From positions 1-64,000 of the forward strand of contig NC_018208.1 in the NCBI RefSeq assembly GCF_000219625.1: a stretch of 64,000 nucleotides of DNA, written 5' to 3'. Shown piece after piece: positions 1-64,000 of this stretch (its first letter is position 1; the number at the start of each line of letters is the position of its first letter). The translations under genes were made by a program, and so were the position numbers. The stretch is from Zymoseptoria tritici IPO323. Lineage: Eukaryota; Ascomycota; Dothideomycetes; Mycosphaerellales; Mycosphaerellaceae. A model generated the notes under the pieces. The model was not told the DNA's origin. It made no database searches and saw only the letters and a program-made list of their open reading frames with translations.

Positions 1-149
1 CCCTAACCCTAACCCTAACCCTAACCCTAACCCTAACCCTAACCCTAACCCTAACCCTAACCCTAACCCTAACCCTAACCCTAACCCTAACCCTAACCCT
101 AACCCTAACCCTAACCCTAACCCTAACCCTAACCCTAACCCTACCCTAA
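1..149. repeat. Telomere, CCCTAA repeats
   Basis: There are 23 perfect CCCTAA units (1-138), followed by a degenerate stretch to about 149. Read from the + strand this is the C-rich strand of a TTAGGG telomere, so position 1 is a chromosome end. The repeats stop directly against retrotransposon coding sequence, with no other subtelomeric spacer. Confidence 0.98.
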
Positions 150-151
150 GC

Positions 152-811
152 CTAGATATCGCCTACTTAGTATCTGTTGTCAGCCGGTTCTGCGCCAACC
201 CTACGGAAGCACACTAGAAACTCGTTGAGCGGATTATGGCCTACCTTCGTCACACTATTCAATTTGAACTCGTGTTTTAGGGAGACCTACGACCACTAAG
301 CGGGTACACAGATGCCGACTAGGCAGGAGACATCGAGACACGCCGCTCTACGTTAGGCTAGATATTCAGCCTTGGTAGCGGAGCTATCAGCTGGTCGTCT
401 AAACGATAGGCGAGGGTAGCGCTATCGACAGTCGAAGCGGAATATATGGGACAGACACAGGCTGCGAAGGAAGCTATCTGGCTAAAGTCGCTGCTTGATC
501 AACTCCTTCCCGAAGGAAATCAAGGACCGCAAGCGACGATCATACACTGCGACAACTAAGGCGCGATAGCACTCGCGAAGAATCCTGCCTTCCACTCTCG
601 ATCAAAACACTTTAGCGTAGACACTCACTTCATCCGCGAACGGGTACAAGAAGGAGATGTCGAGCTAGTGTAGGTCGAGACTAAGAAGATGATAGCGGAC
701 GGCCTTACTAAACCGCTCCCGAATCGACCATTCTACGCGTTTCGAAAGGCGGTTGGACTGTCACTCCCTGCTACAGCAACGACACCAAAGTGGCTGGAAG
801 ACATAAAATGA
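152..811 (+). pseudogene. Ty1/copia pol C-terminus (RT tail and RNase H)
   Basis: One frame runs from 152 to the TGA at 809-811. It contains recognisable copia RNase H landmarks: GYTDAD at 302, ALSTVEAEYMG around 416-448, and a KxFSVDxHFIRE stretch ahead of a TKPLP motif near 710. Stops (TAG/TAA) interrupt it at about 215, 278, 320, 554 and 671, among other places, each explained by CAG, CAA or TGG changed by RIP. The N-terminal polymerase, integrase, protease and gag are absent. Family identity is secure; function is lost. Confidence 0.9.
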
Positions 812-1098
812 GTTAGCGAACCTAGGGGAGTTGCGCCAAGACGGCGATAGCGACGTCGGTATTGTCGCTATTGATTTTCGGCGATAGCGAGGTCCGAGAC
901 AACGACATCGAGAAGCAGCATGCTAAGTTTGAAGGCACTTTCACCGATTATTCATCGTCTCGTCGCCGCCGACGCCAAATCCCCATACAAGAATCCGAGT
1001 TATGTGATCCTCGGCGCTGACCTTAGCGCTGAAGAATAAGGATTTTTAGACTTCAGAACCAAACCTGCTTCCTTTCTCGAACATCCAACAACGCAACT

Positions 1099-2118
1099 AT
1101 GGAAGACTTTCCTTTCCACCGAAACCACAACTATGGAACCGAATCTGGATTTGAGCTTGCGGAGAACGAGTCTGGCCGCCCTACCTTGACAAGAATCGAC
1201 TTAGACTGGTCCCTTCCGCTGTCTGATACAGCCAACTTTCTGGGCACCGCTACCGGTCGAACCCTTCGACAAAGGCTTGAACAGAGACGTCCCCTGCTAC
1301 CTGAGAACCTCTCTGGCGTAGATTTTAGCGTTCTTACCCCCGAAACCTTCGAAAGCATCTACCGAGATCACTTTACGTCTACCGAACAATTGAAAGACTG
1401 CCGTGAAATGGCCAGGATGCTGCAAGCCTTTAACGAAGGATCTGCGGAGAAATACGGTCGTAAGAGACCATACATTTACCCTAAGCCTCTTGCCTTCTTG
1501 ACCGATTAAGAACGGGTGAACTGGTCTACCACATACGACGACGCTAAAGACTCTGATCTGTGGACCGCCTTTTAAACCGCCTGCAAGACGAGGTGCAAGG
1601 AACTTGACCTATACACCGCGAAAACCTGGATCGCCCTGGTCAAAAGCCCACAAGCTAACTGGGTAAAAGACTCCAACTAGAGTCAACGCCCGTGGCACGT
1701 GTGGGCCTTTGCGATCGTTAGTGGCCCTACCAAGCATGGAAAGAATCTGTTTATCTACGACTGCGACGGCGGAGACCTTATGCGCCGACACAAGGAAGTC
1801 AAGCTAAGCGAAGTTCACGGAGGCATTGTCCGGTTCTACAACAAAATCAGGTCCACCTGGCGCATCAATCGAGTGTTTATAGGCAACATCCATGACAATT
1901 TCATCACCGACACTATAGACTGGGCCTAATACAGCGATACTAGCATTCAGATCGACGAGAATCACTATATCGGCCACACGATGCGTTGGGTGCATAAGAT
2001 GAGCTGGATGAAAGACAACCACTTCGATCCGGAAGACAGGAAGTGCAACCTAAGAGATCCGCGGTGGGAATCGTTCGTTGAGATGGAATACCTTACTGAA
2101 CATTACACCGCCAAGTGA
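1099..2118 (+). pseudogene. Unidentified ORF in env position of the copia element
   Basis: A single frame of 340 codons starts at an ATG after a CAACTATGG context and ends at TGA 2116-2118. Internal stops at about 1507, 1573, 1678 and 1927 are all TAA/TAG, so the ancestral protein was about 339 residues. The second half looks compact and folded: a WxVWAFAIVSG stretch, then FIYDCDGGD, then a Trp-rich tail with MRWVHKMSWMKD. I do not recognise the family. It lies between RNase H and the PPT/LTR in the same orientation, so it travelled with the element. A promoter of its own in the 287-bp gap before it is possible but not shown. Confidence 0.6.
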
Positions 2119-2176
2119 GTGAGTTGGCACTCTTCCCTCACAGAGGGTTTAATGAGGCCAGTATAGAACAGCTAAC

Positions 2177-2296
2177 GAGGGGGAGTGTTAGGAATGTCGG
2201 TGGCTGGCAATGGCTGGCTGGTGCAATAGCATATAAGATAGGTTCTCACTCCCTTAGTTAGTTAGTTCTTCAATCAATCACTCTATCAAACATACA
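2177..2296 (+). repeat. Polypurine tract and LTR (partial) of the copia element
   Basis: A purine run GAGGGGGAG (2177-2185) is followed by TGTTAGGAATG at 2186, the usual form of a PPT next to an LTR start. A TATAAG box lies near 2234. The LTR probably ends at CATACA near 2296. The second LTR is lost with the 5' half of the element. Confidence 0.55.
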
Positions 2297-2303
2297 ACTT
2301 TAA

Positions 2304-3124
2304 GCGAGGTAGAGCAAAACCGGTGGCTAGGATGGGGTAATCGACCCGCGCGATTCCAACGCCGTCGTCCGTTTGTCGATCCGGCCATTGCCCGTAGAGA
2401 TATCGCCGCCAACACCCTCAGGCCAACACCTACCCGGTTTTCGAAGGCGTTGGTCAGGGTCGCCCCGGGGACGATATTTGAGACGGCGAGGTAGAGCAAA
2501 ACCGGTGGCTAGGATAGGGTAATCGACCCGCGCGATTCCAACGCCGTCGTCCGTTTGTCGATCCGGCCATTGCCCGTAGAGATATCGCCGCCAACACCCT
2601 CGGGCCAACACCTACCCGGTTTTCGAAGGCGTTGGTCAGGGTCGCCCCGGGGACGATATTTGAGACGGCGAGGTAGAGCAAAACCGGTGGCTAGGATGGG
2701 GTAATCGACCCGCGCGATTCCAACGCCGTCGTCCGTTTGTCGATCCGGCCATTGCCCGTAGAGATATCGCCGCCAACACCCTCGGGCCAACACCTACCCG
2801 GTTTTCGAAGGCGTTGGTTAGGGTCGCCTCGGGGACGATATTTGAGACGGCGAGGTAGAGCAAAACCGGTGGCTAGGATGGGGTAATCGACCCGCGCGAT
2901 TCCAACGCCGTCGTCCGTTTGTCGATCCGGCCATTGCCCGTAGAGATATCGCCGCCAACACCCTCGGGCCAACACCTACCTGGTTTTCGCGGAGGCGTTG
3001 GTCAGGGTCGCCCCGGGGACGATATTTGAGACGGCGAGGTAGAGCAAAACCGGTGGCTAGGATGGGGTAATCGACCCGCGCGATTCCAACGCCGTCGTCC
3101 GTTTGTCCATCCGGCCATTGCCCG
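2304..3124. repeat. 182-bp tandem satellite, 4.5 copies
   Basis: Unit starts lie at 2304, 2486, 2668, 2850 and 3034, giving a period of 182 bp (184 in the fourth unit, which has a 2-bp insertion). The last copy is cut about half-way at 3124. Copies are nearly identical, GC-rich, and rich in CA/TG, so the array shows no RIP although it sits between RIP-damaged elements. The period is not a multiple of three, so the repeated minus-strand ORFs inside it are frame artefacts. It begins just after the copia LTR. Confidence 0.95.
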
Positions 3125-3815
3125 GGCCCTTACCTTTACCGGATACTGGATACGACTACTAGATACTAGATACGACTACTGGATACCTGTTTATCTATCG
3201 TACGATATAAAACTACGACACCGCGCTCGCGGTGTGCTGGACTCGACCCTCTTCCTTCGACAAAAGATAAGAATCTCGCAAAAGATTTAATTCTTCCCCC
3301 TCTTGAACTTGTGGTAAACCGTATCGACGCGGTGCCTTTGCACTTGGAAGTCTGCGACTTCCCGATCGGGTGAAACCTACAAGTTCAAGAGGAGCATTAC
3401 AGAATAGAGGACCTACATGTCGCAATAGCGCATGTAGTGACATATAGAGCACAACCCTGCTGGCATATAGGGTCAGCCGAACTGCTTCTGTGCGCGCCCT
3501 GAATAGCCAGCCGTTAGGCCACTGTGTCTGTCAGCCGCTTCGTTATCGGCCTGGACGTGTCGACTAGTGGGTTGCATGAGGCGTCTTAAGAACGTGTAAA
3601 TCTGAGCACATGCAGATTCCTGAAAAATATATACCCAACAATTTCCCGGAGGTCAAATAGCTGAGTGGAATGGACCCTTTACCTCCGGCTTTTTATAAGC
3701 TGTAGAGCATAAGATTAGCAGGTTGGGAGGTGACGGAGCTGGATTTCCAGGAATAGGGTGGAATTTTGAGGCGGATTTAATGGTTACACCGGTTTTGCGA
3801 TTGGGGGTGGTAATT
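3125..3815. other. Non-coding spacer with short repeats and a large inverted repeat
   Basis: No convincing gene. About two copies of a 20-bp GATACGACTACT-type repeat lie at 3145-3190. A 14-bp perfect inverted repeat, CCTCTTGAACTTGT at about 3299 and its complement at about 3379, encloses a second hairpin (GGAAGT/ACTTCC) and the palindrome CCCGATCGGG. Composition is less RIP-like than on either side. Confidence 0.5.
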
Positions 3816-6800
3816 TCACTCGTCTGCCTCGTCAGAACTGCCTCCTTCGCTACCCTTAGTGCCCCGTGCCATTGCACGTGCTGCTTCGTTGACCGGACTA
3901 CCGAGGTCTAGATTCGCCCTAGAGAAGTACTCTGGATGGGCCCTGTACTGACGTGCGATGTGCCAGCCGTCGTAACGTGGCTTATCTCGATTTGGGTCTT
4001 TTCGCCATGTACGGAGGGCTTCCCATTTCGGGGTCTTCCCCTCTTCGTGGGCTTGTTCTAGGTTGGACGGAAAAGCTGCAATCCACCTGATTGATGTCTC
4101 GTATACGACCGGTTGACGGGTCCTTGGAGGCGGTGAATCGTTGTCTGAACTCGGGCGAGGTCGGGCTGGGGCTGGGGGTTGAGTAAACGCCGGTAGTTGG
4201 CAAGTCTGGTAGAGCTTGCTGCTCTCGTATAAGGGCAGGACCCGGAGGTATCTAGTAGCGTATAACGCAAAGTTCGTCCTCTACTTTTCCGCTATCCTCG
4301 GACTGACCGGTCTGCCTGTGCAGGGTGAATTGCCAGGGATAGTCTTTAGTGCATCGTAGTAGTAGCGAGTCTATACCCGCCATGGGCGGTTGTCCCACGT
4401 ACGAGGGAATCTATCGTCCTAGTCAAAGAGGAGCTGAATGCGTGTTTCCTAGGTGTTTGGCTAGGCAGAGAAGCCGCCAGTACCGGTCGCCTACCTACCA
4501 CCGTCTCTAATCGGGGAGACCCAGGGATCTCGACCGGTCGCCCGATCGATGAGGTCGTAGGAAAGGCCTTCGAGTCCTATACGTTCCTGTAGAGATACTT
4601 CGTCGGGGTCGTTAATATACGGCAAACGGGGCATGTTCCCTAACCGTTTAACCGGTGTAGATAGCGTCGAGAGAAGACAGTTGCAGTAGCGGAATACACA
4701 TAGCCGTGCGAGTTCCCTTAGGGTTCTGTTTAACGTAGCGCGGTAGAGTTCGGCGTCGCCGGCCTATACATGTCCGGCCAACTGACTCATTAGCGTCTGT
4801 ACCTAGGTCTTAAAGGCTATATAGAGACGGCCCTGACCGGTCGACCGGAGTTTCTGCTGGAGGAAGTCGTTTGCATATGCCGTCTGTAACAGAACGCCTG
4901 ATTAGAACCGTAGCTGAATCTAGTCGAACATATCGTTTAGGAGCTAGTAGAGGTTCGTGCGACGAAGGGTCTGTAGGAGAGCTAGCCTACGGCGATCTTA
5001 GGGCGTACGCACTCCACGAGACCGCTTATACCGGTCTTTCTCTAGCCGATAGTGACGCCGTATGTTGCGGCTGTTCGTAGTAAACGTAAGGATGTCGAGA
5101 AGGGCGGTTAAGAAAGCCGAGGCTAGGCTCTGTTAAACATCGATAGTGTCGCTACTGGTAGAGTAACCGGTCCGCGGGAGTGTAGATAGGACTGTACAGA
5201 TTGCATACAGCCAGCGGTTAATCTAGGTCCGGATATAGCAGAGCACATCGCGCCTCTCGAGCACAAAGAAGGGCTAGTGTGTCTGTCTATTCGTATGCTG
5301 TACAAGAGCCGGTTGATCGAGACCGGCAGGGACTTGTGCTTTCTAAAATAAGTCCCAGGATATCCGATATTCCTCTCGGACCCCGAAGCCGTATAGACTG
5401 TCCTCGCACGACCGGAGCGAGCGGTGGACTGACCGGACTTCATGCTTGAACGCTGCAAAGATGCGACGGCGCTATGGAGCCTTAGCAGCCTGCCCTCGCC
5501 GGGAGACCGCCTGGGCTTTATTAGCTGCACTCTGTAAGAAGGCGAGGCTGCTATACACCGGCTAGGAGAACAGAGGTTCGGTCGACCGGTCGACTGGTGC
5601 AAAGAGATCCTTAATGTTGTTGTACCCTTGCATAAAGGCGACACCGCCTAAACGCTCAGGTGATTCGCGCTTTGATTCGCCGCGAACCGTAGTACTGTCA
5701 AAGGTCCCACTCCACTGGTAGAGCTCTGGCTTTATATTAAGCTAGCTAGCTTGGTATTCGTTGTAGTTCGTACGGCGGAGTAGAACGAGGGGTTCTCGAT
5801 GAACCCTCGACCGGTTTGTAGGTTAGTAGGCTAGGTCCTCAAACGCAAGATCTACGAAGGCAGTGTCGAAGTCGATGTACTCCTTGTCGAATTGTCGTTC
5901 AAGGGACCGGTTGACCACTTGCCGAAGGCTGGCGACAGACGTCTCACGGAGCTCGAGCTTACAGCCGTAGCGCACTGTAATCAGTTCTGCTTCCTGCCAG
6001 TCCTCTTCGTCGTCTGCTAGGCGTTTACAAATACGGGTCCAGAGACGCGCGAGCGGTAGTGCCCTAGGACGCCGGGCCTGATCGCTCGGCCATGTATTTG
6101 GAAGGTCGTAGAATAGCTCGCTAAACGACCGGTTGGTCGACCGAATCGACTGCCGCTGGCGAGCGTAGGACCGGTTATACGCCTGTTCGAAAGTGCGAGG
6201 ATAGTGCTAGAGAATGTCGTCTAGGTAGGTGTCTTCGAGGGCAGGTATAAAGATTTCGTTAATAAAATGCGCTTGCTGGATCCGGTTAAGGTAGCAGCGG
6301 CGCTATTTGTCGACCGCTCGTTGCCGCTTTGTAGATAGCAAAGGTAGGTTTGGGAAGAAGATGTAGGTATCGAAGCTAGTAGCACCAAAGCCACGGGCGA
6401 GCCGGAAGTGCTTATATGTCGTTAGGCGGATGCCTAACCGGCCGATAGGTGTATGCCAGTTGCTAGAAAGAGTCTTTATAAACCGTGGCTGGTAACAGAA
6501 CTGGATGCCATGCCGATGGGCTGCAAGTAAGGTCAGTGGTAGGAATAGGGCATTAATGTCCCACTGGCGCGTTATCGTAAAGGGCCGCTGCTGGTGTATT
6601 AGACAGGACCGCTCGAGCGATAGGACCGGTCGGTTATCGTCCGGTGCACCAGTGCTGCCAGCGAGGAGTCTTTCCTATGCGATGTAGCGGATCTGGTCTT
6701 AACTATAGACCGGGAGAACTCCATGCTCTGCAATATGTCGCATTATATCGGGAATCGTATATCGTTCCTCTATGTTTGTGTCTCTGTCCGGGGACCGGTC

Positions 6801-8162
6801 TTGACTCTCCTTATCGCTTTCTCTAGTAACCTCAAGGCTCCAGTTACGGCAGAACTGGCGGAGCGTTTGACCGGTCCCCTGCCTCTCTAGACTGGCGCTA
6901 TCTCCTATTGCCTGGGAACACTTGCAGCCGCTATAGCGAAAGGCTCTTTGGAGTGTCCGAATAGTATAGGGAGTTGCAGTGTTCCTCACCTCTTCGCTCT
7001 TATCCTGATCTGTCCCTCTGCTACCTCGTGCGCTCGACCGGTCGCTGCTAGCATACGACGACGAATCGTCCTCGACGTCTCCTTCTTCTTCTTCTCCTAC
7101 GTCGCTATCGGTAAGCGACCAGTCGTCAGGATCCCGAGGAACAGGCTCCTGTGTCTCGGGCTCGTCGATAACCGGTGTTGTAGTGTGCCTTGTCCCTACC
7201 CTCTCGTCCTCGTCGGTAGCGCCACTACCTAAAGTGACTAACTGGTCGCTATATATATCCGAAAAGTCGTCCTCGACGTAATCCTCTTCTTGCTCCTCTT
7301 CTTCCTCGTCTTCTTCTACGCAAGCAGTAAGCGACCGGTCGTCGAGGTCGGAAGGATTAAGGTCCTGATTTGTCTCGAATTCGTCGATAACTGGTAATAG
7401 AGGGCCAAGCTCCTGGTCCGACTCGAACTCGTCGATAACTGGTAACTCGAATTCGTTGATAACCGGTAGTAGAGGGTCGGGCTCCTAGGCTGTTTTGGAT
7501 TCGTCGATAACTGGTGGTAGGGGTACGGCCTGCTGGTTAGCGCGGATACCTGTTGCTACGATGCCTCTAACGAGGGTGTTCTAGTCGGACTCGTCGACCG
7601 GTCTATGTAGTAGCGCTGCGTGCGAAGGAGGTTTAGGAGCGATTTTCCGAGGGCTCCTCCTAAGGATAGCTGTCTCCGGGGCGTCTTCTACGAGCTCGGT
7701 CGGACGGTGCTGCTGCTGCTGCGCCGCGCTCGCTACGACGGATGGTCCTACGACGACAGATAGTCCGGCTACGACCGGTGCCTACGGTTGTAGGGTGTCT
7801 ACAAGAGCATCCTGTCGTCGCCGTGCGCGAAGCTCTCGCTGAGTCTACGACCGACGTTCGCGGGTAGTAGCATTAAAGGCGGCTTGCGACCGCGGAGACT
7901 AGTGAACTGCTCGCCTAGGCATCGCTCCGAGCGACCTCTCGTAGGAGGGAATTAAGTAAGAACCAAAGCTGCACCGGGAGTAGGGCGGTATGTAGGTGCG
8001 TCCTCGTCGTCTCGGTGTATTAGAAAAAGTGAGGGTGTGGACCCCGCGACCGGTAGACGAATCAGCGGTCGCGAAAGGCGGCTTTAGATCGCTGGACCAA
8101 TTAGCGGTGCCGAAAGCCGGCTTCAGCTTGCGGAGACCGCCCAACCCTAACCCCAAACTACC
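3816..8162 (-). pseudogene. Giant decayed ORF, about 1,450 codons, unknown function
   Basis: Reading one minus-strand frame from about 8162 to the TGA at 3818-3816 gives continuous protein-like sequence. I count about 29 internal stops, all TAG or TAA and none TGA, and no frameshift. The N-terminal third is Pro/Arg-rich, with an SPRKIAPKPP stretch and diverged PVIDEFE repeats (about 7510-7340). An acidic Asp/Glu stretch follows (about 7330-7070). The middle and C-terminal parts have ordinary globular composition with many Arg, Leu, Tyr and Trp. The C-terminus ends in a Ser/Asp/Glu tail. The true start is uncertain, because heavy RIP begins at 8163. I cannot name the family. A faint resemblance to large unnamed multicopy proteins of other filamentous ascomycetes is from memory only. 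Confidence 0.7.
8142..8157. repeat. Interstitial telomere-like motif
   Basis: CAACCCTAACCCCAAA holds one exact and one imperfect telomere unit. It lies at the very 5' end of the giant minus-strand ORF, where it reads as Gly-Leu codons. Confidence 0.5.
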
Positions 8163-8640
8163 TTATGGTAGCTTTTTTCGCTAAGCGATAGTTTAGTATT
8201 ACGTCTACGATTATATAAAATCTATAACAACGGGGTACGTAGTATAGCTATTAAGAGCGTATAGAAGAAGGTATATAAAAACGCGGTTTACGAGAAGGGC
8301 GCGCTAAGGCCTAGACTTAGGGCCTAGTACTATAAATATTATCTAGTTGTTATAATAGGATATTATATATATAGTATCGATTTTATATATATTTAGGGCG
8401 CTTAGATAGTTAAAGTATATAAAACTAGCTTAGACCCTATATAGGGTATTCTCTCGTTAGTCCGTATATTCTATCTATACTACTTTCGGAGTTAGGTTAG
8501 AGTCTATTAGGGCTAGCTATAACTTAAAACCTTCCTACTTACGTACTACTATTGTACGTAACGACGACGAGAGAAAAACACTCTATATAGCGGTTCTAAT
8601 CTACATAAGATAGGGTCTAGATACGGACTAAAATGGACAG
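8163..8640. other. Heavily RIP-mutated AT-rich remnant
   Basis: Dense TATA/CTATA-type sequence with almost no CA or TG. No frame is readable. It marks the inner edge of the telomeric RIP block; normal composition resumes at about 8640. Confidence 0.7.
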
Positions 8641-9577
8641 GTCTTAACATATTTAAACCGTGCAACGTGCGTCTGGCCGTCCCGAATGGCTTGACCATCC
8701 ACCAAATTACGAGAGCAGACGTGCCCTCACGAGCAGGTGAGGCTTTCTCGTCGATTCCTGCTTCAAGCTCGCACGCTTGCGACGTGAGCAAAATCCACGA
8801 CATTACCTGCGCGGTCAGTTCGATGTAATCCCTAGCGAGCCAGGAGATGCCGAGCGGCGAATGTGTTGATCAGAGATCGACTGTGCTGGGAAGAGGAAAT
8901 GGCCAGGCAAGGCAGGCCTGCGTCAACGCAGTGGTTTCGCAGTAACAAGTGCTCCGGGTCTGGTCAAGCATGTCTCCGCTGGCGTCTTAACAAGGCTCGT
9001 TGAAAGATGATTTTCAGCACTTGATAGGAGATCTCGCATGTCCGTCGGACGCCCCTCCAAGTCATTGCTCGCCATGGAGGTCTTCCGCAACAATCCGAGT
9101 GTATTCGTTGGTCCCGTGTATCGAGTCCGAAGTATAGCAACGCTCCTGAAGTGCTACATCCTCTCTCAGTCGCATCTTCAGAATCGCCTCGAGGCGATCG
9201 TGTTATTTCCCGAGTATCGACTAGACCGCTGTTTCTTGAACGTGTATCCATCGACGTGAGACGAGCAGGCAATATCAGATCAAGTCGATAATGGTTGCAT
9301 TGTTGGAAAAGTGAGAACGAAAGTGGAAGACAACATGCCCCAAACCATCTCGGCGTCGATCATGACGCTTCCTGCATGCACGCGATAACATGTCAACATC
9401 TGACTCGCCAACCACACTCCAAGAATCACCATCCTTGTCACAAGAGGCAGCGACCTTTGACTCTCTCTTGCCAACCCACAATCAACATCATGCGACCGCC
9501 GCGACCACCACATCCACTATCATTCCTAACCTCACACCCGCCCTCGACCTCACATCCACATTGACATCGACACCACC
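8641..9577. other. Intergenic DNA, nothing convincing
   Basis: Normal base composition. Short ORFs on both strands overlap each other and lack domain-like sequence. From about 9420 to 9577 the + strand is pyrimidine-rich and ends in a CACCACCATGG context, which looks like a fungal 5' UTR leading into the next entry. Confidence 0.4.
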
Positions 9578-9853
9578 ATGGCGCCGTCCTCATACTACAG
9601 CCACGAAAGCGACGACAGCGAATACAACCGCCGCACCCGCCGACCTCACCGCCTAGCCCACTCCGCCGACCAGCTCCCGCGCCGCGCCCGTCACAGACGT
9701 ACCGGATCCGCGCCGGCGCCGAATGACAAGAGCAGACGACTTCTATTAATCAATTTCACATTAATATTTAATGACTTGAAAAAATGGGATGGCCGGGAAA
9801 CGGTTCGAGAAATGGACACCACCAGCATCACAGGTGACTCAGCATTAGCCTGA
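9578..9853 (+). pseudogene. Possible 5' fragment of a gene (91 codons)
   Basis: A good start context (CACCACCATGG) follows a CT-rich leader. The first 50 or so residues are Ser/Arg/His-rich with a YYSHESDDSEYNRR stretch, as in low-complexity nuclear or cytoplasmic proteins. The frame then runs into AT-rich, non-coding-looking DNA at about 9745 and stops at 9853. I read it as a duplicated or truncated gene start; a short real gene or no gene at all are both possible. Confidence 0.3.
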
Positions 9854-10250
9854 GGCCACCAGTGAAACCACATCACATCGTGACACGACTCCCCTTCATT
9901 CAGCGACTCTTACTCACTTCACAGGGCACCAGAGCTCATACCTGAACGCCGCACCGACAACGACAATTAACAGACATCCAGAATACCATAACATATATTA
10001 CTTCCTTGTACCAAATTATTGTCCTCGGCCTCTACGCACCCCCGGCTTCCCTTTCCTCCGCAAATGCCATCGCCCATTGACTGTATCCACGGAAGCAGAC
10101 CAGTACATCTCCCTCTCTGCATCAGTACTCGCCACTTCATCCACCCAACCCACGTGTTTGCGGCGTCGCATTGTCCCAGCGCGTTGTTTCAATGCAGCAT
10201 GCTCTTGCTCCCAAAAGGCACCGGATCCAACGACGAGAACCCCGATGACA
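9854..10250. other. Intergenic DNA
   Basis: Nothing recognised. It forms the 3' flank of the minus-strand secreted-protein gene that ends at 10251. Confidence 0.4.
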
Positions 10251-10598
10251 CTAGTCGATACAAGCAATCGTCCCATCCTCACCACCCGGAGCCTTAGGTC
10301 CAATGTGGCAGGTGCCGCCGAAGTAATGCCCATTCTTGAATTTGTCGTTGAACACGCCGTCGTAGTCGTTCCTGCACTAATCGGAAGGAGCACCAAGTTA
10401 GCGACAAAATGGATCTCTGGACTTTTCGCGCGCGCGAAAGATTATTGCAGAATCACTTACGCAGCCTTTGGCTTTCCAACCTGGACAGGCCTTGTCATCC
10501 CACGAAACCGCAGTGCAGTAGACTCGATACTGAGGGTTGATCCAACTCCCGAGGACGAGGAGAGGCGCCGATGCGAGGAGAAGAAGAGTTCCCTTCAT
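10251..10598 (-). CDS. Small secreted cysteine-rich protein (87 aa), candidate effector
   Basis: Two exons, 10598-10461 and 10376-10251, with an 84-bp intron (10460-10377). The intron has a GTAAGT donor, a GCTAAC branch site and an ATTAG acceptor. The join is in frame and gives 87 residues. Residues 1-17 are a clear signal peptide (MKG, a leucine-rich core, then LG). The mature part has six cysteines (28, 38, 46, 47, 69, 85), enough for three disulfides, and many Trp, Tyr and Gly. A TATATAAAG box lies about 160 bp upstream. Size, secretion signal, even cysteine number and subtelomeric position match fungal effector-like proteins. No named family is recognised. An acceptor at the nearby GCAG would change the frame and lose the cysteine-rich end, so ATTAG is preferred. 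Confidence 0.75.
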
Positions 10599-10756
10599 GG
10601 TGTTTGAGCGACTGGAAGTTGGTCCAAAGAGGGAGATGAGGCAGATGTTGAGCGACTGGTGAATGGTCCAGATAGGAGAGAGATTTGGGAGATGTGGGAG
10701 ACCCGTATCAAAGGCAGCAGACAACAGATTCCTCGACGGCTGACACGAACGACAGC

Positions 10757-10765
10757 CTTTATATA
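10757..10765 (-). promoter_or_regulatory. TATA box of the 87-aa secreted-protein gene
   Basis: TATATAAAG on the minus strand, about 160 bp before the ATG at 10598. Confidence 0.5.
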
Positions 10766-10848
10766 GCTCCGTCACATCCAGAAGGCTGGAGACACGCCGC
10801 ATGGGCCATCGACATGGAAATTACTAATCATGGAGCACTGGAAATGAA

Positions 10849-11040
10849 TGCACAGACTCTGGACCAAAAGCTTGAAGCAGTGCCTGTACCCTGCAGACGA
10901 CCCCAGCATCTCCGGTCCAATGCAGAGTTCTTTCATTTATCGATACCTGCCCGATTCGGGCACCGATTGAGTTTTCCGTTTCAGCGTGAGCACTGCTTCC
11001 CAATCCCTCCAGGGTCTGTAGTCATGAGCCAACGCGCGGG
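10849..11040 (+). repeat. Dispersed repeat, copy A
   Basis: This stretch, from CACAGACTCTGGACC to about the GGGTCTGTAG region, is alignable by eye with 12887-13060 in the same orientation. Shared blocks include CTCCAGTCCAATGCAGAGT-like, CGATACCTGC and GGGCACCGATT. Copy A is upstream of the minus-strand secreted-protein gene and copy B upstream of the plus-strand one, so their orientation relative to the genes is opposite. Function is unknown. Confidence 0.6.
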
Positions 11041-11154
11041 GTTTGTAGGATGAACCTAGCTTCATACGCGATTTTTCAATTTCGGAATCACAGCAGGTGA
11101 ACGCATCGGAGTGATAAGTATGCACCGTCCGTGGGCTCGCACTGGCCGTATCTT

Positions 11155-11372
11155 CTTCTTCTTGGTGGGAATCGTACTAATGATCGGAGAGAGCCTTGTG
11201 ATTGCTATTCAGGGGGTCCCGGTACATCAAAATTGACAGCATGGTGTGCTTGAGGGGGCGTCTCTTCTTCTTGGTGTGAATCGCATTAATGATCGGCGAG
11301 AGCGTTGTGATTGCTATTCAGGGGGTCCCGGTACATCAAAATTGACAGCATGGTGTGCCTGAGGGGGCGCTA
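11155..11372. repeat. 109-bp tandem duplication
   Basis: Two adjacent, almost identical copies with a 109-bp period. For example, the GGTGGGAATCG block at 11164 matches GGTGTGAATCG at 11273, and both contain CAGGGGGTCCCGGTACATCA. There is no coding frame. The high identity suggests a recent slip or unequal exchange. Confidence 0.85.
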
Positions 11373-12886
11373 CCAGGGGTCTCGTGATCGGCTCGATCTC
11401 ACACCTCACGTTGCTGCAAGATCCTCGATTTCAGCAGCTTCTTGATCGCTATGCCCATGCAGGCCTGCAAGGTGTTGTGTGAGAGCGTGTTCACACATTC
11501 GTACATACTGCCTGCTGTGCTTACACGAAGCCGCAACCATGCCGCAATATTTCCAGCGCCTCCAGGATATTCTTCCAGCGCATGAAACGGCGAACTCGAC
11601 ACGCGGAAAGACTGGCGAGGGTAATAATACAGTTTGGAGCGACCGTGAGAAGCCCCTCATCCTTCGTCCTCGTTCCGGCTCTTCAGAATCAGGCTGGCCA
11701 TTAGGAAGAGCATCAAGAATAGCTATTCAAGCTCAGCTGGTCATAAGCCGGTCTTGCTAATGTGGAACTGCGACAGAGCGGACTTTGGGATGTCGCACTA
11801 TGCTGCAGCCTGCAGCCCGATGCACACCGTCATTCTTCAGGTACCGCCCATCCGTCGAGACGCGATGTTCGCAGCAAGTCCTCTGTACCACATTTGCCTC
11901 GGGCATGCATTCCCTGACTGACCACGGCTGGAACAGAGCATCGATCGACCGAGTTTTGGACTTGAACCCTGTATGCATGTGTACATTCCCGGGGTAGCGG
12001 CAGCACCGGAACGTCTACTCCGGAACCCCGTCATGCTATCCGTTCGATTCCTGAGTTCCCAATTATGAATTAGCTGTGCAGGAGGAGCATTGACTCTCGC
12101 AAAGCATATCGCCGGGTTCTGAAGGCAGCATCAGTAAGAGCACGTACCTGGGGCAGATCCGAAATCTCCGAGACATGCTCCGGTGTCTCCGCTGATTTTT
12201 GCATGCAAAGTATCGTCTTTGTCGTCGCTTATAAGAACGAGAACTATAGCAACGAGAACTATAGTAGTATACACGACCTCGACAGAGTATTGGCAGTAGA
12301 TTTCTACCGGTGTCCTTTCCTAGCAGAAAGTGCATTAAGGCCAAGTCGGCGAATGGGATCTATACTCGACTGCGAGCTTCGGTGTGTTAGACAAGGTAGC
12401 TCTTCCCGAAGACCTCCGGAATCCTAGGGCGAGGCGCCTTGTTGAAAGTTAGCCGTTTAGGGCTTTGCTTGAAGGGCGATGTCGTTGCTACCAAGTCACG
12501 GCTTCCCCGCACAGCGGAACGACAAGGATACGACCATGTTGAAGTCAGACACATACCATCGCCGACGAGGAGCTACTCTGCTCCCAATAGGAGCACGTAG
12601 AATTGAGTTTCTTCACGCTCTTACAGGACAGGAACAGGCATCCAGGACGCAGCTGTAACGAACGTAGGAACCCTACTTCAGGCTGCACATTATTTCTTTA
12701 TACTCATCCTACATTGCTTGTCTACTTATCCAAGCCAGCTTCTCGAGCCAACAGGACCGAGAAGATGCTATTCCCTGGTCGGGACGACGGAACGAGCGAA
12801 CGAGCGTCGATTCAGTTTCCAAAGGTAAGCACTGCCCGTCGAGTGAATTTCCGTAGCAGGCATTCCCCCCTATTTTTAGGATACAG
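11373..12886. other. Intergenic DNA, nothing convincing
   Basis: Normal composition with several overlapping short ORFs on both strands and no recognisable product. Probably a mix of diverged gene and repeat remnants. Confidence 0.4.
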
Positions 12887-13060
12887 ACTCTGGATCAGAA
12901 GCATAAAGTAATGTCTGTACCCTAGAGACGATACCGACATCTCCAGTCCAATGCAGAGTCGAGAAGGTGTCGAGAATGTGTCGATACCTGCGCAAAATGG
13001 GCACCGATTAAGTTTTTGGCGTCAGCACTGCTTCCCGTATGCAGTCCACGGTCTGTACGA
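12887..13060 (+). repeat. Dispersed repeat, copy B
   Basis: Diverged partner of 10849-11040. It lies 330-500 bp upstream of the 122-aa secreted-protein gene. Confidence 0.6.
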
Positions 13061-13221
13061 GGTGCACGCCTCACTTCCCGTACCGCGGTCCTCCGCTCCC
13101 ATTTTGTAGGGCGGTAGCATGTCATGGCTCATATTATCAGTTGACTCAAGAGATTCATGACACTGCCATGACACTTCACTGCCACGATTAAGCACGCCTG
13201 TCATCGCGATCAGTGTCAACA

Positions 13222-13227
13222 TATAAG
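13222..13227 (+). promoter_or_regulatory. TATA box of the 122-aa secreted-protein gene
   Basis: TATAAG in CAACATATAAGAG, about 170 bp before the ATG at 13393. The following GATCGTCCTTC segment is repeated in the relict promoter at about 13995. Confidence 0.5.
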
Positions 13228-13392
13228 AGTTGCTGATCGTCCTTCTTCTTCTTCTTCTCGGATCCCAACTTTCCATCAATCATCAAACAGGACGATCGAG
13301 ACCAACTCTCCGTCCTCGACCCTCTACCATCTGGTCCGCAACACTCAACATCTATCGAGCTTCAGACACAACCGACACTTATCACCATTACG

Positions 13393-13813
13393 ATGCAGAT
13401 CCCGATTGCAGGAGCAATCCTCTCCAGCCTTGCCATGGTTCAGGCCTTTACAACCTTCGAGATTATCTTCTGGTCTGACAAGAACTGCGGCGGATTGGTA
13501 TCACACAGGATGACCGGAAACGGAGACCTTACTTGCGGAAAGCCAGCAGGCACGCCAAATTCTTTTGACGCCAAAAGCGCTCAAGTCAAGCTGCTGCAGA
13601 CGTGTGGCGTTACTTTCTTCACCAACAACAATCAGCAGTGCGATGCCAGCGCCACGACAATGACACATGTTGCGGTCGTTGATCCGCCGGGGGTTGGGTG
13701 TGTTGAGTAAGTACAAACAGTCCTTCACGGTTCGCGGTGTGTCTAATCTGTCAATCAGGCTGCCCTACGGCAAGGTCGGCAAATGGCAGGCCGCGAGCGT
13801 TATGTGTCAATGA
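13393..13813 (+). CDS. Small secreted cysteine-rich protein (122 aa), candidate effector
   Basis: Two exons, 13393-13706 and 13759-13813, with a 52-bp intron. The intron has a GTAAGT donor, a TCTAAT branch and an AATCAG acceptor. Splicing joins GA|G in frame and adds a short tail ending in MCQ; without splicing the frame stops inside the donor at TAA. Residues 1-18 form a signal peptide ending MVQA. The mature protein has six cysteines, in DKNCGG, LTCGK, QTCGV, QQCDA, VGCVE and MCQ. The start has a typical CATTACGATG context after a pyrimidine-rich leader. No named family is recognised. Its promoter region has a diverged second copy just downstream (13855-14096), so the locus was once duplicated. 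Confidence 0.8.
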
Positions 13814-13854
13814 GAAGTTGAGACTTCCAAGACGGACGTGACAAGGACGGCATC

Positions 13855-14096
13855 GGTGCAAACCTCACTTTCCGCACCGGAGCACCGGTCTCTCCTTGCA
13901 GGGTAGTAGCATGGGAGAAGCATGTTCAGGTTTTTACTATTGGTTCACATCCTGAGTCCTTTTATATCAACCGCGATCGGCGTCATTACATAAAGTCTGC
14001 TTGTCGTCCTTCCTCTGCTCTGACTCTTTCATTCATTCAGCAGACAGGACGGTCACTCAAAGCCACTATTCATACTCGCCCAGATCACTTCCGATG
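13855..14096 (+). promoter_or_regulatory. Relict promoter of a lost secreted-protein paralogue
   Basis: Blocks here match the region upstream of the 122-aa gene in order. CCTCACTTTCCGCACCGG matches about 13068. GTAGTAGCATG matches about 13110. CCGCGATCGGCGTCA and the TATA-like ATAAAGT match about 13205-13227. CTTGTCGTCC and GACAGGACGGTC match about 13235-13295. Similarity ends at an ATG (14094) in the place of the gene's start codon. Beyond it comes unrelated, minus-strand pseudogene sequence, so the coding part of the copy has been replaced or deleted. Confidence 0.55.
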
Positions 14097-14097
14097 T

Positions 14098-14550
14098 TCA
14101 ATTACCCGAATCTAGGTCGACACACCCGACACCGACTGTCAACGCCTCCGTCATCTCCTCCACGGTCTTCTCCGCTGTCTTTTCCGCTAATCTCCTGAGC
14201 TCCTCGTCCTTCTTACCCGCGCCCCTTAACAAAGCTGCCACTTGCAACGTACCTATCGTCCACCCCGGCGTAGCCATCGCCCAGAACATCTTGTTCATCT
14301 CACCTTTCTTCAAAAGCCAGTCGATACGATCGCGCAGGTCCCAGATTGAATGGGGATTGATGTCGTCGGCGAAGGAGAAGCCCAGTTCCGTGACGAAGCT
14401 GTACGCGATCGCGCTTCGAACTCAACCCGCGTGGGATCTCTCTTGGTGAGCCCAGTCGCCGAAAAAGGGTCGGTTGTTGGTGAAGTGGAGGTCGGAGAGA
14501 TTGAGGTCTTCTTGGACGCCGGCATAGCCAACGGGAGTTCTTGATCGATG
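14098..14550 (-). pseudogene. 3' fragment of an unidentified gene, fused to the NRPS-like remnant
   Basis: A minus-strand frame, different from that of the adjacent reductase remnant, runs from about 14550 to a TGA at 14100-14098. It gives roughly 150 codons of protein-like sequence with a LHFTNNRPFFGDW stretch, one internal TGA near 14425, a SIWDLRDRIDWLL helix and a Glu/Lys-rich end. I do not recognise the family. It may be the end of a different gene joined by deletion, or the out-of-frame end of the same gene. Confidence 0.4.
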
Positions 14551-16712
14551 GCAAGTCAGCAAGAGCTTCCAGCAAGGCGTTACCCAACGCTCCGCTTGCA
14601 CCTGTCAAGTACACGATCTGCTGGTTGTTTCGCTCAGAAATGGGCCCTTGATGCGGCGACTCCACCCATTCGTCAAGTTCTCGGTTCGTGCGCTGGATGG
14701 TCGATCTCACCCATTCGTGGTGCCGGCTGTTGATTGATGTCTGAGAAAGCGAAGAATCTTTCTTGCGGCTCTCGAGGAAGCTCAATAATCCTGTGACCGT
14801 GGACATCATAGGGAAACTTCCGAAGACTCTGGCGAGCTTTGACCGCAAGTCAACCGCACGAAGCGAGTCGAGTCCGAGGTGATACCAGTCCTGATCATCA
14901 GTCACGTCCTCCGGCAACTCGCCCAGAACATCAGCAATGGCGTGGCGAATCACGTCCGCCTGTGATAGATCTGTCCGGACAGGCGAGCAGTCCTCGAGAT
15001 TGCCGGATGTGGAGTCATCACCGAGTAAGCGAGTGTACAGCTCTTCGACTCTGTCGCCGTAGGATTCCCATGCAATGTTGCGTCGCACGTTTCCCTTTGG
15101 AGTGACTGGCAGAGTCTCACCTCGCCCAAGGATGAGGATCATTTCGCGAGGGATCCTAGAGTGCGCCAGCGTTATCTTGTTGCACTCCTTTACCACTTCA
15201 CACACGGCTTCCTCGAGATCTACGTCTCTATCCTCGAGCACGTTCTCCCAGCGTGTCACGATGACAACAGAAGGACAGGGTTTCCCGGTGCCAAAGACTG
15301 CCTCTCCGCAATGACACTGTCTGTCTTCTCCAAGAGACATCGCAAGCGCCCTTGCGTGCATCTTCTCCCCATTGTTGTGTATCGGAATATCGTCACGCCT
15401 GCCTTGAAGAACAAAATACCCACTCTCAGGTGGGTCCTCGATGAACAAATCTCCGGTACGGTACGGTTTCGGCGCCGACTCGTCAAGCCAGAGCTCAGCC
15501 GCCAGAGGAAATCCTTCATCGAAGACACACTCGAACAAGCCTTCGCCCAAAGGCTCCATTCGCACGAGCGGTGATTCTGGGTAGAGATTCCGAAATCAAT
15601 AGACATCGGGGTTGTCCCTCGTATGCGGAATCGTGCGGAACGGCGGTCCAATCTCGGTCGTCCCGTAGGTGGTTTTCACGTTCACTCCAACCGACTGGAG
15701 TTTCTCGACCATAGCTGGAGAGAGAGCTGCGCCGCCGGGTTGCAGCACTTTCAAGCGGGTGAGAGGGCTGAAGTCTTTGGTCGTGAGGGAGATGTACGAG
15801 TACAAATCTTCTATCACCGAGGGAGCGCAGTGGAGGCAGTCGACTGGGGAGCCAAGTTTGTCCAGTGCTTTCCATGCTGTAAAGATGAGGCTTGGGGCTG
15901 GTGGCCAATTTGTTGGAGGAAGAGTGGTCGGAAGTCCGGTAGGAATGCCCGAGAGGGCGGTTGACAGTCCAGCAACGTGAAATCCAGGAGTGTTGCATTA
16001 TCAGCGTCCGCACAACTTATTGGTACCCAAGAAGCCTTACAGCGGAAAGCAGAGATACCAATTTCCTATGTAGTACTCTGGTAGCAGCCTGTACATTCTT
16101 GCGATTCGACACAGACTCCTGTTGGTGTGAATGATGGGCTTTGGCATGCCCGTGGAGCCTGAGGAGTGGATGATCATCGATTGTAGATTCCATTCGTCGT
16201 TCGACTCGAATACTGCATGATGCTCGCGCACCGCGTCGCAGCTCTCTTGCAATTTGTCAAGCTCGATCAGGGCCACGACCGGTAACTGGCAGCCGTCCCC
16301 TTCGGCCAAAGACAACTCGTTCGCCTTGTCCACGACAATCGCGACAGCGTTGCACGCTTGAAGAAGATGATCTCTCGTTGCTGGCGAATTCTTATTGCTC
16401 AAAAGAAGGATTCTGATATGCAAGCTGTTCAATGCGATCTGAGTAACGAGGTACTCAATCGATGTTCCCGTACCCAGCAGTGCGACTGCGGGCTGCTGGC
16501 CGGTCTTGTTGGCATGCTCGATTTCATCCCGGAACTTGAAGGCATAGTACGCTGATGCTTTGCAACATAGCGTAAAACGTAGCCCAGGATATGACATCGA
16601 ACGAATCGCCGACGGGAGCGAAGAACGCTGGGCGGGATGGCTGGGTTGCAGCATTATGCTTCACCAAAGCAGCAATGCTCGTCAGGTTGGGATCGGGGAA
16701 GCTAGATGGCAA
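14551..16712 (-). pseudogene. Adenylate-forming reductase (NRPS-like A-T-R), decayed
   Basis: Minus strand from the ATG at 16712. An AMP-binding domain comes first, with the SSGSTGMPKP core motif near 16150 and YGTTEIGPP near 15650. A thiolation domain with LGLDSLRAVDL follows near 14870, then the start of a Rossmann reductase domain (YLTGASGALGNALLEAL) near 14600. Such enzymes activate a carboxylic acid as acyl-AMP, load it on the carrier and reduce it. There are at least three lesions: a frameshift near 16555, an in-frame TGA at about 15597, and loss of most of the reductase domain at about 14550. The segment around 15980-16036 looks like an intron with a good GTAAGG donor but a damaged acceptor. 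The lesions are indels and point stops, not RIP. The promoter side faces the NCS1 gene. Confidence 0.8.
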
Positions 16713-17441
16713 TCTTCAGACATTGAGCTCGTGAGCCTTATTGGAAATGAAAAGACCAACGTCGAGCTGTGAGGTTCGCCGTGCACATTCCAGAGTCGCA
16801 ACAACTCCTTATCAGCGTCCTTCGCAGGAAAGACGGATTCATCGGTAATGGTGCGTCGTGATACACGCGGGATGTGGGAGCTCGATCGAGATCGATGCCA
16901 CGCTCGCAATACCTGAAGACTCTCGATCTTGCAGGCCGCTCGAGTTGTCGTACAAGCCAAAGGGCATGCTCCAGGAACACTCATTGATGACAATCATACT
17001 GTGATTGCGCCTGGCGAGCTTGGCGGCAGGGTCCCAGGACCGGCGGGACCGTCGACATAGGTTGTGATCCACCTCACTATGCATCTTGTGCGCCGATCGA
17101 GGCTATGGCGTCGACCTCCACAGTGTTAGCACCTTTTTCCAGAATGCCTCCGCTCTCGGATACTGCACGGGCGATCTTGTTCGCTTCGAGACTATCGACA
17201 TGCGGGACTTGCAACGCCACGAATCTGCTCGGTACTGTTATCACACCGCCTGACGAATGTTCGTATGCGAATGTTTCTTTGCATAGCCGAGTCGAGTCTG
17301 TTCCCTCGATGATTAAGCGATAGACGACAGGGCAACGGTTTCTTGGAGCTTTGCGATGGCGATAAGCCCGTGCGGCAGCCGAAAGGATGAAGATGACGCT
17401 TTTGATAGTGGAAGAGTGACTTTGCAAGTTTCCACTCCGTC
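16713..17441. other. Divergent intergenic region
   Basis: Lies between the minus-strand NRPS-like remnant and the plus-strand permease. A minus-strand stretch of about 85 codons at 17340-17077 reads as smooth protein-like sequence (IIEGTDSTRLCKE... to IGAQDA, stop at 17077). I cannot identify it or find its start; it may be a gene fragment. Confidence 0.35.
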
Positions 17442-19328
17442 TTGAAACGCTTTTCGACGTTCGGTCTGTTCTTGTCAGGCCTTCGCAAAGATTCAAGCCA
17501 TTGCCAACTGCACACAACTGCACCATTGGGCCTCCGAAGACGCCTAGAGCTTCGGTCCGGATGTGCCGAGCTCGGAACGGAGGGTGGTCGCTTGTCCAAC
17601 AAAGACATGGATCCCATCCCGATGGGCTCGCCCGATCGTTGGGGATGGCCGAGTCTACTGGGCTTCTGGATTGCCGAGGCGTTCTCAATATCCATGTATC
17701 AAGGTGTGTGGTCGCGAAAGATGGAGAGAAGATGAAGCACAAGCTGACTCTCTGCGCCATGTGCAGTCTCGTCAACATCCGTAACGAAAGGTCTCAACCC
17801 AGGTGTTGCCATCCTCGCGGTCTTTATTGGCCATGTTCTGGTCTGCATCCCAGCAATCCTGGACGGATACGTTGGCTGCGTTCTGGGGATCAACTTCCCC
17901 GTTTTCACGCGGCCGTCGTTCGGTATGCGAGGATCGTATGCCGCTGTGTTCGTTCGTGGTGTCGTTGCTTGCATCTGGTTTGGCACACAGTCGTTCCAAG
18001 GCGATCAATATCTGCAAGTTATGATCTCCGCTATCTGGCCGTCGTTTGATGACTTTCCCAATCATTCGGCGGCATCTGCCCACGTTACAAGGTCGGAGCT
18101 CCTGTGCTTCTTCCTGTTCGTTATTGTTCAGTTGCCGCTGCTTTGGTTGCATGTGAGCAGTTTGAGGTGTATGTTCATGGCGAAGACGGTCATCATGCCG
18201 ATCTTTGGCTTGACTCTTTTCATTTGGGCAATCGTTGCAGGTGAGCGTCCGGTCTGAGGATTGATTCGAAGGCGGAATAGCGTGCTGACTCCTCACAGCG
18301 AAAGGTTTCGGACCAACATTTTCCAAACCTACCAAGATCAAAGACGGGAGTCCTGTCATCGTGGCATTCTTCCAGTGCGTCACGAGCGCTATTGGACCCA
18401 AAGCTACTCTCGCATTGAATATGCCAGACTTCACCCGATACGCCAAGGATTCAACGCAGGTCTTCTGGACACAAACGGTCGGCCTCTGCGTGCTGGTGAC
18501 GATGTGCGGAGTACTGGGAGTGACGGTGAGCAGTGCATTCGAGGTCATCTATGGAAAGGTGACGTGGAATCCCTTGGAGGTCGCCAGGTTGTGGGAGAAT
18601 CGGCCGGCCCAATTCTTCGCGGGTCTCTGCTGGGCGTTCGCGGTTATCGGCACGAACATTAGTGCGAACAGTGTCTCTTTCAGCAATGACCTCTCGCTCT
18701 GGTTTCCTCGATACATCAACAATAGGCGCGGTGCCTACATTTGTGCGATGTTGGGAGTGTTGGCCATGCCGTGGTATATTCAGTACAGGTGATTCCGAAG
18801 AGTCATTGGAGTTGAGGTTCCAACTGACAGAACCTCCAGTGCGAAATCGTTCTCATCCTTCCTCGGTGGATATGCCTTGTTCTTGGGAGCCATTGCGGGC
18901 ATCGTGATGACCGACTTTTGGATCTGTCGAAGGCGCAAGATTGCGGTTTGGTCGCTCTACGATCCAAGAGGCATCCATTTCTATACTCTCGGCGTCAACC
19001 CTCGAGCCGTGGTGGCTTTCTTCGTCGGCATCATACCGAACATGTCTGGTCTTGTGGCTGCCTGTGGAGCGAAGGGCATTCCCAAGGGAGCAGTCTACCG
19101 TACTTGTACAGCTTGAGCTGGCTGGTCAGCACTCTGGTCGCCGGATTCACATATTGGCTATGCTGGAAACTCTGCCCTTTCCCCGTCGACACCGAGCGAG
19201 AAGAGCTGCTGTATGTGGAGGGAGTTCCGGCGGCAGAAGCATCGATCACATCGGAGGAGAAGGAAAAGGAGAAGAAGGAGATGGAGGCCGAAGAAGAACT
19301 TGACTCCAAGCGGAGACGGGAAAACTGA
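17442..19328 (+). pseudogene. NCS1-family nucleobase/cation permease, frameshifted near the C-terminus
   Basis: Four exons are supported: 17442-17703, 17767-18240, 18299-18788 and 18840 onward, with introns of 63, 58 and 51 bp (GT..CAG) that keep phase. The protein has the NCS1 N-terminal signature NKDMDPIP followed by a Trp-rich first helix, and SKGLNP-like TKGLNPGVAILAVF around the second exon. Further hydrophobic helices and a TIGxK-like AIGPKATLALNMPDFTRY block follow. Members import uracil, allantoin, cytosine, thiamine or similar compounds; the substrate cannot be told here. Near 19096 the frame breaks, apparently by a 5-bp duplication (TACCGTAC), giving a stop at 19114-19116. The correct frame continues to 19328 through one more membrane segment and a Glu/Lys-rich tail. 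The product may be a 500-aa truncated protein. The exact start codon is uncertain. Confidence 0.8.
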
Positions 19329-19335
19329 TCCATAC

Positions 19336-19375
19336 GCGTGGACGCTAAGCTCGATGCGTGGACGCTAAGCTTGAT
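19336..19375. repeat. 20-bp tandem repeat, two copies
   Basis: GCGTGGACGCTAAGCTCGAT is followed directly by the same sequence with one change. It lies between the permease gene and the Fot1-like element. Confidence 0.8.
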
Positions 19376-20422
19376 GTGTCAGATGCGTAAATCACCAAAA
19401 CTTACGCACCTCACTAGAAGTGGGGTCGCTCGTGTGCACGGTCGGTCACGTGCACAGCTCGAATTTTAAGAACGTTAAAATCTATAATATAGTATACTTT
19501 TTAACGAATTAATTAATAACAACTATAACTCTAATAGACAAGGCGTTATAGGTGCTAAGAGAGGGAAGCGAGACGAATATTTCTAAAGTAGCGCGAGATT
19601 ATAGCGTATACTATACAACTTTATCTAAGCGGTTTCGTAGAGTAACTAATTCGCGAGCTAAATTCGATAAAAACAATATAATTCTTTTATACTAGTAAGA
19701 GCGTACCCTCGTACGATATATCGATACTCTAATACGTAGAGGCATACTACCGATACCGGTAATAGTCCTTACCTTTATTTACGATATCGTAAAGGTATCC
19801 CTAAGATAGTAGTAGGTAGGGGAGTTTATAACTTAATATAGTACTACTATTTAATTACGTTATCTTAACCCTCTCGATAAGAACCGTAAGATAGTAGACT
19901 TAGTATACTAATATAAGGCATACTACGGGCTCCTTAAAGAGAAGATATAGTAGTATAACATTAAGATATAGAATACGTATAATATAGATAAGAAGGGCTT
20001 CCTTATTAGTATACTTTAGAAAAGAAAGCGAGTCTTTATAAAGTCGCAATACCTCTTAGGCTCCCTTCTCGGCAACCTATAAGATAGTAGTCGTAAGTAA
20101 ATTACCTTAATTACGGCTATCTATACTAATAGTACTATACTACTACCGGTATTAATATATAAGGTAGTGACTAGTAACATTTAATCCTCGTAGCTTTAAG
20201 ACTAGAATCCGGACGAGTATATTACCTTCTTCGCATCCTTACTAAATAGCTAGACTAATAATAGCCTTAGACTCTACTAGCTTACTAAGGTATTCGAGCC
20301 TCTTATAAGGTAGAAGGCCGGTAAAGGCTATAGATTGCTAGTTATTAATAGCTATAGCTCTTACGTAAACATAGCGTTTCTTTAGTATTATATTAACTAC
20401 CGGATATTCGTAGTAGTCTTCC

Positions 20423-20752
20423 TGTTAAGGAACACCTTAAGAGGGAATGTAGGCTTGCACCGAAAACAAATAGTTGTAGAATGTAACGAGTCGATTCGAT
20501 AAGGAAGGGAATAGACGAGAGCGTCCCCCGAGGCTATGTACCCGTCCTTCGTATTGCCAAATGCGTCCCTCCGCCTAGACTAGGCACCGGTCGCAGTCTA
20601 ACGTCCGCTCGGGGGCCGTCGTACGCCCGTAAGGTTCGTTCCTCGACAGGATGTCCTAGTCTAGGCCAGATAAGATAGCACCGGTAATCTGTCGTACTAG
20701 GATGGTCTAGGTTAGGACAGGTAGGAGGCGTTATCGTAAGGGTGTCCTTACA
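20423..20752 (-). repeat. Chromovirus LTR (3' with respect to pol)
   Basis: 330 bp, starts TGTTAAGGAACACC and ends GTCCTTACA. It matches 26894-27223 with few differences, mostly C/T or G/A. Confidence 0.95.
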
Positions 20753-20990
20753 TTGCCCCCCTCCCCTCTCTGCAACTAACCTTAGTTACGGTGGAAAATT
20801 CATAAGCTGTTAGCTGCTAGATGTCCTAATCTGGAAGGATTTGCGGGTCTATAGCGTCGCTATATTAATTTAATTCTTCTTCTAAACTTTCTCTTTTCTT
20901 TACTAACTACTAAAAGTAAGTAATCTAGGGTGGTGCTAGTATAGTCTAGTTTAGGTCTAGCAAGGCTAACATTAGCGCAGACATACTATA

Positions 20991-21889
20991 TCTTCCGCCG
21001 CCGCGGCCCTTATACGTAACGATTACGCTAGAAAGGTCCGCAACGGGACTTTTAACTACAATCCGTGCTTTAATTGCATTAAAGACATTAAGCAGAACAA
21101 AGACTTAACTAAACTGTGCTAGTTAGCGTTAGAGAAGCCTATTAAGGGCATTACTACTAAATGCGCCGGCTGTCTAGACGACAGAAACGCCGATTGCTTC
21201 TAGGTAGGATATTTCTAGACTGTTCTAGAGTCTTTTGGATCTAGGCTAACCCTAAATAGCTCCCTCCGGCCTGTAAGGACGAGTAGGACACTATTAATGC
21301 CCAGATTTAAGCAGAGTACGCTAATCCGGTAGCGAACGCGGACAACAGGAAGAAGTTAAGGAGCAAGGTGCTCCTGTTTACTAGTTCGATTAAGTTGTAT
21401 ATGCCGTTCTAGCTTATTCTAGACTAGTATGCTAACAGTTAGCGCCTTAGGGAGCTTAGAAACAGCGTTCGCGGCCCGGAGGGTCTTACTTTGTACTAGG
21501 GTACCCGCGAGTAGGACACGACGGGTCAAAAGGTTAAGAAGCGGGACAGGTCGGCCGCTACTTATATAAAGAAGGCCGTAAGTGTACCGTTCTAGCGCAT
21601 TTTGGACTAAGCTAACGCTAGGATGTAGGAGCAGGCTACTACCGGGACCCCGAGGTCTAAGAGAAGCCGCCTAATTAATCTAAAGGGCGCTATTACGGTC
21701 CAGTCGTTAACGGAGAAGCTTAACAAGTACAAGACTACCTTGCATCGCAATAGCAAGGCCCTAGAGAGGTTTAATACGTACGCTAGGGGTACGGGAAAGA
21801 CTAATAGGGAGGCGTTAAAGGCTTTGGTGCGCACTACGGCCGCTTAGGAGCGTAGAGAGGACGCTTCGGACGAGGATAGCGATAATTAA
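20991..21889 (+). pseudogene. Antisense accessory ORF of the chromovirus
   Basis: Plus strand, opposite to gag-pol. Frame one (20991 to about 21250) has a cysteine-rich start with CFNCI, LC, CAGC and CF motifs, suggesting a zinc-binding unit. A frame change (small indel or intron near 21235-21265) leads to frame two, which continues to TAA at 21887-21889. Stops inside are TAG/TAA only. The second half has a CKDE(W)DTINAQI helix, Lys/Arg-rich stretches (SKRSRLINLKGA) and an acidic end (DASDEDSDN). The ancestral protein was about 300 residues. It matches no retroelement protein I know, and its end lies just before the pol end on the other strand. Confidence 0.6.
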
Positions 21890-21894
21890 GCCGG

Positions 21895-24800
21895 TTTGGT
21901 CTAGTTAGCTCTAGTAGTGTGCAGGGTATAACAGATAACGCTATTACATAGAGTAATAGGGCCCTTTTGAGTTATAATAGCGCAGAATAGCTTAACGTAG
22001 GCTAGAATAGTCCAGAATAGAAAGCCTTAACGCCTAAGTAAAATCCCTAGAATTATTAAAAATGTTAAAGTTTAATATTATAAAGGAAAAAGGATTGAAA
22101 AATTGACTAAGGGGGTTAGCGTTTTTTCTAGAATTTACCGCGCGCAGTTGGTCCTTTCTGGCCTATTCTGCGCCGGTAGGCCCGCATTGCTGCCGGGCTA
22201 ATGTTAACTACTACTTCCTAGGAGTTCTCGGACTAGTCGTAGTCTTTCTACTTAATAAGGTACTCCCGATTGTTTAGTTCGTCTACACGTTCGGCTAGAA
22301 TAGCCTCGACTTCGTATTCGTTGTCCTCTCCTACGTCGTATTGCATTATCCTGTCCTGTTTGCGACTAAACTAGTCCGGGATAGATAGTTCTAGTAGAGA
22401 AACATAGAAGGTTAGGTAGATCTTTAGTAAGTCTAGTAGATCGAGCGTATATGCGACGCGGTTAATAACCGCTTTTACCTTATAAGGTCTAATGTATTTA
22501 TAATCGAGCTTCGCCGAAGGTCTTAATAACCTAATGTTACGTATGTTAAGGTAGACTTCGTCTCCGACGTTAAAGGAGATGTCCTTCCTATACTCGTTCG
22601 CCTACTTAGCTATTTGCTTCTTTGTTTTAGCTAGTCTAACCCGCAGTTTCTTCTAGTTAGAGATAACGCGGTCCGTAAGTTGTACGGCGAACGGGGCTTC
22701 TCGTCTATTCTAGCGTAGTCTAGGCTAGTAGCACCGCCGAGGGTCCCGTGTCGTATACGCCTAGAATAGCGTAACCCCTATTACGGAGTGTACGCTGTCG
22801 TTGTACGAGAATTCCGCAGTAGAAAGTAGGGAGGCCTAGTTGTCCTGTTTATAGTTGCAGTATGTGCGAAGATACTGCTCTAGCGTCTAGTTTTAGCGCT
22901 CTGTTTGCCTATCTGTTTAAGGGTAGAACGCTATGCTTAGTTTTCGGCGTATACTAAGGCAGAAACAGAACGTACTCTAGAATTTTAAGGTTAGGATAGG
23001 CCCTCGATCCGACGTAATCGTAGCTAGTGCGCTATAGAGTCGTACGACTTCCCTTATAAACACCTCTACGAGCTCTGCTACAGTAATCGTCTTCTTATAT
23101 AGCGCATAATAGACTATTTTAGTGCATCTGTCTACGATTACTAGGATTAAGTCGTAAGCCTGGCCTAGAAGCATACTAGGTAGCAGGTCCGTTATAAAGT
23201 CTAGCGTTACATCCTCCTATAGTGTAAGCGATAGTAGCTCTACGTATAGCAATCCGTAAGGTTTGTGCCGCCGTAGCTTTAACCTGCTGCACGCTTAACA
23301 CGTTTGTATGTAGTCCTTAATGTATTTCCTTATTTTAGGCTAGTAGAAACTCCTTTGTAGAAGTTCGAGCGTTTAAGAGAAGCCGAAGTGCCCTGCTATA
23401 GGGTCGTCGTAGTATTCCTAAAGCAGTTAGAGTCTTATACTTCCTTTAGGTACATAGGCCTTACCGTCTATGTACGCGATTCTATCCTCGTTAGTCTATC
23501 GATCTGCCTAGGAAGCAGGTTCCGCTTAGTCCTTCTCCTCGTTAATCCTGTTAAAGGTCGGATCTTCTAAGAGGGCGCGTTTCAGGCGCCTTTTTAGGTC
23601 TTAGGCGTCCTTTACTACCTCTACGTGCCTTACTAGTCTATTATAGTCTAGATGCGGTTAGAATGCCGTCTAGAGGAGCCGCAAGCTTATAGACGACTCT
23701 TCGTCTATAGCCTACCGTCTAAAGTAGTCCTTGTCTATTAGGTCGGGCCTTCTGCTTAGTGTATCCGCCGCCTTATTAGCCTTGCCGGGTCTATAAATAG
23801 TCCTAAAGTCGATCTGCGACAACTACTCGGCCTATCTAACCTACCGCCTAGACAAGGTCTTAGTCGTTATAAGAGTTTGTAGGTTCGCATAATCCGTTAG
23901 TAGTTCGACCTAGTGTCGAGCCCCCTCTAGGTATTGTCTAAAGTGCTTAAAGGAGTCTACGACTGCTAACAGCTTAGCGTCTTCCGTAACGTAGTTCCGT
24001 TCTACCGCGATTATCTTTCGTAAGAAGTATAATATAGGGAACTACTACGTTTTGCCGTAGTCTTCGTATAGTTAGCTTAGGATGCCCGAGATTGCCTCGC
24101 CTAAGGTGTCGGTTTCTACCCTATAGGGCAGTTCTAGGTTAAAATAGCGTAGGATAGGAGCTTCCGAGAACCTTTTCCGCAATTCGTTAAAGGAAAGCAT
24201 AGCTTGCTCGTCGAGCTCTAAGTACGCTCGTTCCTTCTTATGTTAGTTTACTGCCTTTTTCCCCTCTATATAGCGGTTAAGTGCCGTAGCGAGGCGTAAG
24301 AAACCCTTAATAAAGCGCCTATAGTAGTTCGCGAAGCCGATAAAGACCCTAATGTTATATATCGACTAGGGAAGTAGCTACTCCTAGACCGATCTAGCCC
24401 ATTCTAGGTCGATCTCTAGCCTATTACGTATAATAACGTACCCGAGGTAGTCGACGCGGTCCTTATAGAAATCGCACTTAGATAAGTTAGCGTACAACTT
24501 GTGTTTCCGGAGGCGCTCTAGCACCTCCCGGACGTAGCCCTCGTGCTCCTCTACCGTTTTAGAGTATATAAGGATGTCGTCGAAGTAAACGACGCAGAAC
24601 ACGTCGATTAGCCCTACTAACACGCTGTTAATAAAGTTTTAGAACACCGCGGGGGCATTATAGAGCCCGAAGGGCATTACGGTATATTCGAAATAGCCGT
24701 ATCTGGTCCGGAAGGCTATCTTCTACTCGTCGCCTTCCCGGATACAGACATAGTAGTACGCGTAGCGGAGGTCTATCTTCGTAAAGTACCTGGCGCTAGC

Positions 24801-26893
24801 TAGCTAGTCTATTAACTCGGAAATTAGGGGAAGACCCCCCCTATTCTTTACCGTAACCGCATTTAGGCCGCGGTAGTCGACACAGAGGCGGAGTATGTTG
24901 TCCTTTTTCCTCGCGAAGAGGATTAGCGCGCCCGCCGAGGATGTCGAGCGGCGAATGAAGCTACTCTTTAGATGTTTAGGGAGCTACTTACGCATCGTAT
25001 CTATCTCTACCTCCGATAGAGCGTATATAGGGCTAAATAGGACCTTTGCTCCCTTAACTAGGTCGATCCTAAGATCGTACGGTCTATGCGGTGCTAACTT
25101 ACTAGCTAACTCCTCCGAAAAGACGTCGGAGAAGTTAGAGTACGCCGTTAGGACGCTATTCTAGTCTAGTTCGAGTCCGTCTTCGACCTCTTAGATTAAC
25201 ATAACGTAAAGAGCTACCTCGACTTTACCGAGACACTCCCGGTAGAACCTATCCGGGGACACTACCGCTATCGCTTACCGCTTTCGAGGGTTCTACCTCT
25301 AGAAGACCCTCTTTAGAGCGAAGTTAATACCCGGGTTATACTTCTCGAGCTAGGGTATGCCGAGTACGATTTCGAAACCGTAGATGCGTCCTACCTTAAA
25401 CGTATCTACGCACCCCTACGCCTTGCTAGAGGTGTCTATAGCCTTGTAGGAGTTTCTCGTTTCTCTAAAGACCTATAGGCTCTAGCTATTTAGAGTTAGG
25501 TACTTTGTCTAGGTAGATAGCTCGGAAACCGTCTACCCTATTTCCTTTACTAGTATAGAATCGTAGAAGTTGTCCTAGGCGCTGCTATTAATTAGGCCCC
25601 GGACCCTTCTAGATTCCCCTAGGCCGTTTAGCGTTAACTCGACGCTAATTAGGCGCCCTTACTAGGCGCGGCGCTTTCCTAGCTTAGCCGAGCGCCGCTA
25701 ATCCTTATTATAGAGGACTTAGCCTACCTAAGCAACAGCGTCTACTTAGGGGGCGTCTCTTTCCCTGAATCCTTCTATAGGTGCTAGTTAGTATAGTCGC
25801 GGCGGATATGCCCGACCTGTTAGTATCCGTAGCACGTAGCCTTAGAGGGGCCCTTCGGGTCCTATTCGCTATCGCTAGTCTTTGCCTTCTTGCCGTCCGG
25901 AGTAGCAGAGCCGTCGCTAGGGCGCTTCTTCGCCTGCTTAGCGGCCCTTTTAGCTGCCTACCTCTTACGAGCCTCTTATTTAGAGCCCTCGTTAGCGCGG
26001 TAGGCCTTTTTAGCCCTCTCCTCGGCGTCTACCAGGTTTAGTAGGGTAGTAGGGTAGTTCGAGAGGCGGTTGCGAAGGATCTATAGAAGGGCGCTATAGA
26101 ACCTAAGGATCTTCTTGCTATCGTCCCTTTTATCGAGCTCCTTCTAGAGTGTCTTTAGCTCCTCGAGGAGCTCTTCCGGCGTACAGTTACCTAGGGTAAC
26201 CTTTTTTAGCTTCTCGTAGGCCTTCTCGCGCCGTTCGGTCTCTATACCTATTGAGTTAAGTATAACCTCCTTTATTATAGACTAGGTTAGCTTAGAATAG
26301 TCGTTAAGGCCGTCGACGTAGCGTTCCTAGTAGTCTTACTAGAGCTTTCCTATATAGTTAGCAGCAAAGTCGACCTTGCGGTCTTCGCGTTCGGCGAATC
26401 CTTCGTATCGTCTAAAGGCTCTTTCGAGGGCTCGGACCTAGTTATTGTAGCTCGTACGCGACTTGCCCTCGAAGACTAGTAGTTCCTTCGACTTAGGGAG
26501 GTTATCCCTCGTCCTAGTATACTAGTTAGGTTCGGAGAAAAGATAGCGGAGGGTAGCCGTCCTTAGGTTCCCTTCTAGCGTAGGATAGTCTAGTTCGGTA
26601 CGGAGCTCCTTAATCTTCTACTAAAGGGTTAAGAACTCGAAGGTAGCGCGGGCGACTTCGTTATCATACTCCCGGGTAGCCTTTTCTTCCGCGGTCTCTC
26701 CCGAGCTAGGCTAGTTAAGAAGGTTAACGTCCTATAGCTAACTAGTAGGCGTATCTAATAGCTCCGTAGAGGAAGCGCTCGCCTACTATCGGGTAGAGGT
26801 ATTAGGAAGGGAATCGTCCTAACGACGGGTAATCTTTAGAGCTATGTCGGTAGTTTTCGGTACAGTTGTACGGTTGTTTTTAATCGAATCGAA
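21895..26893 (-). pseudogene. Chromovirus gag-pol, broken by RIP stops
   Basis: Read on the minus strand. Gag spans roughly 26890-25700, with a knuckle whose second and last Cys codons now read Tyr (25850-25800). Protease follows, then RT with an intact YFDDILIYS at about 24565 and the downstream SKCxF and DYLGYVI motifs. RNase H is next, then integrase (IVDRCTK and ITSDRG near 23100). The chromodomain (22320-22203) has EYEVEAILAERVD and YLIKxKDYD motifs. Stops are TAG/TAA throughout. The chromodomain places it in the chromoviruses, which target heterochromatin. Confidence 0.88.
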
Positions 26894-27223
26894 TGTTAAG
26901 GAATACCTTAAGAGGGAATGTAGGCTTGCACCGAAAACAAATAGTTATAGAATGTAACGAGTCGATTCGATAAGGAAGGGAATGGACGAGAGCGTCCCCC
27001 GAGGCTATATACCCGTCCTTCGTGTTGCTAAATGCGTCCCTCCGCCTAGACTAGGCACCGGTCGCAGTCTAACGTCCGCTCGGGGGCCGTCGTACGCCCG
27101 TAAGGTTCGTTCCTCGACAGGATGTCCTAGTCTGGGCCAGATAAGATAGCACCGGTAATCTGTCGTGCCAGGATAGTCTAGGTTAGGACAGGTAGGAGGC
27201 GTTATCGTAAGGGTGTCCTCACA
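26894..27223 (-). repeat. Chromovirus LTR (5' with respect to pol)
   Basis: Second 330-bp LTR, followed by the CTTCC target duplication, after which the Fot1 transposase frame resumes. Confidence 0.95.
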
Positions 27224-27286
27224 CTTCCTACCTTACTTAATATACTACTTATAGCCTCTAGATGTTAGTCTCTTTAGTCTACTAGC

Positions 27287-28111
27287 GGCCGGCGACGAGG
27301 AACACCTGTACGCGGTGCCGGCTACGAACCTGCGATACTATCGCAGAGCCAAGTTTCCTCCGGAGGATTGGAGAGGCCGTCGATCCCTCTTCCCTTACAA
27401 CAACAACCGACCTAGAGGCACACCTCCCCTCGAAGATACAAGCTACAACAGAAAGACAGTACGATTCGAACGAATAGCTCTCTACGCTACGAACGAGAAG
27501 AAGAAGAAGAAGAAGAGGCAGTCTACTCTGTCCTATACGCGCATCTCCTCGAAATCCGAACCGAACCGCACCTCTTTCCTCGTAGAGATTCGGGTCCTCT
27601 ATACGACGGATAAGGGCACTTTAAAGAGCTAGAGTACGGTAGAACTACAACTCGGCGATTAACCTACGTAGTTGTATGCGCTAGAAGGCGGCATACAATT
27701 CTACAAAGGCATATTAAGGACAAGAGAAAGAGACAGCGGGTTGGATAGCTGCTTGCGTAGCTGCTTACGCAGCTACGTCGCTCCTGCACTGCTTTCTGCA
27801 CTGCAATGTATTTCCTCTCTCTTTCGAATTCGCAGCGTGCGTGCGAAGCGGAAGGATCCGCTAAAAATTCTGCAAAAAGCTTGGCGCGAAAATTCTATAG
27901 CCCCGGCTACACGACACTCGTTGGATTTCCTTTGTTTTGCGCTGCTTTTAAAGTCCTTTAGCATTTTGCCTTAGGCACGGGGTTTCCCCTAAGGTCAAAG
28001 AATACCGAAAGAATTTGATTATAAATAGATCTACTGCCTTGCTTACAAGGCCGTCCTACATAGTCTTGGACTCCGAAAGGACGTAAATGGAACAAACAAA
28101 CAAACAAACAA
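27287..28111 (+). mobile_element. SINE-like non-LTR element, copy 1 (825 bp)
   Basis: Ends in GTAAATGG(AACA)n and is flanked by a 14-bp target duplication TTTAGTCTACTAGC (27273-27286 and 28112-28125). Its 5' end (GGCCGGCGACGAGGAACACC) and inner blocks match the two minus-strand copies at 32.6 and 37.6 kb, so it is full length. No long ORF. It keeps many CA/TG dinucleotides while the host transposon has almost none. Its last 150 bp resemble the 3' end of the LINE at 43749. No clear pol III A and B boxes were found. Confidence 0.85.
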
Positions 28112-28398
28112 TTTAGTCTACTAGCTAGCTACTATTCTATAGAGCTGTTACTATTTATATACTAGTCTAAAGGACTCTTAGCGGTTATAAAGCGTAACTT
28201 CTTCCGGTTATTCTAGCTAGTATAGTAGAAGGCCTTTATACTAGCAAACATCGCTTCTAGCTTCCGTAAAACTAGCCTCTATCTACTAGATTTATTAGTC
28301 GTAGTATAGAAATTCGTAGACTCTTAGAGTAAGGGTAAGAGTAAGGATAAGGCTAGGGATAAGAATGTTTACTTTAGCGATAGCTTAAGGCTAGGTAC

Positions 28399-28653
28399 TA
28401 TTGTAGGGCAAATAGTGCTAAACATAGTTTACGGTATAGCGTAGTTTTAGGTCTTAGCGATGTATAGTAGTCGGATTCTTCCTTTTTTTAAGGATCTAAT
28501 AATAACATTACCGGTCGTCGGTAGCACTTAATGCACTTTATAGCTACTACTCGTTTCTTAATATAATTCTACGCTCGATACCGCGCCCTTAAGGTACTTA
28601 TATACTTACCTCTTAGTACCTTAGGTTAGTAGTAGTCGATTCTACCTACTACA
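28399..28653 (+). repeat. Gypsy 5' LTR
   Basis: 255 bp, begins TATTGTAGGGCAAATAG (TG changed to TA by RIP) and ends ACCTACTACA. It matches 42537-42790. Confidence 0.93.
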
Positions 28654-28849
28654 TTTTCTAGTAGACGATGTAAGACTCTTTACGGCTCCTTTATATAAAG
28701 GAAAGGGCATACTCGGTAAGTACATAAGTCGTCTATATTATATATAATAGTTATAGGAAAACTCGGATCTACGGACGTACCCCTTAAGGACTCGGATATA
28801 TAGTACTAAGAAAGACACGCGGCATATAGAAGCTTTACTCGTACCGAAG

Positions 28850-29480
28850 ACGGTAGTCGTATACTCGTTCGTACTATAGGCTATTAATAGGGCGAAGTAG
28901 AAGCACTTAAATTAAGGAAACCTAAGCGTATACCGAATCTATAGTATAGCTTATATAAGGTTACTAGAAATATAGCACATTTAAGAACACTAGGCGCATA
29001 GTTACTCGTATTATAGCTTATTTAAGGCTTAAGGAAACCTAAACGTACACCCGCTCGTAGTATAGTTTATATAAGGCTTATAGTTTACCTCTGCTCTAAA
29101 GACGGCGTATATATACCCGCTCGTACTATAGTACGCTAATATAGAGTACGAGGTAATCTCTTAATGTTTAAGGTTACGGTTACTAAACGTATAGTCGCTC
29201 GAATTATAGTTTATTTAAAGTTAAGGCTTAAGGACACCTCTAATTTAAAGACGGTGTACGTATACCCGCTCGTACTATAGTACATTACTATAAATTGTAA
29301 GGTATAGACGGACGTATACTCGTACGTAGTATAGTCTACTCGAGATTAAGGAATTAAGGAAACCTAAATACGAACCGAATCTATAGCACGGTTTATATAT
29401 TGTTACTATTACTAGAAAACCTAAATTTACGTCTACTCGTAGCGTAGTTTATATACGGCTTAAGAATTATAGGAATTACG
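28850..29480 (+). repeat. Degenerate tandem repeats in the gypsy leader
   Basis: About eight diverged copies, spaced 50-90 bp apart, of a block like GTATACCCGCTCGTACTATA followed by GTTTATATAAGG. Clear members lie at about 28857, 28930, 29000, 29050, 29110, 29190, 29262, 29318 and 29420. They lie between the LTR and gag, where packaging or expression signals would be expected; the role is unknown. Confidence 0.6.
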
Positions 29481-32400
29481 GATTAATAGTATACCTCGAA
29501 GATACGAAGAAACTAGATAAAATCTAACTAGAACTACTAGATACCTAGAGCGTAGGTATACTAAAAACCCTAAAAACTAGATGCCTCGCGATCGATACAA
29601 TACTTCTTCTCTAAGGAATCGGCGACTATAATCGTCGATTCCTATATTCCTCCGATACTTTCCGGCGATCGCTTATCGCTATACATTTTGCTAGTAAGAT
29701 TACTACTCGATCTATAATACCTCGTTTACTATTAAGGATCGAGTAGTCTAAGGGCCTAACTTAGTAAGGATATCGCTATTTAGAGCCGGCTCTTAATATT
29801 ACGGTTTATAGATTACCCTCCGAGTAGGGAACGTACCGACTATATTAAAGAATCTTATAGAACCGAGCATTCGTACTTAAGTACCTCCTTATATATACCC
29901 GACATTTCGAGGAATTATCGCCTTCTATACTAATTAGTTAACGATACCTTAGCTCCCTTATTTCGTAGTTTATACCCCCCTCTTATTTTAAACCTTACCG
30001 ACACTAATCGCTATGTCTTTAGGTAATACTAGCGACCCTACTAAGGCTACGGCTTCTTCTACTACTCGTACTAAAACTAGCCCTTCCTTAAGTAAGGATA
30101 ACTCGGAGTCTTCTTAAGGTACTAATCCGACTATACCTAGCTAAGACGGCCTAGATTCGACTAAGCTTACTAAAGGGATTAGCCCTAACTAGGTTATACG
30201 TAAACCGAAGGGCGACGTTATACTCTCGGACTCTACTAATAGGCTAGAGGTTACCTTCGAGAGTAGTAATATAGCCGACTATATACGTAAGCCTATAGCT
30301 GCCGGAAGACGTAACACCGTAGTACTATTCGTTCGTCTTACCCCTTTAATACTAATGCCCGGAAGTACCGACGCTCCCCTCTTTAACGGTGCCGATATAA
30401 CTACCTTCTTCGAGAATGTCGAAGACCTCTTTAAGGACTACTACGACCTATCTAAACTGCCGGATCGTAAGAAGATCCGTAAGACTATTAAGTACTATGT
30501 CCCTACGCTACGTTCGTAGTTTAAGTTATTCGACGCCTTTACTAATAGCGACTAGTCTACGTTTAAGATAGAGGCGCTTCTTACTTAGCGCTAGTTTAAC
30601 TCTACGGCTAGAACTAAGGACCGGTCGTTTCTCGAATAGCTAGTAGCTCGACAATCTAGTCGTTACGAGACTACTAGTAGCGAGGAGCTTCTTATATTCT
30701 ATAGACACTTTAAAGCGATTGCCGGATGTCTATAACTAAACTAGCTCGATAATGTCTCTCGTATAAAGATGTTCTTTAAGGGACTTCTAGCCCGAGTTTC
30801 TCGCTCTATTTATAGTCGCCTCGGTATTAACCTCCGTAATCCTACTACGTATACTAACTTTAGCACTATCTATAAGGCGGTTTTTACTAAGATTAAGGGT
30901 AAAGCTAGATTTAAGGAACTTAGCGGCGATGTAGAAGATAGCGTTGCGGCTAGTCTTATTAGGGCACAAGAAATGTAGAAGCCGGTACCTATAGTAGAGC
31001 GTAGCTCTTATTCCCTATTTAGTCTGTAGCGGCAACAAGAGTATAAACCGAGTGCCGCGATTAATAAACTTAATCGACGTATACGGGATCTTAAGATCTT
31101 TCGATCTTAGACTTAGTCTACATAGTAACCTTAAGTGCCCGTAAATCCTCCGATTAACGTACCTGCTTACCGCGCCCCTATAGAAGACCTTAGTTTCTAG
31201 AGTTATGTATATGCGAACGCCGGTTTACTACCCCCTTAGCTTAGCCCTCCGGCACCCCGTCGCAACAGCATAGGAAGTGCTAGCGCGAATAGGTATAGAA
31301 GTAGTAGAGCCGGAACTAACTATAACGAGCTTATGCGCTAAGGTCGCTGCCTTAACTATAGAATGCCTAGTTATGTAGCCTATAACTACTATTTTATAAA
31401 CTTCCTTCTTAACTAGGGTTAGGCGCACTAAGATGCTGCCTACTACTAGTATGCTAGAAAACCCGGTAATCCGAATAAGAGACTACTACAGTTCCGAGGG
31501 ATTAATTAGTAGCCGAGACTCTAGCTAATACTACCGAAGCTAGAAGACGTGTACAATATAAGGATTCCTTAGCTAGTATCCTTTAACTTCCCTACTATAG
31601 AGAGATCTTAGAGCTCTCGTAATATAAGCTAGATTAGCGGTCCGATTACTAGTACTCGTAAACTCGGCAGCCTATTAGAACACTTAAGTATAGTCGCCCT
31701 TCTAAGCTAGATCCGGATGCGGTTTCTTTAGCACCCCCGGTGCCCGCGCCTACGACTAGCTCTAATATAACCCCGGTTAGTAGCCGCTAAGGATAGACTT
31801 CGAGCTCCTACTTTAATAACATCCTCTATATTAAAGAAGATAGGTGCCCTATTCTAGTGCCGGTTTATAATACCGAGGTTCCGGTAAATGCCGCGGTAGT
31901 TCCTAAGAAGGCGAATCTAGTAGTCGGTAGTATCTTAAAACTATATAATAAAAACTACCGCGTACTAAAAGAGCGAGTTACCGTAGACTAGTCTACGGCT
32001 AAGATTAAGACCCTAAAGTCTTATACCGTAGATATAGTTCGTTCTTAGTCTATACTACCTACTAATAGCTAAACGATCTAAGGAACGAACTCGCTATTAT
32101 CTGTTCGCTTCTTAGAACCGCCGGTAGAATCTATTAAGCGAGATTCTTAGCGCTAACTAGCTACTAAAGACTATATAGAAGACGTAGACTCGGATGCCGA
32201 AGTTAGGCTAGTAAACCCTCTAAAGGAGCTAGCTAAGAAGAGAAGGACCCCTCCTAAAACTTAGCGAGTAGATAACTATATCCGCGATAGGTTAGATAGT
32301 AACGAAGTGCTAGTTAAGCGGATATAGAAGGCTCCGGTATCCCTTCTATTTAGCGAGCTTCTTAGACTCTCTAAGTTAATATCGTAGAAGCTCTTCGGTC

Positions 32401-32597
32401 GTATACAAAATACTCCGGTATTTATAGATAAGCTAAGAGGCGGGCCGGTAGGTCTACTACTATCCGATAACGTAGTAAAGCTAAACTCCGTTTAAGGGGA
32501 TAATAAGGTCGAAGAGATACTAAGGGATAGCTTTACCGTAGAAGTCCGCTCCGGTATATCGCAATTTATAACGATAGCGTTTCGAGCCGACCTTATA

Positions 32598-33496
32598 TTG
32601 TTTGTTTGTTTGTTTGTTTGTTTGTTCCATTTACGTCCTTTCGGAGTCCAAGACTATGTAGGACGGCCTTGCCCTAAGGGCAAGGCAGTAGATCTAGTTA
32701 CAATCAGATTTTTCGGTATTCTTTGACCTTAGGGGAGACCCCGTGCCTAAGGCAATTGCCTTGCCAAAGGACTTTAAACAAATGCGAGACAAAGGAAATC
32801 AAACGAGTGTTGCAGCCCAAGGCTGCAGAATTTTCGCGCCAAGCTTTTTGCAGAATTTTCAGCGGATCCTTCCGCTTCGCACGCACGCACGCTGCGAATT
32901 CGAAAGAGAGAGGAAATGCATTGCAGTGCAAAAAGCAGTGCAGGAGCGACGTAGCTGCGCAAGCACAAGCAGCTCAAGCAGCTACGCAAGCAGCTATCCA
33001 ACCCGCTGTCTCTTTCTCTTGTCCTCAATATGCCTTTGTGGTATCGTAGTAGCAGTTCTATCTACGACAACGCAGGTTGATCGTAGAGTTGTGGATTCCA
33101 CCGAGTTCCAGCTCTTTAAAGTGCATGTATGCTTCCTTTCGAGGGCGACGACGTCTCTAGGGACATGCGATTTCGGTTCGGATTTCGAGGAGATGCGCGT
33201 ATAGGACAGAGTGGACTGCCTCTTCTTCTTCTTCTCGTTCTCGTTCGTAGCGTAGAGGGCTATTCGTTCGAATCGTGCTGTTGTTCTGTTGTAGCTCGTG
33301 TTTCGAGGCGGATTTCGAGAAGGATTTCGGGCGGATTCGAGAGGTTTTTGTGCTCGTGTTTCGAGGCGGATTTCGAGAAGGATTTCGGGCGGATTTCGAG
33401 AGGTTTTCGAGGAGGTTTCTTCCAGACTGTCTTGGTTTCCCTTCCGAGGAAGGTACTTACGACGGCCACCGCGTGAAGGTGCAGTCTGTTCGGCCG
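32598..33496 (-). mobile_element. SINE-like non-LTR element, copy 2 (899 bp)
   Basis: Minus orientation: the tail (GTTT)n on the + strand starts the element and CGGCCGAACAGACTGCACC on the minus strand is its 5' end. A perfect 16-bp target duplication TCGAGCCGACCTTATA flanks it (32582-32597 and 33497-33512). Removing element plus one duplication restores the gypsy pol frame. It contains a short GGCGGATTTCGAGAAGGATT-type direct repeat at 33300-33400. CA/TG-rich and little affected by RIP. Confidence 0.9.
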
Positions 33497-36400
33497 TCGA
33501 GCCGACCTTATAGAAGAGGGTATAATACCTCTTTCCGACCTATACGAAGACCTAGCTAAAGCCCGGTTTATATTTAACGACTACGATTATATAACTATAC
33601 CGTCGCTAAGAGTCTCGGCTATAATCGGCGATTTCGATTATAGAGAGCCTACCGCGGTAATTAATAAGGGCTCCGAGTCTTATATTATGTCTACCGCGGT
33701 AGCTCGCCGTACCGGCGTCCCGATCGGTATAGGAATTAAAGTCTTAATAAAGACGGCTTCTAGTATTCTACCTTTCCTTAGCCTATCTACTAGTATATAG
33801 GTATCGGTTTACGGTATTACGGTTTACGTTCCCTTCTTAGTTATAGACTCGGATATACCGACTCTTCTTAGGCGACCGTAGTATCGTCGGGTCCGCCTAA
33901 CTTTAACTAACTACGATAATAGATCTTAGTAGAGTACGATTACGGCTATAAACGGTCGTACGATTAATTTTATTAGAGTTTAACTATATAGTCTAACGTA
34001 CCGAGTCCTTATACCTACTAGCGCTTCGGGAAAAGCCGAGTTAAGCCGCTAACTACCTCCTCGCTACTTAGTAGTCTATTAGAGGTCCTACTTCGAGCGA
34101 TCTAGTACGTATTTCCGGAAGAGTTAAGTATAAAACGGACTTCGAGTCGAGAATCTGTATTTAGTAGACGAGGTCGAAATAAGGCAGGCTGTCCCGAAAG
34201 TTCGGCCGCTCCCGAAAATCTTAGCGCCCCGGGTTACCCCTAGGGTTAGGCCGGGGAAACTTCGGAAGAAAACTTAGCGAATTTACTTATCCCCGAAACT
34301 AGCTAATATCGCGATATTTAATCTTACCTTATATCGATACTAAGCCCTAGCTCCCTTCTATTCGAACTTAATAGTATCGATAATAAATATAATAAGCTAC
34401 TCGAGCTCGCGGCTACCGCTTACTACCTCCGCTACTACGAAGAAAGAAAGAGATCGCTATACGGGGGGAGGAATTTATAGTTTTCCGAATTTTCCGTTAA
34501 CTACTATATACTATATAAGAGGAAAGCGGACAAAGTTAAGCTAGTAGAAGCTTTAGTTTATAATACGAAGAGCGTTACTAATAAGGTAGGGAATTAGAAA
34601 GAAGCTAGCCTTAAGCTCGAAGCATCTTTACCGCGGTCGGATCGCTAGTAGGATAACAAATACCTAATTTAGAAGTTCTCCGAGCTTAAGAAGGGGACGA
34701 GATTAACACCGGAAAGAATTAAGACACTAAACATTAAGATAGAGCTATTTAATAAGGAGCGTAAGCTTTTTATAGAATGCCTATATAATAGGGAGGCTAT
34801 ACTTTCCTTCGATTTCTCTAAATACGGCCGCCTTAAACCCTTAGTCGTACCGCTATAACGAATACGAACTATACCTTATGTTCCCTAGTAATTAAAGGAC
34901 TTCTATGTTACTTATAGCCTTCGAGATATAGTATCTAAGATAATTAAGAAGCGACTAGATCGCGGAACCCTCGAACCCTACTATAGAGTATATAAGAATC
35001 CTTAGTTCTTAGTTAGTAAGAAGGATCTTAACGAGAAAGGACAAAAGTAGTACCGGCTTATTAATGCGGCAATAGAAATTAACTAAGTTACTCTTAAAGA
35101 CGTATATATGCCCCCGGACACTAATAGATTTTCTATAGACTTTGCGGGCCTTTAAGTTATAATACTAATTAACCTTTTCTCTAACTACGACTAAATCCTA
35201 CTAGACGAACGAGACCGAGATTTAACTAGATTCGATACGCCGATCGGCTACTTCCGCTAGACTAGTATTCTAATAGGAGCTACGAACTCGGTTATATAGT
35301 TTTAGCGAATTATATACCGAGTTCTTAAGGATTATATGTTCTACGCGGCTCGACCGTATCTAGATAATATTAGTATTAAAGGCCCTCGGTCTCGGTATAA
35401 TAATAAAGAGGCTAAACCTAGCATTCGTCGATTCGTACTCGAGTATATTTAGAACCTTAACGGGGTTCTTACGGACATAGAAAGAGTAGGGCTAACTATT
35501 AATCTAAGTAAGACATTCTAGTTCTCGACTAGTATAAACATTATTAGCTACGTCTACGACTCGGCTAGTCGCTACCCGGACACCGCTAAGGTTATTAAGA
35601 TTACCGAGTAGGGACTACCTATAGATACTACCGAAGCCCGCTTATTTATTAGAGTTATAGTATATTTCCGAATCTAGATTCCGGACTTCGCTATTCTATC
35701 TCGCCCTATCTACGTAGTAGCTAAGCCGGGTAGTATCTTCGTCTAGACGCCGCTCGAACAGTATACGATAGATTAGCTTAAGGAGGCACTTATTACGGCA
35801 CCGGCCCTTATTACGATCGATTACGTTAACGGAGGGACTATAATCGTAGTAGTAGATACATCTAGTCTTAGCTAGGGGGTAGTACTAATATAGGTAGTAA
35901 AGGGCAACGACCGCCGTAAGTATCCGGTTCGATTTAAAAGTAGTTTATAGACTAAGGAAGAAGCTAAATACGATACTAGCAAACGAGAGTATCGTAGTAT
36001 ACTCTACGCTCTTAAGAAGCTTAAAGTATATATATTCGGTGTTTACTTCGTACTAGAAGTAGATACGAACACGCTAGTTTACTAGCTTAATATGCCGGCG
36101 AACGACCTTCCGACTTTAGTTACGGCTCGATAGATTACTTAGATTCGGCTCTTCGACTTTACGGTTAAGCATATACCTAGCCGAAAGTACGGTGCCGCTA
36201 ATAGCCTTTTACGGAAACCTTAGACTCCGTCCGATGCCGTAGATAAGGAACATAATATAGACCCGGATAATATAATTAACCGTAACTTCTTTTAGGTATA
36301 GGTACATGCCGGTAATATTAATATTAAGGACATTTTAGAAGGCGAGCTATCCGAGTTCTACTAGAAGATTACATACTACCTAGCTATACTTTTACGACCG

Positions 36401-37567
36401 CCCTCGGTAGATCTAACGGAGTTCTATACCCTTAAGAAGAAGTTAAGGCGGTATCTTATTCGCGATAGGATTCTGTACCGCTAAAAGCGTATTAATACGC
36501 TACTAGCTCGAGTAATCGACAATAAGGATAAGCGTAAGACTATACTTTTATACTACTATAATTTCCCGGATGCCGGTTACCGCGGTCGCGAAGTAGTATT
36601 CTATAAGCTCTCTAGTAGGTACTTCTAGAAGGGCATATATAAGGACGTATTACGATATATTAAAGGGTGCCCGTAGTATAACCTATATAGTACGGGTAAC
36701 TACGCGAATGCTCTACTATATATACCTAATCCGGAGCCTAGTACGATCTAGGCGATTAATACTATAAATGTCGACTTAACTATAAGCATTATTATAGTAA
36801 GGGAGCTAGTTAGCGGCTTCCCGGAGGCGCGCATTATAAACAAAAGTAAGCTTATTAGTACGAACGGTGTTAGCTCTACTATAATTGCTAGCTTTATATA
36901 CGAGATGCTCTTTTATAGGTATAGTATTATAAAATTAATCCGGCTTAATAGTAGCTATAAGAACTTCGGTAAGGTACTTACTCTACTCGTACAAATAGAC
37001 GTACGACTTAGTCGCGTATCGCCCTATTACCCTTAAGGAAATAGAATAGTAGAGCGAGGGCACCCGAATATACTCGATGTTCTCGCTAAGTATACGAACG
37101 GAACTATAAAAGGATAGCGCCGGTATTTCTATACCGCGCTATAGGCTAATCGATCTACTATTCGAAGAACTACCGGCTATATACCTTCTAAACTCTAGTA
37201 TTCCTTTAATATTATCCTTCCGGTAGAGCTTAAGTTTTAGACTTAGAATACTACGGCTTAGAACAACATTCGTACGGAAGAAGATCTTATCGCCCTACGT
37301 ACCGAGTAGATCCTTATAAGGGAAATAGACATTAAGGAAGCCCGCCTTCGTAGCCTACGGCTTCGAGAGCTTACTAAGGAATACTAGGATAATACCTATA
37401 ACACCGACGATATACTAATCCCTCTTAGTACTACTATTCTTATACGCCGCGGAGAAAGAAAGTTAACTACGGAAAAGCTATCGTTCCGATAGAAGGGACT
37501 ATATTATATATACTTATACCTAGAAGCTACGTCGATATATAAGATTAAGGAATTTACTAGCGCCGTT

Positions 37568-38351
37568 GTTTGTTTGTTTGTTTGTTTGTTTGTTCCATTT
37601 ACGTCCTTTCGGAGTCCAAGACTATGTAGGACGGCCTTGCCCTAGAGGCAAGGCAGTAGATCTATTTACAATCAAATTCTTTCGGTATTCTTTGACCTTA
37701 GGGGAAACCCCGTGCCTAAGGCAGGACCTGCAAGCAGAATCTGCCGAAGGACTTTAAAACAGCGCAAGACAAAGGAAATCAAACGAGTGTCGTTGTCTGC
37801 AGCCGGGGCTACAGAATTTTCGCGCTAAGCTTTTTGCAGAATTTTCAGCGGATCCTTCCGCTTCGCACGCACGCTGCAAATTCGAAATGCAGTGCAAAAG
37901 CAGTGCAAAATGCCGTGCAAAAGTAGTGCAAAATGCCGTGCAAAAGCACTGCAAAAGCAGAAGCAGCTATCTAACTCGCTGCCCCCTCTTATCCTCAATA
38001 CGCCTTTGTAGAACTGCATGCCGCTTCCAAACGCATACAGCTACGCAGGTTGATCGCAGAGTTATGGATTCTACCAACTGTTCCAGCTCTTTAAAGTGTT
38101 TCGGTTCGGATTTCGAGGAGGTGCGCGTATAGGATAGAGTAGACTGCTTCTTCTCGTTCGTAACGTAGAGGGCTGTTCGTTCGAATCGTGCCGTTGTTCT
38201 GTAGCTTGTATTTCGAGGCGGATTTCGAGAAGGATTTCGGGCGGATTTCAAGAGGTTTTCGAGGAGGTTTCTTCCAGACTGTCTTGGTTTCCCTTCCGAG
38301 GAAGGTACTTACGACGGCCACCGCGTGAAGGTGCAGTCTGTTCGGCCGTCG
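37568..38351 (-). mobile_element. SINE-like non-LTR element, copy 3 (784 bp)
   Basis: Minus orientation with the same two ends as copy 2. A perfect 13-bp target duplication TACTAGCGCCGTT flanks it (37555-37567 and 38352-38364). It holds an internal minisatellite of GTGCAAAA-type units (37887-37960), not expanded to this extent in the other copies. CA/TG content is high against the RIP-stripped host. Confidence 0.9.
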
Positions 38352-38976
38352 TACTAGCGCCGTTCTTACTACGACCTTTCCGCGCCGAATGCTCCGCCCT
38401 ATACCTAAGTAGGATTCTATACGCGTATTACTACTAGAAGTCGGATCTACTATACCTCTAGAGGACGAGCTTAAAGAAGGGCATAATCTAAGCGACGAAG
38501 ACGATAGTCTACTACCGTCCCTATAGGTACGACTACCTAACCTAGCCTTACTAGACGTATCGTAGTACGAGCGCTTCGTATAATAGCCTTTAGGGGGGGG
38601 GAAGAGTACGCGGCGTTATTTACTCGACCTCGTTATTTATATCTATACTAAGTACACTAACATAGATCGCCTAAAGTAGTAAAGTAAGCTCTTTTCGCCT
38701 ATAACATCGCCGTCCCTACCGCTAATTATCGCTACTAGAATACTACTATTAATTATAAGGCGTAGTAAGGAAGAAGAGGAGAAAGAATAGTAAGTAGTAA
38801 AGCTTTTTAGGGGCTTAGCTACGCTTCCGGAATAATTATAAGCGGCTTCTAATAATTAGAAACAATTTACCTCTAATAGAAGGTTTATAAACATCTAGAA
38901 TTTACTAACAACTATCGCTACGACTAGTATTATTATATCGCGGCTACTACCGCCGTCCCCGCTACCCCGTCCCGGT

Positions 38977-39004
38977 ATTACCCCGGGCTACCCCCGGGGG
39001 TAAT
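38977..39004. repeat. GC-rich palindrome
   Basis: ATTACCCCGGG, a CTA spacer and CCCCCGGGGGTAAT form a near-perfect inverted repeat in the gap between pol and the accessory ORF of the gypsy element. Confidence 0.6.
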
Positions 39005-39289
39005 CGAGGGAAAATAGCCGTATTAAGGTAGTAACTAGTACTAGCTCGACTATCTAGAAATAGCGAACTATTAAACTAACTACGCTCTTTAATATGCGTA
39101 CTAAAGTGTAACTACTCGCACTTAACATCGATACTTATAGTAGGTATATATTAACTACTACTTTCCGCCTTAATCGGGAGTAGCCGGCTAGCCTTATTTT
39201 CTCCTACCGGTAGTTCTTATATATTTTCTCGAGTTACTTTTTACGACTACAACCCCCTTATTAATATCCTCGTTTACTACCCCCCTTTA

Positions 39290-42200
39290 TAACCGGCCTC
39301 GATAGCTAACTCGACTTTATAGGCGCTCGCGCTTATACTATAAGGCGTACTACTTACCCCTATCTAATATAACGGTAACACCTTTAGTAGCATTAATAAA
39401 ATTCGTACCTACGTAGTAAACTTCGATAAGGAAGAAGTACTCTAGTTCTACGTAGACATAGCTAAGAAGCTTAAGGCTTTCGGCGTAGCTATAAAGATAA
39501 CTACTAACAATATACGTATACTATTCGATAAGGAGCTAGCGGTCTACTACCTAGTCGAGGTTAATCGCTTTAATCTACTCGATAGTAAAGTTAAGAACTA
39601 CTCCGCTAATCTTTAAGTTTCTCGCGACTCGGCAAAGCGTAACGACTAGTATCGCCGTACGTTAAGTATAAACCTTTAAATCGAGGATGCCCCGAGTATA
39701 GTCGTATATCTATACTTTATAATTAACAAAGTGCGCTCTAACGACTTTAATAAGTACATAAGCGCACTTATTAACTCCTCGAAGAAAGTAGAGTAAATAA
39801 TTAACGCGCTTATACGTACTATAATTACTAACATTAGTAAGACCCGTACTACCTATACGACCGAAATTACCGTTAGCGATGTTAAGCTAGTAGTTTAGAA
39901 TGTTAAGAACGATCCGGACACTACTATGCGCGTAATTACGCGCTCGGAATTAGAAGAATTAGAAAAGGCTATTAATAACCGTAGTAATAAGATAAAGGCG
40001 AACCTACTCTTCTACTCTTAATACTATATTAATATATAAGGCGCGCTTATTAGATTCTACCCTACTACCGCCCTTACTATCGACTACCCTAAGAGCCCGG
40101 TTAATAGCCCTAAGCCTACTCGCACTTTATTACCTAACCGCGGCCGTACGCGCTCTAGCGCTAAATTTACGAATAAGTTCGATACTAGCGCGGTACGATA
40201 AGTTAAGGAAGACGAGCTCTTAGCCGAGGCCCTCTAAGATATCGATAACTAAGAAGCGCGTCCTCTTAGTAAGGATACGGCGAGTACTCGGCCGAGTATA
40301 CGGCTACGCGTAGGTACCCGTACTACTACTACTACGCTTATAGCTACGCGCGGCGACAACGCTAAGGAAGATAATGCGGATAATACTAGTAATAACGACT
40401 TTAAGGATAAGCTAGGTCGTCGCAACCGCGGTATTAAGACTACGGCTATAAAGGCTAGAATTAAGGATAACTATATATACTTCCGCCCGAATGTATCCGT
40501 AACTACTAACCTTTCGGATAGTACTGTTCGGAAAGCCGCCTTAAAGGCGGTTATCGAGAAAATTAAGAAGCTTACTCGCCTTAAGGACAAGGCTACAATT
40601 ACCGTAGCTACTCGTACTAAAGTTAATATAGTTATAGCTCTTACTACTACCTACCTAAGCGACGGTTACTACATCTACTTCGTATATTAGTATTAGCTTC
40701 TTAGAAAGGCTAGATATTACGTTAACGTACTTAGCTACGACACCGTTATATAGCGCATTATCGACTACGCGAACAACACCGGTAATCGCATTACGGCTTT
40801 CTTATTAACTAATAAAGCCTACGCTAATATTAAGAAGTTTGCTCGGTCCCCTTATCCCCGCGACTCCTACCTTATATACCGTAAGATCCCTAACAAATTA
40901 GTGTTCGAGGTTTATATAATAAACGACGATTTCTCTATAGCCGCTAAAGCTATACTACCCGGAGTCTACGATTAGTTCTAGCTAGACGGTACGATCGCTA
41001 TTAACATCTTCGGCTAGTAGAAGAACTTCGACCTTCTATATATCTTTAAGAGCGAGTTTAAGATGTATTACTATTATTTCCTTATACCTCCCGGCACTAA
41101 CGACATTAGCTAGTTGCGCAACTACTTCTACTCGCTAATATAGTAGAGTATGCGCTAAGACCTAATGTACTACGTATTATACTACCTTCTTCGACTAGAT
41201 AAGGTAATAAACCTCTACTTATACCCGTACTACGCTAAGCTTACGCTTCCGGGGGCGTTTACTACTTTTAAGCATATAGATTATAACCCTATCGATATGC
41301 TCGAGGGTAATAAGTTAATAGTAATAATAATTTAAGGTTTAGTTTCCCTTACCGATAAAGATAAGGAGAACTATACCCTAATTATCCCCGGTATATACCT
41401 ATACTAGAAGAAGTAGTATGCTAATATAGAGGAGCGTACGTAGGTACTTATCGACTCTAAAGTCGCTAAGGGTATAGATAAGGAGGCTACTACGAAGGAT
41501 GCTCGCTTTAAGCTTAGTCTACGTAATACGATAGTTCTAATAATTACCGATAAGATAATTACTACGGAGGATCTTCGGGAATTTAAGACTAACTAGTACC
41601 TTTAGCTAGTTAAGGTAGGTATTGCTCGCATCTCTTATCTACTACTTCCGTATAGATCTACCGGACTAGTAACTAAGCTACGTATAACTACTCTACTATA
41701 GTTTATCGCCGGTAAGCCCGGTAGTACTATCGAGAATGCCTTAGCTAGTACCGTCGCCGAGCTTACCTACTCCTACTCCGTACGTATGCCTAGCTTTAAG
41801 ACTCCGTCTAGTAAGCCTAATAACTACGGTACACCGACTACGCCCTTCCCTACCTCGGTAGTTATCCGTACGTAGAGTGCTCTATCTAACGCTGTTCTCG
41901 GTACTACTACCTACCTCGATGCCGGTACTAAGGCTAACTAAGATGCCCTCTTCTCTAAGTCTAAATTCTACCGTAAGGAGTACGTTACTAAGACTCGCGC
42001 TATATTAGTCGCTCGCGTCTTCCTTACTATAGCCGACTACGTCCGTCCGTAAGAGTAAGAAGCCTTTAGATTTAATAATAGCTACTTCGGCGGTAGTAAG
42101 TACGAGAAGGTAAGCGCGAGCGATACAGAGCGTACCGAGCGTATAGCCGTACTAGCTAAGAATAAGAGTAAGCTATAGGTTAAGGAAATAGCCTAGGAAA

Positions 42201-42484
42201 TTAACGACCGTAATAATAGTAAGGGTTTAAAGGTAACTATTAATACTAAGGGCAATATAGTCGAGGAGAGTAAGGCTCGCAACCCCTCGGCTAAGACTAA
42301 TACTAAGGATCTGCCTGTTTTTAGCACCTCCGGTCGCGTTGCCGACGGATACGTACCGACTATAGAGTAGGTTTACCAGTAATACCTATAGTTCGGTAGT
42401 AAGGAAGAGGACTAGCTCGCTAAGAACTAGCTTAATAAGCTAGATCTTCGTAACGACGACATTAAGGAACTTAGTCGCTATTAA
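39290..42484 (+). pseudogene. Accessory ORF of the gypsy element; possible 2-oxoglutarate/Fe(II) dioxygenase
   Basis: One frame reads through about 1,060 codons to the TAA at 42482-42484, with no frameshift; all stops are TAG/TAA. The start is uncertain. It lies after pol and before the PPT, in sense orientation. The N-terminal half is Lys/Asn/Thr-rich with basic low-complexity stretches (about 40100-40450). The second half is globular. It contains FKHIDYN (His codon 41273, Asp 41279: an HxD pair) and, 41 codons on, IIPGIYLY, where the Tyr codon at 41396 is what RIP makes of His. HxD...H with this spacing is the metal site of 2OG/Fe(II) dioxygenases. Similar PxxFxxFxHID...LxPGxH proteins exist in fungi as far as I recall, but the assignment is tentative. 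Confidence 0.55.
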
Positions 42485-42536
42485 GTAGTACTTGTTGTGT
42501 CTATAGCATAGATATATAATAAGTAGGGGAGGAAAA

Positions 42537-42790
42537 TGTTGTAGGGCAAATAGTACTAAATATAGTTTACGGTATAGCGTAGCTTTAGGTCTTAGCGATA
42601 TATAGTAGTCGGATTCTTCCTTTTTTAAGGATCTAACAACAACATTACCGGTCGTCGGTAGCACTTAATGCACTTTATAGCTACTACTTATTTCTTAATA
42701 TAATTCTACGCTCGATACCGCGCCCTTAAGGTACTTATATACTTACCTCTTAGTGCCTTAGGTTAGTAGTAGTCGATTCTACCTACTATA
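42537..42790 (+). repeat. Gypsy 3' LTR
   Basis: 254 bp, starts TGTTGTAGGGCAAATAG after a purine tract and ends ACCTACTATA, followed by GTAC. Confidence 0.93.
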
Positions 42791-42794
42791 GTAC

Positions 42795-43647
42795 CCTCGC
42801 TAATCTTAAGCCTATAAGTCTCTTCTTGTTCCTCCTACTAAGTAAGGGCGTTACGCTATATCTAGCTACCTACTAACTTAATAAGGTTAGCTTCGGATAG
42901 GCGGATACCCCTCTATCTTAAGGCAATCTAAGACCTTAAGTAATGCTCTATAGATCTAACCTAGATATTAGTAGCGTTGTTTCGAGTGTCTCCCTAGTAT
43001 AGCTCTAGTGCCCGGACGGAAGCTTTAATAGAAGTATCTAAGGAATTAAGGGGAGTTATATCCCTACCTAGTGTTCTAGACGTATAACGATAGGGACGGC
43101 TAGGTCCCTCGTCGCTACTTAAGCCGTGTCCTAGGTTATCTCCTCGATATAGGGATAGCTTAAACCGTATAGCTCCTAGCTCGCTTAGTCCTTAGATAGG
43201 CCTATTAGTAGATCCTACTCGAGTAGGCTCCTAGGACAAGCGGGCGTTCTCGGCCTTAAGTCGGACAGCGTCCGCTTTAAGTCGATTAATATATTCTTCT
43301 ATCTCCCTTAAGGCGGCTATATACTCGCTAAATCGAGTAGGCCCTAAGCCTACGTTCGTAGGCCGACTAAGGTAAGCGGGAGTACGGAAAGTAACATTAG
43401 CTCTAAGTAGAGCTAGGGGATTAGTCTAAGGATTAGCCTAAGGGTCTCCTTTAGGGAAGAGATAAGCGGTAGTAGACGGTGCCGCCCCTATATCGCTAGC
43501 TCGTTCCTTAATACGATTAAGTTCGCTAGTTAGGCTTAGATAGCCTTACCTATCTTCCTTAAGCTCTTCTCCTTTAGCGACTATTAGGTTTAAGTCGTAA
43601 GGGGAAGGGAGCTCTATAGTTCCTTTAGCTTAGCTAGTAGCGGACAT
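42795..43647 (-). pseudogene. Gag-like remnant of another retroelement
   Basis: Minus strand from an ATG at 43647. About 284 codons with only TAG/TAA stops, cut off at its 3' side by the gypsy LTR. Middle residues form a coiled-coil-like stretch (EIEEYINRLKADAVRLKAEN), as often seen in fungal gag proteins. The identity as gag is inferred from this and from the surroundings. Confidence 0.5.
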
Positions 43648-43748
43648 CTTATCTTAGTAGGATAGGTTATTAATCGAATTAAATTAAGTTACTATTATTA
43701 TTACTTTCGGTAACTTAAAGGGTTATAACTTCCTTCTTATAGTCCCTT

Positions 43749-44943
43749 GTTTGTTTGTTTGTTTGTTTGTTTGTTCCATTTACGTCCTATAGGAGTCTAT
43801 GACTATGTAGGACGGCTGTCTCGCGACAGCAGTCTATCTATGTACAATCGTTGTTCTCTCGTATCTCTTAACCTTAGGGAAAGACCCGTGCCTAGGATAG
43901 TAGCAAGCTAGTATCGAAGGACTTTAAAGAAAGACAAATAAGGAAAAGTAAAAGGAGTGTAGGCTAGACGGTCTCGTCTTCGCCTCTTGCTAGGTGCTAG
44001 GACCTAGAAGCAATCTTTGTATCCGAGAGAAAGGTAGTAAGGTGTTTCCGGAGTTCCTTATCTTCTACTATTTCTAGTAGAGATTATGCTTATCGTAGCG
44101 GTAGTAGCCTAAATACATCGTAGATAGGGCAGCTATATACGAGGTGTTCTGCTGTTTCTCGTCGTCCGCAAGGGTAGTCTAGCGTCGTTACGTGTCCAAA
44201 GCGATAGAGATAGGACTTTAGGTATCCGTGTCCTAATAGGATAGTATAGAAGGTACTAGTTAAAGCGCGTCTTCCTCCTATTCTATGTTTTCCTAGCGAG
44301 CTCTATAGAAATCGACTAAGGTAGCTATTTGTATTCCTAGGTACCTTATTAATCTCCCGTTGTCTTACTATTTCGTATCGGGTTTTCCAGACGCTAAAGA
44401 GATCGTCTTTTGCGTAGTTAGCCCTCTCGTATTCTACGAAATGCTTGTATTGTCGGAGTCGATAATAGAGTAGTTGTATCTATGTTCTCTGTCGTTTTTG
44501 CGGAAGTATCTCTCTCGAGTCCTCGTGTCGGACTTCTCGCGTATCCGAAGGCGCGCTTTAGATAGCGAGTCTTATAGGGTAGTTTTCGGGTAGCTTTGCT
44601 ACGCGTAGAGAGTATAAAATTAACTGTCTCTCTAGGCGTAGATCCGGGGGGAAGAGATTTGACTCTACTTCGGATAGGACGTTTAGGGCGGTACGGAAAA
44701 CGCCTAGGATCTTTCTACAAGCTTTACTTTGTAGAGATACTAGAGGTTTTATACTCTTTTTCGACCGCCACCAAACCGGGGCCCCGTAGTCTGCTATTGT
44801 AGTAACGCAGGCTAGGTAGATCTTTCTTAACGATATAGAAGATAGACCGCGTTCGGTATTTGCTAGTCTTTCTAATCGATAGAATGCCGCTTGTGCTTGT
44901 GCCGATCTTATTGCAATGTGCTCCTTAAAGGTAAGACCGGCGT
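43749..44943 (-). mobile_element. 5'-truncated LINE (Tad-like), C-terminal RT fragment
   Basis: Minus orientation with a (GTTT)n tail at the + strand start and a perfect 16-bp target duplication CTTCTTATAGTCCCTT (43733-43748 and 44944-44959). The minus-strand reading from 44940 downward has the end of a LINE reverse transcriptase: IYLACVTTIADYGAPVWW, then LQSKACRKILGVF. A Cys/His cluster, YPCGRRETAEHLVYSCP, follows near 44150. 5' truncation at about 1.2 kb is typical of target-primed reverse transcription. RIP damage is light. Its 3' end (TTCCATTTACGTCCT on the + strand and beyond) is shared with the SINE-like copies. Confidence 0.88.
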
Positions 44944-44959
44944 CTTCTTATAGTCCCTT

Positions 44960-45540
44960 AAGCGGCTAGGTAGCTCTAGCTATTATCGTGTTCGAACATA
45001 GCGCGCTTTAAGTATTTAGGTAACTAGTTTAGAGTACGGTAATTCTATACTTTAAGTCTCGAACTTAAGGCAAAACGAGTTTTACGTTAGTCGTTTAAGT
45101 AGAAGTTAGAAATCTAGTACATATAGTACCGCCGAGTAAATCGTTATATATAGGACCCCCGGCTATAGAAAATCCGGTAATTCTAGTTAGGTATATAGTC
45201 TAAGTAGAAAGTCCGGTATAGTCTACGGATCTAAGGAGGTCTTAAACTAGAATCGTTTTAAGCTAGTTTAGCTAAATAGGCAATAAATCGAGTATCCGGC
45301 CAGCCCTAACCCTTAAGTAGTAGAGCTAGCCGGTAGGACGGCTAAGGAGCCGCCTTAAGTGCTCTTAGCTACTAGATAATTAAAAAAAAGCGGAAAAAGA
45401 ATAATACTAATTATAAGGGCGAAGGCCCTTAAGCTATATAGACTAACTAAAACGAGCGAGTCATGTAATAATAACGAGCCCTTAAGTGAAACGGTGCCTA
45501 AGGCTTTAAGGGTTTAAGTAAACCTAAGGGAGGTTTTTGG
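44960..45540. other. RIP-mutated remnant, inner edge of the transposon island
   Basis: AT-rich and low in CA/TG, no readable frame. It may be the leader or LTR of the minus-strand element whose gag starts at 43647. A CCCTAACCCTTAAG stretch near 45304 is telomere-like by chance. Normal composition resumes at about 45540. Confidence 0.5.
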
Positions 45541-45664
45541 TATTTTTAAACAGCTTCTGCTTGACTTGCTATATTGCCCGGTACATATTCCGCTTTTCTT
45601 TCTGCTCAATATCCAACGCTCTACAACAGCAACCGACTTCCTTCGCCACAAGCAATCACCGACT

Positions 45665-46066
45665 ATGCTCGCCTTCAAGTCTACCATCATCCTGTCCCTG
45701 GTGACGGCTGCCCTGGGAGTGAATGTCATCCGCGGTGTACGTACCCGCTCTTGACATGCCATCTCCGACGCTGTACTGACCAGACCTATAGACATGCGTG
45801 ACGCACAACACGTTGTACTTCGAAGGTGGAATGAAAACAGACAACCTTTTTGGTCGATGCACCGTTCCGTATGGTCAACCGCCTGGTGTTGCTGTCAGTG
45901 ATTGCATATATGTAGGCGTTGACATCATGCTGCCGTGGGCGAACCTCGCTAACATCGGGATGGTTCGCAGGAAAACATGTGCCCTTGGGACAACGCCAAT
46001 TGCGAATTCGATGTCGACGCCGTGACTGGCCTCAACAGCATCAACGCGAAGTGTGGAATCAGTTAG
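45665..46066 (+). CDS. Small secreted cysteine-rich protein (95 aa), candidate effector
   Basis: Three exons, 45665-45736, 45792-45911 and 45971-46066, with introns of 55 bp (GTACGT..CTATAG) and 59 bp (GTAGGC..GCTAAC..TTCGCAG). All joins fall between codons, and unspliced reading stops early. Residues 1-18 form a signal peptide ending TAALG. The mature protein has six cysteines (26, 47, 62, 68, 75, 92) in a compact 77-residue chain. The promoter starts within 150 bp of the RIP-mutated transposon island, so heterochromatin spread could control it. No sequence family is recognised, and it is not obviously related to the two secreted proteins at 10.3 and 13.4 kb. Confidence 0.75.
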
Positions 46067-46223
46067 TCCCGGGATCGCAAAACACCAACAAGAACGCGAA
46101 GCAAGATCATCCCGGATTTTGTGGACGGAGCATGCAAGCGGACTGCGGGTTCAAGCAGAATCTATCTGCTGATGGGCGCCTGATCAGATTGTGGGCGACC
46201 ACTGTATCGGTCAGCCGGGATTT

Positions 46224-46337
46224 GGACATCTCTGATTGTGCTCGAGTTACTCACTAATACATTCATTGAAGCTTGCATTTGGACACTGTTGATTGGACCT
46301 AAGTTACTCGCTCATACACTCCTTGAAACTGGGCGTT
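46224..46337. repeat. 57-bp tandem duplication, diverged
   Basis: GGACATCTCTGATTG...GAGTTACTCACTAATAC is followed by GGACACTGTTGATTG...AAGTTACTCGCTCATAC. It lies in the 3' flank of the 95-aa gene. Confidence 0.75.
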
Positions 46338-47799
46338 TCGCAATCTTGTGAGACCTTTCCAGCTTGGTCATTCTCTTCTACAAGTCTCGATAGAAGATGA
46401 GATGTCCGAGTCGATCTTTCAGGCCTTCTTTGCAGGTGCTCAACGCTATCTGCTCGTAATGTGTCTTCATGCGATACAACTCCGCTTCTCTATTCTTAGT
46501 GAGTGCTGCTCGAGCGAGCTGTCAACCGTCGAATGCTGAGGGTTGTCGGTCTTTGTTCCTTTCGTGTAACGTCAGCGATTCACATGAGCTAGCATTTGCC
46601 TCTAAAGACCTCATCAAAATCCAAGCGACGGCGTCAGGTGTCCAGAACCCAAGGGCTGATGAGCAGACCTTCCTTGATAAGAGGCACCTCCCTCTTGTTA
46701 CAAGCCGATCTCCGACCGGTGCTTTCGTCCCTTTATCGACTTCAGCTCGTTGGGCATTCGGAAGTCTTCGCGGGACTCAAGCCCGCTCTGCTGTCTTCAA
46801 GCTGCTCGAGTGACTTGTTGATGGTCAAGTGCCAAGGCTTATCAGATCCTCCTTGCTCATTTTTTAAACGGTCGCGGAGATTCCAGAACTCAACCCCTGA
46901 TTGACAACGTTCACGTGTCTGTTCTAATGTTGTCAGATCCGATGGCGACCTATCGACGCTGTTGGATTGAAACGCGGGTAACTCAGATGGCGTCCTGTAT
47001 CGTTCAGACCGGATTACCACCTACTCCGTGACACTGGTAATACTCCGCGTCCTTGCTCCCATGATTGCAGTCGACGCAGGTGGACCTCGCCGTCCACTCC
47101 GCAGTCGTCCACGGAAGAACCCACTGGCAGGTGCGTTCTCAACGTGACAGCAGAGAACTGGCCTCCAACCGAAAGTTGATGCCCTGGTAGATGCATTGCA
47201 GGCGAGGCGTTGATCAGCATATAGCAATACACCGCGGGTTGATCTCCACGACACATCTCGCGAAGTTTGAGACGCAACCAGAGGCGCAAGAGCTGCCGAT
47301 GCAGAGAACGAATGTGGAAGGTGCTCGTATGGTGATGCTGGGCAATGCTGCGTCGGTGGAATTGTGCTCGTATCAAGGCAAGGTGTGAACAGAAAAGGAA
47401 CTTCGGGTTCGAGGAGTCGGTAATGAAAAGCTTTGCATGTCCGTCAAGTACCAGCAGAATCGTCGCCCAGATGGTTGGTTGACTACAGTACATATTTCTC
47501 TCCATTGTCTTCGATACTTTGGCCACCCACGAAGGTTGCAGGTCTCCTTCCTATCTCGCTAAGCTTCCCCATTTAACGTTCCATCCCTCGATTGTGCCGT
47601 TATTGTCGTAGTCCTCGTCCACTTTGGCCCGGTAGGTGGATGCTGAAGCCTGACACGAGATTCCTCGTCGTTGTTGAGGAGTCGGGATCAATGATCGTGG
47701 CAGTAACAGCTGTCAAGCTTCCATCCGCGAGAGATCGGCGGTCGATTGGGTCCGCCGGGGGGAGCCGGGATCGCTAATCGCCAGGTCAGTTTTGGCTGA
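46338..47799. other. Intergenic DNA, nothing convincing
   Basis: Normal composition. Several ORFs of up to 170 codons overlap on both strands, but none has a recognisable product or signal peptide. A minus-strand stretch near 47050-47250 is Cys-containing in one frame (STCVDCNHG) but broken by stops. Confidence 0.4.
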
Positions 47800-48279
47800 T
47801 CAATGTGGCGAGCAGGCACTCAGAACTGACAAGTCCGCCGTGCAAAGTGTTTCCTTGAAATCTCGAAAGGACTGCTTGGCCTCTTCGACCAGTAATTCCA
47901 TCTGCGAGTCGTCAAGATCGGTCTCGTTCGTAGAGGAATTAATGGTAAGAGCGTTACCCGACAGCAACTCGTCGGCCGATGGCGCATCCTGACAGCCAAA
48001 TTCCATTCAAAATCGACACACGTCGACTTCTTGTCTCGAAGGTCAAGAAAGCGACTTGGGGTCGAGAGCCGCATCACGTTCCAACCAGTCTCCGCCGGGC
48101 TCAGCAGCTGTATAATCATGAGAGCTCCCGGAACCTCCTCGAGTAGCCGACGGGAACGAAGCCTTTCCACTCGACGCTTGCAGGTAGTCAAGTTGCTCAG
48201 AGATGGTATACGAATATCGAGCGAGCAGGCGATCATCAGTCCGGCGGCGACTCTCATCGAAGTTGGCATGAGGGAACAT
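47800..48279 (-). pseudogene. Remnant of an unidentified gene
   Basis: One minus-strand frame gives MFPHANFDESRRRTDD... (48279-48043) and, after two in-frame TGA codons, an acidic helical stretch, DDSQMELLVEEAKQSFRDFKE (about 47900), ending at 47800. Both stops are TGA, which CpG decay of CGA would explain and RIP would not. It could also be chance reading. Confidence 0.3.
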
Positions 48280-49133
48280 TATGCTCCGTGCTGGACTGTA
48301 ACAAGATGCCGACTTTTACTGTTCTTTCGGTGCAGGGAGGAATCCGGTGAACGACTCTTGGTAGCCCAGAGGCATGTTTCGTCCAAGTGGAAGCGCATGT
48401 TGGTGGCCTGGTGTCTCGGGGTGACCGGCAGGTAGATCACGTCTTAGATCGACCACTCTGGTCTTTACCCTGTGAACCGCCCAGATCCAATGACAGACTC
48501 CGCCGCCACAGATAGACTCCTTCTGTCAACCACGTCGCCAAGTACGGTAGTGCGTGATGAGTACGGTAAACGATGCTGAGTTTTCGGGCAGAAAATCCAT
48601 CATGCCCACCAGGTTGGCCGAATCCATACTGCAGTGAATTACATGGCTGTTCGTGCTTTCCGAAGTGCTCTGCCAAAGTGCAGCAGTCGACGGCAGTGTT
48701 CAGCAAGCGCAGTAAGATTGGCGTTGTCGCGAGCTACAGCGCCCGAATACCGTACGTTCCGTATTGGACACTTCTTTGCCAAAATGAGCGTCCATGTTCG
48801 GAGTCTCTGATCATGCTGCCAAGTACGGTGAACGATGACAGTGGACGGTAAGCACCAGAGATTCAGCCCGGAGGCATATCGCATCTGCCGATTTCGCCAA
48901 GTTTCTTACCGAATTCTTCCGCAGTTCTCTTGTGCGTTCCCGAGCTGTACGATAGGGCACGGTAAGACGAACGTGCAGATTGATAGACGTCGACGTCTAA
49001 AAGACGGGTGTCGTCAAACCTCAAATCGACTAGTCGTCCTTCCTGCCTCAGGCACCACTCCCAGGTGAGCGGATCATCGACCACGATCAACGATCGCAAC
49101 ACCCACCCTTCCTCTCCTTCTTCACACATCAAC
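48280..49133. other. Intergenic DNA upstream of COX20
   Basis: No convincing gene. A pyrimidine-rich leader (CCCTTCCTCTCCTTCTTC) at about 49107-49125 precedes the COX20 start. Confidence 0.4.
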
Positions 49134-49791
49134 ATGGCAGACGACACGCGACAGCAGCAAACAAAAGAAGACCTCAGCCGCGAGGCTCTGACCGTCGATC
49201 CCTCCAACAAAGCCTTTACCGGCTCACAATGGAACGAATCCTCCAAACCGCAGACTTTCAAACCTCCCGAGAATGCCAACCTCATGGCCGGTGGAACCCA
49301 GCACACCGCAGGAGGACAAGTGCCTGAAGTGACCTTCATGAACGCCCTCCACGTCGGAGCGCCAGTCACAGAAATCCACAAGAGGCCGTGCGTGCGCGAC
49401 GCCTTGATGACGGGGATGGCGGCTGGGTTTGCGTTGGGAGGAGTACGGTTTATATTCCGAGGTGAGGATGACGATGTGGAAATTATGGGACACGAGACTG
49501 ACAGGTTGTACAGCACCGGTCTTCAAAGCGTGTAATTGGGCAGTGGGCGGATTTGTGGTGTCGTCGGGAGGACAGTACCAATATTGTTTGTATCGACGAC
49601 AGGCGGAGAAGGAGGGCATGACTCGGGCGATGGAGATTTTGAACCGCAAAGAGATGGAGAAGAAGGCGAGGGAGCAGAGAAAGGAGCAGTTGCGGAAGGA
49701 GAGGAGGGAGACGAAATTTCAAGAGCAGGATGCGAAGTTGGCGGCGTTGAAGGAGAAGGCGGAGGGGAAGCCGTGGTATAAGTTGTGGTGA
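49134..49791 (+). CDS. COX20: Cytochrome c oxidase assembly protein COX20
   Basis: Two exons, 49134-49461 and 49505-49791, with a 43-bp intron (GTGAGG..CTGACAG); product 204 residues. COX20 is an inner-membrane chaperone that binds newly made Cox2 and helps its maturation in complex IV assembly. After a hydrophilic N-terminal region comes CVRDALMTGMAAGFALGG (first membrane helix). A second helix in the spliced second exon (CNWAVGGFVVSSGGQYQYC) is followed by a charged, coiled-coil-like C-terminus rich in Lys, Glu and Arg. The Arg-Gly at the splice joins the two helices correctly. Start chosen at the ATG after an ATCAACATGG context. Length and layout fit fungal COX20. Confidence 0.9.
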
Positions 49792-50787
49792 GGTGTTGAG
49801 GAAGTCTTGACTCTGCAACCTGCCCGGAGCGTGGCCGTGCGAGGTGGTTGCTGCGGATTCAGACGAAGTACATCTGCACGAAGCTCGTCTGCGCCATGCG
49901 GCACCTACGATTCCGTTCGGCCAGCTTCCCTGCCTATATAACATGAGACGAGTCTGCGAATTTGGAGAAGACTTCGCTGAGAGGCGAATCACGGCTCTCG
50001 TGGCTTCTGATGGCCAGACTCCGTCTACGGTCTCGCATCGAGGGCAGAAGTCATCGCGATGCGTTCGAGGCCATGCAAGACATTTGCCATGGAAGAAACT
50101 CACGGCTGTCGCCCAGGCGCATCTGTTCGTACAACTTTTGGCGACATCGGTTCCTACCATGCTATCATGACGGTACAAATACACATTCCAATCTCGACAT
50201 GAACATCAAAGTCCTTCGATTCCGAACGCTCGTTGGCGATGGCCATTGTTGAATTACCCGACGTTGCTTGACATTGTTCTGCTCTCGCAAGCCTGCAGTG
50301 TAGGGGTCGAGCACTCATGTTACCAGGCAGCTCCTTGACACTTTCATGTTCACCCTCCGCATTCCAAAGATCGCTCGAGCCGTACCGAAGCAGCATGATG
50401 TAGCGCTTGGCGTTGTTGGATGGACCTGATAATCCGGGACAGCGGGAAGTCCCGTCGCGAACTTCGAAAGTCGCTGAGTCTCTTTGAATTTCGTGACGAT
50501 CCAGCCCAGCTCCATCCTCTTTCACCCACCATCGTCCTCCTCCTCATCCGACTGCTCTGCTGTCAAGCCTTTACTGTGGTGGATTTAACTATTCAACTCA
50601 GTCACAAGCGATCAGCTCTAGCCCTCTCGATTCACCAGATCCCTCCAGATTCACCGCCCTCGCCGTCATCGTTAAGAGAGCCGCTCGATAATTATTCACC
50701 GCAACAAAGAATTGCCATACAAAAAGACTGCCAGGGCCGCCGGAAAGCATTCTCATTGCACCGACGAGATATCATACAATCTACGCC
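49792..50787. other. Intergenic region between COX20 and eIF2A
   Basis: No gene seen. A pyrimidine-rich stretch (CATCGTCCTCCTCCTCATCC near 50528) and a 5' UTR-like segment lead to the eIF2A start. Confidence 0.45.
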
Positions 50788-52940
50788 ATGTCTCAGCCAA
50801 CACAATTCGCATGTACGTTGGCAAAACACTACCCAAGAACACGGCTACGAATGCTAACAATGCCACAGACCGCACGTCGAAGAATGTGGGTGTGTTCGAT
50901 GCCGCGCCAGTGTACGAGAACCTGCCCGGCTTCCAACTCCCCGAAGGCAACCTCCGCTGTTGCGTGTACTCTCCCGATGGACGCTTCTTCGCTTGGGCCT
51001 CGCCGGAAAAGGTCACCGTAATCGATGCATCAGTTGGACACGTCGTGACAGAGCTGCCCGCCGAGCACGTATACGAACTCGGGTTTTCTCCCGCCGGGAC
51101 CTACATCATCACCTGGCAACGGCCGACCAAGGACGAGAACGGCGATACCGTCAAGAACCTCAAAGTTTGGCGCACGATCGACGACAATGCCGGCGAGCAT
51201 GGAGAAAGAGCAGTGGTTGGCAAATTTGTGCAAAAGGCGCAAACTGGCTGGAACTTGCAGTACACTTCCGACGAGAAGCTCTGCGCGCGTCGCGTGAACA
51301 ACGAGGTGCAGGTCTACGAGAGCAATGATCTGGGCACGGTGTGGAACAAGCTGCGTGTGGAGGGTGTCGCGGACTTTGCGCTGTCTCCCGGAAAGACACA
51401 TTCGCTTGCTGTCTTCATTCCGGAGCACAAGGGTCAGCCGGCCGCAGTCAAGATCTTCAACGTCCCACAATTCGCGTCGCCAGTGTCGCAAAAGACATTC
51501 TTCAAGGGCGACAAGGTGCAGCTGAAGTGGAATGAGCTTGGGACCAGCTTGATCGTTCTAGCGCAGACCGAGGTCGACAAGAGCAACAAGAGTTACTACG
51601 GCGAGACGAACATGTACCTGCTCAGCTCGAACGGCGGATTCGACTCGCGCGTGCAGTTGGACAAGGAGGGTCCCATCCACGATGTATCTTGGTCGCCGAA
51701 TTCCAAGGAGTTCGGAGTGGTGTACGGATACATGCCCGCGAAGACGACCATCTTCAACACTCGAGCAATTCCGCAGCACAGCTTCAACCTTGGACCTCGT
51801 AACACGATCATTTTCTCCCCACATGGTCGATTTGTCATTGTTGCTGGATTTGGAAACTTGGCCGGAACCATGGACATCTACGACTTGGAGAAGAACTACG
51901 AAAAGGTCGCCACGATCGAAGGGAGCAACACCTCTCTCTGCGAGTGGAGTCCGGATGGCAAGCATATCCTGACTGCCACCACCAGCCCTCGCCTTCGTGT
52001 GGACAACGGAATTCGGGTCTGGCACGTTGGAGGTGGCTTGATGTACAACCAGGACATGCACGAGCTTTACCATGTTGTCTGGCGTCCTCAGTCCGCCGAT
52101 CAGCATCCCCTCGATAACCCCGTGCAGTCCGTTCCAACTCCGCACGCCTCGGCCATGGACTTTCTTGGTAAGATCAAGACTCCATCCAAGCCGGCGGGTG
52201 CGTACCGTCCACCTGGAGCTCGTGGAACCGCAACTCCTCTCGCATTCAAGCGTGAAGACGAAGGCGGCGCAGCTTTCATTCGCGAAATGATGTCCGGCAA
52301 GGCACCAGAGCCTAACACGTTCGGACCCCGCCAGCCCCGTCGTCGCGAGGTTCCCGGCGCGGAAGCCGTCGATGAGTCGAAGTTGCCGCCTGGCGCCGCG
52401 CCCGGAGGTGGTGTTAGTCTCACCGCCGATGGTGACGAGAACCTCAGCAAAGCAGCCCTCAAAAACAAAAAGAAGCGCGAAGCGAAAAAAGCCAAGGAAG
52501 CCGAAGCCAAAGCCAACGGACTCACGGCTCCCGCACAGAACGGCGAAGCCGAGAAGGCGTCACCGGAGCGCAAAGACCGCAATTCTCGACCCGCAAGTAC
52601 CCAGAACTCGCGACCACAGTCGCGAAGACGTGAGAATGGTCCACCAACACCCGCCGCCATCAACACGAACCAGCCTGCGCCAGCGAAAGCGAACGGCACC
52701 ACTCCAGCTCAACCGCAGAAAGCTCCCGCGCCCGAACTCGAAGTCACCAGTCCCGGCGCGGGCTCGCCTCACGAGAAGAAGATCCGATCGCTGCTGAAGA
52801 AGTTGCGAGCGATTGACGATTTGAAGATGCGTCAGGCGGGAGGGGAGAAGCTTGAGGGCACGCAGGTGTTGAAGATTGGGACGGAGGAGCAGGTGAGGAA
52901 AGAGTTGAGGCAGTGTGGGTATACTGGTGACGAGATGTGA
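50788..52940 (+). CDS. Eukaryotic translation initiation factor eIF2A
   Basis: Exon 1 is only 25 nt (50788-50812). The intron is 56 bp (GTACGT..GCTAAC..CCACAG) and exon 2 runs 50869-52940; product 698 residues. Splicing creates the conserved start MSQPTQFAYRTSK. eIF2A is a cytoplasmic factor able to bring Met-tRNAi to the 40S subunit without GTP; it is not part of the eIF2 trimer. The first 430 or so residues form the WD-type beta-propeller, with repeats such as VYSPDGRFFAWAS, SWSPNSKEFGVVYG, IFSPHGRFVIVAGFGN and CEWSPDGKHILTATTSPRLRVDN. A disordered Ala/Lys/Pro-rich linker (KNKKKREAKKAKEAEAKA) and a conserved C-terminal helix pair (KIRSLLKKLRAIDDLK, EEQVRKELRQ) follow. Full length for the family. 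Confidence 0.96.
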
Positions 52941-53360
52941 TTGGCGGCGTGAGTAGCACGTTCGTTCGCATTATTGAAAAGTCTCAAATCGTGAAGATCA
53001 AGTCTCTTGGATTCCGTCTCTCGGGCTGGTAGTATTGAGACGGGCATCTCGACGAACGATTGACACAACTATCAAACACAATTGGATGTATCAATGCACT
53101 TCGGTCGCTTCACTTGGTTTGTTCTTCTAGAGTTGTCCATGTCGTTAGCAGACCGCTTTTGCTCCATGGAGGGTAGGGTTAGGGTTGCTCAACATGAAAG
53201 CGCACCGCTTGCATTCCACACACTCGAAGAACATCACGCACTCCGCAAAGCAGTATTATCACATTCTCAATCGAAATTTATACACAGCTAGCTAGTAAGC
53301 AACGCCATCGCTAAAACCCAAGTCACCCACAACTCCTCTCATCCTCCCATCCTTCCGACC
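52941..53360. other. Convergent intergenic region with a telomere-like motif
   Basis: Lies between the 3' ends of eIF2A (+) and the chitinase (-). It contains TAGGGTTAGGGTT (53174-53186), two telomere-type units in an otherwise ordinary sequence. No gene seen. Confidence 0.5.
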
Positions 53361-55668
53361 TCACCACAACCCCCTCACAAACTGCCGAAATTCCTCCTTA
53401 TACGAAGGCGGAGGCGGCGGCGCAGCGTACGTCGGCGGCGAGGGGACCGCGGAAGTCGATGCCGTAGTGGAGCTTATCACGGGCACACCGGAGAAGACGT
53501 TTGATGGAGTCGTGACTGTCGCGGTCGTGGTTTTGGATGTGGGGGATGTCGTGGTTGATCGAGTTGTGGATTGGGTGGTTGTTCGAGTGGTTGAGGGAGT
53601 TGTTGAGGGAGTCGTGAATTGGGTTGTAGATCTTGTGGTGGATCGTGTGGTGGAGAGGCTTGATGTCACAGGACTGGGTGATGCTGTCGTCGATCGAGTC
53701 GTTGACGCCGTGGTCGACTGCGTCGTCGATCTCGTAGTCGAAGAAGTCGCCGACGAAGAAGAAGACCTTGACGTAGTCGACGAAGGAGCTGCAACCTGAC
53801 CGACCAGCGCCGCTTTGATACCCGACAAAAAGCCCGTATTGACATACGCCTGCGAAGCATCCCAAGCCATGATACCACCAAAGCTGGAGAACTTTTTGCT
53901 GTACTCAATGACAGGCTTCAGGTTCGCGACGCTGAGGTAGCCGGAGCCAGCCGCTGTTGGGCCGGCCGGAACACCGATGAACACCTTGACGTTTGGGTTC
54001 GCAGAGCCATTGACGGCCCATTTATTCCAAGTGTCGAAATTGTAGTTCCACTGTGTAGCGGCGCCTGGGATGAAGGATTGGATGCCGCAGTAGTTGTTGT
54101 AGAATCTGGGATGTGTTAGCATGGTAATTGCGGGATACTTCAATTGGCACCACTCACTGAACGAAGACGGCATCGAACTCCACACCACCATTGAGCATAG
54201 CATCGTTGTTGACATCCGGGTAGGGACACTGGGGAGCCACGGTGAGGTAGAATTGACGGTTGAGATTGGCGTCCGTGTTGGCAGCATTCATCAAAGCTCG
54301 GAGACGCTTAGCGAAGGGGACGAAGTTCTGAGTGGGCGCTTCGATGTCGAGGTCGAAGCCGTCGACGGAGACACTATGGAAGGGTCTGAGAACAGTAGCG
54401 GCGGTCCCTTGCTCAGATCCATCGTCGGCCGGAGATGTAGCCTCGGAATTGCCTGCTGTGTCCGTCGCAGTTCCATCGATGTTAAGATTCCGAGTGAATC
54501 CTTGGTCCCGGATGCTCTCTGTGCGTGTCTCGTACTTCGTCTCGATGCTTGTGTAGGTCGTTCGGAAGGTATATGTCACCAAGGTCATGCCACTCGGAGC
54601 CATAGCAGGAGGAGATGGGACACTGCTGCTGGTTGTTGGAGCTCTACTAGTGGTGGTCGTGGTTTTGCTGCTGGTGGCTGTGAGCTTACTGGAGGACGAT
54701 GTGGTCTTGGAAGAAGAAACTCCTGGAATCGAGGGGTCCAATTGCGTGAGTGATCCGGATGATCTCGATGATGAAGTGGTTGATTTGGTCGTGGACTTCG
54801 AAGAGGGAGTAGTTTGCCGGCTGGATGTCGTAGATGATCGGGGTGATGAGGACGGAGTTCTGCTGGTGGTCTGCCCAGGGATGAGCGGTTCCAGCTGCGT
54901 TATGGCCGCTGCACCTGCCGCAGGGTCCGTCGAGACCGCATCTCCCTCGACTCCTTCATCAGAGTATGTGACTGCGGACTGACTGGCCGACTGCCATCCA
55001 GTGCTTGCGTTGAGAAATAGTCCCGTAGACGAGGGTAGAACCGGAGCGATGTTCGTATCCAGCGACAGGAACTCCGCGGGTGTGTTCGTCGGCAGCGCAC
55101 CTCTGGCCAAGATAGTCGCCGTAGATACGTTCCCAAAGCCAAAGCTCGATGTGATCATCGGCGCCTCCATGGCGGTCATGTCAGCTGCAATTCCAGCAGC
55201 ATTGCTACCAGGCGGTCCAAACATGTTCCAGATCAGGTTGGCCATGTTCACGGCGGCTTGTTCGGTCTTGAAACCTCCCTCGGTGTACGTGGCGCCGCCG
55301 ATGGACAGGAGAATGGTCTTCTTATACTGATCCTGGCATGTTTGAATGTCCTTGCTGATCTGAGGACAGTCAAGAAGTTGGGTGCCAGCAAAAGTTCCGC
55401 AACCGTTCCCGGAGTTCGCAAAGTTGACCACCGGGACGCCGCCCTGTCCGCTGGACATCTGTAGCAGGAATGAGATCGGAATGATGTCGATATCCGTGTT
55501 GGCGCAGTACGTCGCAAGAGACTGCTGTGCTTGCTGGCCCGAGGATCCGAACGAGTTCTGTCCCCAGTAAACCGCCACCTTGTCCCTTGAGCCAAAAGCA
55601 TTCGCACTGCCATGGGTCGCGAGAAGCCCAACGGCGACCGCCTTGCTCTTCAGCCGTCGGACCGGCAT
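53361..55668 (-). CDS. GH18 chitinase with a large Ser/Thr-rich insertion
   Basis: Two exons, 55668-54158 and 54105-53361, with a 52-bp intron (GTGAGTGG..GCTAAC..TCCCAG); product 751 residues. The start at 55668 gives a signal peptide (MPVRRLKSK... ending SANA) just before the first strand, KVAVYWGQNS. Catalytic-domain motifs: SIGG (122-125) and DGFDLDIE (436-443; Glu443 is the proton donor of this family). APQCPYPD and FYNNYCG follow across the intron. In related fungal chitinases FGP and RPF are separated by about 10-20 residues; here about 270 Ser/Thr/Pro-rich residues lie between MFGPP (149) and VLRPF (426), with two copies of an xTQLxPxIPG motif. After the domain comes a Thr-Thr-Arg-Ser type repeat tail and a Pro-rich end without an obvious GPI signal. 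Secreted, chitin-cleaving; activity with the insert is untested. Confidence 0.88.
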
Positions 55669-56695
55669 GTCAGTGATCGCCGCTCGTCCTGGAACTTTTG
55701 GTAAATGGTTCGATGAAGAAATGACGGGATGCTCTGAGAGGGCAAGATGGGATGGAGACTGATGTATGGAAAGCAAATGTGGTAATCAGTGGGCTTCGAA
55801 CGACAGCACTCCAGTCGAGGATTGGTCTCCGTTTTGTTCATTGATCTATACACCACTCCCACATATACTCACCATCGTGCGTAGGCATGACAACTGTTGC
55901 TGGGCTTCACCTTCAATGGCGCTCGCGGCATGTCTGGCCATCGTCTGCCACGAGGCGATTGGTGCCGAGCCGTTGAAGAACGGCGAGAGGGAGAGAAAGT
56001 GAAAGCGCTGGTTTCGAGGCTTTTTGAAAAGCATGCGTTGGCCGACTTTCGACTGAATCTTCTCCGAGACATGCCATATGGTCGGCCGTCCTACGCGCAG
56101 GTGCCTTGTCGTCACTTGTCCAGAGTCAGCATCAAAAAAAGATGCCATACAGAAGAAGTGCAAGCTCCAAGCTCAACGGCCGCGGCAATGCGGCCGTTAC
56201 AACGCTGCGTCGAGGCGCCCGTTGAAGACGTATGTCTCCGAAGCAACAACATGCCGTCTATTCGGGTTGCCATGAGCAATTCCTCTTGCGATCGTGGCTT
56301 CAAATCGTCGTCTGAAGGTTATGGGGGCAAATCTATCGTACCAAGCGGCCGCGAATCAGGGAGAGCTGATCTGGCAGCTCATTGCTCTTGTTATTGCGAG
56401 TAAGGCCATACACATCTTGTGTCCTCGTGATAGATACCGGCCGCCTTTGCCGTCGCGTCGGAGTCAATGCTGCGTGCGATTAACATCGAATTAGGTCGAC
56501 GTCGATGTTCAGGTCAGGGTGCTGAAGCGGAAGAAGAAAGTCCAAAAGTCCTTCAACTCGCCATGCCTGAGGCAGAACTTTGCCTTCTACACAACTTCAC
56601 TTCATCGCAAACACGAATATTCCATCGACCTTTCATCATCCTTCAAAAGGAGATACTCGTCATCCATCGTTTGATCACACATCCTCTCAAGCGAC
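55669..56695. other. Divergent promoter region, chitinase and TGS1
   Basis: About 1 kb between two genes read away from each other. Short ORFs overlap on both strands and none is convincing. The last 100 bp before 56696 are pyrimidine-rich, as usual for a fungal core promoter. Confidence 0.45.
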
Positions 56696-57524
56696 ATGGC
56701 GTCGACAGCGCAGCCACCAGAAGGCGTTCACCACTACGAATCCACAGAAGAGCTTCCGTCGGAAATTGCCAAGTACTGGCATCAGCGCCACAACATTTTC
56801 TCCAAATACGACGAAGGCATCTGGCTCACCGACGATGCCTGGTTCGGTGTCACTCCAGAGCCGATAGCTAAGTGTGTCAATCCGTGGAATCTTCATTGGC
56901 TTCACGAACAAGTACTGACCTCTGACAGCAAAATCGCCAACCAAGTTGCAACAGCACCAGCCTCAAAAACCGTCCTGATCGATGCATTCGCCGGAGCGGG
57001 CGGTAACGTGATCGCCTTCGCACTTTCCGGCCGCTGGAAACAGATCTTTGCCGTGGAGAAGGACCCGAAAACTCTCGCTTGCGCCAAGCACAACGCGGAA
57101 GTCTACGGCGTGGCCAAGAAAATCTGGTGGATTGAAGGTGATGTTTTCGATGTTTTGAAGACTCGTCTCAAGGCGACAGGAAAGAACGCGGTACTATTCG
57201 CGAGTCCGCCATGGGGAGGTGAGTACATGCAGGATTCACTGGAGATGAGCTTCGGATTGACGGGAAGCAGGACCGTCATACACCGACTGGGACGTCTTTG
57301 ACCTCTCGTACATGGAGCCATACAACCTTCAACATCTCTACGATGCATACTCCAAGGTCACAAACGACTTTGTGCTGTACCTGCCTCGAACTTCAGACGT
57401 CCGACAATTGGCAAAGTACCACAAGAACGACGAGGAGAAGCTCAAGATCATTCATTACTGCATGCATGGCTCGAGCAAGGCTTTGTGTGTCTTTTACGGA
57501 TCATTCCAGTTGGACGAGGAGTGA
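56696..57524 (+). CDS. TGS1: Trimethylguanosine synthase
   Basis: Three exons, 56696-56871, 56929-57218 and 57271-57524, with introns of 57 and 52 bp; product 239 residues. TGS1 adds two methyl groups to the m7G cap of snRNAs and snoRNAs in the nucleus and nucleolus. The fold is a class I SAM methyltransferase: the start of the domain reads WFGVTPEPIANKIA after splicing. The SAM loop is LIDAFAGAGGNVIAF, an acidic position follows in FAVEKDPKTLACAKHNA, and the catalytic segment is ASPPWGGPSYTDWDVFD, restored only by removing intron 2. The first intron is a multiple of three and stop-free, so unspliced reading would wrongly keep 19 residues. Length suits the compact fungal enzyme. Confidence 0.93.
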
Positions 57525-57959
57525 AAAGAGTGTTGTTTGCTCGGACTTACCATGGTACTCTCCCGCTTCGCGATGCCGTAAGGATGAAGTGCGATCAGAA
57601 AGTGGTGCTGCGCTTCCTGTCGGCGGAGACGGTAACAACGCAAATAATACCTCAGCTGGCGTGCTCAGGATGGTACTTGTCGGAAGAGTACCGAAGTTGA
57701 TGTCCGGACCAGCAGATTCCATGCAGCAGTCGAGGATCCCGCAACATGGAACGGAGCTCACTTTCAAGGGCACTGCGAATGACAAATGGCTCCGCGAATC
57801 GCAACCCAGCAGTGCAGCGCCGGTCGTGCTTACTTGGATGTGGACACGAAACAGACTGTCTTCACGATGATGCACAGAGATATGCCAAAAGATTTAATTA
57901 ACTTGAGGTCATTGCGCCCCGGGTATCCGCTATTGCACTTTCAAAGCGCCATCATCTCA
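57525..57959. other. Convergent 3' intergenic region
   Basis: Lies between TGS1 (+) and sulfite oxidase (-). Only overlapping short ORFs are present. Confidence 0.45.
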
Positions 57960-59915
57960 TCAAGACTCCGCTGGCATCGGCACCCTATGCCATGCATTTC
58001 CAAGCAATCCCCGAAAGTTCCACGTCGCATCAAAAGTCTGCGGCTGACAATTGTATGCCTCGTCGACCGCCTTCACCACAAACTCGGCCTGGCGACCATC
58101 CTTCGGAAGCTGTTCATCTGCCCAGTCAATATCCCACAACGTCCACGCCCATCGCCTGGTACCTTTGGCCTCATCTCCCTTCAGCCTCGCTTGCTGCCAC
58201 GTCTGACCTCCATCTGCCGAGACATCCACCCGAACGATCTTCCTCCCACCACCAGAATACGCAAAGCCCTGCAATGATGCCTTCCTGCCATTGTCTCCAC
58301 CCTTCGAGCAGACAACATTCGTGATAGCACTCTGCACCGGCATTTCCTGAATTGACTGCGCGCCCTCCCAATCCTCCGGCTTCAAATCCTTCGCCCTCAC
58401 ATTCGGTCCGAAACACTTGTAGTCCCGAGCATGCCAATTACTCTGGGACTCTTCTCCACTGATTCGCACTTTCCCAACCCACTTCACACTGCGAGTCGCC
58501 ACACTTCCCGGCACAATCGCTCGGAGTGGACCACCATGGTCGCGGGTCATGGATTCGCCGTTCATTTCCCACGCCAGGAGGACATCAGACGTCGGGTTCA
58601 GAGCTGTTTGAATGGGAACGGACTGTTCGTATGTATCGCTCGGTGCACAGAAGTGGACGTGCTTGTCGGCGTCTTCATCGTGGGGACTTGATGAGCAAGC
58701 CTTGTCGACATCGTAGCCGGAAGCGAGGAGGACGTCGCGGAGCAGAACTCCAGTGAATTCTGCCGTGCTAATTGCGCCGACGTCCCACTGGAGGCCGGCG
58801 GTCTTCCCATTCGCACTGGCTTGGCTCATGTGGCTTCTTCGATTGCCGGCGCATTGCAGGGTTACGGTGATGGTGTGCTTCCTGAACTTCTGCTTGAGGT
58901 CATCGATCGTGAAAGACTTCTCTTCGCCGTCCGAGAGCTCAATACTGAGCCTGTGTTCCTTCTCCTCGATATCAGGAACCCAAAGATGATTCCGCACGAA
59001 GAAAAGTCGAACAGGCGTGATGAAGTCGTTGAGAAGCCCGCCAGGTGTCTCCGCGTTGCACGGCTTTGCAGTCTGGACAATCAACCTGGGATCCCGCTCC
59101 GGATCATCCTTGAATGGATCAACGATACAACCGTCCTCGAGGCCGTTGACGGAACACCAATCGACCTCGCCTGCATCGGTGAGATCCCGCTCATCGATGT
59201 CGCCGATATAGTAACCATCGAGGATACTCCGCACTTCCGGCTTGTCGTGAATACTGAACAGTTTCCAATACGGATCGATGGTGCTACCGCATGCTCGCAG
59301 GATGACTTCACCGCCGGGGTGACAGGCGATAAAATCGGTGATGTCGTAGACGGCGTTACCTCGAATGACCCATTTGCGGTCAGCGTTTCGGTCGTGCTGG
59401 ATTACTTCAGCCAAGCGGAAAGTGGGAGTGTCTGCCAAAGTCAGCTCTGATCGATCGTCAGCTATCGGCCATCACCCACCATTCACACCATCGATCTTCA
59501 CCCCATCATCCTCATTGACATCAACGACCTGGCCCGCATGTTCTTGGACCCAGCCCACAACAGGAGCAGCCAACACCGCAACCGCCGAAACGCCAACCAA
59601 AACACCCACGACGCCCGCGGCATTGCTTCGTTGTGGTTGTCCTCTCCTGCCACCATGCTGTTGCCAGGTACTATTCCTCCTCACGCCATGCCAATCAAAC
59701 GCCTCTTCTCTCCTCAATCTTCCTCTCCAAACAGTATGATTCTCCCTCCTCATTCCCTGTGTCCCACCTCTTCCCTCCACCGCCCTTTTGACTTCCGACC
59801 TTGGCGACGACGACACGGCTCTCTGCCACCCGTTCGGAACATTCCTGAACTTCGGAATACCTTTCAGCATCCGACTCGGCATGCCGAAGGCGTTTTGGTG
59901 CCGAAACAGAGGCAT
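57960..59915 (-). CDS. Sulfite oxidase, mitochondrial
   Basis: Two exons, 59915-59480 and 59431-57960, with a 48-bp intron (GTGGGTGA..GCTGAC..GGCAG); 635 residues. Exon 1 encodes an Arg-rich presequence without acidic residues and then a membrane-like helix (GVVGVLVGVSAVAVLAAPVVG). This fits a bipartite signal to the mitochondrial intermembrane space. Exon 2 starts with a cytochrome b5 domain (heme ligands His183 in HPGG and His207 in FSIHD). It continues with the molybdopterin domain (Cys in TLQCAGNRRSHM at about 339, the Mo ligand; then MTRDHGGPLRAIVPG and VKWVGKV) and the C-terminal dimerisation domain. It oxidises sulfite to sulfate, passing electrons through the heme to cytochrome c. The exact start is uncertain: several in-frame ATGs follow 59915. 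Confidence 0.93.
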
Positions 59916-62900
59916 TTCGACCAAATTCGGGAATTTTTGGTATTCTCAGAGCCAGTCAGTGAGCGAGGAAATGGCGTGCTCGACGAGAAAAGCCGCCAAG
60001 TGGGGGGAACCGGAGCTCTTTCAGGAAACGGGAGAGCTCGGCGAGCTCCTGGTCGGCTGAGCTGCCGACTTCTGGCCGCCCGATGAGCCGATGGCTGGTC
60101 GCTGACAACCTGGGAGCACAACACGTTGACTGGTTGAGCGTGTGCAGGCAAGCAGGAACGTGGGTTCTCGTGCGTGGGGTGCGTAATCATTTCGCCGACG
60201 ATACCCGCGCTATCGTGATAGTCGGCGTTTGCATCGATCGGTACGTCGGAAAACTGGATATGGCACGACACTGAGCCTCAAAGTGGGGATGCTGCTCGAG
60301 TTATAGTCACCCAGCATGGTCCATATCCGTCGCCATGCGAGCATCGGAGTGTCGTGAGTACTCTTTGCGTCATATGAACGATATCCGACCGACCGATCAG
60401 CTACAGGCCATCTTTGCTCTCGATACGCTTCTCGCCATGATAGATCGACACCACGATCCCCGGGTCAAGACCACATTTGGTGCAGATTTGGAGTGATCAA
60501 TGTCATGTTGGCACTCGGGTCAGGCTGTCGGGCATCCGAAGAGTCAGCGGCAATCGAGTCTCTTGGTGGACGTCCAAATTAATCAGAGAAACCCAGCAGC
60601 ATCTTGCACCAGACTCCGCACAGAACTTTCTACCTCCTGGCGATGTTCCCACGTCTGGAAGGCGACCTTACGGGAACAGTGACGATGGATCCACTGGATT
60701 GGACACAGCGCACACATGCCGATGTGGTCAATGGTCCACCTTGATGGCTCATGCTCAACATTTTATGTTGGCTACGCTCGTTCATCAGCGGACACCATGT
60801 CCGTACAGCTAACTTGATTGAGAGAATCTGGTTGTTAAATCCACTTTCTCGGCAGCAGATCGATCCGACTTTAATCCATTCGGTCTACCTGACCGGGACG
60901 CTGGCTTTGCTGAGTTTGTTCTCTTCACCGTTGGCCTCCGTCCTCGTCTACGTAAAGCGAGCTCAAGTTGTGGTCTCTGGAAACTTTATTCTTGGTTTGC
61001 TCGCCGACGAGCTTCTTGAGTTCTCCCTTCGGCTGCTCTCACGATACTGTAAAAAGATACATTTACGAGCGTGGTCCCATCGCGAAGGACTCCTGCACGC
61101 ACGCACCAAGAGGCATCCCTTAGCTCCCTGAGGCAGAGATGCACCCCACGAATCGCACACTCCATCGCAGAAGTTGGAGAAGAGTCCAAATGGACTGACA
61201 AGGCCTTCGTACTCATCGAGCTTCGCTGCGCCTCCACCATAGGCGTCATGGTATGCCCGCTGAAGCCGAAGTCCGAGTTGACTCGCATACCCTGTCGTCT
61301 AGAGGCAACTCGACACAGCGCTTGGCTCTTCCAATCCGCACAGCAATTCTCGCGCTCCACCGGAGGCGCTGGCACAAGATTTCCTCTACTCGCATGCGGT
61401 GGTGGTATTGACGTCGACGCACCGCCAGCTTAGTCTCCGGCATCAAGGCAGCGATAGCACAGCCGGACTGTCTTCGACCTGTTCCCACCAGGTCCAGCAG
61501 CATGACGCCACAGGAGCTACAATCACCATCGCTCTCAACACCGCCTACGCAACTGTTTGTACGGCTTGGGGGGCTATGTGGCACTGCCTCACGTCAAAAA
61601 TTCCATGTGCTTGTGTTCCGCTCCATCGTTTCAAGTGCAGCCTCGGCGAACCCGGGAGAGCATCGGTAGCGTCAAATGCAGTTCATGATTTGGCAATTGG
61701 CATACACAAACTCGGAATAGCTTCTCCCGTCGCGCACCCCATCAGGCAAGCCATAGCTCAATGTCGCATGGGGAGCTATAGTACTCGGATGCACTGCGTT
61801 GCTCCATCGGGATCTTCTGCCTTTCCATGTATCCGAACCTCATAAAGCATTCATTCATCTTCGAAAACGAATTTCCCAGGCGACGAAAAGATGCGAAAAT
61901 TCTCAAGGCATGCTCAAGTCTCTCCATTTCCTCATCATCTCCCACTCAAATCAATCTCAACCGCTTCCAACCCCTCCTCAACCATGAAGAAGTCGTCAAA
62001 TGATCCGCCCTCCATCCTTAGCCCTCTCCCTTTCTACTTCAGCCAAGTGCCACTCCGTCAACGACGTATTTACCATCTCCGCGGGGGGGGGGGATACCAT
62101 TGTCTTGAAAATCCTCGATAGCTGAAAAAAAAAACCGACGACAGCTATACCAAGGACACGACCTACCGCAGCGGGCGAACGCCACACCAGCCCTCCTTGG
62201 TCTTGGAACCGGCGGCGGCGGCGCTGGATCAAAGCATGCATGCCTCTCGAAGAGATCCCCAACCCGGAAGTCAACAACTCAATTCCAACCTCGAGGTCCT
62301 CGACCTCAAGGCTGCAATGACATCAAGCACAGAGGAGGTAACGTCGCTCCAATCCAATTCCCATGATTTGCCGAAACCCCTCCTCCATTTGCGCGTGAAT
62401 TCATTCTCGAGGGAGAAAAGAAAAAAGAGGGTTCATGACAGCCCAAGTACTAACGTGAGGAAAGAGGTAGTGTGGACACATCCGCTGAACCACTCGTCAT
62501 TCCGTCAAACCTCACCGCTGCACAGGAGAAAGAGAAAGAGAAAGAGACAAGTATGACGCTTTTTTGACCAGGAGTGCCCTTGGGGGGGGCTCGGCTTGGC
62601 CCAAAAAAAAACCCCTACGACACCGGGTATATTATTAATAACCGGGTGTTACAACGTTTATAATAGGCAAAAGCGCATGGGGAGCAGCTTGGGAATATGC
62701 TTTGCGGCGTACGACGGATGGCATGGACAGGACAGGGGGGTATGTATGACTGATCTACAGAAAGACGTGGGGGGGAAAAATTGGCAAGTCCGGGGTCGGT
62801 CGTATTGTATAGGGAGCTGGAGGAAGACAGTGGGAGTGTAATAAAAAATTCAGAACACAAGAGTCGTCGTGTTTTTGTCCTTTTCGAAGCCGGACGAACG

Positions 62901-62971
62901 CAAGAATAGAATAATATATACAATCTGCGCCACTGTTGCGCTTTGCATGACAATAAACTTCCGTACTTCAT
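59916..62971. other. Long intergenic stretch, no convincing gene
   Basis: About 3 kb between sulfite oxidase and UTP22, normal composition. ORFs up to 148 codons overlap on both strands without domain-like sequence or credible splice structure. Homopolymer runs (G11 at about 62083, A-runs at about 62125 and 62600) and GAGAAAGAGAAAGAG near 62525 suggest 5' or 3' flanking DNA. A small unrecognised gene cannot be excluded. Confidence 0.4.
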
Positions 62972-64000
62972 TCAACGCTCTACATTCTCCCACCCCTCAA
63001 CCCCCATAATCAAGTCCCCACCAACCCTCACCAGCTCCTTCAAAACCGCCACCTTATTCACCTCCGCTACGACCTCCTCCCCCTCTCCCTCTCCCTTCCC
63101 CTCCTCCTCCTCAACAACCGGAACCGTACTAACCGCCAAATTCACCTTCCACCCCCTCCTCGCCGAACTCATCACAACAGGATTCCACAGTCCCGCAATG
63201 ACCCCCCTCCCTCCTCCTCCTCCTCTTGCAGCTACGACTCCATGGAAGAACAAAATGGCACTGCCATACACCTCTTCCAAATCCTCCAAAAAGTCCCTTA
63301 CGGGATCGAAACCGACCAGGCTCCCATCGTGTTCTTCGTCGCTTATTTCGAGATTCTTGAAACCCCGACTTTTCCGCTGACTGCGACTGTTGTTATTATT
63401 ATCTTTAAGACGAAGCACAAAGTCAAAGTCGGCCAGTGGACTCTCGAAAAGTGATTGCGGGATCAAATCTAAACCTTTGGCTGCGACTTCTGCACATGCC
63501 GCGCGAGCGAGGGAGGACATGCGAGCCGCGACGACTTTGGCGGGTCGTCCGGCGTCCGTCCAGGTCGTGCCTTCGTGGTCGAGTGAGGAAGCGACGAATA
63601 GGGCGACGCGGGTCATGGCTGGGTCGAGGTGTTGACGCCAGGCGGTGAAATTATTGGTGATGGCGGTGAGGTCAGCGGGTGTGAGAGAGTTGTTGTCGCC
63701 TGCGAGGTCTACAATAAGAGGTTCAACACGCCAGTCCCATCTCGATAACCAGAAGAGAGTGCGGAGGAATCCCGTTTGCACGCTCGATGGCGCGGACCAG
63801 GGAGCAGGATGGGTGAAAGATCTCACGACGAAGAGCTCGATGATTTCCTCCGGGATGTGGTTGGAGAGTAAGTGGGAGGAGAACCATTGTTTCGTGAGGC
63901 GAATGGCGCCGCTGAGAGCGGGGAAGCGGGTGCTCAGACGGATGAGGGCTTGCGTTTGTGCGGGTCGGTGGATGTAGTCGCGTTTGTACTTTGCGAGACC
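62972..64000 (-). CDS. UTP22: U3 snoRNP protein UTP22 (NOL6/Nrap family), C-terminal part
   Basis: Minus strand, 342 residues plus stop (TGA at 62974-62972), open to the window edge, so the N-terminal two thirds are missing. UTP22 belongs to the UTP-C module of the small-subunit processome in the nucleolus and acts in 18S rRNA maturation. Seen here: AIRLTKQWFSSHLLSNHIPEE, then SVQTGFLRTLFWLSRWDWR with EPLIVD, later DFDFVLRL, and near the end LFFHG with GVIAGLWNP and RGWKVNLA. These are in the order of the C-terminal Nrap domains. A Glu/Gly low-complexity insert (EEEEGKGEGEGEE) is local. No intron is seen in this part. Confidence 0.9.
   Translation of the reverse strand, partial: GLAKYKRDYIHRPAQTQALIRLSTRFPALSGAIRLTKQWFSSHLLSNHIPEEIIELFVVRSFTHPAPWSAPSSVQTGFLRTLFWLSRWDWRVEPLIVDLAGDNNSLTPADLTAITNNFTAWRQHLDPAMTRVALFVASSLDHEGTTWTDAGRPAKVVAARMSSLARAACAEVAAKGLDLIPQSLFESPLADFDFVLRLKDNNNNSRSQRKSRGFKNLEISDEEHDGSLVGFDPVRDFLEDLEEVYGSAILFFHGVVAARGGGGGRGVIAGLWNPVVMSSARRGWKVNLAVSTVPVVEEEEGKGEGEGEEVVAEVNKVAVLKELVRVGGDLIMGVEGWENVER

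What the first reader, a model, noticed from the sequence alone, without database searches (positions are those of the whole stretch)
39290..42484. Gypsy retrotransposon carrying a sense cargo ORF of about 1,060 codons with a possible 2OG/Fe(II) dioxygenase core
Seen: one uninterrupted frame between pol and the PPT/LTR, broken only by TAG/TAA, inside LTRs with a matching GTAC flank. It is therefore part of the element, not a neighbour. It holds FKHIDYN and, 41 codons later, PGIY, where Tyr is the RIP product of His. Known: HxD...H is the iron site of 2-oxoglutarate dioxygenases, a superfamily that includes DNA-modifying TET/JBP enzymes found with some fungal transposons. Inference: a retroelement with a captured modifying enzyme, which could act on chromatin or on the element's own silencing. 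I know of no described gypsy element with this layout.
Basis: partly seen in the sequence, partly recalled or inferred. Interest (0 to 1): 0.78.

Follow-up and report, generated by a model that had tools for sequence, protein, structure and literature searches.

The report
Fungal retrotransposon carrying an oxygenase gene
A jumping element in a fungal genome carries, next to its own replication genes, a mutated copy of an iron-dependent oxygenase gene, and the same extra gene belongs to a second related element, which suggests that such elements use this enzyme in their own life cycle.

The parts
28395..28398 (.). GTAC, left copy of the 4-base target duplication
   Evidence: sequence
28399..28653 (+). 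5' LTR (starts TATTGTAGGG where the 3' LTR starts TGTTGTAGGG; ends CTACTACA)
   Evidence: the repeat finder; alignment: within the LTR 10 substitutions against the 3' LTR, all transitions, one 1-base indel, no transversion
29998..31560 (+). probable gag frame, stops TAG/TAA only
   Evidence: translation; no Pfam match, so named by position only
32599..33497 (-). non-RIPped insertion with an AAC-type tail and 15-base target duplication CGAGCCGACCTTATA; not one of the element's own genes
33507..34304 (+). probable protease region of pol
   Evidence: translation; no Pfam match; named by position and likeness by eye to the same stretch in family 2
34538..37551 (+). pol: reverse transcriptase, RNase H, integrase zinc-binding part, 45 in-frame stops
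   Evidence: Pfam RT_RNaseH 2.3e-11, RT_RNaseH_2 2.8e-11, Integrase_H2C2 5.2e-7, RVT_1 2e-4 (under its cut-off); the integrase core (rve) was not matched
37568..38351 (-). second non-RIPped insertion of the same kind, target duplication TACTAGCGCCGTT
39317..42484 (+). ORF3, the PhyH/DUF1479-like 2OG/Fe(II) oxygenase gene (start codon not identifiable); 43 internal stops
40934..41926 (+). oxygenase core of ORF3 (P0035 residues about 540-870)
41273..41281 (+). HxD iron motif (H653, D655)
   Evidence: His in 127 of 129 and Asp in 129 of 129 relatives with a letter there
41396..41398 (+).
   Evidence: His 93, Gln 31 of 130 relatives
41651..41653 (+). codon of the distal iron His position (LPHG in relatives; Tyr in the window copy)
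   Evidence: His in 125 of 128 relatives with a letter there
41681..41683 (+). Arg expected to bind 2-oxoglutarate
   Evidence: Arg in 128 of 128 relatives with a letter there
42523..42536 (+). purine-rich stretch before the 3' LTR, probable polypurine tract
   Evidence: sequence
42537..42790 (+). 3' LTR (TGTTGTAGGG...CTACTATA)
42791..42794 (.). GTAC, right copy of the target duplication

Best explanation
Shown: the ORF is the third gene of a gypsy (Ty3/Metaviridae-type) LTR retrotransposon, in sense between pol and the 3' LTR, and it encodes a protein whose core folds like DUF1479 and PhyH 2-oxoglutarate/Fe(II) oxygenases, preceded by a helical N-terminal part, a disordered stretch and a conserved CxC...CxxH motif. 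Two diverged element families of this genome carry it, so it is an old part of the lineage; all copies listed here have in-frame stops, and in the window copy the distal iron ligand is lost as well. Inferred: in a live element the protein is made from its own ORF, binds Fe(II) and 2OG, and oxidises a macromolecule (the Cys/His motif and the extra domains suggest a nucleic-acid or chromatin partner), most likely to blunt host silencing of the element or to modify its own RNA, cDNA or proteins. I hold the shown part at about 0.9 and the anti-silencing step at about 0.35; the figure below is for both together.
Against: No PhyH or other Pfam match over its cut-off on the window's ORF3 or on the three other element copies scanned; only 5 of the 120 relatives listed bear PhyH precomputed. 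hhalign of the relatives' profile with two host PhyH proteins gave nothing. PhyH enzymes mostly act on small molecules and DUF1479 has no known substrate (recalled), which speaks against a DNA or RNA substrate. The elements here were RIPped all the same, so the enzyme did not protect them from RIP. Among 13 other copies of family 1 the HxD His is kept in 3 and the distal His in 2, so none can be assumed active. One distant relative (P0034, E 0.02) with the same flanks lacks the catalytic residues. The genomic setting of relatives in other fungi is unknown. The window model was made with the intact relatives as its alignment, so it is not independent of them.
Confidence: 0.6

Rival explanations
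1. The protein is a structural or cofactor-type third gene (an env- or accessory-like protein) that keeps the oxygenase fold but needs no catalysis.
For: A sense third gene between pol and the 3' LTR is the place of env-like genes in plant LTR elements (PMC7264820, passages). One distant relative, P0034, has lost the iron site. Two relatives read Tyr at the first His and three at the distal His.
Against: 122 of 127 relatives keep all four catalytic residues, and the Arg is kept in 128 of 128; the five exceptions are all Tyr for His, a change that RIP makes.
Confidence: 0.12
2. It is a metabolic (small-molecule) PhyH-type oxygenase that benefits the host, so that elements carrying it are tolerated or kept.
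For: The nearest folds are DUF1479, GIG2, EctD, GriE and PHYH proteins, several of which act on small molecules (titles and recalled).
Against: No stop-free copy was found in this genome: all 60 rows have in-frame stops (50 of 62 first-look candidates were scored there). The relatives have about 500 residues before the core and a conserved CxC...CxxH motif, unlike the single-domain enzymes.
Confidence: 0.18
3. It is a TET/JBP or AlkB-type nucleic-acid oxygenase captured from the host.
For: Same superfamily; transposons of fungi and plants carry TET/JBP and AlkB genes (PMC12730594, PMC9289625).
Against: PhyH is the only Pfam family matched by any of 28 relatives at E <= 0.01. Kojima reports that no retrotransposon was found with TET/JBP (PMC12730594, passage).
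Confidence: 0.04
4. The ORF is a host gene into or beside which the element inserted, or a recent one-off transduction.
For: Five PhyH-family loci exist elsewhere in this genome.
Against: The ORF is followed by the LTR in the window and in 13 of 13 other copies, in two families; none of the five PhyH loci is among the ORF3 places; all rows listed there have stops.
Confidence: 0.03

Closest known systems
Orchid (Phalaenopsis) Ty3/Gypsy elements with an AlkB-type 2-ODD ORF (Gypsy_Pa_2799; PMC9289625: abstract, results part 1 of 3, discussion read)
   Same: Gypsy element with gag-pol plus a separate ORF encoding a 2OG/Fe(II) oxygenase, the oxygenase domain being C-terminal in that ORF, kept over many copies
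   Different: AlkB type (PF13532 in that paper), 565 aa, 25.5 kb element, found only in Phalaenopsis in that survey and called recent; here PhyH/DUF1479 type, about 900-1,050 aa, elements of about 14 kb in an ascomycete, and apparently old
TET/JBP-carrying DNA transposons of fungi (Kojima 2025, PMC12730594: abstract and passages read)
   Same: fungal mobile element carrying a 2OG/Fe(II) oxygenase gene
   Different: DNA transposons, TET/JBP family; that paper states that no retrotransposon with TET/JBP was found
DUF1479 proteins (7twe, Candida albicans GIG2 6akz; YbiU 4rgk, and 2dbi, 2dbn, 2csg, whose place in DUF1479 is recalled)
   Different: chains of about 400-450 aa against 900-1,050; 8-15% identity; no Pfam DUF1479 match at E <= 0.01 in 28 relatives
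PhyH family (PF05721), human PHYH 2a1x, EctD, GriE
   Different: no long N-terminal part and no CxC...CxxH motif (recalled); small-molecule substrates
Env-like or other additional ORFs of LTR elements (PMC7264820, passages read; its reference list also names an antisense extra gene in Boty elements of Botrytis)
   Same: sense position between pol and 3' LTR for env-like ones
   Different: env-like or unknown proteins; 'dioxygenase' does not occur in that review

Membership tests
Ty3/Gypsy-type LTR retrotransposon | paired TG...CA LTRs and short target duplication | tested here: met
   254-255 base LTRs, GTAC (window; one TG and one CA end changed to TA); 274-base LTRs, ATAT and CTCT (family 2)
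Ty3/Gypsy-type LTR retrotransposon | RT - RNase H - integrase order | tested here: met
   Pfam ranges 206-336 (RVT_1, under cut-off), 407-520 (RNase H), 662-716 (integrase H2C2) of P0037; same order, RVT_1 over cut-off, in family 2 P0039; integrase core rve not matched in either
Ty3/Gypsy-type LTR retrotransposon | primer binding site complementary to a tRNA | not tested
   sequence after the 5' LTR was only looked at
2OG/Fe(II) oxygenase superfamily | double-stranded beta-helix fold | tested here: met
2OG/Fe(II) oxygenase superfamily | HxD...H iron triad and Arg for 2OG | tested here: met
   122 of 127 relatives with letters at all four sites; the window copy has H, D, R and Tyr at the distal His
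2OG/Fe(II) oxygenase superfamily | iron and 2OG binding, catalysis | not testable with these tools
   needs purified protein
PhyH (PF05721) | profile score above the curated cut-off (22 bits) | tested here: inconclusive
   met by 7 of 20 relatives scanned singly, four of them picked for the label, and by 8 of 28 at E <= 0.01 whatever the cut-off; not met by the window ORF3 or three other element copies
DUF1479 (PF07350) | profile match | tested here: inconclusive
   fold is closest but PhyH was the only Pfam family matched at E <= 0.01 in 28 relatives; own-genome PF07350 search unanswered
TET/JBP | profile or fold match to TET/JBP | tested here: inconclusive
   no Pfam match at E <= 0.01 in 28 relatives; fold lists do not exclude it
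AlkB (PF13532), as in orchid gypsy elements | profile match to AlkB | tested here: not met
   no match at E <= 0.01 in 28 relatives

The most novel reading that the evidence does not exclude
An old lineage of gypsy retrotransposons throughout the filamentous ascomycetes carries a dedicated PhyH/DUF1479-like oxygenase as its third gene and uses it to remove or block a host silencing mark, so that most of the 140 mostly unnamed fungal proteins found here are retroelement proteins of one counter-defence family.
Probability: 0.3. Interest if true: 0.85.

Novelty: new variant of a known kind. Interest (0 to 1): 0.64.

Why it matters
Extra genes kept by retroelements show what limits them in the host. 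A 2OG oxygenase kept in two diverged gypsy families of one ascomycete, with a large set of unannotated relatives in other fungi, would give fungal retrotransposons a candidate counter-silencing enzyme (TET/JBP was reported absent from retrotransposons, PMC12730594, passage). It would also name a large group of 'hypothetical proteins' and give a biochemical test: which substrate does an intact relative oxidise? In six paper searches made for this layout and two narrower ones I saw no fungal LTR element described with such a gene in the listings or in the passages opened; the library holds open-licence papers only, and Repbase was not searched.

Tried and rejected
Direct searches with the window ORF read with X at stops found nothing: Pfam (only DUF7863, E 0.0045, under its cut-off), the protein collection (none of 7,989 scored candidates), PDB. 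The way in was the less mutated second family. Profile search of PDB with A3 hit only two low-complexity partners. hhalign of A3 with two host PhyH proteins: no meaningful alignment. Scans of IMG/VR and of bacterial and archaeal genomes for a relative with its surroundings: no relative. So whether relatives elsewhere sit in gypsy elements is untested. Searches of the own genome for all pol copies, to see whether some related gypsy families lack ORF3, did not complete.

Considered and rejected: absence of TGA as evidence of a frame (no frame has one); PGIY as distal His; dating by LTRs (all 10 LTR differences are transitions); TET/JBP. By title, no TET, JBP or AlkB entry is among the 50 rows shown, which I do not count as proof. 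P0033 (ends before the distal His) and P0034 (distant, E 0.02) were dropped before the counts; of the 140 hits only the 120 listed could be used, which gives 130 relatives. In some searches only 44 of 66 and 50 of 62 first-look candidates were scored.

Full report
What was claimed.

The element. Direct repeats 14,138 bases apart are LTRs: 28399-28653 (TATTGTAGGG...CTACTACA) and 42537-42790 (TGTTGTAGGG...CTACTATA), flanked by GTAC on both sides. Within the LTRs they differ by ten transitions and one single-base indel and by no transversion, so the visible change is of the RIP kind and gives no date. RIP is strong: (CA+TG)/(AC+GT) is 0.15 in the ORF and 0.17 in pol against 0.97 and 1.18 in the outer 18 and 17 kb of the window. 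Pol read with X at stops matches RT_RNaseH (2.3e-11), RT_RNaseH_2 (2.8e-11), integrase H2C2 (5.2e-7) and RVT_1 (2e-4, under its cut-off) in gypsy order; the integrase core is not matched. Gag and protease are named by position; Pfam finds nothing in them. Two insertions of 899 and 784 bases, with AAC-type tails and 15- and 13-base target duplications, interrupt the element at 32599-33497 and 37568-38351; they are not RIPped (ratios 1.05 and 1.10), so they probably came after RIP.

The ORF. In 39317-42481 the frame has 43 stops, 27 TAG and 16 TAA. No frame of either strand has a TGA, so the lack of TGA says nothing, but the other five frames have 52 to 170 stops. Against 11 other copies, distinct sites with a transversion number 13, 11 and 40 at codon positions 1, 2 and 3 (chi-square P 5e-6; the copies are related, so the P value is only a guide), and gaps are 0 to 2 columns per copy. 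The frame was under selection as protein before RIP. A DNA search of the genome lists 24 matches, the window included; 14 cover 2,000 or more of the 3,195 bases, the 13 others at 90-96% identity.

A second family. Searching the own genome with the ORF read with X gave 45 rows, 17 of them distant (30-46% identity) and within residues 406-700. Two of these loci were followed outwards on contig C7. Each is a gypsy element of its own: LTRs of 274 bases (99.3% and 97.1% identical), duplications ATAT and CTCT, RT, RNase H and integrase-H2C2 Pfam matches in the one scanned (P0039) and, between integrase and 3' LTR, a 900-residue ORF with the same core. The first spans about 13.7 kb. Pol of the two families is 44% identical over 941 residues; the ORF3s are 23-24% identical in full-length alignment. 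Of the ORF3 copies whose 3' ends I examined, 13 of 13 of family 1 other than the window (one with its LTR split) and 4 of 4 of family 2 are followed by their LTR; pol sequence is visible in the short 5' flank of 4 of the 13. Searching with an intact relative gave 60 rows in this genome; all have in-frame stops (50 of 62 candidates scored); 21 lie at family-1 places, and of the other 39 I examined four loci, all family 2. The Pfam PhyH family finds five other loci in the genome, four of them stop-free; none is an ORF3 place.

Relatives elsewhere. Family 2, less mutated, found 29 proteins at E 1.3e-34 or better and one at 0.02; a profile of six of them found 140 at E <= 0.001, of which 120 are listed. 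Named sources are Penicillium, Aspergillus, Coccidioides, Rhinocladiella, Chaetothyriales, Onygenales, Venustampulla, Coleophoma, Xylona, Xylographa, Vezdaea and Bathelium, which I recall as filamentous ascomycetes, and one moss record that is probably a contaminant. Most have no name or are called hypothetical; one is named PhyH (P0012). On a tree of 251 core columns the two families of this genome fall far apart; their common ancestor under midpoint rooting spans all 132 tips. The rooting is arbitrary and the window family is RIPped, but the picture suggests that gypsy ORF3s bracket the whole group, so that much of it may be retroelement-borne. I could not see the surroundings of any relative.

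The active site. Among 130 relatives the HxD His is kept in 127 of 129, the Asp in 129 of 129, the His of LPHG in 125 of 128 and the Arg ten residues later in 128 of 128; all four in 122 of 127, and the five exceptions are Tyr for His. In the model of P0006 the HxD His ends a strand, the LPHG His lies on a strand and the Arg opens the next, while the PGxH His is at the start of a helix. That is the order of a 2OG oxygenase (recalled). So the distal ligand in the window is the codon at 41651, where this copy has Tyr; its first His, Asp and Arg are intact. Among 13 other copies the first His is kept in three, the distal His in two, and Asp and Arg in all 13. A CxC...CxxH motif before the core is kept in 106/106, 103/105, 109/109 and 109/110 relatives with letters; it could bind zinc.

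How it may work. Shown is an element-borne, formerly selected gene for a 2OG-oxygenase-type protein. Not shown is any substrate or activity. The extra helical domain, the disordered stretch and the Cys/His motif make a macromolecule more likely than a metabolite. By analogy with TET/JBP transposons (PMC12730594, abstract and passages) and with the orchid gypsy AlkB, which demethylates m6A RNA in vitro (PMC9289625, abstract, results part 1, discussion), I favour a role against host silencing, at about 0.35. Against it: the fold is of a mostly small-molecule type, and the elements here were RIPped all the same.

Known or new. The orchid element is the closest precedent for layout; it is AlkB type, called recent, and confined to Phalaenopsis in that survey. 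Kojima states that no retrotransposon with TET/JBP was found. My searches showed no fungal LTR element with a PhyH-type gene; of PMC3248453, PMC5872316, PMC7264820, PMC13297926 and PMC5987419 I saw passages only, and in PMC10799480 a term search found no occurrence. I file it as a new variant of a known kind.

Noticed in passing
window 32599-33497, 37568-38351, 27428-28111 (opposite orientation), 43748-43960: A 0.7-0.9 kb repeat with an AAC-type tail, like a SINE or the 3' end of a LINE, sits twice inside the RIPped gypsy element with 13-15 base target duplications and is itself not RIPped; the copies are 73-76% alike. It also matches in loci of other gypsy copies (L002, L006, L008, L013, L049).
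   Followed up: partly
window 43748-44947, minus strand: The same tail sequence is near a longer minus-strand stretch with an ORF that looks like the C-terminal part of a LINE reverse transcriptase (44558-44947); this may be the autonomous partner of the short repeat. Named by eye, no profile search made.
   Followed up: no
G000:C2:3255474-3262000: A family-2 ORF3 (3255474-3256877) lies about 2 kb from a family-1 ORF3 (3258836-3262000); the two families may be nested there.
   Followed up: no
P0034 (relative, E 0.02): A distant relative aligns over its length but has lost the HxD His, the distal His and the Arg, as if a catalytically dead form existed.
   Followed up: no
C-terminal part of the relatives, from about P0006 residue 739 to 800: Strongly conserved block RRT.LPWF...W..L..AHRDL...TPSGL..RYG.IPYAFPAAV from the Arg strand onwards, of unknown role.
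   Followed up: no
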